From positions 1-63,210 of IMG/VR virus record IMGVR_UViG_3300031722_000029: a DNA stretch of 63,210 nucleotides. One strand, 5' to 3'. Made by a program: the position numbers and the translations under genes. A model generated the notes under the pieces. That model saw only the letters and a program-made list of their open reading frames with translations. It had not been told where the DNA came from and did not search any database. Each line of letters opens with the position of its first letter. Within the stretch, counting starts at the first letter, position 1. Shown here in pieces: positions 1 through 63,210 of this stretch. The stretch is from a virus.

Positions 1-98
1 CTTAGAACGTGCTTGGCGATCGCGCTCGATGGACTCGCACAGCTCTTTGCCCAGGTCAAGTAAGGCTGCCCCACTAACAAACGTAGAAAGATTTTCTT
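1..98. repeat. terminal direct repeat, left copy
   Basis: Bases 1-98 are identical to 63112-63209; the next base differs (g at 99, t at 63210). The repeat lies inside the portal reading frame, and overlapping the two copies restores one uninterrupted frame. It is therefore most simply the overlap of a circular assembly rather than a biological terminal repeat. Confidence 0.95.
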
Positions 99-210
99 GG
101 AATTCGCCTGTTGACTGCGGAGTCAACTCATCATCAGGGACATCTACACTGCCGTCCTCATTAATGACTAGATCGTCCTGCGGGATGTCTTGGTCAGTTA
201 CCGGGTCCAT
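1..210 (-). CDS. portal protein, N-terminal part (continues at right end of window)
   Basis: The ATG is at 210 on the minus strand, after a GAGGATT ribosome binding site about 8 bases upstream. The first 70 codons begin MDPVTDQDIPQDD and are acidic, followed by a short helix-prone stretch. At base 1 the frame continues exactly into the frame that enters at 63111 on the other end of the window. The joined protein is about 901 residues. It forms the ring at the phage head vertex through which DNA is packaged and ejected; family evidence is given under the right-hand part. Confidence 0.85.
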   Translation of the reverse strand, partial: MDPVTDQDIPQDDLVINEDGSVDVPDDELTPQSTGEFQENLSTFVSGAALLDLGKELCESIERDRQARSK

Positions 211-265
211 AAATGTAGAATCCTCTGAATGTGTCTATTATACGGCAGTTTTCGACAAAGTACAA

Positions 266-568
266 TCATTTATATCCGTGTAATGCCTCGAAGTCTACTA
301 GACCGCCACTAGAAAAATTATTGCCGCCCTGCTTTGCAATAATTTCGTCATACTCCGCTTGTGTGAAGTAGTCACCAGGTACTTTTGCGCCCGCATCACC
401 AGAAAGTAGTAGTTTACTTCTTGGGATTAGGCCTGTATTCCGCAAGTCGCCGACGTCTGACCATTGCCCTGACTTCACAAAGTCTTGCACGTAGGGCAGG
501 TAATCAGCGATTGGCGCTTTGTTGCCGGAAATCCACTGACCGCCACGCTCCTTGATGATATCGGCCAC
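266..568 (-). CDS. 3' fragment of a frameshifted virion-associated protein
   Basis: This frame encodes 100 residues from a GTG at 568 (product VADIIKERGGQW...). It overlaps the tail of the upstream fragment in another frame. The two frames join if one copy of a 5-bp tandem duplication (gccac twice, 564-573) is removed, giving ...APYGVADIIKERGG... . I read it as the C-terminal part of the same protein, cut off by the frameshift, and not as a separate gene. It contains a short SSGGLV motif like other virion proteins of this phage. Whether the fragment is translated alone is unknown. Confidence 0.6.
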   Translation of the reverse strand: MADIIKERGGQWISGNKAPIADYLPYVQDFVKSGQWSDVGDLRNTGLIPRSKLLLSGDAGAKVPGDYFTQAEYDEIIAKQGGNNFSSGGLVDFEALHGYK

Positions 569-1824
569 GCCACGCCGTACGGGGCAACTTCACCTGAGAG
601 GTTCTTGGCGATTCTACCAAGCGCGCCGATCATGCCACCGCCTGCTTTATTTTCACGTGACCACGACATGCTGCCCACATTATTGCCATCACCTTGCACT
701 TTGCGCATGCCTGGTATGCGGGTCATCATTTTGTCATAGAACGGTTTAGCACCTGGTGTTGGGTAAAAACTCATCTCGCCACTGCTGTTATCAAGTGAGT
801 GTCGCAAAGCTTGCTCTCCGGCACCCTTTTGACCGCTAATACTGCCAAGAAACGCCAAGTAATCCGCGTCGCTCATTGCGCCGCCTTTCGGTGATACTTG
901 ATGGTAGGCCTGTGGCGCACCATCGGCGCCAAACAACACAGTAGTCAACGCGTCATTTGGACCGTCTGGGTCACTGATGTTGTCAATGGCTTGTCCAAAT
1001 ATTGAATCACCATCTGGCTTTTTGAGCATTCTTGGCTTAGTGTATGGCTCCAAGGCGTCCATCAATGCTCCTAAGTCGCTTACCTCGTAGCTTTTTGCAC
1101 TGACCGCTGGGCCAGGGGCATGTAGTGGCACGTCTCTTACTATCGACAGTTTACGTTCAGCAGGCCCTGCTAACTTTCTAGCAATACGCCCTAGCGCGCC
1201 TAGCTCGCCAGCCTCAGCATCACTGCCGTAGGCTGCGGAGCCAACAGCCATAGAGGTTGGTGCCAATGCCTTTTTGCCAACAGCGCCTACGCCTTTGAGC
1301 AGCTTGCCCATAACCGCACCGCCAACTAAATTCAACGGGTCAAGCACCATGTCTGCAGCAAACTCGTTCAGCCTGCTCTGCGCCCTGGCCATGCGCTCGT
1401 CGTACGTAGCAGCCTCTTGCTCAAACAGTGGTTCTTGCTCCACAGTGGGGTCGTAAGCCTCAAACGGGTTGAGCGCCTTCAAGTTGCGAATCCATGGATT
1501 AGACTCTCGGGGCGTAGTGCCTGTGTACTTAGGCTTTACCTCACCGCCACCTGCGTACCCAGCTGCTTTGCGTTTTCTGAGCAGCTCTTGAAGCTTGGCG
1601 TCTTGTATTGCACGTAACTGCTCTATTGAGAGGCCACGCGCTGCGGCCGCATCACTTGGCGCTGAGCTCCCTGACTTATAGCTTGGCTCGGTGGGGGCAA
1701 CTTTCGCCGATCGGCCACCGAAGTCCTCTGGCGTGTTGATGCCTGCCTCTATGGCTCGCTGCCTAGCTTGGGGTGTGAGTAGTTCTGTGCGTCCAAACAT
1801 CTCTTCAAGTGTAGCCATGCTCAT
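475..1824 (-). CDS. 5' fragment of a frameshifted virion-associated protein of unknown function
   Basis: The frame encodes up to 449 residues. There are two ATGs, at 1824 and 1818; the second has GGGAG at good spacing and follows the terminase stop, so it is the likelier start. The product begins MATLEEMFGR, echoing the MARGLTLKDMF start of the protein at 36594-38813. It has a glycine/alanine-rich, possibly membrane-active segment near residues 160-200 and AGGG(E/M) motifs. The last 30 or so residues are out-of-frame translation after the 5-bp duplication at 564-573. Its position between large terminase and portal suggests a virion or ejection role; no family is recognised. Confidence 0.65.
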   Translation of the reverse strand: MSMATLEEMFGRTELLTPQARQRAIEAGINTPEDFGGRSAKVAPTEPSYKSGSSAPSDAAAARGLSIEQLRAIQDAKLQELLRKRKAAGYAGGGEVKPKYTGTTPRESNPWIRNLKALNPFEAYDPTVEQEPLFEQEAATYDERMARAQSRLNEFAADMVLDPLNLVGGAVMGKLLKGVGAVGKKALAPTSMAVGSAAYGSDAEAGELGALGRIARKLAGPAERKLSIVRDVPLHAPGPAVSAKSYEVSDLGALMDALEPYTKPRMLKKPDGDSIFGQAIDNISDPDGPNDALTTVLFGADGAPQAYHQVSPKGGAMSDADYLAFLGSISGQKGAGEQALRHSLDNSSGEMSFYPTPGAKPFYDKMMTRIPGMRKVQGDGNNVGSMSWSRENKAGGGMIGALGRIAKNLSGEVAPYGVAWPISSRSVAVSGFPATKRQSLITCPTCKTL

Positions 1825-3377
1825 CTCCCGTAGGGGTTACCTGTCTTGCGCTCATACTCAACCTCGTCATCCTCGTCGTCCTCGTCCTCAACTTCTAGCG
1901 AGGCTAGCAGCTTGGCGTCGCGGAAGTAGATCATACATTGTGTGAACGTGTCGACGCCGTCGTCATGCGCTCCGTTCGGGAATACCTCGCACTCGTCCAG
2001 AAACGGTTGCGCCCAGCTCACCGCGTGCCCTGGATTATTCTTGGACTCCATGACGTAGATCACATCAGTCTCAAGTACCGGGGCAACCATGTGGGCGCGT
2101 GTTACCTTATCCGCATTACCTGGGTTGTACCCTCGGCAAGGTATCTTGGCAACTTGCAAGTCCTGTAGTATGCTTTGACCAGATGCTTTCTTCTCAACCA
2201 GCACAAAGTCAGCATGACGCTTCTGCTCTCCATACTCATTGCCCCAGTCATCAATTATCATCTTCTTCAAGACTGGGTATGTCATGTGCTCAGCTTTGTA
2301 GTCAAGCAGCACAGCAATCTGCTTACCCTCGAACGTAGCTGCGCCCCATACTGAACCAGCGGAGGGGTCTCCTGTGGTCTTTTCCGTGAACGCGGTATCG
2401 TAGCTCTGCACCACTGCCTCGAAGTCAGGTAGCGCTCGGTCCCAAGGCCACAGCTGGAAGTGCTTAGTTTTCAAGATACCACCGCCCGCAGGAGCTGGAC
2501 GTTGCTGGAGTTGCCCCGCTGCAGAATATGTACCCAGTGCTATCTCAAGTTTTTGTACCTTCTTTTCGTCAAACAGCGCTGGCCATAGTAGCTCACCTTC
2601 AACTTTGCGCGGGTCTGAGAAACCGAGTACTGTAGCTTTTTTCTTAGTGCCACTTTCAAAGCGCATTGGAAGCATGACGTGTGTGTAGTCATCCGCTAAT
2701 TCACTAAGAATATAGCCAGATATATCTTGCTCATGCAATCTTTGCATAATGACAACGGTCTTTGCGCCTCTGCTCACGCCGCGTGTGCTCAGCGTAGACC
2801 TAAACCATTCGGTGGCTGTGGCTCGCTCGGCATCAGAGAATGCTTGCTTAGCTGAACTCGCATCATCTACAATCTTGCGGTCAGGGTGTTGGCCAGTTGC
2901 GCGACCACCGACTGACGTTGCTATGCGCCAACCTGAGCCTGTCAATGCATAGTGTGTCTTTTGGTCTTGCCCTTTCTCTATTTGTACTTGTGGCCAACGC
3001 GCCTGGTACCAAGGACTTGTAATAATATCCCGTGTCTTCTTGGCATCACGCAGTGAGAGGTCTTCACCGTACGAAGCACCGAGTATTCTAATGCTTTGGT
3101 CTGCCAGCCACTCCCAAGCGGGCCACATTACGGATGTAAGTATGCTCTTCATTGTTCCGGGCGGAACGTTGACCAATAGATTATTAATTTCGCCGTCAGA
3201 CACCGCTTCAAGATGCTCACACAGAGCATCGATATGCCAATTGTGGCTGTACGGCGTATTCGGCTCTATAACATGCCACGCTTGCTTGGTAAACTCTGCA
3301 AGTGAAGCCTCAGCTCTACGGTAGTCCTTCTCACGCTTTACCGCGTCTAGTAGCACAAATGAACTTACAGCTCCCAC
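1821..3377 (-). CDS. terL: terminase large subunit
   Basis: This 518-residue ATPase-nuclease drives DNA into the prohead and cuts the concatemer. A Walker A-like motif (NVPPGTMKS, residues 70-78) and Walker B (IVDDAS, 169-174) form the ATPase. The RNase H-like nuclease carries D327 (SYDTAF), E395 (VEKKASG) and a final HDDGVDTF cluster at 471-478. The C-terminal tail is very acidic (EVEDEDDEDDEVE). The start is a GTG at 3377 that overlaps the end of the upstream HNH gene by 13 bases; a later GTG (LLDAV) is possible. The stop overlaps the next gene. Function is secure from motifs and from the neighbouring small terminase and portal. Confidence 0.95.
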   Translation of the reverse strand: MGAVSSFVLLDAVKREKDYRRAEASLAEFTKQAWHVIEPNTPYSHNWHIDALCEHLEAVSDGEINNLLVNVPPGTMKSILTSVMWPAWEWLADQSIRILGASYGEDLSLRDAKKTRDIITSPWYQARWPQVQIEKGQDQKTHYALTGSGWRIATSVGGRATGQHPDRKIVDDASSAKQAFSDAERATATEWFRSTLSTRGVSRGAKTVVIMQRLHEQDISGYILSELADDYTHVMLPMRFESGTKKKATVLGFSDPRKVEGELLWPALFDEKKVQKLEIALGTYSAAGQLQQRPAPAGGGILKTKHFQLWPWDRALPDFEAVVQSYDTAFTEKTTGDPSAGSVWGAATFEGKQIAVLLDYKAEHMTYPVLKKMIIDDWGNEYGEQKRHADFVLVEKKASGQSILQDLQVAKIPCRGYNPGNADKVTRAHMVAPVLETDVIYVMESKNNPGHAVSWAQPFLDECEVFPNGAHDDGVDTFTQCMIYFRDAKLLASLEVEDEDDEDDEVEYERKTGNPYGR

Positions 3378-3886
3378 TTGTTACCTTTGGACAGATTATC
3401 AATACCAAGCCTTACACACAAATTGTCTGGTACGTGCAAGCCTGACACAAACTCGCCTTGTAGCGGAATGATGTGATCCACATGATAAGGAATCATTGCA
3501 AGGTAACTGAAGTGTTGTGCCACGATGTACTTATCTTCAATCTCCTGCAGTTGCTCCGCGGTAAGCCACGCTGGCACTCTGTTTTGCTTTGTCATTCTAT
3601 ATCGCTTAGACTTAGCAGCACAGCGCCCTGCATTCTTTACTTGCCATGCTAGACTAGCTTCATGGTGCTTAGCGAGGCCTTCTGGCGTGCTACGATATTT
3701 GGCATTACCTACCCGAGTACTTTCTCTGATCTTAGCTCCACGTACTGGGTCCGCTCGTCTTTGTCGGTAGTCCTCTGCTAGACATGCGCAGCATACCTTC
3801 TTATAAGGTAGCCCGTATAGCATAGGCCAAGTACCACGTACTGCGTCCTTGGTTTCTCCACAGGTTTTGCAGATACGTTGTTCCAT
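3365..3886 (-). CDS. HNH endonuclease with N-terminal zinc ribbon, between small and large terminase genes
   Basis: The 173-residue protein has an N-terminal CKTCGE...CCAC zinc-ribbon-like part and a C-terminal HNH core (YHVDHIIPL ... GLHVPDN ... IDNLSKGNK). The middle is basic and tryptophan-containing. Two other genes here share the same layout: 24769-25341 and 33328-33972. It fits tightly, 1 base after the small terminase stop and overlapping the terminase large start, so it is co-transcribed with the packaging genes. It could be a free-standing homing endonuclease or an HNH protein assisting packaging; the paralogues outside the packaging region favour the mobile option. Confidence 0.85.
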   Translation of the reverse strand: MEQRICKTCGETKDAVRGTWPMLYGLPYKKVCCACLAEDYRQRRADPVRGAKIRESTRVGNAKYRSTPEGLAKHHEASLAWQVKNAGRCAAKSKRYRMTKQNRVPAWLTAEQLQEIEDKYIVAQHFSYLAMIPYHVDHIIPLQGEFVSGLHVPDNLCVRLGIDNLSKGNKWEL

Positions 3887-3887
3887 A

Positions 3888-4295
3888 CTATTTGCCCTTA
3901 TTCGCTTTTTCCAACAGACTTACAAGCAAGTCCAGATCAGAGTTGCTCAAGTTCTTCATAGCGGAAGCATCAATCTGCAGCGGCTTACCATCATTGCCAG
4001 TTAGCTCGATGGTGGCGGGAATCTTGCGGGCGGTGTACTCAAGTAATGCTTTAGCAGCTGAGATGCGGTCTCGAGTCTGAGCCCACGGGTTAACACTGAT
4101 GCGTCGCAATGTATCCAGTGGATGCTGCTGGTCGCCTAGGTATTTCAGGTACGCAGCTTGTAGCTCCAACCCCTCGCGGCTGAGTGGGTCGACCATTTTG
4201 CCACCATGCGCCTCGAGATACTGCATGTAGGATATATTGCTATCCTCAAAGGCTACAGGGCTTAGCTCGTCATTGTCACCGTCGTCGAATGCCAT
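3888..4295 (-). CDS. terS: putative terminase small subunit
   Basis: This 135-residue protein lies directly upstream of the packaging genes and downstream of a good minus-strand promoter. It has an acidic N-terminus, a helical middle with repeated short helices (LQAAYLKYL ... DRISAAKALLEYTARK) and a C-terminal helix (DLDLLVSLLEKANKGK). That pattern suits a small DNA-recognition subunit that oligomerises. I see no classical helix-turn-helix. The assignment rests on size, helical character and location, so it is moderate. Confidence 0.65.
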   Translation of the reverse strand: MAFDDGDNDELSPVAFEDSNISYMQYLEAHGGKMVDPLSREGLELQAAYLKYLGDQQHPLDTLRRISVNPWAQTRDRISAAKALLEYTARKIPATIELTGNDGKPLQIDASAMKNLSNSDLDLLVSLLEKANKGK

Positions 4296-4833
4296 TTCGG
4301 CGCTCCGTATATTAAAAGATCGTCGTATTTATACCGCATATAACCGAAATTGTAAAGTACTTTATTTCATCGTTTAATTTTTGAGCTACGTGCTTGGCTC
4401 GGTGGGCACAATTTCTTATTTCAGTCTCTAGTATTTATCGTTACCGTTTTATTTTCAGTCGCCGTGCTAAAAATGCAAGGATGCTGTAAGCTGTTGATTA
4501 TTAAGCGCAACATTTTATAGAACAAGGCGGCAGGCGCGAAAACGACATATTCTTTTTTATAATAGAAATATAGCACAAATTCTTTTCTTACACGTATATC
4601 CATTTTATTTTAAATAATTTTACTGACTTTATTGACTACTACCTTTCTCTATAAAATATTATTCTTTTAAATCAACGCTTTACTCCTTCCTTAGCCGATC
4701 ACCTCCACCTGAAAGACGAATCCCACAGAAGCCAACTTTACTTGGTGCTCAGCGCCTAGTGCTTGGATGTTAACTGCCCTCCGCTATACTGCACGCAAAC
4801 GTCATGCTAATTTTCTAAAATTTTGGAAATTTT
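4296..4833. other. AT-rich intergenic region upstream of the terminase operon
   Basis: No gene is supported here. A 60-codon frame at 4421-4603 on the minus strand lacks a ribosome binding site and resembles no protein. The region is AT-rich and contains the late promoter at 4328-4356 and a word series related to GCGCCAAGCGC (around 4740-4765). Confidence 0.6.
4328..4356 (-). promoter_or_regulatory. sigma70-type promoter for the terminase/late operon
   Basis: On the minus strand a TTTACA -35 box (4351-4356) is separated by exactly 17 bases from a TATAAA -10 box (4328-4333). It lies 33 bases upstream of the small terminase start and points into the late genes. The match to the bacterial consensus is good; activity is inferred. 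Confidence 0.7.
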
Positions 4834-5331
4834 TTATTTTGGATTTTTAGTACAAGCATGCGAGTACCTACTATTAGGCTCACAGTTTACATATCCATAC
4901 ACTATAAACCTTATTGTTTGCACGCTTGTGCCATATTCTTTGGCTAGCGTGCCTAACTTTATACCTGCGTCAAACTTACCGCATATCTCTGGCCAGTATG
5001 CTTTAAGTTTTATCGCTCCAACGCCTTTACGCCCCTCTAGTCTTTTCTTTTCTGTGCAGTCTAACATGTTATCTGCCAGTGTTCTTAGAAATAAGTGCTC
5101 TGGGTTGCAGCATGGGGGATTATCACATTTATGGCATACCACCAGGCTCTGGGGTACATCGCCTATGGCAAATGTATATGCAAGCCTATGCGCTGCGTAT
5201 GTAGTTCCGTCTATACTTATTCTTCCGTAACCGCCATTAAAGTTTGGCGACATGCGCTTTCCAGCCCACTCCCAGCAGCCTGAATCCTTAATGCTTATAT
5301 TGTCCAGCATGAATTTAGGTAGTTTTCTCAC
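4834..5331 (-). CDS. HNH endonuclease (CWEW/AHR type) with C-terminal helix-turn-helix
   Basis: The 165-residue protein shows the layout of the HNH_3-like homing endonucleases. A CWEWAG start is followed by GGYGRISIDG, AHRLAY, then the core CHKCDNPPCCNPEHLFL, and a DNxxD helix. Residues after about 115 (IKLKAYWPEICGKFDAG... LAKEYGTSVQTIRFI) form a helix-turn-helix typical of the DNA-binding tail of such enzymes. It stands alone at the edge of the divergent control region, pointing toward the terminase operon. Probable mobile endonuclease. Confidence 0.88.
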   Translation of the reverse strand: MRKLPKFMLDNISIKDSGCWEWAGKRMSPNFNGGYGRISIDGTTYAAHRLAYTFAIGDVPQSLVVCHKCDNPPCCNPEHLFLRTLADNMLDCTEKKRLEGRKGVGAIKLKAYWPEICGKFDAGIKLGTLAKEYGTSVQTIRFIVYGYVNCEPNSRYSHACTKNPK

Positions 5332-5473
5332 AGACGCCTCCTTTAAAAATTTAATATTATACGCAGAAAATTAACTAACTGCCTCCAGTTTTATATTTTC
5401 CTGATTCTGCCCTGGAGCCCTTATTTTATATTTCAAATGGGGATCCCCGGGGCCTAGCCCTCCGTACTGCGGT

Positions 5474-5600
5474 ACCATGCACCACGATGCGGTGTGCTAT
5501 CACAATGTGGTATGCTCTACCACCATACAGTAGTACCACGATATGGCATGGTCTACCATAATATGGTGTGTATAATATGGTGTGTATAATATATTAACAT
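5474..5600. repeat. iteron-like imperfect tandem repeats
   Basis: About six degenerate units of 19-20 bp follow each other with the shared core accac(g/a)at(a/g)(t/c)ggt(a/g)tg. Clear units start near 5481, 5499, 5519, 5535, 5555 and 5575. Several units are themselves dyads, the best being ACCATA-A-TATGGT. Repeats of this kind bind initiator or regulator proteins. Confidence 0.6.
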
Positions 5601-5658
5601 AAGTACATATAACATTGCACTTAGACCACGGTACTAAGACCATTGTTCTAAACATTAA

Positions 5659-5675
5659 ATAAGAATGATTCTTAT
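5659..5675. promoter_or_regulatory. perfect palindrome, possible operator
   Basis: ATAAGAAT-G-ATTCTTAT is an 8+1+8 perfect palindrome about 50 bases upstream of the early promoter. Its size and symmetry suit a dimeric repressor site; no matching regulator gene was recognised. Confidence 0.45.
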
Positions 5676-5706
5676 CCCAAACCCGTCACAAACTGTTACA
5701 AAAAAG

Positions 5707-5737
5707 TTGTGTACTTATAAAACTATGAGACTATAAT
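5707..5737 (+). promoter_or_regulatory. probable promoter of the 5839 gene
   Basis: A perfect TATAAT -10 box (5732-5737) is preceded by TTGTGT (5707-5712) at 19 bases, slightly long. It lies 100 bases upstream of the first rightward gene and between two palindromes. Confidence 0.5.
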
Positions 5738-5775
5738 TTAGTTATGGATTGATTGATACTGATTGATCCTGATGA

Positions 5776-5790
5776 CTGAACACTGTTCAG
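5776..5790. promoter_or_regulatory. perfect palindrome in the early leader, possible operator
   Basis: CTGAACA-C-TGTTCAG is a 7+1+7 perfect palindrome in the transcribed leader between the -10 box and the 5839 start codon. It resembles SOS-type or phage-repressor half-sites in symmetry but is not a canonical LexA box. Confidence 0.45.
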
Positions 5791-5838
5791 ACCATCACCC
5801 ACTTAGGGTATACCTCTTTCACAATTTGGAGAATAATC

Positions 5839-6315
5839 ATGGCACGGAAACCAAAGACAGTTGTTGCGCCCGTTGAAACCACCACCCCGGAAGTTGTTAC
5901 TGAGTCCGTGGTTGAGACTGAAGTTGTTGGTCAAGCGATTGACAACGAAGTAGGTGAGATTGAAGTAGGCGAACCAATTAGTATGCTCGCTTCAATGCTT
6001 CAACAAGAAGTTAAACCTCTTGATGAGGTGAAGGTTGAAGATAAACCAACCACGATCGCAGTTGAAAAGAATGTTGGAGTTGGTCAGTTCATTCGTAAGT
6101 TGATTGGCGATGGCATGGCGAACAAGGACATTCTGAAAGTTGTGCATGAGCAGTATGGCAACACGAATACAACCTATGCTTGTGTTGCATGGTACCGCAA
6201 CAAGATGAAGAAGACTGCTCAGGCCAAGGTTCAGAGCACCGCAGTTGAACAAGTCACCAAGATGTTGGAAGGCGAAGCTCCGGTCGAAGAAACCAAGGCC
6301 GAAGGCGAAGTCTAA
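5839..6315 (+). CDS. acidic protein with C-terminal helix-turn-helix-like domain
   Basis: The 158-residue protein starts after a strong GGAG site. Residues 1-75 are acidic and low complexity (Glu/Val/Thr-rich). Residues 80-128 form a compact helical domain (GVGQFIRKLIGDGM ... WYRNKMKK) that is clearly related to residues 168-215 of the protein at 33996-34754. The shared pattern is G-hG...h..LI.G.....h...V...........aWY+NK. The gene is monocistronic, with its own promoter and terminator-like hairpins, which suggests high early expression. A DNA-binding role is inferred; the family is not named. Confidence 0.75.
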   Translation: MARKPKTVVAPVETTTPEVVTESVVETEVVGQAIDNEVGEIEVGEPISMLASMLQQEVKPLDEVKVEDKPTTIAVEKNVGVGQFIRKLIGDGMANKDILKVVHEQYGNTNTTYACVAWYRNKMKKTAQAKVQSTAVEQVTKMLEGEAPVEETKAEGEV

Positions 6316-6323
6316 GCGGGTGG

Positions 6324-6339
6324 GAGTCAGAAATGACTC
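6324..6339 (+). terminator. GAAA-tetraloop hairpin after the 5839 gene
   Basis: GAGTCA and TGACTC pair around a GAAA tetraloop 9 bases after the stop codon. No T-tract follows, so it may stabilise the mRNA 3' end rather than terminate. Confidence 0.45.
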
Positions 6340-6381
6340 TCCTCCTCATCATGCTCCTGTTACTCATCTACATTTTACTTT

Positions 6382-6419
6382 GAGGTTGGACTCAGGGCTT
6401 AGGCCTTGAGTCCAACCTC
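6382..6419 (+). terminator. strong stem-loop, probable terminator
   Basis: A 13-bp perfect stem (GAGGTTGGACTCA with TGAGTCCAACCTC) encloses a 12-base loop. The following sequence is only weakly T-rich (CTTACACTT), so efficiency is uncertain, but it closes the 5839 transcription unit. Confidence 0.65.
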
Positions 6420-6786
6420 CTTACACTTAGTATCCCCCACTAAGTACGTGGCGCCTGGTTCTCAGGCGTTGCACAAACCCCTATTAATAAGGTAACATAG
6501 AAATGAATTGCCGCTGAATCGATCGGTCAGAATGTCAGTCGACCGACTAAGTAATTGCACACACAGCGACTTCATTCGTCGCAGCAGTCCGATTGTATCG
6601 TCGTCGCTTACACATTCGGCTTCGAGCGAAATTTCATTACGCTTTTCTCCAGGCACTGAGGGCGTAGTGGGGAAGCTCGGTAGGACGTGGCGCTTGGCGC
6701 TATGCTGAATGAATAAAATAAAAAGTAATATCAAACTAAAAAGGTCTCCAGAGATTCAGCTTTCAGGTGGAGGGAATGTACTAAGG

Positions 6787-6801
6787 AAGCACTAAGTGCT
6801 T
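6787..6801. promoter_or_regulatory. perfect palindrome, possible operator
   Basis: AAGCACT-A-AGTGCTT is a 7+1+7 perfect palindrome next to AT-rich sequence in the non-coding region. Function is unknown. Confidence 0.35.
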
Positions 6802-7513
6802 AATTTTAAAAGCTTAATATATATAGTAAAAGGTAGTAGTCAGTATAGTCAGCATAAATGAAAAAGGTACGTTCTACATAGTGCGCATTTGAAAATGCCT
6901 GTTTTATCCACTTTTCTGCAACAAAATATTTTTACGACTGCCTGTCGCCTTCTGTTTCGCAGAAAAAACAGAAAATGTATGATTTTAAACACTTTTTTTA
7001 TGACGTTGTCAAGGCACGGCCGGCAGTCCATCAGGCGCGTTATGACATTGTCAGTAACATAATTTTACATAATACGGCTATAATTTTTTTTGCTAATATA
7101 CCAGCGTCATGCGAAAAGCTCCAATTTTCAGCACAACGGCATGCGTTTTACCCTACATTTTGCTTAATTTTTACGCAGTAAAACACTTGATTTAGCTCAG
7201 CGCCAAGCGCCAAGTGCTCAGTATATAAGGAGGCGCTTTTAATACAAAGGCATAGTACCAAGTACCTAGTAGTAACGCCCCCATAATCCAAGTAACTTCG
7301 GTATATGCTACCAATATTCACTGCGCATAGCACAATACGACAGGTAGAATGACAATGGCGTGCATATATTAATGTCGTAAAACTAGTTGTACGCATAGCA
7401 AAGTACCGATTGCTATATAGTAAAGTTCGTTGCGCACCGTCTAAAGCTTTAGTTATGACTATTCAAAGTACGAATAAGTTTCCCCCATCGAAAAATAATT
7501 ATGTATTTCGTAG

Positions 7514-7541
7514 TTTATCGAGTAAAGTATTACGCTATAAT
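7514..7541 (+). promoter_or_regulatory. promoter of the main early operon
   Basis: A perfect TATAAT (7536-7541) follows TACGC and is preceded by a weak TTTATC -35 (7514-7519) at 16 bases. It lies 45 bases before the start codon at 7586. The CGCTATAAT context resembles the other early promoters of this phage. Confidence 0.55.
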
Positions 7542-7585
7542 TACACCTTATCGTCGTTAATATATCCTAATAAAAGGGAGTTTAG

Positions 7586-8227
7586 ATGAAACCACTAGTA
7601 TACGAAGCAAATCCAGCAATAATGCCGGCGCTTGATGAGCACATGCACAAAGAGCTCAGAGTCTTGATGAAAGTAGAAAATCCCTACCAGAGGGTAAACA
7701 ACGTAATTCCGTATGATGCCTGGATGGCAACGCAAGAGGGAAGGTTGCACATGCAGTTGATGATTAGGTACATAATCCAACCTGATAGCGCAGGGGCTAA
7801 GGAAGTCGCACGAATTCAACGGCAAGTACAAGCTCAGGGCCGAGGGACAAAAGGTCGTCCCCGCCAGTATGACGCAAGACTACATGACTACACCATTAAT
7901 CGTCAGCTTCGTTTGTTTATCATGGACAAACTGATTGCTAAGGCGCTTGACATTGACACAAGCGAGTGGGTCGCACCCATCATAGTAGTGGATGATAGCA
8001 AACCATCGGAGCCAAAAGACGCGTATGACTCACTATGTCGCTTTGAAGAGTGGAGTAACTTCAGATTACCCCGTGCGGCGTGGGTGTTATTCACCAAGAC
8101 TGAGCGCCAAGAGCTGAGCTTAAAGCATCCTAAGACACCGCGAGAAGAGGACGGTGGAATATCGTTTGATGTTTACAGGGCGATGCAGGTAGCAGGATCA
8201 GTCGTTCCCCTTGATATAGCGGCGTGA
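7586..8227 (+). CDS. conserved phage-type protein of unknown function
   Basis: The protein has 213 residues and starts after a GGGAG site 8 bases upstream. It is soluble and mixed alpha/beta in appearance, with a basic glycine-rich linker (QGRGTKGRPRQYDARLHDY, near residues 86-104) that could contact nucleic acid. No membrane segment or catalytic motif is visible. It is the first gene of the operon and lies 7 bases before the primase-helicase, so a replication-accessory role is plausible but unproven. Confidence 0.75.
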   Translation: MKPLVYEANPAIMPALDEHMHKELRVLMKVENPYQRVNNVIPYDAWMATQEGRLHMQLMIRYIIQPDSAGAKEVARIQRQVQAQGRGTKGRPRQYDARLHDYTINRQLRLFIMDKLIAKALDIDTSEWVAPIIVVDDSKPSEPKDAYDSLCRFEEWSNFRLPRAAWVLFTKTERQELSLKHPKTPREEDGGISFDVYRAMQVAGSVVPLDIAA

Positions 8228-8234
8228 GCGCGTT

Positions 8235-10361
8235 ATGGCTACCGAGGAGAGCAAAAGGTATGCTACAACACAAGAGTCTAACCCACTGTGTGAAGCGCGT
8301 TGGGCTGAGTATGGCATTGAAGATGACTCATGGAAACAGTATAAGTTACAGGACATAACGCAGGAAATAGCGACGCAGCGCGGGTTTAGTAATGCCTCTG
8401 CTGGCATTTACATACCTTACCCACGAGATGCTGATAGTCGCATAAGGTGGCATCGAACCGGATTTGCGGTGCAGACCTTAGCGGGTAAGTACGGACAACG
8501 GAGTGGTACGTTGCCGGCCATGTATACCCCACCCACTATTGAGAAATCATGGAAAACTAGGGCTGACTTACCTGTGCTAATAACTGAGGGTGAGTTCAAA
8601 GCCATAATCGTGGACTTGTTGATTAATTCTGAGAGCGTAACAAAAGTGGCGCCTATCGCAGTAAGCGGCGTGTTTAATTGGCAATCGGCTAAGAACGGCA
8701 TAGACTTGATTGATGACTTCAAGGAAGTGAGTTGGGCCGGGCGCATGGTGTATATGGCGTTTGATATGGATCAGAATACTAACCCGATGGTGTGCTTGGC
8801 GCTACAAAGATTGGTTAATAAGTTGGGTGAGCATGGCGCTGTGTGCCGAGTGCTGCAATGGAGCGGCGACGAAGGCAAGGGCATAGACGACTACTTAGTG
8901 AGTCAGATGTTACCCAGGGACGCGTGGCTAAGTCTGCTGGAGAATGCGCAGTTCGCCGGCCATATTGAGAGCGTGATTGAGATGAATGGGCGGTATACTT
9001 ACTGTGAGATTCAGCAGCAGGTGTATGACAGCCAGAATAGCACTTACATTCCGCCAAAGAGTTTCGGCAGCGACTTCTTCACTCGTAAGATTAAGATACA
9101 GACTGGGGTTAAGAACGGTATTGCAACAATGAAGGAGTACCCGGTTGGGGCGTATTGGTTGAGTAGCCCCCTCAGAGCCGCGTGCATTGAGCCGTGTTTC
9201 CAACCTGGTAAAGGCAGACTAATTGAGACAGATAACAATAAGTACTTGAACACGTGGGGCGGATGGGGGATGGGGCTTAGAACTAAGCCGCTAAGTCCGA
9301 TAAAGGGAGAAGTAAAACCGTTCTACGACTTCCTGGAAGCTACATTCGGAGGAGAGAATCCTGCGCATGTAGTGTACTTAATAAAGAGGTTGGCCTGGAT
9401 GTTTCAACAACCTGAGAAAAAGCATCCAACGTGGGTATATCTACTAGGTCGTCCGCTGCAGGGTAAGTCCGCTCTGATAAAGATCATCAGTACACTAGTG
9501 GGCGAGCGGTACACGGCGAATGTAGATGAGAGTATTGTAAAGGGGCAGTTTGCGGAATGGCGGTCGGAGAAGTTGTTCGTGACGTTCGATGACTCAAGTA
9601 TAACAGACCCGCGTGTGATTAGGCAGTTGCTCAAACGGTTGACCACAGAGACGAGCTCTCAGGTTAACTTGAAGTATGTCAAAGCACAGACTACTGAGAG
9701 TTACTTTACGTTTGCGTTTGCCACTAACTCAGTTGACCCACTACTTGACCACGATGACCGTAGAGCGCTAGTACTTGAGGCTGACTGCAAGTGGAGCTTC
9801 GATAAGGGAGAGTGGAAAGAGTTTGATCGCTGGCGTAGTAACCGCGCAAACATGGCAAGTCTGCTCCACCATCTCATGTATGAGGTCAAGATAGACAGTG
9901 ACTTCTATGCAGAGATACCTCCAAAGACTCTAGCACGTGAGCTCGTGATTGAGGTTGGCGAGAGCACATGGGACGACTTGATTAATTTCTTGGCCACAAC
10001 ACGGGGTAAAGTTAGTTGGCCGCTACCCGCCACGGGTAACACACGTAATTGGTTGCCCACGGTGTTCACTGTAGATATGATTAGGAACATCTTCCTGCTT
10101 AAGAACGGTGAGACTGAGAAGTATAGAATTAGCTCGGCGACATTGGTTGGTAAGCTGACACGGTATGGTGCTCGGCGCTGCACACCTAAAGAAGGGACTG
10201 ACTCGCGCAAGCGCATTAGTATCAATGGTGAGCAAGTGTCGTTCTGGACCTGGGACTACAAATGGATGGCTAGAAATAAGGATGAGTTGCTGGACGAGTA
10301 CATGCAAATGCGTAGAGAGATGCCTGAGTTGTTCCCCCAACGAGCCGGGAGTAAGTTCTGA
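8235..10361 (+). CDS. primase-helicase (Toprim-like domain plus D5/SF3-type helicase)
   Basis: The 708-residue replication protein unwinds the phage fork and probably primes it. The N-terminal half has a Toprim-like domain (DUF3854 type): ITEGE near 116-120, AFDMDQ at 175-180 and KGIDDY at 215-220. The C-terminal half is an AAA+/SF3-like helicase (DUF5906 type): Walker A GRPLQGKS at 405-412, Walker B LFVTFDD at 447-453 and a sensor asparagine in FAFATNS near 498. No zinc finger was seen. Its stop overlaps the next start (TGATG). It pairs functionally with the polymerase at 28635. Confidence 0.9.
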   Translation: MATEESKRYATTQESNPLCEARWAEYGIEDDSWKQYKLQDITQEIATQRGFSNASAGIYIPYPRDADSRIRWHRTGFAVQTLAGKYGQRSGTLPAMYTPPTIEKSWKTRADLPVLITEGEFKAIIVDLLINSESVTKVAPIAVSGVFNWQSAKNGIDLIDDFKEVSWAGRMVYMAFDMDQNTNPMVCLALQRLVNKLGEHGAVCRVLQWSGDEGKGIDDYLVSQMLPRDAWLSLLENAQFAGHIESVIEMNGRYTYCEIQQQVYDSQNSTYIPPKSFGSDFFTRKIKIQTGVKNGIATMKEYPVGAYWLSSPLRAACIEPCFQPGKGRLIETDNNKYLNTWGGWGMGLRTKPLSPIKGEVKPFYDFLEATFGGENPAHVVYLIKRLAWMFQQPEKKHPTWVYLLGRPLQGKSALIKIISTLVGERYTANVDESIVKGQFAEWRSEKLFVTFDDSSITDPRVIRQLLKRLTTETSSQVNLKYVKAQTTESYFTFAFATNSVDPLLDHDDRRALVLEADCKWSFDKGEWKEFDRWRSNRANMASLLHHLMYEVKIDSDFYAEIPPKTLARELVIEVGESTWDDLINFLATTRGKVSWPLPATGNTRNWLPTVFTVDMIRNIFLLKNGETEKYRISSATLVGKLTRYGARRCTPKEGTDSRKRISINGEQVSFWTWDYKWMARNKDELLDEYMQMRREMPELFPQRAGSKF

Positions 10362-10474
10362 TGGACCCAATTGAGTATTTAAAGTCGCTAATAGCCGGAG
10401 CTCAGATGAGTTCCATACCTGTTCAAGTGTCGGAGCTACAATTGCTACTTTACTTTATGGAGCAGAAGAAATGA
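10361..10474 (+). CDS. small protein, 37 residues
   Basis: ATG at 10361 overlaps the primase-helicase stop, and its own stop overlaps the next start (ATGA). The product MDPIEYLKSLIAG... is an amphipathic, helical peptide. Translational coupling at both ends supports it; function unknown. Confidence 0.6.
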   Translation: MDPIEYLKSLIAGAQMSSIPVQVSELQLLLYFMEQKK

Positions 10475-10626
10475 GTAGGCTACATTATAAGCCACACTTC
10501 AAGTGCTGGTGTGGAATGTGGCTATGTGAAAAAGTGTACTTCGCTGGTTTAAGTATATACGGGCATGGTACTACAATACAGGCTGCATCCAAAAACTATC
10601 TCGACGCATGGAGGAACGTAAGATGA
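10471..10626 (+). CDS. small protein, 51 residues, with CWCGMWLC motif
   Basis: It overlaps its neighbours by 4 bases at each end. The N-terminal part carries CxC...C cysteines (KCWCGMWLC) that may bind a metal; the rest is short and amphipathic. Function unknown. Confidence 0.6.
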   Translation: MSRLHYKPHFKCWCGMWLCEKVYFAGLSIYGHGTTIQAASKNYLDAWRNVR

Positions 10627-10778
10627 GTACAGTATGGGAAAACCAAGATCGCTTTGCCTGTGTGGCTGAGATACACCGGCTTGAGCAAGTGGTGTATGAG
10701 CTACAGTTTGAGAACAGAATGCTTAAAGCTGAGTTGGTTAAAGATGAGGAGGTCAGTGATGAGGATGCAGCTGCTTAG
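10623..10778 (+). CDS. small coiled-coil protein, 51 residues
   Basis: The frame starts inside an ATGA overlap. Residues 16-42 (EIHRLEQVVYELQFENRMLKAELV region) have a leucine heptad pattern typical of a coiled coil, followed by an acidic tail. It overlaps the next gene by 20 bases. Function unknown. Confidence 0.6.
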   Translation: MSTVWENQDRFACVAEIHRLEQVVYELQFENRMLKAELVKDEEVSDEDAAA

Positions 10779-11052
10779 ATACCTACACAAACGTAGTGGT
10801 AGGTGCCAAGGTGAGAGACTAGCGCCCTTGGTCTTAGTGCTGAAGCAGTTGTTATTCCCCATCAATGGGATGTTGTGGGCATTAGCTGAGTTTCAAGATG
10901 GCTACCGCCCTGAGACTGACACATGGTGCATCAATGGAGTGCACTACGCAGCCGAGAGCCTAGCGCTACTCGCTCAGTCCAAAGGCTCTATGTACAAAGT
11001 AACTCGCGTCGACAATACCATAGTGCTGGAGTATAGGGGTAAGGTGCTATGA
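10759..11052 (+). CDS. hypothetical protein, 97 residues
   Basis: The chosen ATG at 10759 has a near-perfect AGGAGG site 7 bases upstream; a longer frame from 10654 would run through the previous gene without a site. A basic N-terminus (LRYLHKRSGRCQGERL) is followed by a mixed domain ending in VLEYRGKVL. No family recognised. Confidence 0.65.
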   Translation: MRMQLLRYLHKRSGRCQGERLAPLVLVLKQLLFPINGMLWALAEFQDGYRPETDTWCINGVHYAAESLALLAQSKGSMYKVTRVDNTIVLEYRGKVL

Positions 11053-11261
11053 ACGCAAAGCAAAGGTATAAGAACAGAGCCACTGCGCAAGTGTTGTACT
11101 GCGCATTACCACCTAAGATCGGCTGTCCAAACTGTGGTGAGTACGTACACAATGGTCACTTTGTACCGCCTTGTTTTGGTGAGGATGGGTTTTATATTTG
11201 TAAGCCAACCAATAACTTTATTTTCAGCTCGGGTAAATTAAATTGTACAGTTGTGTCATAA
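11049..11261 (+). CDS. small zinc-ribbon-like protein, 70 residues
   Basis: It overlaps the previous stop by 4 bases. The centre has CPNCGEYVHNGHFVPPCF, a CxxC...H...C pattern that suggests metal binding. Function unknown. Confidence 0.6.
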   Translation: MNAKQRYKNRATAQVLYCALPPKIGCPNCGEYVHNGHFVPPCFGEDGFYICKPTNNFIFSSGKLNCTVVS

Positions 11262-11360
11262 TATAAACGTCAGCTGACTCGAAGTCAATCAACCTCAACT
11301 TTGAAAGGCTGCATCGGGAAAATGCAGAGTTGGCTGACACTAACTATTATGGAGAATGAT

Positions 11361-11552
11361 ATGTCAAGCATGAAGCTCAGTATATAAATAAGCGAAATTG
11401 TAAAGTTGGCACGACAAGCTGGTTTTGATAAGTACACAAGCAGTTGCTTAACGGGCAATTCAAGTATTGATGAGCTACTTGCCGTCGCGGAGTATCCTAT
11501 TGGCGAAAGTCTAGTTAAATTTGTCACACTTCTCGGCATGGAGGTTGTTTAA
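11361..11552 (+). pseudogene. small gene interrupted by an in-frame TAA
   Basis: ATG at 11361 follows a good GGAG site. After MSSMKLSI the frame hits TAA at 11385-11387, but then stays open for 54 more codons that look like a real protein (EIVKLARQAGFDKYT...SLVKFVTLLGMEVV) and ends just before the next gene. I infer a nonsense mutation in a gene of about 63 codons. Internal restart at TTG (11406) lacks a ribosome binding site. Confidence 0.5.
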
Positions 11553-11553
11553 A

Positions 11554-12096
11554 ATGCGTTACGAAAGCACTAAGACGGAAAAAGGCAACATTGGGGTATC
11601 TTACGCCTCGCAAGAAGCGGCTGATGCCCAAGCAAAGACCATGGATGATAACAACTGCTCCGACTGCTTCGACTGCTCCCGCTGCCGCTGCTGCTGCCGC
11701 TGCTTCAACTGCTCCGACTGCCCCGACTGCTCCGACTGCTCCGACTGCTCCGACTGCTCCGACTGCTCCGACTGCTCCGACTGCTCCGACTGCTCCCTCT
11801 GCTCCCTCTGCTCCGACTGCTCCCGCTGCTCCCGCTGCTCCCGCTGCTCCCGCTGCTCCGGAATCCTGCAATGGCGCGGGCTAAATGCGAAGAAATTGAT
11901 CGCTATCAACGGCCTCACCTGGCCCGTGGCCACGGACGGCATCCACCTACAGATTGGCTGCCAGCAGCATACTGTTGAACTGTGGAATAACTTCGGCGAT
12001 GGCGAAATTTCTTGTATGGACTCACGAGCGCTTAATTTCTGGCAGCAATACAAACAGCTAATTATGCAACTTGCCGCTACGCGAGCTACGTCATGA
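11554..12096 (+). CDS. cysteine-triplet-repeat protein (23 consecutive Cys-x-x units)
   Basis: The 180-residue product has three parts: residues 1-34, an ordinary acidic head; residues 35-103, 23 uninterrupted Cys-x-x triplets, mostly CSD and CSR; and residues 104-180, a folded-looking tail (IGCQQHTVELWNNF...MDSRALNFWQQYK). From memory, the tail resembles the C-terminal domain found on phage hexapeptide-repeat proteins. If so, the same tail is attached to different repeats. Twenty-five cysteines in 69 residues in a cytoplasmic protein suggest metal chelation or a disulfide/cysteine ladder. The underlying DNA is a 9-bp tandem repeat, so unit number is probably variable. The frame is real because the flanks are protein-like only in this frame, and the stop overlaps the next start. 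Confidence 0.8.
   Translation: MRYESTKTEKGNIGVSYASQEAADAQAKTMDDNNCSDCFDCSRCRCCCRCFNCSDCPDCSDCSDCSDCSDCSDCSDCSDCSLCSLCSDCSRCSRCSRCSRCSGILQWRGLNAKKLIAINGLTWPVATDGIHLQIGCQQHTVELWNNFGDGEISCMDSRALNFWQQYKQLIMQLAATRATS
11656..11862 (+). repeat. 9-bp coding tandem repeat (tgctccgac and variants)
   Basis: Twenty-three 9-bp units encode the Cys-x-x array. Central units are identical (tgctccgac), flanked by tgctcccgc and tgctccctc variants, a pattern of slipped-strand expansion. All six frames stay open over it, which creates spurious long frames on both strands. Confidence 0.9.
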
Positions 12097-12533
12097 ACAT
12101 CTTCATCCTCGATCGTGATCCTATCTTGGCGGCGCAAATGCAGTGTGATAAGCACGTGGTCAAGATGGTACTTGAGTCGGCACAAATACTCAGCACTATA
12201 AACGGCGGTCCGTACAAACCGACTCACCAGAATCATCCGTGCGTGTTGTGGGCTAAAGCTGGTAAGGACAACTGGGATTGGCTTTGGTATCACGCTCTGG
12301 CTTTGTGTATAGAGTATACTCGTCGATACGGCAAACCTCACAAATGCCGAGAGGTGATTGAACACGTGTCAGGTTCAATGATACCGTTCGGTGCTACACC
12401 ATTCGTTCAATGTATGCCCGAAGAGTTCAAAGGCGACGACCCTGTAGAAGCCTATCGCCGTTACTACCGAGGAGCCAAGGCTTCTTTTGCAACCTGGACT
12501 AACCGCGAAGTGCCAAGCTGGTGGACAGTATGA
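12093..12533 (+). CDS. conserved phage protein (MNIFILDRDP...CDKHVVKM family)
   Basis: The 146-residue protein overlaps the upstream stop by 4 bases. It has conserved blocks that I recognise from other phage genomes: LDRDPxLAAQMQCDKHVVKMxLESAQ at the start, THxNHPCxLWA, and EYxxRYGKPHKC. Many histidines and tryptophans suggest an enzyme, possibly acting on nucleic acid or nucleotides, but I know of no demonstrated function. Confidence 0.75.
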   Translation: MNIFILDRDPILAAQMQCDKHVVKMVLESAQILSTINGGPYKPTHQNHPCVLWAKAGKDNWDWLWYHALALCIEYTRRYGKPHKCREVIEHVSGSMIPFGATPFVQCMPEEFKGDDPVEAYRRYYRGAKASFATWTNREVPSWWTV

Positions 12534-12688
12534 TTTACTTTCTACACTTCATGGCGTTTATGACTGAGTTCGAGGTAGCCTTCACGCCTAGGTATGCACA
12601 GCACTACACACAGCTTAAGACTGATGCAGTGTATTGGCGGAGCGAGGTTAATCGTTACCAAGTTTCTAGAATGTACTCACTTAAGTAG
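12530..12688 (+). CDS. small protein, 52 residues
   Basis: ATG at 12530 overlaps the previous stop (ATGA). The product has a hydrophobic start (MIYFLHFMAFM) followed by a soluble tail rich in tyrosine. It may sit at the membrane; function unknown. Confidence 0.55.
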   Translation: MIYFLHFMAFMTEFEVAFTPRYAQHYTQLKTDAVYWRSEVNRYQVSRMYSLK

Positions 12689-12696
12689 GGGCTAAA

Positions 12697-12870
12697 ATGT
12701 TTGACCCAATTGACTACGACACTGACGATCTGCCCACATTTAACGACTTGGCCGATGACGTAGACCTTGATTCTGATGGCCCTGATATTTGCCCTGACTG
12801 TAATGGCTCAGGTGAAGGCCAGAATGAGCATGCCCGTTGCTGGAATTGTAAAGGTAAAGGTACTGTATGA
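12697..12870 (+). CDS. small DnaJ-type zinc-finger protein, 57 residues
   Basis: A very acidic N-terminal half is followed by CPDCNGSGEG...CWNCKGKG, two CxxCxGxG-like motifs as in DnaJ zinc fingers. The stop overlaps the next start by 4 bases. It could bind a metal and a protein partner; role unknown. Confidence 0.65.
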   Translation: MFDPIDYDTDDLPTFNDLADDVDLDSDGPDICPDCNGSGEGQNEHARCWNCKGKGTV

Positions 12871-13721
12871 AAGCAGTAGAAGAGATTGCGCTGGAAGAGG
12901 CAATGGTCAGTTTGCTTAATGAGCACCTATGGCTTGATGGTAGAGATGCTTCAGAGAAACCAGCAGTCGTTGACTTCGCCACCCGCCTCCTCGCCCGAGT
13001 TTATCGGGAGCAGGGGCCGGTAGTTTGGGTCCGTCGTCATCCTGATGGTGCGCTAACCGCCGAGTTTCTTGAAGCAGAGACAATCGAGCCAGTGCGTAAA
13101 CAATCAGGTGCATGGATTCCCCTCTACACCACCCCGCAGCCCTGCCCAGATTGTGTTGCCCACTCAAACTTATCCCTTGAGTGGATGGATAAGTGCCATG
13201 CGTCGGAAGCTAAGTGCCGAGAGCTTGAGGCCGACAACGCCAATCTGCGCACTGTGATGATGGCTGCTGCGGTCGAGATTACCGAACAATGGGCCGCTCA
13301 TTGTAACGATGAGGGTTATAGGCCATGTAATCTTGTTCGACGCCTTGAAAACGGATTCCCTGAGCAGTACGGGTATGACTCGGAAACAGTGGTTCGTCTA
13401 GATAAGCGTATCAACAACCTGACTCAAGAGCGCGACGCGTTTCTTCTCCGCGTCCAGCAGTTCGATCAACATATCAGGGCTATCGGGCACCATGTTCATG
13501 CAGTCTGCGGCGGGGTTGATGTTGATCAATCCGACCCTGGCAGTACAGCGGCGACGATTATTGCGAAATTCGACGTTCTTCAAGAGTACACTGCGAGCAT
13601 AGTAAAAGAGCTGACGAAGACACAAAGCGAGCTCGAGCGCTATAAGTTAAGGGCAGCGGCCATGCCACCAAAGCCTATGCCTAAGTATGCACAATTGCAA
13701 GACCCCGATCCTACATTCTAG
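12867..13721 (+). CDS. hypothetical protein with coiled-coil segments (Ead/Ea22-like organisation)
   Basis: The 284-residue protein has a helical N-terminus, a PLYTTPQP segment that recurs in phage early-region proteins of the Ead/Ea22 type, then two coiled-coil stretches (about residues 108-135 and 176-200; again 245-262). No catalytic motif. Codon-level coupling to the upstream gene supports expression. Function unknown. Confidence 0.65.
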   Translation: MKAVEEIALEEAMVSLLNEHLWLDGRDASEKPAVVDFATRLLARVYREQGPVVWVRRHPDGALTAEFLEAETIEPVRKQSGAWIPLYTTPQPCPDCVAHSNLSLEWMDKCHASEAKCRELEADNANLRTVMMAAAVEITEQWAAHCNDEGYRPCNLVRRLENGFPEQYGYDSETVVRLDKRINNLTQERDAFLLRVQQFDQHIRAIGHHVHAVCGGVDVDQSDPGSTAATIIAKFDVLQEYTASIVKELTKTQSELERYKLRAAAMPPKPMPKYAQLQDPDPTF

Positions 13722-13734
13722 TTTGGAGAGTAAA

Positions 13735-13929
13735 ATGACTTGTGAGCATAACTACCAATTCCAGCATGTTGTGCACCACTCAGGGTATATGCTACCTGGG
13801 TCAGGAGCGCATGAACGAGTCTATGAGGATAAGTACTATTGTACAAAATGTCTGTCCATTAAGCATATTAATGAGCGGGTGGTCGGCAATGATTACTCTA
13901 AACCAATTGAAGGGACTATGCCAAAATGA
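13735..13929 (+). CDS. small metal-binding-type protein, 64 residues
   Basis: The start at 13735 has a GGAGAG site. The product has CEHNYQFQHVVHHSG near the start and YYCTKCLSIKH later, a possible split zinc site. It overlaps the next gene by 4 bases. Function unknown. Confidence 0.6.
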   Translation: MTCEHNYQFQHVVHHSGYMLPGSGAHERVYEDKYYCTKCLSIKHINERVVGNDYSKPIEGTMPK

Positions 13930-14246
13930 ACCTGCTTTCAACATTGTTGCCTGGGCTTTTAGCCTCAGCGCCACGTACTTCGTACGCAAATACAGGTAAC
14001 GCATCAGGCGGCGCCAGTGAGCTATACGGTACATGCAAACCCGTAGTGTGGCGTGTAGCTACCGAACTGCGAACATTCACCGTGCCTGATATTGTCAAGG
14101 CCACTGGTATGCACCGCGTGCGGGTAAACAGAGTGCTCTACAGGCTTAGTGCTGAGGGCGTCGTGCATGCTAAAGAGAAGAGTATCAATCGGTACACACA
14201 ACCAACAATTTGGGAGGTAGTGCAGCATGATTGCCAAGTTAACTAA
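13926..14246 (+). CDS. winged-helix-like DNA-binding protein
   Basis: The 106-residue protein has, from about residue 40, a compact helical domain (VWRVATELRTFTVPDIVKATGMHRVRVNRVLYRLSAEGVV) with the order helix-helix-recognition helix-wing, as in winged-helix regulators. The N-terminal 35 residues are low complexity. It may regulate early transcription; target unknown. Confidence 0.6.
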   Translation: MNLLSTLLPGLLASAPRTSYANTGNASGGASELYGTCKPVVWRVATELRTFTVPDIVKATGMHRVRVNRVLYRLSAEGVVHAKEKSINRYTQPTIWEVVQHDCQVN

Positions 14247-14409
14247 GTCTGAGGCTCGTACACTTAAGCGCTTGATCAATAAGGTGGTTGGCATTGAGGT
14301 ACATTTAGTACACAGCATCTATGACCAGCAAGGGAGTGATCCTACGCCTGAGTATAAGCGACGCAAACGAGCCCTTAAAGAGTTCATTGAAAAACGAACT
14401 GAAAAATAG
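14227..14409 (+). CDS. small basic protein, 60 residues
   Basis: It overlaps the winged-helix gene by 20 bases. The product is basic and helical (LTKSEARTLKRLINKVVG ... EYKRRKRALKEFIEKRTEK). It is the last gene before the first repeated promoter. Function unknown. Confidence 0.6.
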   Translation: MIAKLTKSEARTLKRLINKVVGIEVHLVHSIYDQQGSDPTPEYKRRKRALKEFIEKRTEK

Positions 14410-14421
14410 TTTTTGCTTTGG

Positions 14422-14466
14422 TTGAATTTATTCGCGTAACTGCGTTATAATTTAATTGTTCGCAGG
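14422..14466 (+). promoter_or_regulatory. repeated early promoter, copy 1
   Basis: TTGAAT (14422-14427), an 18-base spacer and TATAAT (14446-14451), followed by the element TTAATTGTTCGCA. Copies at 16675 and 25340 share ACTGCG(T/C)TATAAT(T/G)TA(A/T)TTGTTCGCA, so the conservation extends beyond the -10 box and may include a regulator site. Confidence 0.75.
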
Positions 14467-14487
14467 TTAACTCGATTGGAGATTGTG

Positions 14488-15093
14488 ATGGGAACTGACA
14501 TTCATGCAGTAGCGCAAGCAAAGAAAGACGGCAAGTGGGTTGATGTGTCATGCAACTGGGAACAAAACAGGCACTACATGTTATTTGCATGGCTTGGCAA
14601 TGTGCGTAATGGCTATGGCTTTGCTGGCGTGATTACGCATGCGCCCATTACGCCCCTGTCCAATAAGCGTGGGTTTCCTATGGACTTTCAAGTTGATGGC
14701 GAGATGCATGGCGGTGGGCTAGCTGCTGAGCCAGATAAGTGGGGTGATTACGAGCATAGCGGTTTCTGGATGGGCTACCACAGTTACTCCTACGTTACTG
14801 GCGCTGAGGTGCTGTCAGCTCACAAGGCGCCTGTAGAGCGCACTGGTGTCATTAGCATTGAGCAGTACAATGATTGGGACAAACAGTCTCCACTTACTGC
14901 TTGTAGTGGTGGTATTGCCGGGCCTAACATAAGAGTTGCGCCTAACCCAGCCTCCATCAAAGAAGACACTACTTACGTACAAGTTAAGTGGGTTGTGTCT
15001 GAGACCGACGAGTTCAAGTATTTCACAGATGAAGTGCAGCGCCTAGTTGATAAACATGGTGAAGTACGTATTGTGTTTGGGTTTGACTCATGA
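14488..15093 (+). CDS. conserved phage protein of the MGTDIH family
   Basis: The start at 14488 was chosen because of the TTGGAG site and because the family begins with MG(T/C)DIH. The 201-residue product is soluble, rich in Trp, His and Gly, and carries GYGFAGV and a GGGLAAEPDKWGDYEHS segment. Members of this family are widespread in phages and plasmids without known function. It is the first gene of a unit starting at the repeated promoter. Confidence 0.75.
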   Translation: MGTDIHAVAQAKKDGKWVDVSCNWEQNRHYMLFAWLGNVRNGYGFAGVITHAPITPLSNKRGFPMDFQVDGEMHGGGLAAEPDKWGDYEHSGFWMGYHSYSYVTGAEVLSAHKAPVERTGVISIEQYNDWDKQSPLTACSGGIAGPNIRVAPNPASIKEDTTYVQVKWVVSETDEFKYFTDEVQRLVDKHGEVRIVFGFDS

Positions 15094-15419
15094 GCACCGA
15101 TCGTGAAGCTACCTGGCGCAAAGCGCTACTCTGGTCTGTCATAGCGTCTATGAAGATGGGCATCATCAATGACATTCATGTAGGCATCGTCGACGCCACT
15201 GATATAAAGTGCTTCGCAGACCTTCATATGTATGTGGACGCTAACGAGTACGGCGGCTTCCGCATTAATGAGTTCGTTGACCCGCTAATTGAACTGTTTG
15301 GCGGGCGTGACGAAGGCATTCCGCAAGCTTATATTGACTTCATGAACGAGGCGCAAGGAGTTATTGATGAGTGGCTCAGAGGAAAGACCAAAGCATCCAA
15401 GATCATTACGCCGTGTTAG
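15090..15419 (+). CDS. hypothetical protein, 109 residues
   Basis: It overlaps the upstream stop by 4 bases. The protein is soluble and acidic, with a helical N-terminus and a DANEYGGFRINEFVDPLIELF block. No family recognised. Confidence 0.65.
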   Translation: MSTDREATWRKALLWSVIASMKMGIINDIHVGIVDATDIKCFADLHMYVDANEYGGFRINEFVDPLIELFGGRDEGIPQAYIDFMNEAQGVIDEWLRGKTKASKIITPC

Positions 15420-15582
15420 AGTGCTTGCATGGGTGGCGCTTGACTTCTGCATTCTTGAAGGTCGTCCCGTTACTGTGCTTGAGCAAGACTACCTAAAACG
15501 GCAAGGCGAGTTATGGCCTACACTAGGAAAAGAAAATGAACCAAAACGGGCTTACCAATGCCGCTGGAGCACTGTTCGGTAA
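15367..15582 (+). CDS. hypothetical protein, 71 residues
   Basis: ATG at 15367 has an AAGGAG site 7 bases upstream and overlaps the previous gene by 53 bases. The product is basic at the start, then has a hydrophobic helix (VLAWVALDFCIL). It also overlaps the next gene by 47 bases, so it may be expressed weakly. Function unknown. Confidence 0.5.
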   Translation: MSGSEERPKHPRSLRRVRVLAWVALDFCILEGRPVTVLEQDYLKRQGELWPTLGKENEPKRAYQCRWSTVR

Positions 15583-16657
15583 AACGTTCCAGCTGTCTAT
15601 AACGCGGAACTACGTCAGTAATTGGGGCGTGCTGGAAGCAATACGCGAGCTCATACAGAACGCAATAGACAGCGAGTCACCGTTCAAGTACGAGTTCATT
15701 CAGTCAGAGCAAGGACTTGGTCTTAAGCTGCAGAGTGAGTTCTCTACTTTGACACCGCAGACTTTACTACTCGGCGCCACGAGCAAAGTGAGTAGTGATA
15801 CGGCGATCGGTAGCTTTGGCGAAGGCTATAAAATTGCGCTGCTCGTCCTTACACGCCTGGGGTATAACACTGAGGTACTTAATGGCGGCCTAGTATGGAC
15901 GCCTTGCTTTCGCATGTCACGTACCTTTGGTGAAGAGGTGCTGTGTATTGACCAGCATACGGCGTCTGATCGAAGTAACAAAGGCCTTACATTCATAGTG
16001 TGGGGCGTTGAAGAAATCAAAGAGGGCATCATTGACTCGTGTCTGCAGATGCAGCGAGATATTGGTGAGATTAAGGAAACCACAGAAGGTATCATACTAA
16101 TTGACAAACCTGGTAAGCTCTACGTGGGCGGACTGTTTATCTGTGATACTGAGCTCAAGCATGGCTACAACTTAAAACCAGGCGCAGTGAAGCTTGAGCG
16201 TGACCGCCAAACAGTTGATGGCTGGAATCTGAAGCTAGTGACTACTCGCATGTGGATGCACTTCGAGACACCCACCACGCTTGCACAGATGATCTACGAC
16301 GAGGTGCCTGATGTAGCCTACGCAGATTACAACGCACCTGAGATTGTTAGGAATGCTTGCTTTGAGCTATTCAAAGAGCGGCATCCAGGGGCGCTGATTG
16401 CTAGCTCTCCTAAGGAAATGAAGGAGATGGTAGAAAAGGGGCTGACAAAGACAGTCTACATCGGCTCAACGTATGCCGCAGTTGTGCATAGAACTGACGG
16501 GTACAAAAGTCTGAGCACCTCTCAAAAAGCAGCCATTGCTACCCCCACTCAGAGGCTCAGTGCCTGGTTCTCAGAGCACCGTAGTGAGATGCGTACCAAA
16601 GCAATTGTTGGCTTCAAAGAGCTGCTTAAAGAGTCTGAAAAGTGGTCTGTCAAGTAA
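15536..16657 (+). CDS. GHKL (Hsp90/MutL/histidine-kinase-like) ATPase
   Basis: The 373-residue protein has the Bergerat ATP-binding fold. The N-box AIRELIQNAID (residues 35-45) contains the E, N and D residues for Mg-ATP, and the G-box GSFGEGYK (92-99) forms the ATP lid. No histidine-kinase H-box, MutL C-terminal domain or Hsp90 middle domain is obvious. The role is therefore open: it could be a chaperone-like or repair ATPase, or an anti-host factor. A short AGGAAAAG site precedes the start. It lies alone with small unknown genes in a unit driven by the repeated promoter. Confidence 0.8.
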   Translation: MNQNGLTNAAGALFGKTFQLSITRNYVSNWGVLEAIRELIQNAIDSESPFKYEFIQSEQGLGLKLQSEFSTLTPQTLLLGATSKVSSDTAIGSFGEGYKIALLVLTRLGYNTEVLNGGLVWTPCFRMSRTFGEEVLCIDQHTASDRSNKGLTFIVWGVEEIKEGIIDSCLQMQRDIGEIKETTEGIILIDKPGKLYVGGLFICDTELKHGYNLKPGAVKLERDRQTVDGWNLKLVTTRMWMHFETPTTLAQMIYDEVPDVAYADYNAPEIVRNACFELFKERHPGALIASSPKEMKEMVEKGLTKTVYIGSTYAAVVHRTDGYKSLSTSQKAAIATPTQRLSAWFSEHRSEMRTKAIVGFKELLKESEKWSVK

Positions 16658-16674
16658 ATATTTTTTAACTCTGG

Positions 16675-16719
16675 CTGAATTTAGTTGCGCAACTGCGCTA
16701 TAATGTAATTGTTCGCAGT
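16675..16719 (+). promoter_or_regulatory. repeated early promoter, copy 2
   Basis: CTGAAT (16675-16680), an 18-base spacer and TATAAT (16699-16704), followed by GTAATTGTTCGCAGTTAA. It is about 80% identical by eye to copy 1 over 60 bases and again starts a unit, 38 bases before the ATG at 16742. Confidence 0.75.
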
Positions 16720-16741
16720 TAAACACAAATGGGAGTTAAAA

Positions 16742-16885
16742 ATGAAAGAGTATCATCTGCATCTTGCGAAGTATTGGAAGCAAACGGCAGCTTCGTTTGG
16801 AGCCGCTGGGTTACACCACATGAGTGCACTGTTTCAACGGTACAGCGATGAACACGCCGTCAAAGCCAACGAATATGAGGAGTAG
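16742..16885 (+). CDS. small protein, 47 residues
   Basis: It starts after GGGAG at correct spacing. The product is helical and rich in His, Tyr and Ala (MKEYHLHLAKYWKQTAASFG). First gene after promoter copy 2. Function unknown. Confidence 0.6.
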   Translation: MKEYHLHLAKYWKQTAASFGAAGLHHMSALFQRYSDEHAVKANEYEE

Positions 16886-16889
16886 AAAA

Positions 16890-17198
16890 ATGACCAAGAC
16901 ACCTTACTGCGCAATAGAGGCAGAAGCAGCAGAAGTGTCACGTAATATCCATCCAATGGACATAGTGCTTAACCGTCACATGGTATCAGTATCCACTGAT
17001 GATAATGGTGATACGCGCATTGCATTTAACTTTAATGCCAGTGGAGATTTCTGCCCAGATCGTCTACAGGCAGACGTGTACGAATGGTGCCACCGTAACA
17101 AGATTGACTCTGAAATTCTAGTTGATGCTATGCTCAAAGCAGCTGCCCAAGAAATTGCCGTCGCTAACATTCGTTGCGCATTGGTATTGCAGCCATGA
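16890..17198 (+). CDS. hypothetical protein, 102 residues
   Basis: The frame starts 4 bases after the previous stop. The protein is soluble and acidic with no recognisable motif, ending in an alanine-rich helix. It overlaps the next gene by 4 bases. Confidence 0.65.
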   Translation: MTKTPYCAIEAEAAEVSRNIHPMDIVLNRHMVSVSTDDNGDTRIAFNFNASGDFCPDRLQADVYEWCHRNKIDSEILVDAMLKAAAQEIAVANIRCALVLQP

Positions 17199-17482
17199 AA
17201 TCAAAATACATGATGGCTACTACAGCCATTCACATGCTAGGTGACATCAGTCGTGATGAGCCAGACCTCTGTGTTGTGCACAGTGAAACCGATACGGATT
17301 ACGTTGGTATGTGGGTGTTCGGGCTTGGATTCTGTGATGTTAAGTTTCCTAAGGTAGCTACACGTGAACTTACAGCCGATGAAGCTACCAAGTACAATGG
17401 TACAGGCATTGCTATTCACAGTCTACGCACAGGTGAGAAGTCCTATGACTGCGGCTCAATAAATATTGAGGCCGCCAAATGA
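17195..17482 (+). CDS. hypothetical protein, 95 residues
   Basis: ATG at 17195 overlaps the previous stop (ATGA). The product has a beta-rich look (YVGMWVFGLGFCDVKFPKVATREL). It overlaps the hexapeptide-repeat gene by 4 bases. Function unknown. Confidence 0.65.
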   Translation: MKSKYMMATTAIHMLGDISRDEPDLCVVHSETDTDYVGMWVFGLGFCDVKFPKVATRELTADEATKYNGTGIAIHSLRTGEKSYDCGSINIEAAK

Positions 17483-18393
17483 AAAAATACGAATTCACCG
17501 GAGAAACAAAAAACCACTTCGGCGTGACACTTCACCAGATTCGCGCACTCGTTACAATCACCGGCGTCGTTTCATCTAGCGATGTTGGCGGGTGGGTTGC
17601 GGCTAAGAAGTGTCTCAGCCACAACGGCAACGCATGGGTCTATGGTGATGCGCAGGTCTATGATAATGCACGGGTCTCTGGCAATGCGCAGGTCTCTGGC
17701 AATGCGCGGGTCTATAGCAATGCGCAGGTCTATGGCAACGCATGGGTCTATGGTGACGCGCAGGTCTCTGGCTATGCGCTGGTCTATGATAATGCACTGG
17801 TCTCTGGCAATGCGCAGGTCTACGGCAATGCGCGGGTCTCTGGCAATGCGCAGGTCTCTGGCAATGCGCAGGTCTATGGCAACGCATTGGTCTATGGTGA
17901 TGCGCAGGTCTCTGGCTATGCGCTGGTCTATGGTGATGCGCAGGTCTATGATAATGCACTAGTCTACGGCAATGCGCGGGTCTCTGGCAATGCGCGGGTC
18001 TCTGGCAATGCGCGGGTCTATAGCAATGCGCAGGTCTATGGTGATGCGCAGGTCTCTGGCTATGCGCTGGTCTATGATAATGCACTGGTCTCTGGCAATG
18101 CGCGGGTCTCTGGCAATGCGCAGGTCTATAGCAATGCGCAGGTCTATGGCAATGCGCAGGTCGAGTCCATAGAGGCTATCTGCGCATTCTCCGGGTTCGG
18201 TGCTGAATTCCGCACAACCACGGCGTTCATCGATAAAGAACTTGGTATTCGTATCGTTTGCGGATGCTTCACCGGGACACTTTACCAGTTCCGAGAGAAG
18301 GTCATTGAGACACACGGTGAGGACAGCAAGAACGGAAAGCTGTACCTCGGAATGGCGAACATGATCGAGCTTCGTTTGGAGGCAACTAAGTGA
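17479..18393 (+). CDS. hexapeptide-repeat left-handed beta-helix protein
   Basis: The 304-residue protein has an N-terminal KYEFTGET...[10 protein letters not shown]...GGWV head (1-50) and 30 tandem hexapeptides of the form (N/D/Y)A(Q/R/L/W)V(Y/S)G at residues 51-230. Its C-terminal domain (231-304) includes [19 protein letters not shown]. Such repeats fold as a left-handed parallel beta-helix. Proteins of this type are common in phages without known function; they may be scaffolds or inhibitors of host DNA-binding enzymes, as for pentapeptide proteins (speculation). The start overlaps the previous stop. Confidence 0.85.
17629..18168 (+). repeat. 18-bp coding tandem repeat array, 30 units
   Basis: Thirty 18-bp units (for example ctggcaatgcgcaggtct) encode the hexapeptides. 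Longer blocks recur, such as the stretches beginning near 17749 and 18035 that share about 60 bases, which indicates duplication by unequal recombination. Confidence 0.9.
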
Positions 18394-18725
18394 AAATGCG
18401 CTTTGGGCAAAAGAAACCAGGTTGCTGCCCTGACTGTGCCTGCGAGCAAGGTAATTCACACAAAGGGGGATGCGACATTGAGTGTTGCCCTGAGTGCGGC
18501 GGGCAACGTCTGACTTGTGGGCACATCACTGATTTGCCTGACCTGCCATGGACCGGAGAATTTCCCGGTATTGCTGAGGCGCGTGAGTTTGGCTTGTTTT
18601 GCTACTGGGACAAACATTGGTTGGTATGCAGTGCAGATCATCCGCAAGCTCAGCCGGATTTGAATTCACTGTATTCACTTTGCACTTGGGATAAGGAGAG
18701 TAGGACATGGAAGATGACGAAGTAG
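18390..18725 (+). CDS. small multi-cysteine zinc protein
   Basis: The 111-residue protein starts at a GTG overlapping the upstream stop (an ATG 6 bases on is possible). The N-terminal part has CCPDCACEQGNSHKGGCDIE and CCPECGGQ...CGH, a pattern familiar from many small phage proteins and likely to bind one or two zinc ions. The rest carries several Trp residues. Function unknown. Confidence 0.7.
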   Translation: MKMRFGQKKPGCCPDCACEQGNSHKGGCDIECCPECGGQRLTCGHITDLPDLPWTGEFPGIAEAREFGLFCYWDKHWLVCSADHPQAQPDLNSLYSLCTWDKESRTWKMTK

Positions 18726-19045
18726 TTGAGAGACAACTTAATGATGTCGATGTCGATGAGTTTAGGAGTAGCCTTGATAACATAGTTGAGGCCTTGCTTA
18801 ACCGAGTTGGGCAACTTGTAAACCCAGAGAAGTTAGGCTTTGACAGACGTACCGCGTCTACTATGTGGCGGGGTCCTACGTGGATAGCAATACCTGCTTC
18901 TCAAAATGGCAGTGCTCGGTACTATGGCGGACTTGAATACGTAGACGCTAGTTCTGTAGTTGCAGCAGGCTCATACGTGTTCTATTTCAACGACTCTGAG
19001 CGTATCATGACTGCTTGGAGTAACCTTGAAGAAACTAGAGAGTAG
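18707..19045 (+). CDS. hypothetical acidic protein, 112 residues
   Basis: An AAGGAG site precedes the ATG, which overlaps the previous gene by 19 bases. The first 45 residues are acidic and helical; the second half is beta-rich (WIAIPASQNGSARYYGGLEYV). No family recognised. Confidence 0.65.
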   Translation: MEDDEVVERQLNDVDVDEFRSSLDNIVEALLNRVGQLVNPEKLGFDRRTASTMWRGPTWIAIPASQNGSARYYGGLEYVDASSVVAAGSYVFYFNDSERIMTAWSNLEETRE

Positions 19046-19048
19046 GAT

Positions 19049-19402
19049 ATGGAAAAAGATGTAAAGAGTGCCGTTAAGCACATGTTAGCAGGCAAGGCAG
19101 TTAGGCTCATAGCAGAGGCTGCTGAAATTTTGTCCACTATTGAAGACGGAGACATGTACGAGCATGCCTTTAGCCACGCTATAATGGCGCTTACTGTCTT
19201 GACGCCAGAGGCACCGATGCCCACAGAAATTGCTGCTACGCTCAAGAAGTACGGGCTAGTGCCTGTGAGCAAAGTTGCAAGTCATGAGGAGCTAGACAAG
19301 ATGTACGCAGAAGCAAGCCTAACATGTAATTGCGAAAGGTGTACCGCTCGGCGCAATGTTGCACAATGGCCTACTGGGCCATCCACCGACACCTTGCAGT
19401 GA
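19049..19402 (+). CDS. hypothetical protein, 117 residues
   Basis: It starts 4 bases after the previous stop. The first 75 residues are helical and alanine-rich; a CNCERC motif near residue 93 may bind a metal. It overlaps the next gene by 4 bases. Function unknown. Confidence 0.65.
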   Translation: MEKDVKSAVKHMLAGKAVRLIAEAAEILSTIEDGDMYEHAFSHAIMALTVLTPEAPMPTEIAATLKKYGLVPVSKVASHEELDKMYAEASLTCNCERCTARRNVAQWPTGPSTDTLQ

Positions 19403-19590
19403 TTACGTACGTCAGTTATAGCTGGCCACTCAAGGTAGGTGGTGAGCACTCTCGAATAGAGGCTGCCACGTACCTTGAGGCTCGCAAGCTTATCAATGAG
19501 TCAGTAGGGCTTTGGTTCGGCATGCACCTCAACGAAAAAGAGTTCCTACCACTCATTGATAAGTTTCAACTGAAGGAGGTTGAGTTATGA
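19399..19590 (+). CDS. hypothetical protein, 63 residues
   Basis: The GTG at 19399 overlaps the previous stop (GTGA). A longer frame from 19330 lacks a ribosome binding site. The product is a compact mixed protein (ITYVSYSWPLKVGGEHSRIEAATYLEARKL...). Function unknown. Confidence 0.6.
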   Translation: MITYVSYSWPLKVGGEHSRIEAATYLEARKLINESVGLWFGMHLNEKEFLPLIDKFQLKEVEL

Positions 19591-19787
19591 ACAGAAGTGC
19601 GAGAGCTAAGCTTAACAGGGCGGTGCAGAATCTTGTAGAGGCTGAAGTAGCAAATTCATGGGCTGGTGCACAAGATAGGGAAGGTCAACTTGAATGTAAG
19701 CTTAAGCTTTTCAAAGCCCGTGTGCATTACAAGCGGCTGCTCGATAATTATACTGATCCCGTAGTACCACCAACCAAGAAGGAATAG
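19587..19787 (+). CDS. small helical protein, 66 residues
   Basis: A GGAGG-type site lies within the end of the previous gene, and the start overlaps its stop. The product is helical and basic. It is 2 bases upstream of the exonuclease gene. Function unknown. Confidence 0.65.
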   Translation: MNRSARAKLNRAVQNLVEAEVANSWAGAQDREGQLECKLKLFKARVHYKRLLDNYTDPVVPPTKKE

Positions 19788-19789
19788 AA

Positions 19790-20494
19790 ATGACAAAGGC
19801 AATTGTATTTGACACAGAGACCACCAGTGCTAAGCAGCCACGCAAGATCATTGAGGCGGCATGGTGTATGCTGGATGATGCCGAGGTGTTCGGTGAGATT
19901 AGCCTAACTGGCGATGAGTTTCAGGGGTTGTTCGACCCAGGCATGCCCATCTCACTTGGCGCTATGGCTACGCACCACATTCTGCAGTCTGAGGTTGATG
20001 GGCAGACTCCTGAATGTGAGTTCCGCTTTCCTGAAGGCATTGAGTACGTGATCGGGCATAAGATCGACTTCGATATGGAGTCGATTGGCTACCCAGATGA
20101 TGGGCCGCTGAAGCGCATCTGTACTTTAGCCTTAGCTAGGCATCACTTGCCTGACCTAGACTCGCACTCACAGTCCGCATTGATGTACCACTTCTTCGAG
20201 CCACGTGAGGCGCGCGAAATGATCAAAGGCGCGCACCGTGCCTCGGATGATATTATGAACTGCGCACACGTGCTTGACCAACTAAGCACAATTATTTTGG
20301 CAAAAGGTATTGAGTTCAGTACCTTCGAAGAAATGTGGAAAGAATCAGAGCGTTGCCGCATACCAACCAAGATGGACTTTGGGAAGCATGAAGGCATGCC
20401 CATTACTGAGTTGCCTTATAGCTATAAGAACTGGCTGTTGGGGCAAGACTGGACGGATAAATATTTGTGCAAGGCAGTAATGGCTACGATGTAA
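19790..20494 (+). CDS. DnaQ/ExoX-like 3'-5' exonuclease with C-terminal DUF3820 domain
   Basis: The 234-residue protein has the DEDDh nuclease motifs: FDTET (D8, E10), HKIDFD (H90, D93, D95) and HRASDD (H149, D153). Residues 195-232 (DFGKHEGMPITELPYSYKNWLL) form a DUF3820-type module. This combination occurs in bacterial and phage ExoX-like proteins. It could proofread, or trim DNA ends during replication or recombination. An RBS-like AAGAAGGAA precedes the ATG. Confidence 0.88.
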   Translation: MTKAIVFDTETTSAKQPRKIIEAAWCMLDDAEVFGEISLTGDEFQGLFDPGMPISLGAMATHHILQSEVDGQTPECEFRFPEGIEYVIGHKIDFDMESIGYPDDGPLKRICTLALARHHLPDLDSHSQSALMYHFFEPREAREMIKGAHRASDDIMNCAHVLDQLSTIILAKGIEFSTFEEMWKESERCRIPTKMDFGKHEGMPITELPYSYKNWLLGQDWTDKYLCKAVMATM

Positions 20495-20572
20495 TTGTGA
20501 TACAATGTAGTTATGTAATCTTTACTACACAACCTGTGATGTTACGGGCTGTATGTTAAGGAGGTAACACAA

Positions 20573-20872
20573 ATGCTACAGTTCTTTATTAGGGTGTACG
20601 GTCGAGCGCTTGGTCCTAAGGTGCACAGGACAGCTATTTCGTTCTTATTGGGGCTCATTGTTGCGCTGGTTATTGTGTCGTGTATAGCTAAAGTAGCCAA
20701 GGGCCACACGCAAATGGCTTGGCTTACGGTAATATACTACCCAGTGCCAAGCGCTAAGATTCCTAAGGTCAAACTGTACAGAATTGAAGCTAGTGTCTGT
20801 GAGCTTCAAGCTAAGCAGTTGTATGCTGACTTCTATGCACTTCGCGCGCAAGCTTTTTGTCTCGGCGTATAA
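20573..20872 (+). CDS. membrane protein with one transmembrane segment, 99 residues
   Basis: A strong AAGGAGG site precedes the ATG. Residues 21-40 (AISFLLGLIVALVIVSCIA) form a clear membrane helix, with a basic N-terminus and a 58-residue tail that probably faces the periplasm. An early membrane protein could affect host envelope or exclusion; no family recognised. Confidence 0.7.
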   Translation: MLQFFIRVYGRALGPKVHRTAISFLLGLIVALVIVSCIAKVAKGHTQMAWLTVIYYPVPSAKIPKVKLYRIEASVCELQAKQLYADFYALRAQAFCLGV

Positions 20873-21016
20873 ACTAATGCACAATCGAGCAAATCAGCAA
20901 TCCATCGGTAGCGACAGTCGAAAAGGTTTCGTCGCGCTTAAGCAATTAGCTTACTGACTTAAAAAACACGAACATTTCTAATACGTTTTAGTTTTACGTT
21001 ATACACGGAGGACGCA

Positions 21017-21256
21017 ATGAGCTCGCCTGTATTGTTCGATATTCTTGATGTACTGCTCAGTTTCACCTTTACAAACCCGCCAGAGCGGTTGCCACCACCA
21101 ATGGCAAGAGCTGAAGTCATGACGCAGCAGCTTTACACGGATGATTGCACCACAATGCGAGACGGTATTGAGCTGACATGCCAAGCAGCTTTTGCGCAAG
21201 ACTTACAACGTGCCTATAAACTTGAGGAGAAGACTCAAAATGGGAAAGATCACTGA
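21017..21256 (+). CDS. hypothetical protein, 79 residues
   Basis: A GGAGG site precedes the ATG. The N-terminus is hydrophobic (VLFDILDVLLSFTF), followed by a proline-rich turn and a soluble tail. It overlaps the next gene by 17 bases. Function unknown. Confidence 0.6.
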   Translation: MSSPVLFDILDVLLSFTFTNPPERLPPPMARAEVMTQQLYTDDCTTMRDGIELTCQAAFAQDLQRAYKLEEKTQNGKDH

Positions 21257-21464
21257 AGCTGGTAAAGTATTTGCTGATAACGAAGCGCATATAGCAGCAA
21301 TTGAAGCGATGAAGAACCAGTTGCTTATTGTGTTAGTTAATCGCCTTGGCGGATGCATTCAGGTACCTATGTCTGAGATTGATGACACCAGTCAATTTGT
21401 CATGATGCTACGACTTGACAATAACAACGACTCTTTTACCTTCACAGTACATAAAAAACAATGA
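21240..21464 (+). CDS. hypothetical protein, 74 residues
   Basis: The ATG at 21240 has a GAGGAGA site. The product is mixed alpha/beta (QLLIVLVNRLGGCIQVPMSEIDD) and reminiscent of small phage proteins with one beta sheet. It overlaps the next gene by 4 bases. Confidence 0.65.
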   Translation: MGKITEAGKVFADNEAHIAAIEAMKNQLLIVLVNRLGGCIQVPMSEIDDTSQFVMMLRLDNNNDSFTFTVHKKQ

Positions 21465-21670
21465 ATGTCACATTAACGGATAGGGCACAAGCCGTCTGTG
21501 CACTTGAAACTGCGCGCATTGCATTGTTTGAGTCTGTAGCAGATATTGAGCTACAGCAACAACTCGCGTTGCGCTCCTTTCAGAAGGTGATGCGAGAACA
21601 GAGCAACCGTCATACTGAGGTTATTCGCAGGTTAATTGCACTTGAGGCTATGATTGAGGCATTGTTATGA
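21461..21670 (+). CDS. small helical protein, 69 residues
   Basis: It overlaps the previous stop. The product is entirely helical with a probable coiled coil (residues 20-69). Function unknown. Confidence 0.65.
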   Translation: MNVTLTDRAQAVCALETARIALFESVADIELQQQLALRSFQKVMREQSNRHTEVIRRLIALEAMIEALL

Positions 21671-21755
21671 ACCCAGTTGCAACACTTATAGACTGATTTA
21701 GGCAGCGTTTATTACAGTAATTGTGCTATGATTAAATTTTAGCAAGGAAATTACT

Positions 21756-22265
21756 ATGGGTGCATTGATAAACTTACAAGGTAAACTATTTGGCAAATGG
21801 CATGTAATTTCGCGTGCTTCTGCCCCTGTTTCCTCTTGGCAATATAGGTGTGAGTGTGGCACCGAGCGGGTAGTGCGGGCGCAGCATCTGCGGGCGGGAA
21901 CTTCTACGTGCTGCGGCTGCACAAATGCTAGACATAAAAAGCATGGAGAAGCGGCAACTGGAGGGTCGTTCAGCAAGAAGTATAGAACATGGCGACAAAT
22001 TAAAAGGAGATGTTGTGGCAAGTCTAGCTTGCCGGCCTACAGAGGCTTACTATGCGATGCGTGGCAAGAGTATGCTAGTTTTGCTGAGTACATGCCAGAC
22101 CCACCAAGCAACGAGCATACAATTGACCGTATTGAAAACACAAAAGGTTATGAACCAGGAAATGTAAGGTGGGCTACTTTTGCCGAGCAGCACAGAAATC
22201 AAAGTAATTGTAGGCCTATTACTTTTAATGGTAAAACATTATTATTGACTGGGCTAAGCTGCTAG
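21756..22265 (+). CDS. HNH homing endonuclease, C-terminus frameshifted
   Basis: The 169-residue frame has a zinc-binding N-terminal part (CECG...CCGC), the linker YRTWRQIKRRCCG, and an HNH core SIDRIENTKGYEPGNVRWAT-like (HTIDRIENTKGYEPGNVRW). After ITFNGKT the frame leaves the expected DNA-binding tail, which is present in another frame just downstream (22244-22348). It is therefore a homing endonuclease that has probably lost its recognition domain. Confidence 0.8.
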   Translation: MGALINLQGKLFGKWHVISRASAPVSSWQYRCECGTERVVRAQHLRAGTSTCCGCTNARHKKHGEAATGGSFSKKYRTWRQIKRRCCGKSSLPAYRGLLCDAWQEYASFAEYMPDPPSNEHTIDRIENTKGYEPGNVRWATFAEQHRNQSNCRPITFNGKTLLLTGLSC

Positions 22266-22348
22266 GAGTAACTGATAGTGCGCTTTGGTATCGACTTAAA
22301 AAGTGGCCGTTAGGTCGGGCATTGACAACTAAGAGGGCTACAAAATGA
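22244..22348 (+). pseudogene. out-of-frame C-terminal helix-turn-helix of the upstream HNH gene
   Basis: This frame reads IDWAKLLGVTDSALWYRLKK followed by WPLGRALTTKRATK, exactly the kind of tail that follows (T)FNGKT in this endonuclease family. A one-base loss, or two-base gain, within attattatt (22238-22246) explains the shift. The stop overlaps the DHH gene start. Confidence 0.65.
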
Positions 22349-23373
22349 ACAAACCACTTATTTTATTTCATGGCAATTGCCCTGATGGGTTCGGTGCTGC
22401 GTTCGCCGCCTGGCTGAAGTTTGGAGACGATGCTGAGTACGTGCCGCTTGGTTACGACGCAGGTATTGCCATTGGGCAGCTAGCAGCTGAGTTCCACACC
22501 TACAGACTTGTGGACATGAAGGGCAACTTTTACGTCATATCTACGCCTGAAGAAAAGCGTGACGTCTACATCCTTGACTTCAGCTTCAAGAAGCCAATCA
22601 TGGACTTCATTTTTGCGCATGCTAGGCGCGTCGTGTGGCTCGACCATCATAAGTCGGCGTTCGAGATGTGGCTCAAAGAAGATTCAGACTTTCCGCTAAG
22701 TGAGTTCCTTACTGATCCGCAGAAATCATACGCCGTATACGGACCAGGAAAGGACATTCGGCTAAATAACTGGAAGTCAGGCGCAGTCCTCGCTTGGGAA
22801 TACTTTAACCCCGAAGAAGAAATCCCAATGGCAATTCGCATGATCGACGACCGTGATCGTTGGCAATTCAAGATTAGTGGAACAAAAGAGTTCTCTGCTT
22901 GGCTGTTCAGCTTACAACCCTGGTCATTCAGTCAATGGGCAGAAATTGGCATGGGTGACGAGTACCCAACCCATGAATGCTACGACCAAGGCGAAGCCAT
23001 CCTACGCGCTCACGACCAGAACGTGCAGAGCGTGGCTAATAGGTCAGCGAGAGCATGCCGAATTGTTGTGCGCGGAACTGAAAGTATAGCTGGATGCCTT
23101 GGTGAGTATACCGAGCATACTGCCTATCCCGGCCTCACCGCCAACTGCCCACCCCACCTTACTTCGGACGTAGGGCATGCACTCGCAAACCAATCAGGCA
23201 CCTTCGGACTTTGCTGGACTCTTGGAAAAACTGGTTCCGCTGCCAACTGTTCCCTTCGATCCAACGGGGACTACGATGTATCGGCTATCGCTAAGTCCTT
23301 CGGGGGAGGGGGTCATCGTAACGCCGCTGGATTCGAGGTTGATATTCAAACGCTACTTGGGTGGCTGAAATGA
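22345..23373 (+). CDS. DHH-family phosphoesterase
   Basis: The 342-residue protein shows HGNCPDGFGA (residues 9-18), the DHH motif in WLDHHKS (98-103) and a C-terminal GGGGHRNAAGF, the DHHA1 signature. Such enzymes hydrolyse short oligonucleotides, cyclic dinucleotides or act as 5' exonucleases of RecJ type. The length fits oligoribonuclease-like members. It may recycle nanoRNA or degrade a signalling nucleotide. It overlaps both neighbours by 4 bases. Confidence 0.9.
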   Translation: MNKPLILFHGNCPDGFGAAFAAWLKFGDDAEYVPLGYDAGIAIGQLAAEFHTYRLVDMKGNFYVISTPEEKRDVYILDFSFKKPIMDFIFAHARRVVWLDHHKSAFEMWLKEDSDFPLSEFLTDPQKSYAVYGPGKDIRLNNWKSGAVLAWEYFNPEEEIPMAIRMIDDRDRWQFKISGTKEFSAWLFSLQPWSFSQWAEIGMGDEYPTHECYDQGEAILRAHDQNVQSVANRSARACRIVVRGTESIAGCLGEYTEHTAYPGLTANCPPHLTSDVGHALANQSGTFGLCWTLGKTGSAANCSLRSNGDYDVSAIAKSFGGGGHRNAAGFEVDIQTLLGWLK

Positions 23374-23561
23374 AGTTCCCATGGGTAATAATTCGGCGTG
23401 GTAAGCTTGAGGATTTACATACCAAAATCAGTGAGCTACGTGGTACGCTGACGGGCATGACGGTCGTTGCGGCTCAGACGCAAACCTGGTTTGAACGGGA
23501 GCAAATGGTTGTTGCTGCCCAAAAGAAAACCATTGAGTATTTGAGGAGCATGCAAAAGTGA
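23370..23561 (+). CDS. small coiled-coil protein, 63 residues
   Basis: ATG at 23370 overlaps the DHH stop (ATGA). The product has a beta start (MKFPWVIIRRG) and a long helix likely to form a coiled coil. Function unknown. Confidence 0.6.
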   Translation: MKFPWVIIRRGKLEDLHTKISELRGTLTGMTVVAAQTQTWFEREQMVVAAQKKTIEYLRSMQK

Positions 23562-23947
23562 GTCTTGTAAAATTAAACCAAGCTACACTAGAGGGCATAG
23601 CTGTGGCCGTGTCCTTAGCCGTGAGTGAGGATGGCAAAATTGTAAATCTTCCGCTCAAGGTAGCCTTGTCTGAAGAGCTGTTTGCAATGTACCCTGCAGC
23701 TATAAAGTCAATGCAAGACATCACTGATGAGGCTGCGGTAAAAGTATTGCGCAGAGAGTTCGACAGTGGCATACTCCAGAAAGACGACTTCCGTCGCATT
23801 TCAGAGCTACTCACCGAGCTGCGCTGGATGCAGGCGTGTTTCACTAGCTTCTTACCGCTTGACTCTAAAGAGTACAAACTCTTCAAGAAGAAAACCGACG
23901 AGATTGGCAGACTGCACGAGAAATGTGAGAACGAGGCGATGAAATGA
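23558..23947 (+). CDS. hypothetical protein, 129 residues
   Basis: The GTG at 23558 overlaps the previous stop (GTGA). The protein is largely helical after residue 35. It is embedded in the nucleotide-metabolism block and overlaps the deaminase gene by 4 bases. Function unknown. Confidence 0.65.
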   Translation: MSLVKLNQATLEGIAVAVSLAVSEDGKIVNLPLKVALSEELFAMYPAAIKSMQDITDEAAVKVLRREFDSGILQKDDFRRISELLTELRWMQACFTSFLPLDSKEYKLFKKKTDEIGRLHEKCENEAMK

Positions 23948-24378
23948 AAAACTTCAAAGAGTTCATGCTAATAGCCCAAGCAGTCGGTGCTATGTCTAAG
24001 AACCCAAAGCGCAAAATCGGGGCAATCATACTTAGTCCTGATATGTGTATTGTGTCCACCGGGTACAATGACCCACCACGCGGCGTGTATGACAATGCTT
24101 ACCGTTATGGGGAGCCCTACAAGCAGTTTTACATGAGCCATGCGGAAGAAAATGCAATAGCGCAGGCAGCAAGAATTGGGCATGCGACGCAAAATTGCTA
24201 CATGCTCATAACTGAGTCTATGCCCTGCGCCAGGTGCTCACGGCTTATTGTCCAAGCTGGCATCGTGCAAGTGTACTATCCGCAGTTCTTCCCAGTTTCC
24301 GAAAAGTGGAAGCTGGATTTTGAGTGCAGCAAGGCAATACTTAACGAAGCTGGAGTTTATTGTGAAACCTACGTATGA
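23944..24378 (+). CDS. deoxycytidylate (dCMP) deaminase
   Basis: The 144-residue enzyme converts dCMP to dUMP, the substrate of the thymidylate synthase at 35077. Zinc ligands are visible: HAE at 66-68 (with the proton-shuttling glutamate) and PCARC at 94-98. The GYNDPPRGV loop near 40-48 matches the family. The length is normal for phage deaminases. It overlaps the following MazG-like gene by 17 bases. Confidence 0.93.
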   Translation: MKNFKEFMLIAQAVGAMSKNPKRKIGAIILSPDMCIVSTGYNDPPRGVYDNAYRYGEPYKQFYMSHAEENAIAQAARIGHATQNCYMLITESMPCARCSRLIVQAGIVQVYYPQFFPVSEKWKLDFECSKAILNEAGVYCETYV

Positions 24379-24772
24379 GACCTTTGTAGCAGACGTCATT
24401 ACCTTTAATCGTGACCTGCTGGAAATACCCAGCAGACCAGTACAGCCAATGCCTGTGGCGGAAGCTACACATTTGGTTAAGTGCCTGCGAGAGGAGGTTG
24501 ATGAGCTAGTTGGCGCAATGGGGCAAGGCGATGTGGTGTCTTGTGTTGATGCGACAATTGACCTGATGTACTTTGCCATCGGTAGCCTTTGGAAGATGGG
24601 CCTTACGCATGCAATGATTATCGAGTGCATGCAAGCTGTACATACTGCCAACATGACTAAGGTCAAGGCCAAAGTAGCCAAGCGCCACGTGGAAGGCGTG
24701 GTGGACGCAGGCAAGCCCGCTGAGTTCGTGGGCCCTGAGGCTACTATTGCAAGGATTCTCAGTTCAAAATGA
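24362..24772 (+). CDS. MazG-like NTP pyrophosphohydrolase
   Basis: The GTG at 24362 has GGAG 7 bases upstream and gives 136 residues; a longer frame would run inside the deaminase. The all-alpha pyrophosphohydrolase motif EExxE...DxxxD is present as LREEVDEL and DATIDLMYF. It may hydrolyse dUTP or other non-canonical NTPs, or lower ppGpp-type signals. Its place next to dCMP deaminase suggests dUTP or dCTP handling for thymidylate supply. Confidence 0.82.
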   Translation: MKPTYETFVADVITFNRDLLEIPSRPVQPMPVAEATHLVKCLREEVDELVGAMGQGDVVSCVDATIDLMYFAIGSLWKMGLTHAMIIECMQAVHTANMTKVKAKVAKRHVEGVVDAGKPAEFVGPEATIARILSSK

Positions 24773-25341
24773 ACTCTAGGGTTTGTAAAATCTGTGGCTA
24801 AGCTAAGGAGGCCGCGCAAGGTATTTGGGTTGTGCATCATGGTAAACCTATTGGTAATACATGCCGAGTGCGCAAGTCTGTGGTAAGCAAATTTGACCAG
24901 CAGGCGCGTAGGTCTACAGCGGATGGTAGAGCTGCATCAAATGCACAGTCTAGAGCACGCAAGCAAACTGAGGCGGGTAAGGAGAGCAACAAGCAAAGTT
25001 CACTGGCGTACTACAGAACTGAAGCGGGCAAAGCAGCTAGGAAGCTAGCAGTAAAGACGTGGCGCGAAACACACAAAGATGCGGCAGACGCCATGTATGC
25101 TTGTAAAAGAGCAGCAAAAATAAACAGGTCTGTATCTTGGGCTGGCAACTCAAAAATAGCTGAGTTTTACAAAGAGGCTTGTAGACTATCGTCTGTTACA
25201 GGTATACCGCACCACGTGGACCATATAATTCCGCTACAAGGTGCGCTAGTGTCTGGTTTGCATGTAGAAACTAATTTGCAAGTACTACCTGGCGTTGACA
25301 ATATACGAAAGCGAAATAAATTTGTTATTGGTGGTATTTAA
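24769..25341 (+). pseudogene. zinc-ribbon HNH endonuclease gene with in-frame TAA
   Basis: From ATG at 24769 the product reads MNSRVCKICG, then TAA (24799-24801), then AKEAAQGIWVVHHGKP... and continues to an intact HNH core (HHVDHIIPL ... GLHVETN ... VDNIRKRNK). The paralogues at 3365 and 33328 have Glu at the stop position (CGE(S/T)K(E/D)A). So GAA to TAA is the likely lesion. A shorter product from GTG 24832 would lack half of the zinc ribbon but keep the nuclease. Confidence 0.75.
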
Positions 25342-25376
25342 CTGTAAAACTGCGTTATAATGTATTTGTTCGCAAG
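25335..25376 (+). promoter_or_regulatory. repeated early promoter, copy 3
   Basis: ACTGCGTTATAATGTATTTGTTCGCA has TATAAT at 25356-25361 and the same downstream TTGTTCGCA as copies 1 and 2. The -35 side has diverged. It lies 43 bases before the TTG start of the DUF932 gene. Confidence 0.7.
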
Positions 25377-25403
25377 TAAATAGTTAAATAAAAGGAGAAT
25401 ATC

Positions 25404-26375
25404 TTGGCACATGAGCTATATGTAGATGCAACAGGGAAAACCTCAATGGCTTTCGTAGGTGACACCCCTTGGCATGGCACTGGAAACAGACTAACAGAAG
25501 GCGCTCCGTTAGAAGTTTGGGCAAAAGAGGCTGGGCTTAACTTCCACATCAATGAGGCTGACGTTGAGTTCAACACAGGAAAAGATGTCGACATGCAAAC
25601 CTTTCCGAGTCGCAAAGTACTGTACCGTGATGACACGCTTGCTCCACTTTCAGTTGTTGGCAGTCGTTATCGTGTTGTTCAACCTCTGGATGTGCTTGAG
25701 TTCTTTAGGAATTTGACCGAAAAGCATAGCTGGGCCTTGGAGGCGGCTGGCGTGCTTTTTCAAGGCGCGAAATATTGGGCGCTTGCGCGTACCGGTAACG
25801 AAGTACGTATCATGGGGCAAGACTTGTTGCAAGACTTCGTACTCCTAGCGACTAGTTGCGATGGAACATTACGTACTATTGCTAAGCGTACCTCAGTTCG
25901 TGTCGTCTGCAATAACACACTGTCCATGTCACTCGCCAACAAAAATGAGCTTGGTGTGCGTGTGAGTCATTCATCCATGTTTGACGTCAATGCAGTTCAA
26001 AGCGAGTTGGGATTGACTGACAGTTGGGCCGAGTTCGCTGACAAGGTTGACGCGCTAGCCAAGCGCAAAGTAACTAACCGTGAGGCAGTAGACTTCGTGA
26101 TTAGTTTGTTTGGTGACAAGACGAAGCCCGTTGATGAACAGCCTGCCATTCAGACCATCGCTAAAGTGCTTCAGTTGTTTGACGGAGGTGGCAGAGGTTC
26201 TGATTTGGTAAGTGCTAAAGGTACAGCTTTTGGAATGGTCAATGCTGTTACTGAGTACATTGATTGGCATAAGGGCAAAGATCAGTCACGTCGGCTGGAC
26301 AATGCATGGTTCCTCGGTGGCGCGGACTTGAAAGAACGCGCCTTTAATAAAGCGCTTGAGCTGCTCGCAGCTTAG
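25404..26375 (+). CDS. DUF932 / phage-plasmid-like protein (TIGR03299 type)
   Basis: The 323-residue protein starts at a rare TTG, chosen because of the AGGAG site and the family start MAHELYxxxxGKxSMAFVGDTPWHGTGN. Further family blocks are YRVVQPLDVLEFF, KYWALARTGNEV and RVVCNNTLSMSLA. Members are common on phages and plasmids near recombination genes; their biochemical function is unknown to me. It has its own promoter and is followed by a strong terminator, so it forms a single-gene unit. Confidence 0.85.
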   Translation: MAHELYVDATGKTSMAFVGDTPWHGTGNRLTEGAPLEVWAKEAGLNFHINEADVEFNTGKDVDMQTFPSRKVLYRDDTLAPLSVVGSRYRVVQPLDVLEFFRNLTEKHSWALEAAGVLFQGAKYWALARTGNEVRIMGQDLLQDFVLLATSCDGTLRTIAKRTSVRVVCNNTLSMSLANKNELGVRVSHSSMFDVNAVQSELGLTDSWAEFADKVDALAKRKVTNREAVDFVISLFGDKTKPVDEQPAIQTIAKVLQLFDGGGRGSDLVSAKGTAFGMVNAVTEYIDWHKGKDQSRRLDNAWFLGGADLKERAFNKALELLAA

Positions 26376-26386
26376 GCGCTCGTGCC

Positions 26387-26413
26387 CCGCTGGCCCTCCC
26401 TCCAGCGGTTTTT
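26387..26413 (+). terminator. intrinsic terminator after the DUF932 gene
   Basis: CCGCTGG and CCAGCGG pair over 7 bases around an 8-base loop and are followed by five T. It is 12 bases after the stop codon. Confidence 0.9.
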
Positions 26414-26414
26414 A

Positions 26415-26460
26415 ATGGTGGCAGTCGCAGCAATGCTTGATGTAAGTCCACCATCTTTTT
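26415..26460 (+). terminator. second hairpin with T-tract, terminator or leader element
   Basis: ATGGTGG (26415-26421) pairs with CCACCAT (26448-26454) around a 26-base loop and is followed by CTTTTT. It ends at the ribosome binding site of the next gene (AGGAG at 26461), so it may act as a second terminator or as a leader controlling the downstream operon. Confidence 0.6.
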
Positions 26461-26471
26461 AGGAGACGAGT

Positions 26472-26549
26472 ATGTATGTGAGCTACGACCAAATCATGCT
26501 AGCGGTAATGCTCGTGTTGTTTGTAATACCACTTTTATTCACGGAGTAA
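26472..26549 (+). CDS. very small membrane peptide, 25 residues
   Basis: An AGGAG site precedes ATG at 26472. The product MYVSYDQIMLAVMLVLFVIPLLFTE is nearly all one membrane helix (sequence given in two blocks: MYVSYDQIML and the hydrophobic remainder). Small but with good translation signals; function unknown. Confidence 0.55.
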   Translation: MYVSYDQIMLAVMLVLFVIPLLFTE

Positions 26550-26551
26550 TT

Positions 26552-26707
26552 ATGACCAAGAGTAAGCCGATTAACAAAGCAGGTAAGGTGATTCGCGTTA
26601 GCCTTCACCCATCAAAGGCTGTACTAATGGAAGGCAAGCTCACGTACAGTATTCTGGTGTGCAAGTGGGCCCGCCAAGGTTACTTTGAAATGAACAGGGG
26701 CAAGTAA
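26552..26707 (+). CDS. small basic protein, 51 residues
   Basis: It starts 3 bases after the previous stop with an ACGGAG site. The product is basic and beta-prone (KVIRVSLHPSKAVLMEGKLTYSILV). The stop overlaps the next start (TAATG). Function unknown. Confidence 0.6.
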   Translation: MTKSKPINKAGKVIRVSLHPSKAVLMEGKLTYSILVCKWARQGYFEMNRGK

Positions 26708-27168
26708 TGGCATACGAAGATTTTGATGACGATGACGACTTTGACCCATCGTACGGTATTGGCGAACTTGAAGAAGCTCCAATGGAGTTTCCTGCTGACG
26801 TCGGTGAGTGCATAGATAAGTTGTTCGTGCTACGCTCTCAGCGCATCATGCTTGGCAAAGAGATCGCTGAGCGCAAGCGTACTGAGGCCAAGTACACTCT
26901 GCACATCATTGGTAAACTACGTGATTCCAAACTTACTGGCGGTATGGGCGAAAAGGCTAATGCCTCGTACAGGGTTGAAAAAGTGCCTACCGCCACTAAG
27001 GAGGGCTGGCCGAAGATTTGGGAGTATATCAAAGAGCATGACGCCTTTGATCTGCTGGCGAAGAAGTTATCTGGTAAAGCAGTAAAAGAGCGCTGGGAAG
27101 CCGGCGAAGTAATCGAAGGTATTGAAACCTTTGACAAACCGAAGTTGTCACTCACAAAGAGGTCATAA
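26707..27168 (+). CDS. conserved protein of the replication cassette, 153 residues
   Basis: The N-terminal 30 residues are extremely acidic (EDFDDDDDFD). The middle is a long helix (residues 33-70) with alternating charges; the C-terminal half is mixed. It immediately precedes the probable ssDNA-binding protein. It may be a nuclease inhibitor or accessory factor, by location only. Confidence 0.65.
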   Translation: MAYEDFDDDDDFDPSYGIGELEEAPMEFPADVGECIDKLFVLRSQRIMLGKEIAERKRTEAKYTLHIIGKLRDSKLTGGMGEKANASYRVEKVPTATKEGWPKIWEYIKEHDAFDLLAKKLSGKAVKERWEAGEVIEGIETFDKPKLSLTKRS

Positions 27169-27169
27169 C

Positions 27170-27943
27170 ATGGCAAAGAAAGAAGTTGCAGAAGTGAAGT
27201 CAGAAGTAGAAGTGCTTGACGCTGAGGTGAAAGCCGAAGAGTCCACTGCGCTAGTTAATTACGAAGATGAATTGGCCAAGTATGCTGTTGAGGCTACTGA
27301 GCAAGAAGCTCTTGGTGGTACCTTCGTATCAATGAAGGCTGGCATTATGAAGATCAATGGCAATCCGTGCGCCGGGAACAAACTGGATTGCATCGTCATT
27401 GCGTCGACTATAGAAAACGCCTACTACCCTGGCAAGTACGACCCGAACAACACCGTGCCGCCAAAGTGCTACGCGTTTGGCGAAGACGAAGACACCATGG
27501 CACCACATCCTGATGTCAAGACGCCTGAGAGTGAGAGCTGTCTGCTCTGCCCACGTAACCAGTGGAAAGGCGACGGCACGGGCAAAGAGTGCAAGAACGT
27601 GCGCCGCCTCGCGCTGTTGCCGGCAGATGCTATCAATGACCCTGACAAGATCATGGGCATCGAGCAGATTTACGCCAAGCTCCCTGTGACTAGCGTTAAG
27701 TCCTGGGGTAAGTACGTGCACGCTGTGGCTACCGAGTTTAAGCGTCCGCCATTTGCCGTCATCACCACAATCTCCACTGAGCCAGATGAAAAGACGCAGT
27801 TCAAGGTCATGCTGAAGTGCAAGGCGAATATTCCTACCGGCCCGGTGGTCAATGCATTGATTCGTTGCCACAACAAAGCCAAGGAAACTGTGAAGTTCCC
27901 GTACCCCACTCTGGTTGAAAAAGCCCAGAGCGAAAAGTTCTAA
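27170..27943 (+). CDS. probable single-stranded DNA-binding protein
   Basis: The 257-residue protein has an acidic N-terminal tail, then a domain with four cysteines (CLLCPRN...CKN) and aromatic-basic strands. It lies just before the polymerase module, where ssDNA-binding or DUF2815-like proteins are found in related phages. The ATG at 27170 has an AGAGG site. No definite OB-fold motif can be shown by eye, so the function is an inference from location and composition. Confidence 0.55.
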   Translation: MAKKEVAEVKSEVEVLDAEVKAEESTALVNYEDELAKYAVEATEQEALGGTFVSMKAGIMKINGNPCAGNKLDCIVIASTIENAYYPGKYDPNNTVPPKCYAFGEDEDTMAPHPDVKTPESESCLLCPRNQWKGDGTGKECKNVRRLALLPADAINDPDKIMGIEQIYAKLPVTSVKSWGKYVHAVATEFKRPPFAVITTISTEPDEKTQFKVMLKCKANIPTGPVVNALIRCHNKAKETVKFPYPTLVEKAQSEKF

Positions 27944-27952
27944 GGAGGCACC

Positions 27953-28210
27953 ATGAGTCAAGTCAGTTTGCCTAATATCTCAACCCTGAGTCCTGAGCGC
28001 GAGGGCATGTTGTCCGACTTGAACTCATGGGCAACTCTTCAGGGCTTGCTCGGTCAGCTCAACGATGAGGACACTGTTCAGTTCCTCATGAAGGCTGAGC
28101 AGAATGGAAAGAACCGCATCCGCATCATTGACCGGCTATATTCGCGGTACAATGTACTGCGGCGTGAAAGAGAACGGCGTGACCTTGCTAAGGGTAAATT
28201 GCCGTTCTAA
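27953..28210 (+). CDS. hypothetical protein, 85 residues
   Basis: It starts after AAGGAGG at good spacing. The product is helical, with a basic C-terminal third (RYNVLRRERERRDLAKGK) likely to touch nucleic acid. It is the last gene before the structured RNA region; its TAA lies directly before that region. Confidence 0.65.
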   Translation: MSQVSLPNISTLSPEREGMLSDLNSWATLQGLLGQLNDEDTVQFLMKAEQNGKNRIRIIDRLYSRYNVLRRERERRDLAKGKLPF

Positions 28211-28610
28211 GGGCAGCCTGCTGAACACAGGCATCTCCTCAGTTTGGCACTGAGCCCGTAAGTCATGGCAGGCCGGAAAGACGGTCACCAAACAAGCAAC
28301 ACAGAGCAGCGGAGTTGTCAACTTTGCCAGTATGAGGTACGCTAAGTCCTAGGTGCGTGGCCAAGCAATAGTACACAAAAAGTTGATGGCACCCCGGAAA
28401 GACGGGGACTCACAGTGCAGTGCCTTATTGAACCCCGTGCACTCTACATCAGCCGTGAAGGCCGTGGAACTGGTCAACAGCATAAGGTAGGGCGCTGCAC
28501 TGTGAGCGCTGGCTTCCTAGTCGGGAATGCTCTGTAGTTCAGGGGAAGAACGCCGCTGTTGGCGGAAGTCGCCGAATCGTCTAAGGTCGGAGCCTTGAGC
28601 TAGCGCTCAC
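28211..28610 (+). ncRNA. candidate novel structured RNA (about 400 nt)
   Basis: No frame is protein-like here, but base pairing is dense. In order: a three-way junction with two 5-bp hairpins, both with 7-base loops (28216-28232, 28238-28254), closed by GGG/CCC; a hairpin with loop GAAAGA (28271-28286); a central domain (28303-28390) shared with 36449-36534; a second GAAAGA hairpin with stem CCCCG/CGGGG (28392-28407); a 12-bp helix (28411-28422 with 28493-28504) extended by CCTTAT/ATAAGG; and a multibranch domain closed by a 12-bp helix (28502-28513 with 28599-28610). It lies between two co-directional genes. It may be a leader of the polymerase gene or a processed free RNA. I do not recognise a known RNA family. 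Confidence 0.6.
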
Positions 28611-28634
28611 TTTATATAACTTGGGATAACAATA

Positions 28635-30512
28635 ATGCTCGTAGCATGGGACTTTGAGACTCAACCGATCGAAGAACTTCCAGTATACCCGCCAAGTCCC
28701 GTGGGTATTGCCCTTTATAAGGAGGGCGAAGCGTCGGAATATCTGCGCTGGGGACATCCTGAAGAAAATAACTGTACTGAGGAGTACGCCAAAGACGTAC
28801 TGACACGGTTGTGGAACGACCCAACTGTGGAGTTAATTGCGCACAACAATCCATTTGACTCGTATGTTGCGCATATGAAATGGCAACTTCCACTAAAAGC
28901 TAGCGGCCAAATGCATGATACTTTGGTAATGGCTTTTCTCTGTGATCCCCATGCCATTACGTACGCTCTGAAGCCATTATCCGAGAAGCTGCTTGGCATG
29001 CCACCTGAGGAGTCTGACAAGCTCAGAGAGTACTGCGTGGCGCAAGGCTACATCAAACGTGGCGCTAAACAGTATGGCGAGTTTATTTGGCTCTGCCCAG
29101 GCAACTTAGTGGGTGAGTACGCCTGTGGTGACGTCGAGCGCACAATGAAGTTGTACCACTACTACAAAGCCAAGATTGAAGAGGCTGGTATGTGGGACGC
29201 TTACCTTCGCGAGATGCGTTTGCAGCCTGAAATGCTCGAAAATACACGCGATGGTATTCGCGTTGACGTCGATGGCTTGACTCGTGATATTGCGAAGTAC
29301 GATATTGCATTGAATAAAATTGATGCACTCCTTTTCCAGATGTTGGGCTGCGAACCATTCAACATTAACTCAGATGCACAACTTGCAGACGCCATTGACA
29401 GAGTGCATCCTGGGCTTGTATGGACACTGACTAAGACCGGTAAGCGATCTACCTCCAAGGTGAACATGGAGAAGACGCTTGAAGGACTGACCGGCAAGTT
29501 GTTGGCTGTGATGCAATACAGGGCATCGATACACACCTGCGTCAACACCTTCATGCGGCCTTGGCTGACGCAAGCCACACACCCACTTGGTGGTGGACGA
29601 ATTCGGTGCCAATGGAACACAACTCGCGGTGACGATGGTGGTGCGCGTACTGGTAGACTGAGTTCGTCGCCTAACTTCATGAACATACCTACTTTGAAGT
29701 CGCACAAGTTCACCGCAGTACTAACCCTGTGGGAAGAGTGGCTGAAAGATGAGTTCCCTGCACTGCCTAATGTACGGAGCTACATTCTACCTGACGAAGA
29801 CGAGGTACTAATTTCTTATGACTTCGCATCCCAAGAACTACGCGTACTTGCCCACTACGAGGATGGCAAGCTGCTACAAGCGTACAAAGATGACCCGACG
29901 CAAGACTTGCACCAGTTCGCAGCAGATACCATTTCTGAGTTGCTTTCCATTGCCTTTACAAGAAAGCATGCGAAGACTGTTAGTTTCTCTATTCTCTACG
30001 GCAGCGGACTAGACGCGCTGGCAGGTGGACTAGGCACTTCGCGCGACGAGGCGGCGGAAGTCAAGCGTATCTACTTGGCAGTGCTGCCGGGCCTTGAAGA
30101 CTTAATTGGCATGCTAAAAGCTCGTGCCAGAGCCAACCAACCGCTCAGGACTTGGGGTGGTCGTATTTACTATGTTGAACCAGCGCGCTTCATTGATGGC
30201 CGGTGGAGAACGTTCGACTACAAGCTATTGAACTACCTCATTCAAGGAAGTTCGGCAGATATCACCAAAGAGACTATTATTGAATATGCCAAGCGCCGAG
30301 TGCATGGTCGATTTATTCTTACCGTGCATGACCAAATCGTGATTTCAGTGCCTAGACAGCACGCGCAGTCTGAGTCGCTTATCCTTCAAAGCTGCATGGA
30401 GTCCATAAAGCTAGACGCTCCGTTGCTAGCAGATGGCTCATTTGGGCCTAACCTTCACAATATGAAAGACTTCGATGCCAAAAACGAGAGCGAGTTCCTC
30501 TACGCAGCCTAG
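28635..30512 (+). CDS. family A DNA polymerase with 3'-5' exonuclease domain
   Basis: The 625-residue replicative polymerase has exonuclease motifs WDFET (D6, E8), NNPFD (D75) and YACGD (162-166). Polymerase motif A is SYDFASQELR (D396), motif B is R443...K447...F451...YG and motif C is VHDQ (565-567). The residue equivalent to E. coli Pol I 762 is Phe. Motif C has Gln where most relatives have Glu. No 5'-3' exonuclease domain is present. The start has only a weak ribosome binding site (TTGGGATAAC) and lies 24 bases after the structured RNA region, suggesting translational control. Confidence 0.95.
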   Translation: MLVAWDFETQPIEELPVYPPSPVGIALYKEGEASEYLRWGHPEENNCTEEYAKDVLTRLWNDPTVELIAHNNPFDSYVAHMKWQLPLKASGQMHDTLVMAFLCDPHAITYALKPLSEKLLGMPPEESDKLREYCVAQGYIKRGAKQYGEFIWLCPGNLVGEYACGDVERTMKLYHYYKAKIEEAGMWDAYLREMRLQPEMLENTRDGIRVDVDGLTRDIAKYDIALNKIDALLFQMLGCEPFNINSDAQLADAIDRVHPGLVWTLTKTGKRSTSKVNMEKTLEGLTGKLLAVMQYRASIHTCVNTFMRPWLTQATHPLGGGRIRCQWNTTRGDDGGARTGRLSSSPNFMNIPTLKSHKFTAVLTLWEEWLKDEFPALPNVRSYILPDEDEVLISYDFASQELRVLAHYEDGKLLQAYKDDPTQDLHQFAADTISELLSIAFTRKHAKTVSFSILYGSGLDALAGGLGTSRDEAAEVKRIYLAVLPGLEDLIGMLKARARANQPLRTWGGRIYYVEPARFIDGRWRTFDYKLLNYLIQGSSADITKETIIEYAKRRVHGRFILTVHDQIVISVPRQHAQSESLILQSCMESIKLDAPLLADGSFGPNLHNMKDFDAKNESEFLYAA

Positions 30513-30675
30513 CGCTGTGTGCTTTGAGTGCGGCAAAAAGTATGGTTGCAGAGTACTTCCAGGTGTGTCTACGTACCACATTGGCAAGTGCGGTGTATGC
30601 CACCAGACGAAGGAAGTTACTGAGCCACGCGACTTTGGGTACATGAACCGAGATTGGAAGAAGCATGTCAGCTAA
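30475..30675 (+). CDS. small zinc protein (CxEC...VTEPRDFGY family)
   Basis: The frame encodes 66 residues and overlaps the polymerase gene by 38 bases. It has CFECGKKYG and CGVCHQTKEVTEPRDFGYM, two CxxC pairs followed by a block I recognise from many small phage proteins near polymerase genes. Probably binds one zinc; role unknown. Confidence 0.7.
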   Translation: MPKTRASSSTQPSAVCFECGKKYGCRVLPGVSTYHIGKCGVCHQTKEVTEPRDFGYMNRDWKKHVS

Positions 30676-30967
30676 TGAGTGGGCAAGAATTGCCGATAAA
30701 AGACCGCATATTGGAGATAGGTGCTTGATACGCATCAATGACGTTGTGCAGCACGAGGTCTACATCTACGATGAATCGGATGACGAACCACCGTTTTGGT
30801 TTAGGTATGGTGTAGAAGATCTGCCGTCTGTCGAACCAGAGCATCTTTGGATGCCACTACCTAGACTCGGCAAGGTAAGCATTGTAGCGCTTGTTGATGT
30901 GCCTTCATTGTCCTACAGTGCAGGCATAAAGGCGCTGATGAATGGCAAGCTAAAGGACCTGCCATGA
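30665..30967 (+). CDS. DUF551-like small protein, 100 residues
   Basis: It overlaps the previous gene by 11 bases. The start (EWARIADKRPHIGDRCLI) and HLWMPLPRL block are like DUF551 proteins, which occur throughout phage early regions. The second half differs. Function unknown. Confidence 0.6.
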   Translation: MSANEWARIADKRPHIGDRCLIRINDVVQHEVYIYDESDDEPPFWFRYGVEDLPSVEPEHLWMPLPRLGKVSIVALVDVPSLSYSAGIKALMNGKLKDLP

Positions 30968-31311
30968 AAATACCTGACTGGCACCAACCCAAAGATCAGA
31001 TGTGTAGCTTAGGACGGCACAGCTGGGACGTGTCACGACTTCATGAGCTAGCACGTAAGCTGCCTATTATGGACGTGCCACTGAACCATCTGAGCTTGTA
31101 CTACACATACGAGAAACTTACGCTGCGTCAGATGACCATGCATATTCGCGCAGTCAACGAAGCTGATTTAGACTACCCCATTATACTCGACGAGGACGGG
31201 GAGTTGCTCGATGGGCGGCACCGACTGATGAAGGCTATGCTGCTTGGTGTAGACACGATTCGGGCTGTTCGCTTCGACACGAACCCACCTCCTTGCAAAG
31301 TATCGGATTAG
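30964..31311 (+). CDS. ParB/sulfiredoxin-fold protein, 115 residues
   Basis: Residues 75-108 (PIILDEDGELLDGRHRLMKA...) carry the DGRHR block of the ParB/Srx superfamily, which binds or hydrolyses nucleotides. The remainder is short, so it is a minimal domain protein. It overlaps the upstream stop by 4 bases. A nuclease or regulatory role is possible. Confidence 0.7.
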   Translation: MKIPDWHQPKDQMCSLGRHSWDVSRLHELARKLPIMDVPLNHLSLYYTYEKLTLRQMTMHIRAVNEADLDYPIILDEDGELLDGRHRLMKAMLLGVDTIRAVRFDTNPPPCKVSD

Positions 31312-31313
31312 CT

Positions 31314-31640
31314 GTGGGCAACTTCTATAATAACGCTATAACACGTAAGGCTGCCAAAAGTCACAGATGTTCGTACTGCGGCGAAACTATTCACAAGGGC
31401 ACTGAGTACTCACACCAAAAAGGCCGGTACGAAGGTAGCTGGTATGACAACAGGATGCACTTTGAATGCTATGAGGACCTTTGCGAAAACGGTGATGGTG
31501 AGTACACCTTGTACAGTAATGAGCGTCCAAGGCCTTTCCAGTGCAGGTTCTGCGGCTGTCCTTCGTGGGTAGACCCGTCTGACCAAGTACCTCCGCCGGA
31601 CTACTGCCACGAATCTGACCATGGAGAACCCTATGCTTGA
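31314..31640 (+). CDS. zinc-finger protein, 108 residues
   Basis: I chose the GTG at 31314, just after the upstream stop; a TTG at 31293 is the alternative. HRCSYCGETIHKGTEY and HFECYE form a known phage zinc-binding pattern, and CRFCGCPSW adds another cysteine pair near residue 80. Function unknown. Confidence 0.6.
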   Translation: MGNFYNNAITRKAAKSHRCSYCGETIHKGTEYSHQKGRYEGSWYDNRMHFECYEDLCENGDGEYTLYSNERPRPFQCRFCGCPSWVDPSDQVPPPDYCHESDHGEPYA

Positions 31641-31938
31641 GAGGGATGTTGAGAGGCGCTTTGTAGCACGACTTAAGAAGGAGCTAGGCCTACGTAGTGC
31701 TAAGCTCAAGGCAATAGCCAACTCTGGATGGCCTGACAGGTTGATACCGCTGCCTAATGGGTTGTCAGTTTATGTTGAACTCAAAGCGCCTGGGCGCGAG
31801 AAGAATACCTCAGCGCACCAGGAAGATGTTATAGCCTATTTAAAGTCTTGTAATGTGCCTGTGTTAGTAACTTCATCACATGAAGACGCCATAAACTTCT
31901 GCATACACCATAGTTTGAGGAAGGTTGCGCCAGAATGA
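31633..31938 (+). CDS. VRR-NUC domain nuclease
   Basis: ATG at 31633 has GGAG 5 bases upstream and gives 101 residues. The PD-(D/E)xK core of VRR-NUC reads GWPDRLIPLPNG...YVELKAPG (near 36-60), followed by HQEDVIAYL. Such stand-alone phage VRR-NUC enzymes are structure-specific nucleases, often cutting Holliday junctions, and are typically coupled to an SNF2-type helicase. The next gene is exactly that, with a 4-base overlap. Confidence 0.9.
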   Translation: MLERDVERRFVARLKKELGLRSAKLKAIANSGWPDRLIPLPNGLSVYVELKAPGREKNTSAHQEDVIAYLKSCNVPVLVTSSHEDAINFCIHHSLRKVAPE

Positions 31939-33347
31939 CTGACCTTACCAACTGGGTACCGCCGCAGCCATGGGTGCCGCATGACTACCAAAAGGAAGCC
32001 GTGCAGCATATCTTGCAGATGCCCGGCAGCGGGTTGCTGCTAAAGCCCGGTAAAGGCAAGACATCGTCCCTGCTAGCTGCGTTCAAAATACTGCAGAACA
32101 AAGGCCTAGTCAATGCCGTCTTAATTGTTGCCCCATTACGTGTTATTAAATTTACTTGGGCGCAAGAGGCAGAGAAGTGGATTGATTTCGAGCACTTTAA
32201 GTTCATTACACTACATGGGCCTAATAAAGACGCTGACTTGAAGAAGAAGGCGGACGTGTACCTTATCAACTTTGAAGGCTTGATTTGGTTATTGCCTAAA
32301 TTGGCAAAGCTGAGCGTGTGGCCATTTCAGATGTTGGTAATCGATGAGTCAACAAAGTTGAAGGCCTACGATTCTAAACGATTCAAACTACTAAAGCCTT
32401 TGTTGTCAAAGTTCAAGCGACGAGTTATTTTGACAGGCACGCCGGCACCAAATTCACTCATGGACTTGTTCTCTCAAATGTACATAGTAGATCAGGGCAA
32501 AGCGCTTGGCAGGTACATCACACATTTCCGCAACAGCTTCTTTACGCTGGATACCTCTAGGTCAAAACCTGGTGAGCCGCCTAATGCCTGGAACTACGTA
32601 CTAAACCAGGGTGCTGACGTCGAAATAAAGGAGCGTATTAAGCACTTGGTATACACTAGCGATGGCCCAGAGTATACGTTTGGCCAAGAGCCACTAATAA
32701 ACGACCTCTACGTAGAGCTACCACCGGCTGCTAAAAAGCAGCACAAGAACATGCTTAAGTTGCTTATGGCCCAAGTAGAAGAGGGCGTCGTACTCGCTGC
32801 AAATGCCGCTGTTGCTATGGGTAAGTGCATACAGATTGCCAACGGGGCGCTCTACACAGACGACCAATACAACTACGAGGTGCTGCATGATGGTAAGCTA
32901 GACGTGGTAGAAGATTTGCTAGAGGAACTTAGTGGTAGCCCAGTGCTTATTTGGTATCATTTTAGAAGCGATATTGCGCGTCTGCAAGCTAAGTTCCCTG
33001 GAGAGGTTTTCACGGCTAAGTCTAAACCAGACATTGTTGAGAGATGGAATGATGGCAAGATACCAATCATGTACGTGCATCCAATGAGTGCGGCACATGG
33101 TTTGAACTTACAAAAGCCAAGCAACACTATGATTTTCTTCTCAATACCGTGCTCGTCAGAGGGTTACCAGCAGGCTATTGCTAGGCTTGCCCGCCAAGGC
33201 CAAAAGCACCAAGTTACTGTGCACAGGATACTATCACGCGGTACCGTGGACGAGTCTTTGATTAAGACGCTAGCTAGGCGCGACGCTAACCAAGCATCAC
33301 TAATTGCCGACTTGAAGGAATTTTGGCATGGTAACAAAGACCTGTAA
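31935..33347 (+). CDS. SNF2-like DEAD/H-box helicase or translocase
   Basis: The 470-residue SF2 enzyme has motif I KPGKGKT (37-43), motif II DEST (137-140), motif III LTGTPAPN (167-174) and motif VI QAIARLARQGQ near residue 420. It partners the upstream VRR-NUC nuclease in junction processing or replication restart. It overlaps the next HNH gene by 20 bases. Confidence 0.9.
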   Translation: MTDLTNWVPPQPWVPHDYQKEAVQHILQMPGSGLLLKPGKGKTSSLLAAFKILQNKGLVNAVLIVAPLRVIKFTWAQEAEKWIDFEHFKFITLHGPNKDADLKKKADVYLINFEGLIWLLPKLAKLSVWPFQMLVIDESTKLKAYDSKRFKLLKPLLSKFKRRVILTGTPAPNSLMDLFSQMYIVDQGKALGRYITHFRNSFFTLDTSRSKPGEPPNAWNYVLNQGADVEIKERIKHLVYTSDGPEYTFGQEPLINDLYVELPPAAKKQHKNMLKLLMAQVEEGVVLAANAAVAMGKCIQIANGALYTDDQYNYEVLHDGKLDVVEDLLEELSGSPVLIWYHFRSDIARLQAKFPGEVFTAKSKPDIVERWNDGKIPIMYVHPMSAAHGLNLQKPSNTMIFFSIPCSSEGYQQAIARLARQGQKHQVTVHRILSRGTVDESLIKTLARRDANQASLIADLKEFWHGNKDL

Positions 33348-33972
33348 AGTTTGTGGTGAATCTAAAGAAGCTGTTAAAGGCACTTGGGTTACCTTGCGAG
33401 GCATGCCAGAGGGTAAAACATGCTTGGCATGCAAAGTAAGCATAGCAAAAGCTATCAGGACTACTGAAGAGGGCCGGGAAAAGTATAACGCGTACTTCTT
33501 GGCGAGATATTACAAAGACCCCAATGTTAGGGTTAAGCTAAACGAATGCAACAGGCTAAGACGCAGCACCCCAGAGGGCGCCAGCTACGCCAAAGCAGCA
33601 ACCCTAAAAAGTTCACGAAAGATACGTGCTACTGAGGTAGGTAAGGCAGCGCATAGTGCCAGGAACTTGGCGTGGGCTGCTCGAAATCCTGACAAACACA
33701 ACGCCCGTGGCATGTTGAGGCATGTCTCTAAGCTACACCGTACACCTGCATGGGCGGACCTACGGGCAATACAGGAGTTCTACACGCTAGCCACGCAGCT
33801 TACTGCTAGCACTGGTATTGTGCATTCCGTTGACCATGTAATACCTCTACGTGGAAAACTAGTCAGTGGCCTACACGTGCACAATAATTTGCAAGTAATA
33901 ACGAAAACAGCGAACAGTTCCAAGGGAAACAAATTTGATCTGGAAGAGTTTAACAGCAAACACGTGATATAA
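33328..33972 (+). CDS. HNH endonuclease with N-terminal zinc ribbon
   Basis: The 214-residue protein has CKVCGESKEAVKG...CLAC at the start, a basic middle with repeated (S/T)xEG and RxxTEVGK-like segments, and a C-terminal HNH core (HSVDHVIPL ... GLHVHNN ... SSKGNK). It is the full-length version of the family that includes 3365-3886 and the broken 24769-25341. It starts inside the helicase gene, as mobile endonucleases often do. Confidence 0.87.
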   Translation: MVTKTCKVCGESKEAVKGTWVTLRGMPEGKTCLACKVSIAKAIRTTEEGREKYNAYFLARYYKDPNVRVKLNECNRLRRSTPEGASYAKAATLKSSRKIRATEVGKAAHSARNLAWAARNPDKHNARGMLRHVSKLHRTPAWADLRAIQEFYTLATQLTASTGIVHSVDHVIPLRGKLVSGLHVHNNLQVITKTANSSKGNKFDLEEFNSKHVI

Positions 33973-33995
33973 TAATCATTCTTGACGGAGATACT

Positions 33996-34754
33996 ATGTT
34001 CGAGGTTCGCAGAAGTAGGCACGGCAAGGCAGCACTAGTAGTGGGCGGGAAAAGCATTCTGAAATTCATAATGCTGGATGGAAACGGGCCTAAGTTTGGT
34101 TCGGCAGATTCTAGTGAGTTCTACTCAGAGTTCAACAAGACTCTGGTGATGACCGAAGAGGCTGCAGCCATCTCCTTCCTAAAGGCAGTAAAGCAAGGCT
34201 TCAGGCACAATGCTGAAGTTATTCAATTCTTAATGAAGGAAATTTTGATGAAAAATTTGTCAGATTTGACACTCGACGAGATCGTAACGCGCTATAATAG
34301 CATTGCTGTGTCGGCAGGCAAGAAGCCGCGTAAGTCCTTTGATTCAAAGGCAGCCGGGCTCGCGGCGCTTGAAAAGCTGGATGCAGAAGTAGGAGTGGCC
34401 ACGCCTGCGCAAGAGCAAGCGGCTACAACGTCAACCCAACGAAGGAGTAACAAAATGAACCAACAAGTCGAAGGTACTGAAGTCAAAGAAGTCAAGGCTC
34501 GCGGTAAGGGCATCGGCACCCGCGCTATGGAATTGCTGATCGAAGGCAAGTCCACGCAAGAAGTCATTGATACCGTCAAGGCCGAAATTCCAGATGCCAA
34601 CCCCACTGGGGCTACAATTGCATGGTACAAGAACAAGCTGCGCCAAGAAGGTAAGCTTGCTAAGCCGGTCAAGAAGGAAAAAGTTGCCAAGGCTGACAAG
34701 GTCGTTGCCGAAGTTGCTGAAGGTGAAGTCGACCAGGACGCAGAAGGCGAGTAA
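33996..34754 (+). CDS. multi-segment protein sharing a helix-turn-helix-like domain with the 5839 product
   Basis: The 252-residue frame starts after ACGGAG. Residues 1-85 are one domain; about 85-130 (LTLDEIVTRYNSIAVSAGKKPRKSF) is a second module; 168-215 (GIGTRAMELLIEGKS...ATIAWYKNKLR) matches the 5839 protein. An internal ATG at 34455 has a strong GAAGGAG site and would give a 99-residue protein equal to the third part. The gene may thus produce two proteins. A terminator follows. Confidence 0.7.
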   Translation: MFEVRRSRHGKAALVVGGKSILKFIMLDGNGPKFGSADSSEFYSEFNKTLVMTEEAAAISFLKAVKQGFRHNAEVIQFLMKEILMKNLSDLTLDEIVTRYNSIAVSAGKKPRKSFDSKAAGLAALEKLDAEVGVATPAQEQAATTSTQRRSNKMNQQVEGTEVKEVKARGKGIGTRAMELLIEGKSTQEVIDTVKAEIPDANPTGATIAWYKNKLRQEGKLAKPVKKEKVAKADKVVAEVAEGEVDQDAEGE

Positions 34755-34769
34755 TACAGCGCCAAGAGT

Positions 34770-34796
34770 AAAGCCCATTAACGTGGGCTTTATTTC
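34770..34796 (+). terminator. intrinsic terminator after the 33996 gene
   Basis: AAAGCCCA and TGGGCTTT pair over 8 bases around a 6-base loop, followed by ATTTCT. It ends the polymerase-helicase unit 15 bases after the stop. Confidence 0.85.
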
Positions 34797-34828
34797 TGAC
34801 TTCTTATACATTCTTACGGAGGTACATA

Positions 34829-35080
34829 ATGCCGGGTATTGATGCAGTTTTGGAAACAAGGGGCGGAACGCATGGCGTGTTCGAAGAGTCCGCCATTACT
34901 GTACAGCGCCTAAAATATGAAATGCGCCAAGCGCCTAACTGGAAAAGCTTGTCAGCAGCCCAAAAAGAAGCCCTCGAAATGACCCAACACAAAATTGGGC
35001 GAATTTTACACGGTGATCCCAACTTCGCTGATCATTGGGTCGACGCCCAAGGCTACTTAAAATTGGCAGAACCAAAATGA
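34829..35080 (+). CDS. DUF6378-like protein, 83 residues
   Basis: A GGAGG site precedes the ATG. The product has the family pattern LETRGGTHGVFEESA...LKYEMR...ALEMTQHKIGRILHGDPNFADHWVDAQGYLKL. Such small proteins are frequent in phages next to nucleotide-metabolism genes; function unknown. The stop overlaps the thymidylate synthase start. Confidence 0.8.
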   Translation: MPGIDAVLETRGGTHGVFEESAITVQRLKYEMRQAPNWKSLSAAQKEALEMTQHKIGRILHGDPNFADHWVDAQGYLKLAEPK

Positions 35081-35889
35081 ATAACTGGGAGCAAGACTAC
35101 ATCAACCTAGTGGGCGAAGTCATTGACAACGGCTTTATTGCAGACTCACGTGCTGGGCTGACATACTCATTGCCTTTTAAGACTATTACCATTCCGCTTG
35201 ACGAAGGCTTTCCATTACTGACCACTCGTAAGATGTTTCCCGCCGGTGTGTTCGGTGAGCTTGCTGGGTTTGTTCGTGGCGCTGAGGACTTGACTACCTA
35301 CGAGAAGTTCGGCTGTAAGTATTGGCGTGACAACGCTGCAGCTTGGTCGTTTAACCAAGACTTGGCAGTTGAAGACTGGCAGATTGGCCGATCATACGGG
35401 GCTATTTGGCGTGACTTTGGCGGGGTTGACCAGCTGAAGCAAGTAATTCAACAGTTGAAAGCAGACCCGTTGTCTAGGCGCCACGTGGTTAGTGCTTGGG
35501 ACCCGGCGGCAAAAGCAGCGCTCCCATCATGCCACATCTTGTATCAGTTCTACGCCCGAAATGGCGAGTTGCACTGTGGTGTAATGATGCGTTCTGTTGA
35601 CTTGTGTGTAGGTCTACCAAGCGACATCATTCTATATGCACTGCTCACAGAGTTGATTGCCAAAGATACTAGGCTTAAGCCTAAGTCACTGACATTCTTC
35701 TTCGGCGATTGCCATGTCTACGCAAATCACATTGAGCAGTTCCGCGCTAAGCAAGCTTGTCAGGCACCGCTTGAATCGCCGAGCCTAGTGCTTAGCTCTA
35801 CCGCCACAACTCTACTGTTCACCCCCGCTGAGGCCACTATCTGTAACTACGAGAGCGGCCCCACAATTTCATACACGTTTAATGCTTGA
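35077..35889 (+). CDS. thyA: thymidylate synthase (ThyA type)
   Basis: The 270-residue enzyme methylates dUMP to dTMP with methylene-tetrahydrofolate. LLTTRK (48-52), the catalytic cysteine in LPSCHILYQF (C152) and RSVDLCVGLPSD (172-183) are present. ATG at 35077 overlaps the previous stop. Together with the dCMP deaminase it forms a dCMP to dTMP route. Both folate-dependent function and size are typical. Confidence 0.95.
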   Translation: MNNWEQDYINLVGEVIDNGFIADSRAGLTYSLPFKTITIPLDEGFPLLTTRKMFPAGVFGELAGFVRGAEDLTTYEKFGCKYWRDNAAAWSFNQDLAVEDWQIGRSYGAIWRDFGGVDQLKQVIQQLKADPLSRRHVVSAWDPAAKAALPSCHILYQFYARNGELHCGVMMRSVDLCVGLPSDIILYALLTELIAKDTRLKPKSLTFFFGDCHVYANHIEQFRAKQACQAPLESPSLVLSSTATTLLFTPAEATICNYESGPTISYTFNA

Positions 35890-35896
35890 GGATAAC

Positions 35897-36448
35897 ATGA
35901 ATAAAATTACTAAACAATGGATCAAGGACAAAATTCGTAAGGCAGACTATACGCGCATTCCAGACTCTACAGTGACCATCTGTAATATTACCTTAGAGAA
36001 TGGGTTCTCAGTACGCGGTGAGTCGGCTTGCATTGATCCGGCTAATTTTGACGAATGGACTGGCGCCGACTTGGCATTCAAAGACGCGTTCGAAAAGCTT
36101 TGGCAGCTTGAAGGCTACCTGTTGGCCGAGGGTCTTTGGATTCAGCGTGAGTGTCCTGAGGTTAAAGACTTTGGCTGGGCTATTAGGCAGCTCAAGGCCA
36201 ACAAGAAGGTTGCCCGCAAAGGTTGGAACGGCAAAGGTATGTGGTTGTCGTACTCGCCTGGCGTAGCCTGTGTACGCTACACTAACTTCTGGTCTAAGGC
36301 GAATCGTGCCTGGGCTGAAGGGCAGCCTAATGGTGATGCTGAAGTATTACCGTGCATTGCCATGAAGACGGCTGACGACAAGATTCTTATGGGCTGGCTA
36401 GCATCTCAGACTGACATGCTAGCCGAAGACTGGGTAGTTGTCGAGTAA
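35897..36448 (+). CDS. tad2: Gp49-like domain fused to Tad2 (DUF2829), putative anti-Thoeris protein
   Basis: ATG at 35897 has a GAGGAT site; an upstream ATG at 35882 overlaps thyA. Residues 20-80 (PDSTVTICNITLENGFSV...CIDPANFD...LWQLEGYLL) match the Gp49/66 phage family. Residues 91-183 (FGWAIRQLKANKKVARKGWNGKGM ... WLASQTDMLAEDW) match DUF2829, the Tad2 fold. Tad2 proteins sequester the cyclic ADP-ribose signal made by Thoeris ThsB and so block the defence. That activity is inferred here. It is the last gene of the early arm. Confidence 0.8.
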   Translation: MNKITKQWIKDKIRKADYTRIPDSTVTICNITLENGFSVRGESACIDPANFDEWTGADLAFKDAFEKLWQLEGYLLAEGLWIQRECPEVKDFGWAIRQLKANKKVARKGWNGKGMWLSYSPGVACVRYTNFWSKANRAWAEGQPNGDAEVLPCIAMKTADDKILMGWLASQTDMLAEDWVVVE

Positions 36449-36557
36449 AGAGCAGCGGGTTGTCAACTTGTCCAGCGATGCGTGTGGCTAAGCCCTAGGC
36501 TCCATGCAAGCAACAGCGCAAAGAAGGTGATGACGAGCTGGAGAAAGAAATCAGTAG
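36449..36557 (+). ncRNA. second copy of the structured RNA motif
   Basis: Bases 36449-36534 align with 28303-28390, identical in AGAGCAGCGG, GTTGTCAACTT, GCTAAG(C/T)CCTAGG and AAGCAA(C/T)AG. The central hairpin (GCGTG 36480-36484 with CATGC 36503-36507) has a different stem from the first copy but the same loop. A GAAAGA-loop hairpin (36539-36554) follows, as in the first copy. It begins directly after a stop codon and ends before the convergent terminator, so it would form the 3' end of the early transcript. Confidence 0.55.
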
Positions 36558-36560
36558 CAA

Positions 36561-36591
36561 CAGTGGGCCACTAAAATTAGCTGGCCCACTG
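36561..36591. terminator. bidirectional hairpin between the convergent arms
   Basis: CAGTGGGCCA and TGGCCCACTG form a 10-bp perfect stem with an 11-base loop, placed between the last rightward gene and the last leftward gene. T-tracts are weak on both sides, but position supports a two-way terminator. Confidence 0.65.
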
Positions 36592-36593
36592 CC

Positions 36594-38813
36594 TTATTCA
36601 CGATGCCCCATAGCGCCATGTACGTAGCTGTCCTCAATAGGCTGTCCAGCGCCACGTACTGCGCGCTCAGCCATATCCTGCAACCAGCCTAGCCCACCTT
36701 CCAGCTTTGGCTTGGCAAAGTACATATTCTTACCAAGTGCTGAGCCTGCGTAGTTATTCAAACCCTTCATAGCACTTAACACACCAACTGGCGCTGCTAC
36801 ACCGGATAGTGCAATGCGCGTAGCCGGATCAATGGCGTCGCCTAGCATGCCAAGCCCCATGTACGTAGTGCCTGCAACAGCGGGTAACGTACTGGCTGCT
36901 AAGAATGGTAATGTACGTGCGCCAGTAGGCGGCGGGGTCGTACCGGCTTCAGCTGATCGACGTGTTAGTTTTGCAATATCTCTAGCGTCTTCAATAGATT
37001 GTCGCTCTGCAGGGCTGAATACATAGTCACCTGCATGTGACTGTTTGGTTGTGTTACGCAGTAGTGACGAGTTGCCTAACCCAGCAAGGTCAGGGCTTAC
37101 TGATGGGTCAACCATCTTGCGCACAAGCGCCGACTTCATGGCTTGTTGACCTTGCGGCGTGGTGTGTGCCATTATGTCTTTGGCTATACTAGTTTCTTGT
37201 GGTGAGAGCGCTTTGTTAGCCACGGTGTCAACGTCCATGTTTCCATTGATGATGTTTCTAATCATAGTAGACTTGGAGTCAAGCTTAGTGGGGTCACGGA
37301 AAGGCATTACTTCGTCTTTGTAAAAGCCTCGTGCGTCTTTCCATGCTTTATTAAGCGCCGAGTTACCCTCTTGGCTGCCCCATGCATCAAGGTCTTTGTT
37401 AAACGCACTAAAAATAGTGGCAGCGTGCTTTACCGCTTCGCCGTCTAATCCAGCAGGTAGTGTGCCATTCTCATACTGTGTATGCAGTTTATCGTACCAA
37501 GCGCCGAGCCGTTTGCGCAAGAACTGCGCATCGTCAAAGCCAAGTTCCTGCGGATACTTGAATGGTGTCATCTTGGTGACGTTGGCACTTGTAGCTGGGT
37601 TGATAATCAAACCATTCTGGGCTCCAGTATCATCTGCGAGCCCCATCATCTTCTTCAGAGTAGAGTTGTTCTTGAACTCGTCAAACAACTCTGGGTAGTC
37701 AGCTAGCGCTGAGTCAGTAGCCATCTTGGCACGATCTGGCCTAATAGGTGTAAGGTTGGGGCTGCGGCCGGCAATATCCGCCACATCCTTGAACTTGGCA
37801 CTAGCAGCCCTCTTTACTTGGTCAAACTTGTCCAACACACCCTGTACGATGGATGAACCTTCACTACCTGCTGGCGTGGTGGCAATTCCATCAACAGTGT
37901 CTTCAAGTACTCGGCGGGTAGCATCTTGTTGCTTTTGCATGTCACCGGAGCGCCCAGACCAAAATGGCCTATTGGCGTTTTCAATGCTAGCCCACTCGCT
38001 AGTAGGATCAATATCACCAATGGTGGTAGGCACACCTTTGGATTGAGCCAGTTGGTATAGTCTTCTTTTCTCAATATCTGTCCAAGTTGTTTCGGGTAGA
38101 CTCACGCCCAGCTTTTTGGCCAGCGCTCTTGCAGAGTCGGGTATAAGTTCTGGTGAAGCATGCAGCGCCTTGCCTAGTACACTGGAAAAGCCCCTACCGA
38201 CAGCATTACCTGCAGCACCTGCAATACCACCCGCGCCTACGTTAAATAGCGTACCGTTTTCCTCATTGGAGGCAACTGGCGTTACAAGTCCTTGCGCACC
38301 GCCTTGTAGTGCAGCGCCACGCGCTGTGCTCAAAGCTGCGGCTGCTTTCTCAGGCAACGCAGCAGGCAATGCCATTGAAGCAACCATGTCAGGAAGTCCA
38401 TGACCAAGCATGCCTGGTGTAGTGTCCATCAACGGCTTATCGCTTACGGCTGCTGCATCAATATCAGCTCGAGCATTGGGGAATACGCTAGGCACCACCT
38501 TGTTAATGCCTTGCTTTGCACGGTTCTGTACGTCTACAAACCGCTTACCAGCACCGGCTAATGTCTGTGCTGTCGCTTTGTTTATGGGGATACCACTGTC
38601 ATACGTCGGCCAATCACCGGGTAATGGCACAGTGGCTTGTAGCGTGGAGCCGCCTTCGAATGGCTCCTCTTTTACTTGCTGTTTTCCTAGGATATCCTCA
38701 AGCACTAACCTGCGAGTACGCGCGTCCCTAGCGCCTTGCATTGAGGCGTTAACCTCCGCCACAGCCTCCGGGCTGTCTGAGAACATATCCTTAAGTGTAA
38801 GACCTCGAGCCAT
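36594..38813 (-). CDS. large internal virion / DNA-ejection-type protein
   Basis: The 739-residue protein begins MARGLTLKDMFSDSPEA. Residues 150-220 are Ala/Gly-rich and could insert into a membrane; long helical stretches follow; residues 640-700 (PFLAASTLPAVAGTTYMGLGMLGDA ... LSGVAAPVGVL) are hydrophobic again. Such architecture and its place at the end of the virion operon fit an ejected internal protein of podoviruses. No enzyme motif seen. Confidence 0.65.
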   Translation of the reverse strand: MARGLTLKDMFSDSPEAVAEVNASMQGARDARTRRLVLEDILGKQQVKEEPFEGGSTLQATVPLPGDWPTYDSGIPINKATAQTLAGAGKRFVDVQNRAKQGINKVVPSVFPNARADIDAAAVSDKPLMDTTPGMLGHGLPDMVASMALPAALPEKAAAALSTARGAALQGGAQGLVTPVASNEENGTLFNVGAGGIAGAAGNAVGRGFSSVLGKALHASPELIPDSARALAKKLGVSLPETTWTDIEKRRLYQLAQSKGVPTTIGDIDPTSEWASIENANRPFWSGRSGDMQKQQDATRRVLEDTVDGIATTPAGSEGSSIVQGVLDKFDQVKRAASAKFKDVADIAGRSPNLTPIRPDRAKMATDSALADYPELFDEFKNNSTLKKMMGLADDTGAQNGLIINPATSANVTKMTPFKYPQELGFDDAQFLRKRLGAWYDKLHTQYENGTLPAGLDGEAVKHAATIFSAFNKDLDAWGSQEGNSALNKAWKDARGFYKDEVMPFRDPTKLDSKSTMIRNIINGNMDVDTVANKALSPQETSIAKDIMAHTTPQGQQAMKSALVRKMVDPSVSPDLAGLGNSSLLRNTTKQSHAGDYVFSPAERQSIEDARDIAKLTRRSAEAGTTPPPTGARTLPFLAASTLPAVAGTTYMGLGMLGDAIDPATRIALSGVAAPVGVLSAMKGLNNYAGSALGKNMYFAKPKLEGGLGWLQDMAERAVRGAGQPIEDSYVHGAMGHRE

Positions 38814-40438
38814 TACCGTGCTCCTGAGTTAGACCGCTGGCGGCTCTTCCAACCTTGCTCTAGGCTCTTCCAGTACTCAATAGCCTCAGCCTTATCAGCA
38901 TCTGGGTACTTGTGCATGTAGGCCTCTATTGTTGGGGTACGGAAGATAGTCTTTCCACCGAAGTCCTGCGTCAGCGGGTCATCCATGACAGACTGCGTAA
39001 ACTTAATTCGTGGTGAGATGGGTACGCCATTATTAGCTGCCGCCGCCTCAGCTGCGAAGTCAGCCGCATCGATTTTACGTTGAGCACGCTCTTTACCAAG
39101 CTGCACCAAAAACTTCCATGCTTGTTTTAGATCAGTGGTGCGCGCTAGTTCATTACCGATACGTATTTCATCAGACCGCGTTTGTACACCCTTTTCACCT
39201 CGTAGTGCGGCATTAGACATTTGACTAATGAGCGTATTGGCTTGGCGGTTCTTTATAGCGTCCTGGACAATGGGTGTATTAGGATCGATGCCGAAGCCCT
39301 GTAACGCCGCACCAACATAGCCTTGAACATTGGCAAAAGCGTTTGTATTAGGGTCAATCTTTTCGAGCGTGTTGTATGCATCAATCTGGTCTTTCGCCGG
39401 GGCGGCTGAAGCCGTCATGTCCTCATACTCTTTGGTATACGCAGTTCCCATACCTTTAGCGCCAGCATTCATAAGCGCTTCATTTGGCTTGTTAGCGAAT
39501 GGGGGCGTACCGGGTGGAGCCATCTGAGAGAACTTTGCTCGATCGGCATTTGACATAGTGCCATTAGAGCTTGGAAAATCTTGTAATATAGGTTGGCCAG
39601 AGTCGAGCGCAGCAGTTACCTCAGCTTTTTGCGCTGGGTCAACAAGCCTACCGGCCATTTCACGTACCCCTGCGGCTGTTTTACCAGGAAAAACTAGGCT
39701 GGGAGTACCTGGAGCGGAGGCTGATGAATTTTGCCCGACAGCTGTTTGCTTAGCCGACGGCGAACCAATTGATTGTACGTTACTTTCCGTCGGCGTCGAC
39801 GCGCTTGCGAACAGCTGATTTAGCACGGCAGGACTAACTGCTCCGCCAAATTGTTCAATAGCGCTCTTTACTGCTTCGTCTGTTCTTGACTTTATCCAGG
39901 CAGTACGCTCCGCTGGCTCCGCAAACTGCATATCCTTTGCTTGCTGAGAGTAGCTATTGAATATCTTGCCATACAACGGCAGAATCTTTTCAACACCGCC
40001 GATGCCACCATTAGCTTTTCCAGCACCACTGCGCAAAGCACTAAGCTCTCGGCTATCAAGCAGGTCTTGGTTAACGGCATCATCATACCCAACTTTACTT
40101 GCTTGAATATCTGCCAGGCGCTGCGCAGCTTGTTGGTCGCGCAAAGAGTTGCCTCCGGCCGCTACACCAGACGCCACTGCATTAAACCCACGTTTGCCAT
40201 TACCGAGTGCTTCAACCCATGAGGTTAGTCCTTGGTCAGTTGGCGTAAAATCACCTTGTACTGGCTGACGTAGCGACGCCTGGTACTGCTCGAGGCCAGA
40301 CTGCCGTTGGCCAGAAATATCTTGTGACTCTTGTGGAGTGTGTACACGGGACAGTAACAGTTGCTGCAGTGCGCCTATTTGGTTAGGTTGTTGTACAGCC
40401 CCGAGCAATGAGCTAGGCGCTTGGTTATTTAGGTCCAT
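38813..40438 (-). CDS. internal virion protein, Gln/Ala-rich
   Basis: The 541-residue protein starts where the previous frame meets it. It is soluble, low in cysteine and rich in Gln, Ala and Ser. A disordered N-terminal 200 residues and a more ordered C-terminal half (about 330-541, with helices) are visible. Position suggests an ejection or tail-interior protein; no family recognised. Confidence 0.6.
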   Translation of the reverse strand: MDLNNQAPSSLLGAVQQPNQIGALQQLLLSRVHTPQESQDISGQRQSGLEQYQASLRQPVQGDFTPTDQGLTSWVEALGNGKRGFNAVASGVAAGGNSLRDQQAAQRLADIQASKVGYDDAVNQDLLDSRELSALRSGAGKANGGIGGVEKILPLYGKIFNSYSQQAKDMQFAEPAERTAWIKSRTDEAVKSAIEQFGGAVSPAVLNQLFASASTPTESNVQSIGSPSAKQTAVGQNSSASAPGTPSLVFPGKTAAGVREMAGRLVDPAQKAEVTAALDSGQPILQDFPSSNGTMSNADRAKFSQMAPPGTPPFANKPNEALMNAGAKGMGTAYTKEYEDMTASAAPAKDQIDAYNTLEKIDPNTNAFANVQGYVGAALQGFGIDPNTPIVQDAIKNRQANTLISQMSNAALRGEKGVQTRSDEIRIGNELARTTDLKQAWKFLVQLGKERAQRKIDAADFAAEAAAANNGVPISPRIKFTQSVMDDPLTQDFGGKTIFRTPTIEAYMHKYPDADKAEAIEYWKSLEQGWKSRQRSNSGAR

Positions 40439-40452
40439 TAGTACTCTCCAAG

Positions 40453-41151
40453 TTACTTCAGCAAACTCGTCAACCAGTCAACTGTTCCATCATTAGCGCC
40501 TGTATTAACAGCCTGCATGGCAGTTATGAACTTCTCAAGGTCAGACGTTGAGGCTGTGTTATTACTTACTGCAAGTGGGCTAGATGTTTCGATATTGTTT
40601 GCAGCACTTGACATCGTATTCAATGCACCGATCGGAAAGTTGGCTTGCGTGGTCCAGTTATTCAGGTCACTCTGCGCGGAGTTGACGCCCATTTGCGTCC
40701 AGTCCTTATACTGCGTATTGGCGGTGCTCTGTGCATTGTATAGTACATTTGCATTGGTGTTGTTAAGCGTCTGCTGGTTGTCTCGAATGGCACGATTCTC
40801 AAAATCTGCGTTACGAGTTGAGCCAAACTGCCCATTACCCGTGAATGTGCTATTTACGCCAGGCAGTATGTTCTCAGTAAGATTTTGGTTAGACTGCTGA
40901 TTATTGGCGTCAATTACACCAGAGGTGTACGGATTCATGAACTGCTGTTGTTTAGTAGAGTCATACTGGGAGTATGCCCCTAATGCGCCTTGCGTGGGTG
41001 ACTGATCATACCAGTTGCCCATTACCGAGTTAAGGTAGCCATTATCACCTAGCATACCTTGAATACCGCCTGCTACTGCGGCATTTGTGTCAGTGGAGTA
41101 TTGCGGCTGAATATACTCAGATGTAGTGCCTGCTTCACCAATGGTAGCCAT
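40453..41151 (-). CDS. virion protein rich in Asn/Gln/Thr, 232 residues
   Basis: The protein is dominated by small polar residues (NQQSNQNLTENILPGVNSTFTGNGQFGSTRNADF). That block, including GxFGSTR, is familiar from phage tail or internal proteins of similar operons. It lies between two other structural genes with overlapping ends. Exact role unknown. Confidence 0.65.
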   Translation of the reverse strand: MATIGEAGTTSEYIQPQYSTDTNAAVAGGIQGMLGDNGYLNSVMGNWYDQSPTQGALGAYSQYDSTKQQQFMNPYTSGVIDANNQQSNQNLTENILPGVNSTFTGNGQFGSTRNADFENRAIRDNQQTLNNTNANVLYNAQSTANTQYKDWTQMGVNSAQSDLNNWTTQANFPIGALNTMSSAANNIETSSPLAVSNNTASTSDLEKFITAMQAVNTGANDGTVDWLTSLLK

Positions 41152-42245
41152 TACTTAGCGCCCTTCAAATAAGCTATCGGCTCTTTGGCTTTTGGCGGAA
41201 TTTTTGTTGGCGGAGCTGACCGTTTGTGCGCACGAATATTCTCTCGCATCTTGTCAAGCCTAACTGCGCCAGCGTCTGTATTGCCATCACCCAGGGCAGA
41301 TACCGTATCTGCATCCATAACGTACTCCCCATGCGCCGCGTTAATAGGTACTTGGTCTGCTTGGCCCATAGTGCGGCCGCGGAGCAGTCCTAGCGCGCCT
41401 TGCGGTTTACCTGCAATATTCGGCATGCCTACATCGCCACCACTAGCAAGCTTTTTGCCTTTGTTGGCAGCAGATTTGTTCCACGACATGCTAGTTGTGC
41501 CGTGTTGTGCTGGTGCCGGGGCGTTTTTATCCTTTGCTGCCAAAGCGCCAAGCGCTTGGCTTGCCATCGACAAAGCGCCAATTCCACTTGCTAGGTTTGA
41601 TTTCTTACCTTGCCCAGAGGCAGATAGTAACTTCGTGATTAGGCTTGTCGGAATGCCTGCATTAGTAGGTACTACGCCTGTTTTAGGGTCGTAGTATTCG
41701 TTAAATGAGTCGGAACCTGGGCCTGAATATGTCAAAGGTGCCGTCGGCATAACTGAACCGTCATCATAGTACTGGTTAAACATGTCAGAACCAGTACCGG
41801 AGTAGCCAGCGCTACGGTCGGTCAATGCTGATAGCAGGGCTGGCGTGGACATGTTACTGTCTGTTGCAGCACTATAGATGGGGTCCTGAGTAGTGTTCAG
41901 CGTGTTCCATATTTGTGAGTTAGCCACAGGGTTTTCAACACTGGCGCTTGTAAGGTCAAACGCAGCTGGCGTAGAGTCCATACCAAGAGCCTTCAAGTAG
42001 TCATCAACGGCGCTACTTTGCGGTACACTGTTGGCCGCCGTATCTAGCAAGCTACCTGTGTCTATAGTACTGGAATCCGGGTACGCTAACTCAGTATTAT
42101 CACCAAATAGGCTAGACCAGTCAAATGGCTCTGTTGTGCTAGTTACCGCGCCAGATATACTAGGTGCCGCGTCCGCTATTACACTACCCAAGTCTATACT
42201 GGACGAGTCACTACCAAGATCAAACAAATCATCGAACAAACTCAT
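41151..42245 (-). CDS. virion protein with C-terminal GGxV / GEYVMDADTVSALGDGN module
   Basis: The 364-residue protein has an acidic Ser/Asp-rich N-terminal half and two copies of an SGxGSDxFNxYYD motif (near residues 147-180). The C-terminal module LASGGDV...DQVPINAAHGEYVMDADTVSALGDGN...GAVRLDKM recurs at the ends of many phage structural proteins. A GAGG site precedes the start. Role in tail or head completion is inferred. Confidence 0.7.
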   Translation of the reverse strand: MSLFDDLFDLGSDSSSIDLGSVIADAAPSISGAVTSTTEPFDWSSLFGDNTELAYPDSSTIDTGSLLDTAANSVPQSSAVDDYLKALGMDSTPAAFDLTSASVENPVANSQIWNTLNTTQDPIYSAATDSNMSTPALLSALTDRSAGYSGTGSDMFNQYYDDGSVMPTAPLTYSGPGSDSFNEYYDPKTGVVPTNAGIPTSLITKLLSASGQGKKSNLASGIGALSMASQALGALAAKDKNAPAPAQHGTTSMSWNKSAANKGKKLASGGDVGMPNIAGKPQGALGLLRGRTMGQADQVPINAAHGEYVMDADTVSALGDGNTDAGAVRLDKMRENIRAHKRSAPPTKIPPKAKEPIAYLKGAK

Positions 42246-42265
42246 ATGAGCCTCAACTAAAATTA

Positions 42266-44062
42266 TTATGGCCTAGTGTCACCAGGTTCCGTATGTATCA
42301 GCGTTTTACCGCCTTCAAAAAACCCATTAAGCTTATTTGATGTGAATTTCAGTCGAAATTCTCTTACCTGTTCGCGTATGTCTATTTTACCGGTATCTGC
42401 CGAAAAATGATACGCTGAGCTTACTTTTTCAGCTCCTTGGGCAAATTTACGGCTCAATACCTCCAACGTCATGTCTTCAGACATTACAAAATCTGGCTCT
42501 ACTCTTGTTAGGCGTGTGTTCACATTTATGCCTGACTGCGCATTAACTTGTGAGCCGCCGGTCGGCAAACCCAGGTCACACGTGGTGAAGTAAGCTGGAA
42601 TAGCAACTTCATCTTGACCAACTACCGCATTACGGCCCTTTTCATGGGAGTAAACGGAGTATAACCTTTTACAAGAACCAACGGTACCGGTAGCCCCACT
42701 CGTGATATCCAAAAAACTTTCGCCTGATGCAAATATATTACCGTTAACTTGCTTTGTCAGAACTATATACGGACCGGCGCCCTTTTTAGATAGTATAACA
42801 CCCTCTGCGCCGCTGAGGCTACCAACGATGTAGTCGCCCTCAGCCACTGCACCACTACCCACTATCAGCGCCATAGACATATTGTTATTCGGAACTACAT
42901 CCGTCATAATTGGGTAACGATAGTTTGACGGCGTAAACCCAAAAGCTCTGTTAAGATCAGTGTCATACCAAGTCTTTGAGCGCAAGTTGTAAATAACGGC
43001 CTTACTACACTCTATGGAGTCTCCAAATGGGAAAAACCACCATATCTCGCCGTACCTTGGCATCTTCATTGCAAATACTTTTTGGCGTTGATCAAAATTA
43101 AGGTTATCAAAAAACCAGTTAAGATTCATGTCATTGGGCAGTTCTTCTACTGTAACACCATTACTTGTCATGAACCTATCAATACCAGCCCAGTACCAGC
43201 GACCATCGTACTCAATAACACCCCGTTGGGATAGTATACTTGACTTCGTACTGATATGCGCAAACTTGAATATCGCGGCCCCCCCAACCCAGTCCATTCT
43301 AATAACTGAGTCAAGTGACCATAGTATGCCACCAGAGCTAATGCCGGTTCGCATCGGCAAGCCTTTTACAAGCTTACTCCCCGTAACACGCGCTGAGCCA
43401 GCATCTCCCGTTGTGTAGTTTTGAGGGCCGTTTGCGTCAGACCACGTAACATTACCGTCATTGCCAAGAAGCACAGTATACGGCGGCGTACAGAATAGTC
43501 CGCCTGATTGCTTGGCATTTGCATCAGCAACAACAATCATTACTGCTGGGTTATTTAATGGCGTAACGTAAATACTACTTAGCGTTGGGTCGTCTATGTT
43601 ATCAAGCGTGTACATTGGCGATGCAATGAGCAAAGTAGCATTTGCCCCTGAGGCGGCATCAAATATGTAGTCATAACTCCACTGAGCAGTGGTATTTGCT
43701 GCAAAAGCCGCTGGGGTGATTCCTTCTACTACACTTCCTGCGCCGTTCTTGTCAACGTAGCTATACTCAACTCCACTACTTGAAAAGGCACAGTAAATAT
43801 TCATGAACTGTCTTGACCACAGGAAACCTGCGTGAACAGGCCCTGAGAAGAATGGCGAAATTTCTTGGAAACCCCCCATTTTACGTGGTCTGTTTCTTAC
43901 AAACCTGGTCCACTGCGCCTCATTAAAATAGTCGGCGTCGGTGGGTGTACCGTCTCGTCTAACCCCGGGCAGAGAGGGTAGCATGAGTATTGTTGGTTGT
44001 GCGGATGGCACAACGCCGCCTGCAGGCCGCTGTGAGTTCTGTTCGGTCATACTTGCACCCAT
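42266..44062 (-). CDS. tail/head-completion beta-propeller protein (P22 gp10-like)
   Basis: About 594-598 residues. ATG at 44050 overlaps the previous stop (ATGA) and is preferred to 44062. The pattern GRWYWAGIDRFMTSNGVTVEELPNDMNLNWFFDNLNFDQRQKVFAMKMPRYGEIWWFFP, spread over about residues 300-360, is shared with packaged-DNA-stabilising and tail hub proteins of podoviruses. The fold is a predicted beta-propeller. It would sit below the portal to hold the packaged DNA. Confidence 0.75.
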   Translation of the reverse strand: MGASMTEQNSQRPAGGVVPSAQPTILMLPSLPGVRRDGTPTDADYFNEAQWTRFVRNRPRKMGGFQEISPFFSGPVHAGFLWSRQFMNIYCAFSSSGVEYSYVDKNGAGSVVEGITPAAFAANTTAQWSYDYIFDAASGANATLLIASPMYTLDNIDDPTLSSIYVTPLNNPAVMIVVADANAKQSGGLFCTPPYTVLLGNDGNVTWSDANGPQNYTTGDAGSARVTGSKLVKGLPMRTGISSGGILWSLDSVIRMDWVGGAAIFKFAHISTKSSILSQRGVIEYDGRWYWAGIDRFMTSNGVTVEELPNDMNLNWFFDNLNFDQRQKVFAMKMPRYGEIWWFFPFGDSIECSKAVIYNLRSKTWYDTDLNRAFGFTPSNYRYPIMTDVVPNNNMSMALIVGSGAVAEGDYIVGSLSGAEGVILSKKGAGPYIVLTKQVNGNIFASGESFLDITSGATGTVGSCKRLYSVYSHEKGRNAVVGQDEVAIPAYFTTCDLGLPTGGSQVNAQSGINVNTRLTRVEPDFVMSEDMTLEVLSRKFAQGAEKVSSAYHFSADTGKIDIREQVREFRLKFTSNKLNGFFEGGKTLIHTEPGDTRP

Positions 44063-44436
44063 CCTGTGCCCTTTAGGGCTTTTAGCCTAACTGCTACATA
44101 TGACGAAGAAACACTAAGCGTACTTGCTCCATTTATAAGGTCGTAACCGTTTGGAGTGATTACTACGTTATTAGCACCCGCTACTCTTACAATACAAAAA
44201 AACTTTCCGCCTCTTGCAATTGGCAAGGCTATGCTAATTGCTCCACTTGAACTATCCACAAACAAGTAGTCATCTGCGTACGTGGCGGTATAACTGGATA
44301 CCAGTTTGCGCATATTCTCAGAGCTCTGGTACTGTAGTATGCTATCATGTGTCACTACTCTGTCAGCCTCATGGGAATGCATATTGCAATCGTGGCCACT
44401 GGTTAGAGCTGTATACTCTTCGTCAGACAATTCCAA
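44047..44436 (-). CDS. virion-associated protein, 129 residues
   Basis: The first 50 residues are helical and histidine-containing (SGHDCNMHSHEADRV). Residues 55-129 are beta-rich and resemble the repeated FxCxVxxAG...VTPxGxxLI module of the tail fibre gene (46286-48376). This suggests a small head or tail spike subunit. Confidence 0.6.
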   Translation of the reverse strand: MELSDEEYTALTSGHDCNMHSHEADRVVTHDSILQYQSSENMRKLVSSYTATYADDYLFVDSSSGAISIALPIARGGKFFCIVRVAGANNVVITPNGYDLINGASTLSVSSSYVAVRLKALKGTGWVQV

Positions 44437-44438
44437 AG

Positions 44439-45545
44439 TTATCTCCTACTCCGCCTAATAAGCCCGCCTCGTTTTTCACCACTGCCGCCAGATGCCGGAC
44501 TGCTACCAACACCACTGTACTTACTAGTAGAACTGTCCTGTTGCCCAAGCCCACTAGACGAACTCATTGGCCCAAAGCCAGAGAAGCCGTAAGAACTGCC
44601 TGTATCAAACGCTCCGCTATCCGCTAACTGTTGTAACGCCGAAGCCCTAGCACCACCAGACCCAGTGCTGGACGCTGTAATTTGCGGGGCAAAACTCTGC
44701 AAGGCCGCCTCTCTGTCCGCTGCGACTTTCTGGGCCTCTGCTATGGCTGCATCAGCCATACGCTGCTTTACCGCTGCATCTTGTGCTTTTTGGTATGTGT
44801 CAGTAAAGTTATCATGTTCCGCTTTATTCGCATCCTCTTGTCGTTTAATAGCAGCCATTGTTGACTGATTCATGCCCTTGAACGCATCATTTGAGTCATT
44901 GGCAAATGAGTTGAGGTTCAATGTACGTAGTGAATTTAGCTCGGGCGTATTTGTCAAAGAGCCTAGTTTATCTGCAATATCCCAGTCGTTTCCAAGTAGC
45001 TTGGCTCCAAATTTGCCAACTAAGTTCGCTATTCCAGTTACTGGGTTTAGGCCAAATAGCGTGTTTAGTCCCGCGTTGGTTGCTGTATGCGCATTTAAGC
45101 CCTCATCACTCATTCCGGCTCCAACAAGACCGCTTAGTATGCTAGATACTGGTGATGGTATGCCTGCCAATGTACCGCCTATGCCAAGAGCAGTTTTACT
45201 TGCATCAGCCGCAAATGTGGGTAGGCCTAGACCACCTTGAAATAGTGACGAGTCACTGCGTGTGCTGCTTGGACCGGAACTTGACCCGGTGACTGCATCT
45301 GCTAGTTCATCGTCGGACCACGACCTACCTGGTCTGGCAGTAGCCATGGCTGTTGTATTTGCAATGCTTGGCGTTTGATTCGCTATTGCTGTTAAAGCGC
45401 CAACTACAGCCGGGTTAGTTGCTACTGAATTGGCGGAGTTGTCTTTTCCAAAGAAGTAGTCTTTGCTACGATCACGATCAAATAAACCCGACCTACCCCC
45501 ATTTAGAAGGTTCCAGGTTTGCTGTGTACTGCCGGTAGTTCCCAT
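44439..45545 (-). CDS. internal virion protein, Ser/Gly/Ala-rich, 368 residues
   Basis: The N-terminal 80 residues are Ser/Thr-rich. A glycine/alanine/leucine-rich hydrophobic segment follows near 110-190, then a coiled coil (about 220-290) and a Ser/Gly-rich tail ending in GGLIRRSRR. The layout of a membrane-active middle plus a coil suits an ejection protein; function is inferred from location. Confidence 0.6.
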   Translation of the reverse strand: MGTTGSTQQTWNLLNGGRSGLFDRDRSKDYFFGKDNSANSVATNPAVVGALTAIANQTPSIANTTAMATARPGRSWSDDELADAVTGSSSGPSSTRSDSSLFQGGLGLPTFAADASKTALGIGGTLAGIPSPVSSILSGLVGAGMSDEGLNAHTATNAGLNTLFGLNPVTGIANLVGKFGAKLLGNDWDIADKLGSLTNTPELNSLRTLNLNSFANDSNDAFKGMNQSTMAAIKRQEDANKAEHDNFTDTYQKAQDAAVKQRMADAAIAEAQKVAADREAALQSFAPQITASSTGSGGARASALQQLADSGAFDTGSSYGFSGFGPMSSSSGLGQQDSSTSKYSGVGSSPASGGSGEKRGGLIRRSRR

Positions 45546-45620
45546 GGCTAACCCTTAGTAATGGCGAACGGTCTTACTTTAAAACAAGTTGCGTGTGAAC
45601 CTTGCATTTTAGACTAAGTC

Positions 45621-46241
45621 TTAGACAAGCATCGTTCCAAGCAGCCAATAATTACCATTAAGGTTTGAATATCCTAACGATGGCGAAACGCTACTGCGCC
45701 CAAACCGTTTAAACAAGCAAACACAAGAAGAATCTGGTGTAGTAACTTGGAACTGAATATCGAAGAACTCGGCCCCGAACATGCCTATTTTTGGATTTGC
45801 ATAGAAGCTATTTCTTGCCGTGAGCATCGGTACGCGTTCTGCAAAACTTACCGGGGTATGGTGCACTCTACACATACCACCACCTAGATTTTCAACTGTC
45901 ACAGGGAAAGCTGCTTGGGCATAGTCGGCGGCAAACGCTGTTCCATTCCAATGAATCTGTCCCTGAATGTCAATATCCCGGAACAACTCAAAGTCTGTGC
46001 CATCAAGACCAGCTTCTGCTCCGCCGGCACAATAACCATCTGCCAAAAGGGCATTATCGGGCTGCAAGGTGATCGCGCCAACTTTTGATACTGCGCCATA
46101 CCCAATATTCAAACGAGTGCCATAAGACCGCTGGACAATGCTAACGCTTGACACCCATATTGGTGAATGATCCACATCGTTTTGTAAATACCATGCTGAA
46201 CCGTTCCACCGTACGACAGCTGCAATTTGTTGAATGCCCAT
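45621..46241 (-). CDS. tail- or fibre-associated protein, 206 residues
   Basis: ATG at 46241 has AGGGGAA; a longer frame lacks a site. The product MGIQQIAAVVRWNGSAWYLQND is beta-rich throughout, with Trp/Tyr typical of carbohydrate- or fibre-binding modules. It lies just after the tail fibre, so it may be a fibre accessory or receptor-binding subunit. Confidence 0.65.
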   Translation of the reverse strand: MGIQQIAAVVRWNGSAWYLQNDVDHSPIWVSSVSIVQRSYGTRLNIGYGAVSKVGAITLQPDNALLADGYCAGGAEAGLDGTDFELFRDIDIQGQIHWNGTAFAADYAQAAFPVTVENLGGGMCRVHHTPVSFAERVPMLTARNSFYANPKIGMFGAEFFDIQFQVTTPDSSCVCLFKRFGRSSVSPSLGYSNLNGNYWLLGTMLV

Positions 46242-46285
46242 TCTGTTCCCCTTATAATTATTACAAAACAAGTGTAGGTTGTAGT

Positions 46286-48376
46286 TCACAGCTCTGCATT
46301 TATTTCGATGTACTGCCCAGTAGCGTTGGCGAACCCGGAACATGCATTACCAGCCACCAACCCAGCAGCAGCAGTGCACCCAAGCCGTGCTTGAGTCTGG
46401 TTAGACTGCGAGGCTAACCAGGTTCCTCCTGCAGAAGACCCTGTTGCGTTTAGTGGAACTATGGCACCAGAAATAACGATGGATGGTGCGGCTCTTTTCT
46501 CTGTATACCCGAGTGAGGCTAGCGCAGCTGTCGTTCCTAAGACTTGCCCTACAAAACATGCATCCGCATTATTGTAGTTTCTGCGCTCGTAGTATCTCTG
46601 ACACAACGCAAGCTCTAGCCCATAAGGCCTGCCCTCGAATGGCGTTGCCACTAGGCCCTCTTCGAACTGCACTTTGCTAACCGTACCAGGTCCAAACTCA
46701 ATCGTCAAGTCGGTTCCGCCTGTCGCGGCTCCAGTCACACCAGATGCACTAAGACTTCCTGCACCGATCTTTCCTTGAGATGTCCCTGACCAGCTAAGAA
46801 CATGCGTTCCGCTTTGTAGATTGGCGCCTTCGATCACATGCCGAAGAACCTTTCCCACGGGAATAGTTATCGTCGTGATGTTGGCCGTCGTGTTGAAAGT
46901 ATAGGTGTCGCCACTCGCAACCATCTTCCAGCGGTCATGGCCGTACAGGCCAATTCCAACAGTCGCGCCAGAGGAGTAAGCACGCTGATTTACTCCAAAG
47001 TTACCATTGATGACCTTATTTCTAAACCCAAACGCAGACCCCATCACCAGAGTTCCGGCTACTACAGCATTACCTGTAAAAGATGGCGATGCCACTGGTG
47101 CTTTTTCAGCGTCTAACTCCGCTATAGCACCCTGAACTGTATTTGCAGCAATACTGCCGCTAGGCGTATACCCGAGAGTTCCTGTTAAACCAAGCGGAAA
47201 GTCAACTCCAGCACCATTGCTTGTGAGCTGCGCAGCTCCATTGACCGTTAATCCAATGCCTTGTGTAGAGAACTTAAATACGCCAGTATTAGTCTTTGAT
47301 GCAAAGTTAAGCGACGGGGCACTGACTGAGCCATCGAGCATATTAACTGCGCTATTCACAACTGCTGACTGCGCCGCTGTAACTGATGTGCCATCACATA
47401 GAAGCACGGCCCTCTGTGTCTGGCCTATTGCAGCGCCTGACACGGCAGCAGTCTTTATTTGCGTAGTTACAGCGGTAGTTAGGTTATTGGCTACGTAGTA
47501 TACACTTACAATGTCTGGCACTACTACGGATACATTAGTAGCTGGGTTACCCACTAGCGTAATCATTTTATTGCTGGCTTGTGTAGAGCTCAGCGTAAAT
47601 GTACTGCCCGCGGACACGTCAAGTACAAGTTGTGAGAACTGATACAAAAGACTACGCCCATAGCCTACTGTATACCATTTATTCAATCCATTAGAAAAGA
47701 GTAATAATGACTCACTGGGCTGTAGGCCTAGAGATACTTGCCCTTCAATCAGCTCACCACCACTCGGTGTAAGCGTAACAAGCCCTGTTCCCGCATTTTT
47801 AACAAAGCAGTAAAAATCACCACCATAGCCCACTGCTAGCGCCATAGATAGCGCAGCTACACCAGCAGTAAATTCAATAGAAGTACCACGATGCGCTGTT
47901 GTAAGCGCCAAGTTGCCCGCTGTTGCTAGTGTAGGCGCTGCAACTGACAATGTAGAACCAGTAGCTTTAGTACCAAGACCCGCCAACGCGCCTGCGGATA
48001 CTGCAGAACTACCTGCTCCATAAGTTATAGTGCCCCATGCGCCAGGTTGTACATTGTTAGTAACCCACAAAAATTCTGCCACGCCAGGCGCAAGCGTCAG
48101 CACAGTGACCATATTGCTGTCTTGTACAATTAACGTATTAGTTCCAACATTACGCAAGAGTAATGACTGACCTGTAGACACCTCCTCTACTGGTGGCAGT
48201 AGTAGTATATTGCCAGGCAGGCATGTTACATCAAGAATCTCGGGCAATACGGGGTATACACCATTGTACATACTTGGCCAGCAAGTCTGAGTATTAGCCA
48301 CTATGTCAAGCTTTGCGTAGCTGTCTAGTGACGGAGGAACTCTATCATCACTAAATTTGTCTGTAAAACTAGTCAT
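46286..48376 (-). CDS. tail fibre / receptor-binding protein
   Basis: The 696-residue protein has a short N-terminal attachment region, a long beta-structured shaft with repeated beta modules, and a C-terminal domain beginning FRNKVINGNFGVNQRA. That domain contains GHDRWKM and KVQFEEGLVATPFEGRPYGLELALCQRYYERR, hallmarks of many phage tail-fibre tips. The C-terminal tip presumably binds the host envelope. It overlaps the upstream stop (TAATG). Confidence 0.85.
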   Translation of the reverse strand: MTSFTDKFSDDRVPPSLDSYAKLDIVANTQTCWPSMYNGVYPVLPEILDVTCLPGNILLLPPVEEVSTGQSLLLRNVGTNTLIVQDSNMVTVLTLAPGVAEFLWVTNNVQPGAWGTITYGAGSSAVSAGALAGLGTKATGSTLSVAAPTLATAGNLALTTAHRGTSIEFTAGVAALSMALAVGYGGDFYCFVKNAGTGLVTLTPSGGELIEGQVSLGLQPSESLLLFSNGLNKWYTVGYGRSLLYQFSQLVLDVSAGSTFTLSSTQASNKMITLVGNPATNVSVVVPDIVSVYYVANNLTTAVTTQIKTAAVSGAAIGQTQRAVLLCDGTSVTAAQSAVVNSAVNMLDGSVSAPSLNFASKTNTGVFKFSTQGIGLTVNGAAQLTSNGAGVDFPLGLTGTLGYTPSGSIAANTVQGAIAELDAEKAPVASPSFTGNAVVAGTLVMGSAFGFRNKVINGNFGVNQRAYSSGATVGIGLYGHDRWKMVASGDTYTFNTTANITTITIPVGKVLRHVIEGANLQSGTHVLSWSGTSQGKIGAGSLSASGVTGAATGGTDLTIEFGPGTVSKVQFEEGLVATPFEGRPYGLELALCQRYYERRNYNNADACFVGQVLGTTAALASLGYTEKRAAPSIVISGAIVPLNATGSSAGGTWLASQSNQTQARLGCTAAAGLVAGNACSGFANATGQYIEINAEL

Positions 48377-49002
48377 TATTTTGCCTCAGTCTCATCACTG
48401 TCAAAGTTAGACTCTTCCTTTAGCACAGAAGCAACCATCTCTGCATATTGCGCTTGCCACATCGCCAAATTAGCAGTATTCTTCAAGTAAGGTTGTGCCT
48501 CTAGCAAACTAGCATAGAGTAGTAACTGTGGCGCATTGCGTGTTGTCCAGTTTGTTTGGTTTGCCTCTGACAGCGAGTCAGGGCGCTCGTAGTAAGTTAC
48601 TTCTGCATTGAACGCTGCGTTTGGTCTAACTGCCAAGTACCAATGTGTGTAGTCAATATCACTGTAATACTTTGGCAGGCCAGTAGGCTCATTCGTGCCA
48701 AATGCCCTGCAGTACCCGTAGTTACGTGGCTTCAAGAACACTGTTTCATTATCCGAAGTTACGTACAGCATAGACTTTGTTTGACGCCACCGTGCAGGTT
48801 TTACGTAGACACTATTACCTACTTCAAGCTTAAACTCTGCAACTTTTACAAGGCCTAAACCTTTTGCCTCCATGGCTAGCCGCTGTTCGGCAAGCATTAC
48901 AAAGCGTGGTATTTTGAGCAAAAATTCTTCATCAGAGCGCTCAGAGTAACTCTCTATATCAGTTACAAGTGAATTATACGTTAGTGACTCTGGTGCGGGC
49001 AT
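48376..49002 (-). CDS. tail adaptor protein (gatekeeper-like)
   Basis: The 208-residue protein starts MPAPESLTYNSLVTDI and has the pattern RFVMLAEQRLAMEAKGLG...LPKYYSDIDYTHWYLAVRPNAAFNAEVTYYERP. I recognise it from podovirus head-tail adaptor proteins next to the T7 gp11/P22 gp4-like family. It would bind the portal and start the tail. Confidence 0.75.
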   Translation of the reverse strand: MPAPESLTYNSLVTDIESYSERSDEEFLLKIPRFVMLAEQRLAMEAKGLGLVKVAEFKLEVGNSVYVKPARWRQTKSMLYVTSDNETVFLKPRNYGYCRAFGTNEPTGLPKYYSDIDYTHWYLAVRPNAAFNAEVTYYERPDSLSEANQTNWTTRNAPQLLLYASLLEAQPYLKNTANLAMWQAQYAEMVASVLKEESNFDSDETEAK

Positions 49003-49010
49003 GTCGTGCT

Positions 49011-49247
49011 CTACTCTGTTGGCATTATCAGTGGCTCATCAGGCCTAGGATGCTGCAATGTAACTTTTTCTGGGCGCTTGCTTGGTAGTTTATATGGGTC
49101 TTTTAGATCATTACACTCTTTACATACCATAAGCCCTGGTATGTTCCTATCAGAGCTCAGTTCATTGTAGTTCATTTTGAACTTGCAACGTCCGCATACC
49201 GCAATAGCTACCTTGCCGGTGGCTGCTGGTTTTAAATACCTAGGCAC
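49011..49247 (-). CDS. small zinc-ribbon virion-operon protein, 78 residues
   Basis: The GTG at 49247 overlaps the upstream gene by 8 bases. The product has CGRCKFKMNYNELSSDRNIPGLMVCKEC and LQHPRPDEPL, a pattern found in small phage proteins encoded between tail adaptor genes. Probably binds one zinc; role unknown. Confidence 0.7.
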   Translation of the reverse strand: MPRYLKPAATGKVAIAVCGRCKFKMNYNELSSDRNIPGLMVCKECNDLKDPYKLPSKRPEKVTLQHPRPDEPLIMPTE

Positions 49248-50208
49248 TGTAACACCCAATATCAGGTACCATGTAAGTGGTTGAAGAATCAGTTTCTTGA
49301 TAACCGGCCGATAAGGTGAACTGTTGTGCCAGCTGCGCAAGCAGCGTAATGCGCGCTGCGTCTACCTTAGGCAACTCCATGGCCAGTCTGAATGCAAGTT
49401 GAATTATAGTGGCTTCATACCAACGTTCAGGTATGGCTAACTTTTGTGTAAGTCTGCCTACGTCTTGTATTTGACGGTGCAAGTACATGGCCATGTGGCG
49501 TGAATCGTCAGCTTGTAAAGGCCATATCGTTAAGAATGGGGCTAGTGTCTTGCTGAACATGTAACTTGTAACTGTCATAGAAGTTTGCGACTTATTCGGC
49601 AAACTTGCGTATGTATCTCGGTTGTCTTGTACTATTTCTATCTCTGATACTGTAGTTGCGCAAAGCAGTTTTTCAACAGTGCCAGCTGATACGCTTACAT
49701 TGGTGCAAGTTATTAGCGGGTCAAACTCAAACCAGTAGGTCTCAGTTATGCTATCCACCTCCAAGTAGTCAATGTCAACAGTGCTTTGCACTAAAAAATC
49801 TACACCATTGCTTGATGTGGAAATATCGAAATTTGCTGTTGGCAATACAGAGAACTTAACACCTACTCGTGTAATCTGTGCGCTTCTATCAAGCGTAATG
49901 GCATTAGCAGTCAGTATGCCACTAGCCAGTACAGGCGTTGCTTGACTTAAATTAAGCACCTCGACAGTGCCAACGGGTAGTTGGTAATCTTTTTTTAACG
50001 CTTGAAATCCGAGTAGTCTGCGCTCAACACACCATAAATTAAGCCCATTATTTGCATAATGAGCCAACATAATATAAAGGCAAGACTTCGCTATATCAAT
50101 GGTTTCTGCAGTCTGCTCGGAGGCTTGCTTACCGCAGCGCCTAAGCGCATGCTCAACAAGCACATCAGTACTTACTATAGTTTTTCCGATAGTGCCTGAA
50201 GTCGTCAT
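49240..50208 (-). CDS. tail adaptor protein (T7 gp11 / P22 gp4-like)
   Basis: The 322-residue protein has the features of this family: a helical N-terminus (VLVEHALRRCGKQASEQTAETIDIAKSCLYIMLAHYANNGLNLWCVERR), beta-rich middle and helical C-terminal half with YLHRQIQDVGRLTQKLAIPERWYEA. These proteins join the portal to the tail. Position next to other adaptors supports it. Confidence 0.75.
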   Translation of the reverse strand: MTTSGTIGKTIVSTDVLVEHALRRCGKQASEQTAETIDIAKSCLYIMLAHYANNGLNLWCVERRLLGFQALKKDYQLPVGTVEVLNLSQATPVLASGILTANAITLDRSAQITRVGVKFSVLPTANFDISTSSNGVDFLVQSTVDIDYLEVDSITETYWFEFDPLITCTNVSVSAGTVEKLLCATTVSEIEIVQDNRDTYASLPNKSQTSMTVTSYMFSKTLAPFLTIWPLQADDSRHMAMYLHRQIQDVGRLTQKLAIPERWYEATIIQLAFRLAMELPKVDAARITLLAQLAQQFTLSAGYQETDSSTTYMVPDIGCYSA

Positions 50209-50261
50209 AAAGGCCTCTTAAATTAAGCCATTATACACCAAGCATCTGCAGATGTAAACTG

Positions 50262-50537
50262 CTAATTATACAAGAAGTTAAGTGTAGCTGTTCCGCCAAT
50301 TACAATGTAAATGCCCACCGCAGTACGCACTGCAATAGAGCTGAAGTTAAACGGTACGCCTGCTACCAAGTTAACTGGGCCCATTATGACATTACCAGTA
50401 GCGCCGGAGTTGCTGTCGTAGATAGTAATTGTGCCGGATGCGGACGTAAGCGGAATCCACCCGTACACTTCACCACCACGATCTTTTATAACACCAGAAC
50501 CGGACATAGGCTTGTATGATACAGGTAAACCTTCCAT
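50262..50537 (-). CDS. small beta-structured head/tail protein, 91 residues
   Basis: ATG at 50537 has an AAAGGGG site. The product MEGLPVSYKPMSGSGV is beta-rich throughout, with no cysteines. It sits between capsid and tail adaptor genes, so it may decorate the head or close the tail. No family recognised. Confidence 0.6.
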   Translation of the reverse strand: MEGLPVSYKPMSGSGVIKDRGGEVYGWIPLTSASGTITIYDSNSGATGNVIMGPVNLVAGVPFNFSSIAVRTAVGIYIVIGGTATLNFLYN

Positions 50538-50555
50538 GCTATACCCCTTTAAGTA

Positions 50556-50571
50556 GGGGGCCGAAGCCCCC
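50556..50571 (-). terminator. UUCG-tetraloop hairpin, intercistronic
   Basis: On the minus strand GGGGGC-TTCG-GCCCCC forms a very stable hairpin directly after the 50577-51014 gene. No T-tract follows. It probably stabilises or partly terminates the abundant head-gene transcript. Confidence 0.6.
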
Positions 50572-50576
50572 ATAAC

Positions 50577-51014
50577 TTAGTTAATGCGTTGCGCGTACCG
50601 GAAGTTGACTTTGGTTAGGCCTATTGACGTAGGCGTACCAAGCGCCAGTCTCATGTATACCGGCGTGTCAGACTGCCCAGACGTATGTGGTAGCGCCATA
50701 CAGGCTAGCAGTTGCGGCCCGGTAAACACAGGTTGTGCGCGGCCGAGCGAAAGTACACTTGTAGCTGACCACAGATCAGCGCCGCCAACCGTGGTACCCC
50801 CAGACAGAGTAGCTGAAGCGGAAGTGTGCAGAGTTGTCGTATCTAGATTCAGGTCGATCAACTGCGCGCCGTCTGGCAGGTACACTGTGAAATCTTTCGT
50901 AGCATTACCCGCTGCTTGAATATCAACAGTCTGCGAAAATACCATAAAACCTTTGTCACGTGCCGGCGTAGGCGTTGAACCTCCCGTCAAAGCACCTTGC
51001 ATGTAAGAACCCAT
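50577..51014 (-). CDS. head decoration-type protein, 145 residues
   Basis: ATG at 51014 has GGAGAG. The product MGSYMQGALTGGSTPTPARDKGF is beta-rich, ending in NFRYAQRIN. It follows the major capsid gene, where decoration or head-closure proteins are usual. Function inferred from location. Confidence 0.6.
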   Translation of the reverse strand: MGSYMQGALTGGSTPTPARDKGFMVFSQTVDIQAAGNATKDFTVYLPDGAQLIDLNLDTTTLHTSASATLSGGTTVGGADLWSATSVLSLGRAQPVFTGPQLLACMALPHTSGQSDTPVYMRLALGTPTSIGLTKVNFRYAQRIN

Positions 51015-51034
51015 AAATCTCTCCTTCAAGTAAT

Positions 51035-51056
51035 GGGGAGTCTTGTTGACCTCCCC
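51035..51056 (-). terminator. hairpin after the major capsid gene
   Basis: GGGGAG and CTCCCC pair over 6 bases around a 10-base loop, 9 bases after the capsid stop. There is no T-run, so partial termination or mRNA protection is more likely than full termination. Confidence 0.45.
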
Positions 51057-51064
51057 TTACGGGT

Positions 51065-51976
51065 TTAGACGCCTTGATTGCCGACTGCACAACGCCATTC
51101 AGTCCAGCCAGAGCCGAAGCGCATGGTTGACTTATAGCGGGTGCTGTCAGTTTCGAAGTCGCCTTCCATCGCTTTCTGGAGTTTGCGACGCCAGAGAACC
51201 TTGAGGCCATCACGCGCATCCGTCTGCACAAACCACGCAGGCGCGGAGGTAAGACGAGAGAGCGTAACCGACTTGCCAATCATGCCAGCGGACTTGATGG
51301 GGTTCAAGTCATTGTTGTTCGTGCCGGTACGGAGAACCGAGTTCAGCAATACTTCAGCAACAAGCATGTTGGTGGGGTGCACAATCAACTGCTTCGGCGT
51401 GACACGAATCGCCTTGCCCCGAGCGTCCTTCATCTGACGAATCTGGATAGACGCTTGCTCGAGCGATGTCTGCGAAAGCGCAGCGGAGGTGAGAATATTG
51501 CTCTGTACACCACCAAGAACAGGGTGACTTGCCGAGAAGAGCTCGACACCGTCGCCGCCCTTGTACGAACTGTTGAAGGAGCGGTTCAAGTGGTTACACG
51601 TCACAGTTTCAAGCGACTCGGTCATTGACTGCGCCAAGTGCTTGGAGAACGTGGTACCAACGCGGATATGCTCGCCGTCTTCAACAAGCACTTGCGTCAA
51701 GGCAAACGCTAGGCCGTAGACGTCATAGGTGTAGCGTTTGACGTAGAGTTGACCACCTTCATCGTAGGTAACTGCTTGGCCATCAGGGATGACGGGGGCG
51801 GCGCCGAGGCCATACAGTACAGCTTCTTCGTGGTAAGAACGGGCGATGCCATTTTCCTCGGTGAAGATGAGTTTGTACTCATCAGCACGTTGGTCGTAGA
51901 CACCATCAAAAGCGTTATTGAGGATAGGCTCAACGATCGCCTTGAATTGCGCATTGCGCATGATTGCACCAGCCAT
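51065..51976 (-). CDS. major capsid protein
   Basis: The 303-residue protein has the look of HK97-fold coat proteins of the Mu gpT/podovirus type: an N-terminal arm (FKAIVEPILNNAFDGVYDQ), then YTYDVYGLAFALTQVLVEDG and HPTNMLVAEVLLNSVLRTGTNNND, ending in GWTEWRC. It has strong translation signals (AAGGAGCTAC) and is flanked by scaffold, decoration and hairpins, all supporting the assignment. No conserved cleavage site is evident. Confidence 0.8.
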   Translation of the reverse strand: MAGAIMRNAQFKAIVEPILNNAFDGVYDQRADEYKLIFTEENGIARSYHEEAVLYGLGAAPVIPDGQAVTYDEGGQLYVKRYTYDVYGLAFALTQVLVEDGEHIRVGTTFSKHLAQSMTESLETVTCNHLNRSFNSSYKGGDGVELFSASHPVLGGVQSNILTSAALSQTSLEQASIQIRQMKDARGKAIRVTPKQLIVHPTNMLVAEVLLNSVLRTGTNNNDLNPIKSAGMIGKSVTLSRLTSAPAWFVQTDARDGLKVLWRRKLQKAMEGDFETDSTRYKSTMRFGSGWTEWRCAVGNQGV

Positions 51977-51993
51977 TTTAGTAGCTCCTTATG

Positions 51994-52563
51994 TTAGATC
52001 GCGGTCTTAGCGACCAAGAACTGGTGGCGGGCGATCTGCACAAGCGCAGTCGGGAAGGGGTTTGCCAGAGCATCGTAGAAGCCGTCAACACCAACACCTA
52101 GGATGCGGAATTGGCCTTGAACACCAGCGCCTTTGAGCGTAGCATTGAACGACTGCGCCGACTGACCAGTCAGTGCATTAGGCGTACCTGCCACCAGGTC
52201 AACTTGGTCACCGATAGCTGCTTGCAAAACAGTAGTAGCACTAATCGCAAACTGCCCTTCGTACACGTTGTTGGGATCGTCATGCACCCAAGCAACGATG
52301 TTCGTGCAGCCAGCAGTACCGGGCCAGTTCTTCGACACATTGGGCTTGCCAGTTGGGTCGACGTACTCACATCCGGCAAAGACGCCAATGAGGTCGTTTG
52401 CGGCGGTGCCTACGGTGATACTGCCATTGGTGTCAAGAATGACGCCGTCGCCAAAGCCGATAGCCGTGGTGTAAGCAGGGAGAATTGCATAGGCTTTTGC
52501 ACGCGACTGCCCTGATGGGTTATATCGCAATGCGAAGCCGTAAGGAGAGGCAACTAGGGCCAT
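51994..52563 (-). CDS. head stabilisation/decoration protein, 189 residues
   Basis: The protein (MALVASPYGFALRYNPSG...) is beta-rich with glycine turns and one pair of cysteines. The start and the ending IARHQFLVAKTAI fit small head proteins encoded directly upstream of coat genes in podoviruses. Probably binds the capsid surface. Confidence 0.7.
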   Translation of the reverse strand: MALVASPYGFALRYNPSGQSRAKAYAILPAYTTAIGFGDGVILDTNGSITVGTAANDLIGVFAGCEYVDPTGKPNVSKNWPGTAGCTNIVAWVHDDPNNVYEGQFAISATTVLQAAIGDQVDLVAGTPNALTGQSAQSFNATLKGAGVQGQFRILGVGVDGFYDALANPFPTALVQIARHQFLVAKTAI

Positions 52564-52575
52564 GATCTTTGTCCT

Positions 52576-53130
52576 TTAAGCTGAGAAGTGTGGAGTTTTG
52601 ACTTTTCGCGCAAGGGCTTCGAAGCCTTCTACATCGCCCAAATCGCGTCCGTCACTGTCTGCGCCTGCTGGTTTAGCATTTGCTTTGAGCAACTCTTCTT
52701 CAGACATTGGAAGCTCGTGGTGCAGGTACATCATAATGTCCTGGTAGAGCACTTCCTCGATCTTAAACAGAAGCATCTCATTGCATGAAATGACACCATC
52801 AAACTCACCGCCGGATACATGCTCTGGAGTAAAACCCGCTAGCTCGCTTACCTTCACTGGTACATACCCTTTCTGCATCCGCCGATAAATTGGGTCAGAT
52901 GAGTTCGTGGTAGATAGCCAGCAAAAATGCCAACCAGGTACTTTGGGCGGTGTTGGCAACACATCTTGAGTCCACTCATTACGCATCTGCTTACGACGCT
53001 CTTCGAGTGTGAGTGCGGTGCCGTCTTTATTGATGCGCTCTGCATCAGCTGAGCTCCGGTCTTCAGGGGCAGTAGACCTAACTAAGCGGTCATCGCTTAC
53101 TTGATTGTCTGTTGTCTCATTCTTGGCCAT
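52576..53130 (-). CDS. conserved head-operon protein, 184 residues
   Basis: The first 55 residues are charged and disordered. The core GWHFCWLSTTNSSDPIYRRMQKGYVPVKVSEL and NEMLLFKIEEVLYQ are conserved blocks I have seen next to capsid genes of other phages. Function unknown; possibly an assembly factor. Its start overlaps the scaffold-like gene stop. Confidence 0.7.
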   Translation of the reverse strand: MAKNETTDNQVSDDRLVRSTAPEDRSSADAERINKDGTALTLEERRKQMRNEWTQDVLPTPPKVPGWHFCWLSTTNSSDPIYRRMQKGYVPVKVSELAGFTPEHVSGGEFDGVISCNEMLLFKIEEVLYQDIMMYLHHELPMSEEELLKANAKPAGADSDGRDLGDVEGFEALARKVKTPHFSA

Positions 53131-54119
53131 TATCTAGCTCCTTCGTTCGTTTTGTCGTAGTCACGATATTGTTTGATCATCTTATTGCGCTCGATAGGGT
53201 CATCCCACACACCCATTTCTTTAAGCGCCTTTACACGCTCTGCGGATAACTTAAATACACCAGTACTCCGCTGCGTAGATGCCTCCTTACCGGAACTAGC
53301 AACAACGTTTCGAACGTTACGCTGTATATTATCACGTTTTTCACGGTGCGGTAAATATTTTTTCGTTCGGTTACTGAGCTCCCGCCAGTAGTCCTCTGTA
53401 GTGGGGTCCCAACCTTCTTCCGCAAGCGCTTGATCAATTGACAACACAACTCGTGAGTCTTGATCTTTACCGCGTGGGTCGTACCATGGGTTAGAGTCAG
53501 TCCATGACCTTGCATTGTTCGCAATACGCGGGTCTAGCGGTTGCGGTTGATTGCCTTTACTACGGAATACGTCCTCCAGGCGCGCTAACTCTTCAAACTT
53601 GCTTTTGGCAAGAATCATTTTCTCCGTGGCATTAGCTACTAGCGTGCCATTGCCAGACTCTGTGCCTACACGAATCTGATCTTTGAAGTGCGCGTAAGCT
53701 TCGGCCGCCTTTGTTTTTGAGTTTGAGATGTGCGCAAGTTCGCCGCTTGTATTTCGCTTTTCAATCTCGTCTAGGCGTTGGCTAAGCCGCGAAATAACTG
53801 CGTCCTTGGAGCTCAGTTCTCTACGCGTCTGCTCTTCTCGTTCGCGACGTCTAGCTTTTTGCTCTAGACGTTCTTGGCGGCGGCGTTCTCTGATGGCTGC
53901 GCGGTCATCATCGGTAGCATCAGAGTTGTCAGGAGCATGCTCGGTGTCCTCGTCGTCGTCGTTAATCGCATTGTTGTCATCGTCGGCATGCGTTTCGCTA
54001 TCTACTTTTACTTCATCGGCCTCGTCGCCAACCATAGTTGCTGTATTTTTAACAAGGTCTTCATCTTCGCCTTCTGCTTCAAAGACAATATCTTCGCCTG
54101 TATTAGCATTGGTACCCAT
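53130..54119 (-). CDS. putative scaffolding protein
   Basis: The 329-residue protein is extremely acidic in the first 75 residues, then has a basic coiled coil (about 75-130: AAIRERRRQERLEQKARRREREEQTRREL), a second helical stretch and a C-terminal MIKQYRDYDKTN helix. Charge pattern, coil and position just upstream of capsid genes fit an internal scaffold that is removed before packaging. Confidence 0.72.
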   Translation of the reverse strand: MGTNANTGEDIVFEAEGEDEDLVKNTATMVGDEADEVKVDSETHADDDNNAINDDDEDTEHAPDNSDATDDDRAAIRERRRQERLEQKARRREREEQTRRELSSKDAVISRLSQRLDEIEKRNTSGELAHISNSKTKAAEAYAHFKDQIRVGTESGNGTLVANATEKMILAKSKFEELARLEDVFRSKGNQPQPLDPRIANNARSWTDSNPWYDPRGKDQDSRVVLSIDQALAEEGWDPTTEDYWRELSNRTKKYLPHREKRDNIQRNVRNVVASSGKEASTQRSTGVFKLSAERVKALKEMGVWDDPIERNKMIKQYRDYDKTNEGAR

Positions 54120-54526
54120 TACTTCACCTCGTCCAGTTCAGTAAACGCGTCGGGGTCCACTTGCGCGATAATCTCATGATCCGAGAAGATGCAAAAAATG
54201 GCTGAGTTATCAGTGCCCGGTATCTTGCGCTCAAAACGATCACCGCCCCACTTTGGTACACGTACAAGATCACCTGGTTTAGCCCAGACGCCTTCACGCC
54301 AGAGTTGGCCACTGTCTCGGTTACGGAATGCAATAGACCCGAGTTGTACAACTTTGCCGAGCTGCGTATTGGCCTTGTTGAAGTCTTTAGTGTCCTGCGG
54401 CAGTACAATGCCGCCTTTTGTCTTCTCGACAACGGTGCGCAACTGGACAAGCACACGCGCGCCTAGCGGAAATACGCCTGGTGCCACGGATGGAAATGCG
54501 GAGGTTAAATCACTTGCCGGAATCAT
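54119..54526 (-). CDS. GroES-like co-chaperonin
   Basis: The 135-residue protein has the Cpn10 core: PLGARVLVQL, then the mobile-loop signature EKTKGGIVLPQD (residues 34-45) with the GroEL-binding I-V-L at 40-42, and later GKVVQLG, VWAKPGDLVRVPKWGG and IFSDHEIIAQV. The extra insertion (about 65-80) resembles phage co-chaperonins such as T4 gp31. It lies between small head genes and the scaffold. It probably adapts host GroEL to fold the coat protein. Confidence 0.85.
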   Translation of the reverse strand: MIPASDLTSAFPSVAPGVFPLGARVLVQLRTVVEKTKGGIVLPQDTKDFNKANTQLGKVVQLGSIAFRNRDSGQLWREGVWAKPGDLVRVPKWGGDRFERKIPGTDNSAIFCIFSDHEIIAQVDPDAFTELDEVK

Positions 54527-54560
54527 GCTAACTCCCTTCAGAGTTGGTTTGCGTAACTAA

Positions 54561-54743
54561 TTAGTCTTCCTCAGGAACTGACCTCAATAACTGCAGAGCT
54601 TCGGCAAGCCCTTGAAGTTGACCCTGTACCTTGGTAAAATCAGACTTCTTTTTGAAATCTTTTTTCTCAAGGGTTTGCCGCTTTTCAGAAATCTGCTCTG
54701 TTATAAGCGTTACGTACTGCCCTATAAAACTATCTAAGGACAT
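54561..54743 (-). CDS. small coiled-coil protein, 60 residues
   Basis: MSLDSFIGQYVTLITEQISEKRQTLEKK begins an all-helical, charged product. It starts next to the stop of the upstream gene. It may be an accessory of head assembly; function unknown. Confidence 0.6.
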   Translation of the reverse strand: MSLDSFIGQYVTLITEQISEKRQTLEKKDFKKKSDFTKVQGQLQGLAEALQLLRSVPEED

Positions 54744-54944
54744 TTACTTCTTCTTAGCAGGTTTTGATGCTACTGGCTCAACTGGCTCAACTGGCTCAAC
54801 TGGCTCAACTGGCTCAACTGAACACAAATCACGTACCTCTTGCGCAATGTGGCTAAACAGTTGCTCGAAAAGCTCAACTGCTTCACCCGCAAAATGCAAA
54901 ACTTCCTCACTTGCATCGGCGTAGATAACTTTGAATTTACTCAC
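54744..54944 (-). CDS. small acidic protein with VEP tandem repeat
   Basis: The GTG at 54944 has AGGAGG 8 bases upstream. The 66-residue product is helical, followed by five VEP tripeptides and a lysine-rich end (KPAKKK). The repeat is a 9-bp DNA array (54777-54822). It overlaps the upstream gene by 8 bases. Function unknown. Confidence 0.6.
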   Translation of the reverse strand: MSKFKVIYADASEEVLHFAGEAVELFEQLFSHIAQEVRDLCSVEPVEPVEPVEPVEPVASKPAKKK

Positions 54945-55110
54945 AGCACTTGCCTCCTTTTTTAAGGCCTTTAGCTTTAAAAGCTGCGGCAATCAACTTC
55001 TTGTCCGCGGCTTCATCATCATGCTTTGGGCTTTTTACGGCACCGCCTTTTGCAAAGTTTTTCATACCTTTTTGATGCTGACCAGACAACTGTTTTGCTA
55101 GACTGCTCAT
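54937..55110 (-). CDS. small virion-operon protein with FAKGGAV motif, 57 residues
   Basis: ATG at 55110 has AGGAGGAG. The product MSSLAKQLSGQHQKGMKNFAKGGAV is basic. The F/L-A-x-GG-x-V motif recurs in several virion proteins here. Such tiny proteins occur in the head operon of related phages; role unknown. Confidence 0.6.
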   Translation of the reverse strand: MSSLAKQLSGQHQKGMKNFAKGGAVKSPKHDDEAADKKLIAAAFKAKGLKKGGKCCE

Positions 55111-55121
55111 GGTAGCTCCTC

Positions 55122-55589
55122 CTAGACTGCAAGTAACAAAAGAAGTTCTTCCGAGTGTTGGCGGTAGCCTTGTTCGGAAGTTTTCAGTATACCACACTGC
55201 GCTACAGAAGTAAACTGTATTTTAAACATGAACTCATTTATAGCATCCCATGGCACCTCAGGCAAAGTTTCCAGTATTGCTAGCTGATCATCGAGCAATC
55301 CAGGTACAATGCGTTTTACCTCTATATGCCTAACTTTACTAGACTTGGTGGCTATCTTCTTTTCAAGTATGTTGCGTTTACGTACTAATTTCTTAGTTAT
55401 AAGTACTGGCTTTGTACCAACTACAATAGCCTCTCTGGCAAATCTTTCTTCATTTGCCTTTGCTTGCAGGTTATAGTAGAACAATCTCCAATAGCCAGAC
55501 CTGGCAGCATCCTCTACACGGTTAAGCCCCCATGAGTTTCCCCATGAGTTTCCCCATGAGTAGCCCCATGCAGTCACGCAGGTCCCCAA
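55122..55589 (-). CDS. virion-operon protein with WGNS repeat, 155 residues
   Basis: The start is TTG 55589 or GTG 55577, within the end of the upstream gene. Residues 8-21 have the repeat WGYSWGNSWGNSWG, coded by a 12-bp tandem repeat. A basic helical middle follows. The repeat is familiar from phage structural operons. Function unknown. Confidence 0.55.
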   Translation of the reverse strand: MGTCVTAWGYSWGNSWGNSWGLNRVEDAARSGYWRLFYYNLQAKANEERFAREAIVVGTKPVLITKKLVRKRNILEKKIATKSSKVRHIEVKRIVPGLLDDQLAILETLPEVPWDAINEFMFKIQFTSVAQCGILKTSEQGYRQHSEELLLLLAV

Positions 55590-56110
55590 GGATTATCTTG
55601 AGTACCAATACCTGTTATCGGGCCGTCATTAACTTCTTTTACATTTACAGGTATTAAAGTCGCGTGTAATGCTCTAACAATAGCCGTTATATCAGCTGTG
55701 GTAAGCGTCATAACTGCGCTAACTCTGCTGCATGCGCCACTCATTGATGCTGAATTAGACACAAGGTTTGCATTAGAGCTATGCACGCCTGCACCAACTA
55801 GTAAGGAAATTGTTATGGGCGGCCCAACTGAAGCACCATTTGCCTTTATCTGGACATTAAACGTATAATACCCATCAGGGCCTGAGAATGTGAAGCTCGT
55901 ATCCTCATACGCTATCAGTGTGCCTCCTACTGGGAATTCAGTTATCCAACCCGATATTTCCGTGTTGTTATCTGCAGGAAGTGAAAGACTAGGATAAGCA
56001 AAACCAGGCCCACTATCACCAGTGGAGGGAATAAGTCTACCAAGAACACCAGTCTTAGGCGTCCCTAGTACGCGCTTACCAGAAAACGACTGATTCCGGT
56101 TACGTAGCAT
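55574..56110 (-). CDS. virion-associated beta protein, 178 residues
   Basis: The protein starts MLRNRNQSFSGKRVLG; its middle has an Ig-like block (TSFTFSGPDGYYTFNVQIKANG), followed by a helical C-terminal end. It lies directly after the LamG-like gene and may be an adhesin partner. No family assigned. Confidence 0.6.
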   Translation of the reverse strand: MLRNRNQSFSGKRVLGTPKTGVLGRLIPSTGDSGPGFAYPSLSLPADNNTEISGWITEFPVGGTLIAYEDTSFTFSGPDGYYTFNVQIKANGASVGPPITISLLVGAGVHSSNANLVSNSASMSGACSRVSAVMTLTTADITAIVRALHATLIPVNVKEVNDGPITGIGTQDNPWGPA

Positions 56111-56111
56111 G

Positions 56112-57206
56112 TTATACTACCGTCCCGCGTTCAAAGAAGTTATTTACATAGTCTGGCGTCGCAAACTCGAGTTCTCCTGCTCCAGCAGGCAAACCAGTAA
56201 CAGTTAGCCGCCCATTAGAGTCTGTTGTTCCAGAGCCATAAGTTACCGATACCGGTGCAACACCTGTTCCAACACCCTTTCTCCACTCCCAAAGTACAGA
56301 AGTATTCGATAGTATTGTTCCTGCATTATTTACTGCAACGTCACTAACGAACGTACCAGACACAAGTTTTGAAACACTGCCTAACAAGGCTGCTGACTGC
56401 ACAACAAGAGCGCCCGTAGCCGCATGGGTAACAGCACTACCAGAACGTGCGGCGATTCCTGAAAGCGTGGCTGATTGCGCTACTAGTGCGCCTGCTGCAG
56501 AATGTGTAACTCCGCCACCGCCAGCTGATACTACTAACCCAAACGTGTTATTCGCACCGAGCGACGAGTACAGGTCCGAAATTTCTGCGTCACTAAGATA
56601 TTTGTTGAACTGTACAACCCAAACATAGTTGGCAGCAACGCCTCCGTATCCCCCGCTCGACATGCCGCCGATGTACTTAGCTCTGGCTGGAAACGCGCCT
56701 ATGCCTGCGCCTGTAGACTCTGTTGAACCATCTACAAACGATTTATTTTGTGTTGTTGAATTGAACGCACAGCCGAATAAGTGCGCTCCATTGTTTAGTA
56801 TAACAGTAGCGCCTTCACATGTAGTGGAATCGTCGCTATATGTAATTATGTTCTTTCCGGTAGCGGACACGCCGGGCGATTCCGGAGCACCTGCTGACTT
56901 AATGTCCAGCACACTATTTCTATTTGCTACTGAACTTATATTGTTCACCACCACTAGCGTAGTGCCTATGGCAGGTGAAGCTTCTTTTGTGCGAAAACCT
57001 GTAGTTAGCGCCACTCCTTGCGCATTACTGCTGCCGTCAAGTAATGTTGTAAAGTGTCGTCCGTAAGTTCCAGTTCCTTTCGTAACATTAGCATGAGGGG
57101 TGCAAGTATCTCCCTTCAAATCTTTAATAGTGTTATCGTCATCTACACAGATTAATGCCACAAGTACTGAGTAGAGTGGGTGGCTTGTATTGAGCGCAAG
57201 TGCCAT
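56112..57206 (-). CDS. LamG/concanavalin-like virion adhesin, 364 residues
   Basis: Residues 1-225 look like a concanavalin/LamG fold with YVWVVQFNKYLSDAEISDLYSSLG near its end, a typical final strand-helix. Two tandem copies of VTH(S/A)A(A/T)GALVxQSAxL(S/L)G follow (about 232-275), then an Ig-like domain to the end. It likely decorates the virion and binds glycans. The internal duplication suggests recent expansion. Confidence 0.7.
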   Translation of the reverse strand: MALALNTSHPLYSVLVALICVDDDNTIKDLKGDTCTPHANVTKGTGTYGRHFTTLLDGSSNAQGVALTTGFRTKEASPAIGTTLVVVNNISSVANRNSVLDIKSAGAPESPGVSATGKNIITYSDDSTTCEGATVILNNGAHLFGCAFNSTTQNKSFVDGSTESTGAGIGAFPARAKYIGGMSSGGYGGVAANYVWVVQFNKYLSDAEISDLYSSLGANNTFGLVVSAGGGGVTHSAAGALVAQSATLSGIAARSGSAVTHAATGALVVQSAALLGSVSKLVSGTFVSDVAVNNAGTILSNTSVLWEWRKGVGTGVAPVSVTYGSGTTDSNGRLTVTGLPAGAGELEFATPDYVNNFFERGTVV

Positions 57207-57208
57207 TT

Positions 57209-58270
57209 TTATTCCTTATAGAGCCAAATTTTTGAGTTTGAATGCGCCGAATCGATTCGCCCTCCACCTACTAGGAATACAAACGCTCCAAACCCCTGAA
57301 TGCTAGCTACAGCGGTATTGGCACTGCTAAACGGTATTGTTCCTTTATCATACCAGGTGGCTGTTTGATGGTCTAACGTGTATGCATTTCCTCCACTGAT
57401 GAATAACCATGATTTTTTGGCTCCAGTAGGATCAGCAACCATTGTGTGCCCTAGCTGTGATCCGATGCCTGTCAGCGATGCTGGCAAGGTATTAGCCATC
57501 TGGGAGACGGTACCTGCTGCAGTCAGTTTATAAAACGTCGATGACGAGTAACCAGCACCAAAAACAAGATAGTCATTACAGTGATGAACTATTGGATAGG
57601 CCGTAATACCACTATAGGTACCTATGGTGTTTAACGTATCAGTGGCAATATCGTATCTGCCCACTACACCTGTTGATGACACAAAGATGATAGACCCAGA
57701 AGCCCCCATTTCAGGAAAGCATTCCAGTGCATACGCACCAAAAGCTCCAAGTGTGGCTAAGTCTTTCTTAACAACACTTACACGTGTTGAAATCGTAGTC
57801 TCAAATAACCATGTCGACCCAAACGGTTGACGATATATCTTTCCATTTATAGCTACTGATGGATTAGCATCATAGATATGCGCTGTGTTTGCCGCGTAAG
57901 GGTTCCATACAGAAGAAAACAGTCCAGTGGCCAAATCAAAAAACACAATCTTAGCATGAAGGCCGGCGGGTACATCGCTGGAGAATCCCTGTGCAGTTCC
58001 TGCTAGCATCACCTGTTTTGATACCGGATCAAAACTAGCCTTCCCAGGCCAGTTGGTCATGTAGTAATTACCGGTGGACTCTAGCCAGGCTGTTAGACCA
58101 TCTGGGCCGGTGTCTGTAATAGGCACTACATTAGTTGATGACGTCCAGTTCAACCACGTTGCAGCAGGCATAGCAGTTAAGGCTTCACTCAGTGCCCCGA
58201 GTCTACGCCGACCAGCCTCAATATACCCGCCTGATGGGCAACTGTATGAGAAAGAGACCGGACTTACCAT
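57209..58270 (-). CDS. beta-propeller-like virion protein, 353 residues
   Basis: Repeated blocks of about 45-50 residues contain small beta sheets and aromatic-glycine motifs (YDIATDTLNTIGTY, YKLTAAGTVSQ, YTLDHQTATWYDKG), as in kelch-type propellers. It may be part of a receptor-binding complex with the LamG-like protein. It starts 1 base from the next gene's end. Confidence 0.62.
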   Translation of the reverse strand: MVSPVSFSYSCPSGGYIEAGRRRLGALSEALTAMPAATWLNWTSSTNVVPITDTGPDGLTAWLESTGNYYMTNWPGKASFDPVSKQVMLAGTAQGFSSDVPAGLHAKIVFFDLATGLFSSVWNPYAANTAHIYDANPSVAINGKIYRQPFGSTWLFETTISTRVSVVKKDLATLGAFGAYALECFPEMGASGSIIFVSSTGVVGRYDIATDTLNTIGTYSGITAYPIVHHCNDYLVFGAGYSSSTFYKLTAAGTVSQMANTLPASLTGIGSQLGHTMVADPTGAKKSWLFISGGNAYTLDHQTATWYDKGTIPFSSANTAVASIQGFGAFVFLVGGGRIDSAHSNSKIWLYKE

Positions 58271-58659
58271 TATAGAGGCGCAATATACGTCAGTGTTGAA
58301 CAGGAAACCGTGTCGCCTGCATTGATCGTTAAACCGTTACTCAGGTTAATATCCGATCCAGACGCGGCTACGGCACAGTGAACAACAACTGTACCACCAG
58401 AAGTTTCAAGCGTCGCAAAAGCAACCGCTGCCGCATTTCCAGCGGCACTAGTATCACTCGTTATTGCATTAGCCGTAATAACACCTGCAGTTGATGACCC
58501 AAATGGAGTAGCACTAAGGGTAAGCGTGGCTGCAGCTGCGGTAGGTGAGTCTGCTGTGCTCCCGGCAATGCGAAGTTTCAGTTTCGGGCTTGCGCCTAGC
58601 GTCGATGTGACAAGATTTGCAATCGTGTTACGAAAGGCTGTTGGGTGAGTTGTTGACAT
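58270..58659 (-). CDS. virion beta-strand protein, 129 residues
   Basis: The protein has an Ala/Thr/Ser-rich beta sandwich look (KLKLRIAGSTADSPTAAAATLTLS), a type found next to adhesins in phage virions. No cysteine motif. Overlaps the propeller gene start by 1 base. Function unknown. Confidence 0.6.
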   Translation of the reverse strand: MSTTHPTAFRNTIANLVTSTLGASPKLKLRIAGSTADSPTAAAATLTLSATPFGSSTAGVITANAITSDTSAAGNAAAVAFATLETSGGTVVVHCAVAASGSDINLSNGLTINAGDTVSCSTLTYIAPL

Positions 58660-58801
58660 TGGTTAAGTCCTTTTCTTCGTTAATAGGCGTACATACGAGT
58701 TGTACCGTTTCTTTCTTGCCAGTCTTAGCACGAATGATGGTTAACGTCATCGACACAGTGGACTCACTTGCCTTCAACTTATTAGGCTCTTGTTCGCTCA
58801 T
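58628..58801 (-). CDS. small soluble protein, 57 residues
   Basis: The ATG at 58801 overlaps the spanin stop (ATGA). The product MSEQEPNKLKASESTVSMTLTIIRAKTGKKE has one beta hairpin. Overlap with the 58270 gene is 32 bases. Function unknown. Confidence 0.55.
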   Translation of the reverse strand: MSEQEPNKLKASESTVSMTLTIIRAKTGKKETVQLVCTPINEEKDLTNVNNSPNSLS

Positions 58802-59301
58802 CTTAGTCTTTCGTTTCCGTTGTAGCACTTGGTATAGTCGTCGTTAAGTTCATCGGCGTCTTTGGTAAGTTGCCGAAGATTTCCTGCAATCTCGTCTGGA
58901 AGCTGTACTTCCGTGGTGGTAGCAATACCAATGGCGTCATCTTTGGCTTTTCCGGAGATTCCACTACCTGCCCAACATCCTGCGTCTTTGGTGGCGCGGA
59001 AACGCAAGCTGAGACCAGAATACTTGCGCTCAAGATTACCAGTAACTGTGCGATTGTCTTCACGTTCCTTCTCCAGTGTTGATTTAATCCGATCACGTTC
59101 TTCGGCTAGGCTAATATTCTCGGCATTTTTCTTTGCTAAGATTCCAGCAGCAACAGTCTTATTGTCCAATAGTTGCTTGTTTATACGATCAAATTCTACT
59201 TGATCTTCAACCTTTTGAGAGTTAACACCGACGGTATGACCTCCGCCAAACCCTGCCGCAAAAATTGCTAGGGCAATGACTACGTAGACTAATATTGGCA
59301 T
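58798..59301 (-). CDS. inner-membrane spanin (Rz-like)
   Basis: The 167-residue protein has one N-terminal membrane helix (residues 4-22, VYVVIALAIFAAGFGGG) and a long periplasmic coiled coil (about 30-105), typical of i-spanins. It bridges the periplasm with the lipoprotein encoded in the other frame to fuse membranes during lysis. The end overlaps the next gene start. Confidence 0.85.
   Translation of the reverse strand: MPILVYVVIALAIFAAGFGGGHTVGVNSQKVEDQVEFDRINKQLLDNKTVAAGILAKKNAENISLAEERDRIKSTLEKEREDNRTVTGNLERKYSGLSLRFRATKDAGCWAGSGISGKAKDDAIGIATTTEVQLPDEIAGNLRQLTKDADELNDDYTKCYNGNERLR
58803..59096 (-). CDS. outer-membrane spanin lipoprotein (Rz1-like), embedded in Rz
   Basis: This 97-residue frame lies wholly within the spanin gene in another phase. 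It has a basic start, a hydrophobic signal (residues 13-26) and a lipobox LVSAC with the lipidated Cys at 31. A short proline-containing tail follows (APPKTQ... PEKPKM...LPPRK). This is the classic nested Rz1 arrangement of Gram-negative phages. Confidence 0.8.
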   Translation of the reverse strand: MIGLNQHWRRNVKTIAQLLVILSASILVSACVSAPPKTQDVGQVVESPEKPKMTPLVLLPPRKYSFQTRLQEIFGNLPKTPMNLTTTIPSATTETKD

Positions 59302-59336
59302 GATAGCTCCTGTTTCTAATATTATACTGCAGTGCT

Positions 59337-59510
59337 TTACTTTGGTGTATCCCTATAGCCCGGCATTTTCTTGCCAATGCAATCGTCTAAACTTTTGCAA
59401 CCTCTCACACAATCGTATGGCCTACGCGCGGGTTTATCACCTCTTGGCACGTAACCTAGGCTGCACCTAGGTTGCTCAGGGCGTGATGGAGGTTGACTTG
59501 TTTTCTGCAT
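59337..59510 (-). CDS. small cysteine-containing protein of the lysis region, 57 residues
   Basis: The ATG at 59510 lies 35 bases inside the holin gene. The product is basic, rich in proline and has four cysteines (RCSLGYV, YDCVRGCKSLDDCIG). A longer frame to 59564 is possible. Function unknown; support is modest. Confidence 0.45.
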   Translation of the reverse strand: MQKTSQPPSRPEQPRCSLGYVPRGDKPARRPYDCVRGCKSLDDCIGKKMPGYRDTPK

Positions 59511-59721
59511 AGATTTTAAATACCCAGCCGGCGAAGAACGTAGCAGGGGCCTGTGCCGCTGCAATTATAGCGGCAGTCTCCAATCCAGTTAGCTTGCTTG
59601 AAGCTGCAAACAGCATGCCCCACCTCGCTACGTCCATCAGCATATACATTGCCAGTGCCATCAGTATCGTTGCTCTGATATGGTGCCTCTCGAGGTACTC
59701 CTCTAGCTTCTGGCTCGTCAT
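59476..59721 (-). CDS. putative holin, 81 residues
   Basis: Two hydrophobic helices are evident (about residues 17-39, ATILMALAMYMLMDVARWGMLFA, and 44-69), with a charged N-terminus and short polar tail. Position between the endolysin and the spanins makes it a class II-type holin that would permeabilise the inner membrane. Assignment is by topology and location. Confidence 0.7.
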   Translation of the reverse strand: MTSQKLEEYLERHHIRATILMALAMYMLMDVARWGMLFAASSKLTGLETAAIIAAAQAPATFFAGWVFKIYAENKSTSITP

Positions 59722-59733
59722 ACATAGATTCCT

Positions 59734-60147
59734 CTACGGGTAGAATACTCGGCGGCCAGACTTTGGCGATTTTGTAGTCCAATGTGACCAATGCAGTGTA
59801 GAGTCTGGGTGCTCAATATAGATCCCACAAGACACAAGTCTATCAAGATTAAGCAGACACCACTTGTCGATTTCGCCGTCAGGGTCATAACGATCAACCG
59901 CTAATCCTTCTTTATGGCTAGACTGTGGCGCGCCTTGTGGGCAGTTCTGTGGGCGGAATCCGCCGAATGTTGCGCCACTTATACCATTGCCTGTTGCTGG
60001 GTTATCCGGAAACTTAATTCCATCTGCCTTCGCCAGTGTCTCTAGTCTGCTGCAAGAAACTAACAAGCTCGCTGCATTAGCCTGCCGCTCAAGTGTCCAA
60101 TCAGGCGAATTAATGTGTGGCCCAACATATTGCGTCAGAGTAATCAT
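59734..60147 (-). CDS. endolysin, D-Ala-D-Ala carboxypeptidase type (peptidase M15)
   Basis: The 137-residue enzyme cleaves peptidoglycan peptides. Zinc ligands of the M15 family are visible: H78 and D85 in SSHKEGLAVD, and H119/H122 in HWSHW. The upstream FGGFRPQNCPQG matches the family. There is no signal peptide, so it depends on the holin. It overlaps the next gene by 4 bases. Confidence 0.88.
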   Translation of the reverse strand: MITLTQYVGPHINSPDWTLERQANAASLLVSCSRLETLAKADGIKFPDNPATGNGISGATFGGFRPQNCPQGAPQSSHKEGLAVDRYDPDGEIDKWCLLNLDRLVSCGIYIEHPDSTLHWSHWTTKSPKSGRRVFYP

Positions 60148-60611
60148 TGAACTTGATCCTTTCTCTTATACACTTCGTCTTCAATTCTACGCCGCTCTTG
60201 AAGCAGGTCAACATCACGCCGCAGCGTACCAATAGAACTTCTGGCATAGTCGCCTAACACTACTACAGACTGCTTAATACTGACGTCCTCATCAATATGG
60301 CTTTTAACAACCAGCGCAGTGGCACCTTGTAATACTATTAAGGCACCTGCAAAAACACGCCAACCAAACTTAATAGACCCAGTACGAACTTTATCTTCTA
60401 CCTCATGCAATTCATACTTACCGTTCAGTTCCTTTAGACCTTGCTTTATCTCCTGTGTGTCTAGCGTATTAGCCTCAAGTGACTCGCTTATCTTCAAAAG
60501 TATAAGCAACATTGCTTTATCTTTTGGCGCGTCAGTTTTCAGTATCAGTTCCCGAATATCCGTATGCGTTCTATCATGTGCCCTACGGTCTTCGTTCTGC
60601 TCGTCAGTCAT
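60144..60611 (-). CDS. membrane-anchored coiled-coil protein of the lysis region, 155 residues
   Basis: A long N-terminal helical, charged region (1-80) precedes one membrane segment (about 86-105, FAGALIVLQGATALVV) and a second coil. It lies between the portal and endolysin genes. It could be a second holin, antiholin or a structural protein; the topology does not decide. Confidence 0.6.
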   Translation of the reverse strand: MTDEQNEDRRAHDRTHTDIRELILKTDAPKDKAMLLILLKISESLEANTLDTQEIKQGLKELNGKYELHEVEDKVRTGSIKFGWRVFAGALIVLQGATALVVKSHIDEDVSIKQSVVVLGDYARSSIGTLRRDVDLLQERRRIEDEVYKRKDQVQ

Positions 60612-60615
60612 GCCA

Positions 60616-63210
60616 TTACCCTAACGTAGATACAGCACCAATTGGCCGCCCGGTAGCGTCATGCTCAAGCGTTGTACGTCTGGGCTGCCCAATAGTTTGT
60701 ATTGTAGCTTGTAGACCTTGCATAACAGAGGCGAGCGCATCATTAGTCTTTGACTGGCTTATTTGGTCCAATAAACCTTGCATTTTTTCAATATGTGGCG
60801 TAAGATCAGCTTGTGGCACTTGTGTTTGCATGCTCGCAAAACCTTCTTTCAAAGCTAATTGTAGTTTTGTTTCGTTGTCGTCACGGTTCTTTAAAAGCTC
60901 AGTGATCTGCCTCTGGGAGTTATCTGCTCTGTTATTGATAAGGTCAACTTGCGCGGTAAGCTGATTATTTTGTGCTTCTATAACCAAGCGTTGTTTTTCA
61001 ATCATTTGGTCAAATTGTTGCTGCATAGCATCAAGTATACTTTGTTGACTATCAACCTTTTGTTGATTAGCCACTTCTTCACGCTTAAGTCCAATACTCG
61101 CCTCGTCATACTTTTGCTTGCGCTCAGTGTCCATTTTTGCGATGTCGATCGTTGCTTGTATCTCAGGTGGCATTTGCTGAGGCGGCATTTTTGTTTGTAT
61201 TTGCTTTTGTAGTTCCACAATACGTTGAACAAACGGCGATAGCGATTGCATTAACTGTGGTGCCGTTTGTTCTATGGCTACTGCCATTGCTTGATCTGGG
61301 GCTATTTGGCCGCCGCTTTGCTGTACCATAGCCTGCGCTGTATGACTAATAGCAATATTCTGGTACATCATCAAATGTTCTTGTGCATGACCTAAAATAG
61401 TCATGCACGGTTGGCCTTGCACTAACGGGTTTTGTGAGATTAATGGGCTAGACAGGTAAAGTAAGTGCGCTCTGAGGTGCACAAGATGATCTTGTTGTGG
61501 ATCAGCTCTTAGCTGAGCGCCCTTGAATGCGGCAATCATCTCAGCTACTGGATCAGCAGTAACGGGCTTTGGCGGAAGCGGCAGGATTTCGTCAATGTTG
61601 TCAATGCGCATCTGCTTGAGAACACGCCGACGAATTGCTACTTTATTCCATTGTATGCTTGGATCGCCTACATCTTGCAACTGCATTTGTTGCAAGGATT
61701 GATTTTGTGCGTAGCGCTGGGCCTCTGAGAAAATCGCTGGGTCAGACACTGGAATGACGTCAAGTGAACCGATGAAGTCCTGACGACTTATTACCAGTTT
61801 ACCTAGGTCCTCTATTTCTTCATGCTCATTCAGCCATGTCTTATTAATACGACATAGAATCTGTAGAGCACGCTTTTGACTCTCGTGTAAACGAGCATGG
61901 ATGGCGGAGTAGATCATACTACCCTGCTCAATCATTGCTTGTGTAGTACCTACTGGAGTTCGGTCGCCTGCGTTGGCAATAGCCGCATCTGCTGTACGCA
62001 CAACATTTTTGGTGGCATCGGTAAGCCAACCAAGTAGCTGGAACAGAATTGGCGACGGCTGATTGTACGGCATTGGCATCATCAGTTTGCGAATGTCGTC
62101 CACGCCGGGCGGAGCATCTACCTCAGTAATGCCTGTTATACCTACAGTAACATTTTGGCCTGGAGTACGTGTGCCCTTTAGCTTTACTAGCGCTGCAGAA
62201 TTATTGATATGTGCTGAGTCAAGCAACGCTCGTAATGAACCCGTTGCAGCGGCAGACAGCCCACCAATTAACTGCGGGAATCCAATGGCGTATGCACCGC
62301 GCCAGGGTATGAACTTCCACTCTACAATCCAGTCAAGCTTGATACACAACTCGTCATCTTCTTCCCAGTTACGGTAGATGGCAAGTACGCGTTCTGAATG
62401 CGCGTCTGTAGTAACAATGTAAGGAACTGGCTCATCAAGCATGCCAAGTGTTTCTTCATCGAATAGCTGCCAGCAGTAGGTTTCGTATACATCACGTAGC
62501 CCATCTTCATTGTAGGCATCCTCTTCTTTGCCTTCAATTTTGTCATTCGCCTCTGCTGATGCTGAGCGCTCTGGCAATGATCCAGGTACTGTAGTTGCTT
62601 CTGTAACGTCACGGTACAACCCGGACTTCACGCGTTTTTCGTACTCTGCTTGCGTAATGTGTTGAACATGCGTTACACGCTCAGCGGTGTAGAATGATGC
62701 TGCGGCGAAGGGTATAAGAATGTCATCAATAGGCACAAACTCACTAACAGGTCGTTTGAACCTATCATCATGATAAAACTTTTGGAATTGTGAGCCGCCA
62801 AGTGGGAGTTGTGTAAGTAACTGTTCAAGTTCTGACCTATACTCTTGCATCTGAGTGGTCAACTGCCAGTTCATGTACGTACGTTTACGCTCGGCTCTAT
62901 CTAGTTGTTGCTCATTCAGATTGCCGACTGTACTTGTCTTAACTGGACCTTGCGGTGGAAACAACTCTTTGATGGCGCGTGCTTCGAATTCGACACATGC
63001 TTCTGCTAGCGCAGGGTGAACTACCTCTGACGCGCCTACGAAGTCTGCACCGCCAGGCGCGTCGTCACCTAGGCCGGTTCTGCGTAGGCCATCTTGGTAT
63101 TGTTTGTCACGCTTAGAACGTGCTTGGCGATCGCGCTCGATGGACTCGCACAGCTCTTTGCCCAGGTCAAGTAAGGCTGCCCCACTAACAAACGTAGAAA
63201 GATTTTCTTT
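60616..63210 (-). CDS. portal protein, main part (start lies across the window junction)
   Basis: Together with bases 1-210 this gives about 901 residues, long for a portal. Blocks typical of podovirus portals: IKELFPPQGPVKT, MNYQLT-like MNWQLTTQMQEYRSELEQLLTQLPLGGSQFQKFYHD, VPIDDILIPFAAASF and ERVTHVQHI. The C-terminal third (from about residue 690 of the joined protein) is a long Gln-rich coiled coil, probably the barrel that reaches into the head, followed by a TLEHDATGRPIGAVSTLG tail. It forms the vertex ring for packaging and ejection. Confidence 0.85.
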   Translation of the reverse strand, partial: KENLSTFVSGAALLDLGKELCESIERDRQARSKRDKQYQDGLRRTGLGDDAPGGADFVGASEVVHPALAEACVEFEARAIKELFPPQGPVKTSTVGNLNEQQLDRAERKRTYMNWQLTTQMQEYRSELEQLLTQLPLGGSQFQKFYHDDRFKRPVSEFVPIDDILIPFAAASFYTAERVTHVQHITQAEYEKRVKSGLYRDVTEATTVPGSLPERSASAEANDKIEGKEEDAYNEDGLRDVYETYCWQLFDEETLGMLDEPVPYIVTTDAHSERVLAIYRNWEEDDELCIKLDWIVEWKFIPWRGAYAIGFPQLIGGLSAAATGSLRALLDSAHINNSAALVKLKGTRTPGQNVTVGITGITEVDAPPGVDDIRKLMMPMPYNQPSPILFQLLGWLTDATKNVVRTADAAIANAGDRTPVGTTQAMIEQGSMIYSAIHARLHESQKRALQILCRINKTWLNEHEEIEDLGKLVISRQDFIGSLDVIPVSDPAIFSEAQRYAQNQSLQQMQLQDVGDPSIQWNKVAIRRRVLKQMRIDNIDEILPLPPKPVTADPVAEMIAAFKGAQLRADPQQDHLVHLRAHLLYLSSPLISQNPLVQGQPCMTILGHAQEHLMMYQNIAISHTAQAMVQQSGGQIAPDQAMAVAIEQTAPQLMQSLSPFVQRIVELQKQIQTKMPPQQMPPEIQATIDIAKMDTERKQKYDEASIGLKREEVANQQKVDSQQSILDAMQQQFDQMIEKQRLVIEAQNNQLTAQVDLINNRADNSQRQITELLKNRDDNETKLQLALKEGFASMQTQVPQADLTPHIEKMQGLLDQISQSKTNDALASVMQGLQATIQTIGQPRRTTLEHDATGRPIGAVSTLG
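63112..63209. repeat. terminal direct repeat, right copy
   Basis: This stretch is identical to bases 1-98. See the left copy. It indicates a circular or circularly permuted genome of about 63,111 bp. Confidence 0.95.

Follow-up and report, generated by a model that had tools for sequence, protein, structure and literature searches.

A structured, conserved RNA with modules common to phage stable-RNA transcripts upstream of a phage DNA polymerase gene

The window analysed here is the whole 63,210-nt stretch of the IMG/VR virus record IMGVR_UViG_3300031722_000029. Within its tight, co-directional replication operon, a 424-nt non-coding gap on the + strand (28211-28634) separates the stop codon of an 85-aa gene (27953-28210) from the ATG (28635) of a gene encoding a family A DNA polymerase. 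A preliminary description had pointed to such a gap in an otherwise tightly packed gene array, and these coordinates bear it out. The gap is conserved in position in L003, a viral contig with the same gene order and a polymerase 76% identical to that of the window. Its 5' portion, hereafter block A (28211-28289), contains two hairpins, GCCTG-CTGAACA-CAGGC (28216-28232) and CTCAG-TTTGGCA-CTGAG (28238-28254). A direct repeat of 20 nt, located at positions 28265 and 28386 and absent from the preliminary description, proved to be the key feature of the locus. Its core is a hairpin designated hpA and defined as AUGRCA followed by NNNCG-GAAAGA-CGNNN, with the stem closed by CG...CG around GAAAGA. 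The window presents two instances of this definition on the + strand, ATGGCA + GGCCG-GAAAGA-CGGTC (28265-28286) and ATGGCA + CCCCG-GAAAGA-CGGGG (28386-28407), and the second is directly followed by a long helix (28409-28507), a feature seen in a subset of hpA matches.

Covariance searches of the whole window against Rfam 15, in which membership is defined by a covariance-model score at or above the gathering threshold, returned zero matches, and no match was obtained at E-values up to 10 between positions 27900 and 28700. This agrees with the initial impression that no known large RNA family is present, and no Rfam 15 model, including any for GOLLD, ROOL, HEARO, OLE, group I introns and riboswitches, matched the region. 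An intact tRNA, with cloverleaf, T-arm and 7-nt anticodon loop, was likewise discarded (0 genes in ARAGORN, none in Rfam), as was a tmRNA with a tRNA-like domain and a tag reading frame, for which both methods were negative. The long helix was also considered as an integron attC-like element, but neither the window nor L003 has the AAC/GTT core; similarly, ATGACA and its spacer could suggest a sigma-70 promoter, yet they are not followed by a -10 box. Both interpretations were set aside. BLAST searches with the whole region returned only short partial matches in phages, leading to Xanthomonas phage FoX2 and to a tRNA-Asp, and nothing in plasmids.

The folding energy of the entire gap is modestly better than that of shuffled sequences on the + strand (z = -1.80, with 5 of 100 shuffles equally good) and not better on the - strand (z = -1.00). 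It is mainly positions 28386-28520 that contribute the signal, encompassing hpA and the long helix, where none of 200 shuffles folded as well (z = -3.24). The locus had been put forward as a large structured RNA. The data support structure, clearly in this segment and modestly over the gap as a whole, but the term large applies loosely, since only some 130-280 nt are common with L003 and a large share of the 424 nt represents, by comparison with that contig, an insertion present in this phage only.

The preliminary description centered on two 12-bp helices that would compete as in a switch. Both are present as claimed. Helix 1 pairs 28411-28422 (CACAGTGCAGTG) with 28493-28504 (CGCTGCACTGTG) through 11 Watson-Crick pairs and one G-U pair, helix 2 (28502-28610, + strand) pairs 28502-28513 (GTGAGCGCTGGC) with 28599-28610 (GCTAGCGCTCAC) through 11 pairs and one G-U pair, and the two overlap by three bases (28502-28504). 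When stems of 12 bp or longer within 130 nt and with no more than one G-U are counted, the sequence has two, against a mean of 0.005 in 200 dinucleotide shuffles, none of which contained two. The suggested extension of helix 1 was only partly substantiated: CCTTAT (28423-28428) and ATAAGG (28482-28487) do occur, but pairing them bulges out TAGGG (28488-28492). Better continuous arms are provided by 28409-28427 and 28488-28506 (19 nt, 89% complementary), which delimit the long helix directly 3' of hpA.

These features raise the possibility of a cis-acting 5' leader controlling translation or transcription of the polymerase, for instance through attenuation or alternative pairing. The gap directly precedes the polymerase start, helices 1 and 2 are mutually exclusive over three bases, and a weak terminator-like hairpin lies at 28596-28609 (1 found, 0.6 expected). 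In L003, however, helix 1 is a local hairpin and only the 3' strand of helix 2 is present, so that the competing helix is missing. Helix 2 is therefore not conserved, and lacking its 5' strand in L003 it does not support the proposed switch; a riboswitch or attenuator, which calls for mutually exclusive conserved helices coupled to an expression platform, was discarded on the same grounds. A leader function is further weakened by hpA preceding unrelated genes or tRNAs in other phages, and by polymerase relatives at 38-48% identity that manage without the motif. On balance, we consider a cis-acting leader unlikely.

L003 was the only close homologue available for comparison of the window-specific parts. 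In its equivalent gap, an RNA region spanning some 280 nt has a folding z-score of -2.85, and the hpA plus long helix segment of L003 folds at z = -6.43. Block A is 79% identical between the two phages and a second block, B (28431-28489), is 88% identical, rising to 93% over a 55-nt core (28431-28485, + strand), while three flanking coding stretches show lower identities (61-69%). In block A, the CCTG-loop-CAGG core of the first hairpin is kept in L003, and a U-A pair of the second is replaced there by C-G. Between blocks A and B, both phages have CCCCGGAAAGACGGGG as a hairpin, with a long helix immediately 3' of it; the sequence of that helix differs (CTCACAGTGCAGTGCC... in the window, GACCCACACGAGACACG... 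in L003), indicating that the structure of this first helix, and not its sequence, has been kept. Block B lies within the helix loop in the window and outside it in L003. The comparison thus corroborates a conserved hairpin-plus-long-helix architecture with changed helix sequence. Beyond L003, the hpA motif with a stem of at least three further pairs was absent from 47 polymerase loci with readable flanks (38-48% identity), in many of which a small gene ends tens of bases or less from the polymerase. The most parsimonious interpretation is a gain of the RNA within this clade.

The conservation of block B could alternatively reflect a short coding sequence in the frame NPVHSTSAVKAVELVNSI. All four substitutions in the 55-nt core are synonymous in this frame and fall at one codon position, the third, a pattern with a chance of about 1 in 27. 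Yet the frame has neither a shared start nor a common upstream part in the window and L003, its peptide has no match in phages, and, in the folds inspected, one substitution (T to C) makes for a better RNA pair as well. This makes coding a highly improbable explanation. A second viral-contig match of the peptide, in L004, falls in an unrelated gene and looks like chance.

Searches with the pattern ATGRCA-NNN-CGGAAAGACG-NNN located hpA in at least 120 IMG/VR stretches; matches were retrieved by exact pattern, and hpA counts are lower bounds. The loop and the AUGRCA element were fixed by the search, and hence only the stem and the context provide independent evidence. No pairing filter was applied, and all three variable pairs were complementary in 78 of the 118 distinct matches listed, compared with 12.5 in shuffled sets. 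In an alignment of 114 listed sequences (111 distinct), the stem had a covariation score of 0.438 (0.132 shuffled) and 119 double changes (44 shuffled), a signal that falls clearly once the pairing partner is slid. Related variants with loop GACAGA or GAGAGA also exist. The hairpin was not found in the Rfam library searched, and no relevant paper on the motif sequences was found in a literature search that left most subscription papers outside its scope. A pattern search in one bacterial family revealed no overall excess over a reversed-pattern control, indicating that hpA is not a general chromosomal element in that family. A 31-nt hpA query returned short, weak plasmid matches, several of them in unannotated stretches.

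Relative to random positions drawn from the same contigs, and ignoring kinship among phages, hpA is preferentially found outside ORFs of at least 90 aa (59 of the 80 full-stem matches listed, against 22% of random positions) and close to stable-RNA genes, with a tRNA or tmRNA within 500 nt in 25 of 118 listed matches, against 2 of 192 random positions. The gaps holding the 80 listed full-stem matches have a median length of 500 nt, and hpA was co-directional with the surrounding genes in 62 of these. None of the tRNA or tmRNA neighbours among the listed matches was antisense. A long helix directly 3' of hpA was present in 14 of 52 listed matches, against 0-1 of 52 in shifted controls, and 24 such cases were identified among the matches listed in a wider set, including the window, L003 and FoX2. 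Like that of L003, the FoX2 long helix is a counterpart of other sequence to that of the window, and it lies with hpA in a largely non-coding region of about 900 nt. Two odd tRNA genes are located 3' of this module (L009:1147-1325). In the region corresponding to it, an HNH endonuclease is annotated in the related phages FoX3 and M29, and an integrase in Murka.

With its inverted repeats, hpA could instead be a recombination boundary in DNA or the remnant of a mobile element, marking cassette joints and having no role as RNA. Two hpA copies flank the insert in the window, the module 3' of hpA varies between phages, and the segment appears to have been gained by the clade. Lambdoid boundary sequences, conserved at intergenic module joints, offer a precedent (e.g. 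bsq4 in CUS-3, annotated near the BLAST match in that phage). Unlike these, however, hpA combines covarying stems with a strong strand bias. While stem covariation fits RNA and DNA readings alike, the strand bias (the 62 co-directional cases among 80 listed, and the lack of antisense tRNA neighbours) argues for selection on an RNA over a DNA palindrome, and we deem a purely DNA-level element quite improbable.

Among the listed matches, the spacing between hpA and tRNAs clusters at 4-9 nt where hpA precedes the tRNA and at 3 nt where it follows; the four cases in the latter position all involve tRNA-Leu and may come from related phages. Permuted tmRNAs are present at two hpA loci. In phage tRNA/tmRNA clusters, including those with permuted tmRNA (RF04321), hpA lies between or beside such genes on the same strand. 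The window resembles tRNA arrays in that its insert matches one and in its tRNA-like remnant; it differs from these clusters in having no intact tRNA or tmRNA and in its location inside a replication operon. The insert (28303-28385, + strand) is absent from L003 and has a counterpart in the tRNA-rich phage contig L097, where it stands directly between a tRNA-Thr and an hpA hairpin; AGAGCAGCG, CAGTATGAGGT and GCCAAGCAATAGTACA are common to both phages. Its closing helix (28318-28325/28379-28386 in the window) differs in sequence between the two. With hpA copies bordering it on both sides, the insert has the appearance of a module picked up at this hairpin. Downstream, positions 28532-28582 (+ strand) are probably the remnant of a tRNA-Asp, judging from a recognizable D-arm and anticodon arm; the anticodon loop and T-arm are eroded. 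The likeness is weak (82% identity to a phage tRNA-Asp, BLAST E-value 0.4), its D-arm and anticodon-arm portion is limited to 28532-28572, and the region folds no better than shuffled sequence. Elsewhere, a stretch of about 1.1 kb in Xanthomonas phage XaC1 (L256:660-1800) has no annotated genes and many repeated GTACT-type words, and contains a 25-nt, 92% match to window positions 28369-28393.

GOLLD and ROOL occur in phages and prophages, often near tRNAs. Both are large structured non-coding RNAs (PMC12286853), and a trans-acting RNA gene of this kind, with its own role in infection, would be consistent with the modular structure of the window RNA, with tRNAs adjoining hpA in many phages and with an hpA copy number of about one in most of the viral records surveyed, although these were preselected for having a match. 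The window RNA is nonetheless smaller than GOLLD and ROOL, different in sequence and devoid of Rfam matches at the thresholds tested. Furthermore, no promoter-like site was found in the gap, the region lies inside a co-directional operon, and the two known relatives have only parts of the structure in common. An independent trans-acting RNA hence seems doubtful. The HK022 put antiterminator also consists of adjacent stem-loops that work as RNA in a phage transcript (PMC9378689), but at about 70 nt and with two long stems it is unlike the window RNA; GGANAGAC was not found in HK022 positions 26,000-33,000, a stretch that may not hold both put sites.

The canonical tmRNA central region contains pseudoknots. 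Units resembling hpA were identified inside the central region of cellular tmRNAs (RF00023) of a Sumerlaeota bacterium and some Actinomycetota, in a part that the Rfam model aligns poorly. They consist of TGACA and a hairpin with loop GAAAGA or GACAGA, and occur in Rfam-confirmed tmRNAs at L140:211-607, where they are in tandem (Sumerlaeota), L188:7-388 and L229:5414-5796. In contrast to these molecules, the window RNA lacks a tRNA-like domain and a tag.

Overall, the gap encodes a structured, selectively conserved RNA with modules common to phage stable-RNA transcripts. The best reading, to which we assign a probability of roughly 45%, is a co-transcribed non-coding structured RNA built from tRNA/tmRNA-transcript modules (hpA, a long helix that begins at the 3' base of this hairpin, and a tRNA-flanking domain) and retained as a processing or stability element, its probable role. 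The segment would have come into the clade as a fragment of a stable-RNA (tRNA) array; its tRNA would since have decayed, and the segment would have been kept for the processing or stability of RNA around the polymerase message. Under such a model, hpA and the long helix may act as a nuclease-resistant insulator separating the upstream mRNA from that of the polymerase or, alternatively, may protect a processed small RNA. A parallel is found in other phages, where the ends of mature tRNAs often lie 3-9 nt from hpA, a proximity that provides the best, albeit indirect, clue to function. Against this reading stand the modest z-score of the whole gap, the lack of a tRNA within 500 nt of most listed hpA matches, the weak tRNA likeness at 28532-28582, the availability of a single close homologue and the absence of an intact tRNA both in this phage and at the L003 locus.

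More tentatively, hpA may constitute an undescribed and very widespread RNA block common to stable RNAs (tRNA arrays, tmRNA and long structured leaders) of phages and plasmids and to some of cellular origin, binding one conserved host factor or directing one processing step, with the window RNA as a large assembly around it. If these readings are right, phage tRNA/tmRNA transcripts and structured RNAs would have in common a recurring module absent from the Rfam library searched, providing a means to study how phage non-coding RNAs are processed or protected. Such RNAs would be modular, swapping domains at a common hairpin, and a simple search could recognize many unannotated intergenic gaps.

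Another module, ...GGTGAATGCGCAGGCTGATGCGC...GCCGGAGATCAGCACCGGCCACC..., is also very widespread in phages. It can be read as a pair of hairpins whose loops (GCUGAU/AUCAGC) are complementary, enclosed by an outer helix of variable sequence (GTGGT/ACCAC, GGAT/ATCC). It is found in lambdoid late regions between Q and the lysis genes, with instances at L249:2196-2325 (Erwinia phage phiEt88), L064, L109, L039 and more than 110 IMG/VR loci (L338-L455), and the loci scanned had no Rfam match. A copy of hpA is found no more than 700 nt from this module in 11 of 117 cases. Finally, three ORFs of the window (21756-22265, 24832-25341 and 33328-33972) have translations that resemble HNH homing endonucleases by eye. 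Two of them were scanned and gave no Pfam hit; the three together suggest that the phage may carry mobile DNA near its replication genes.
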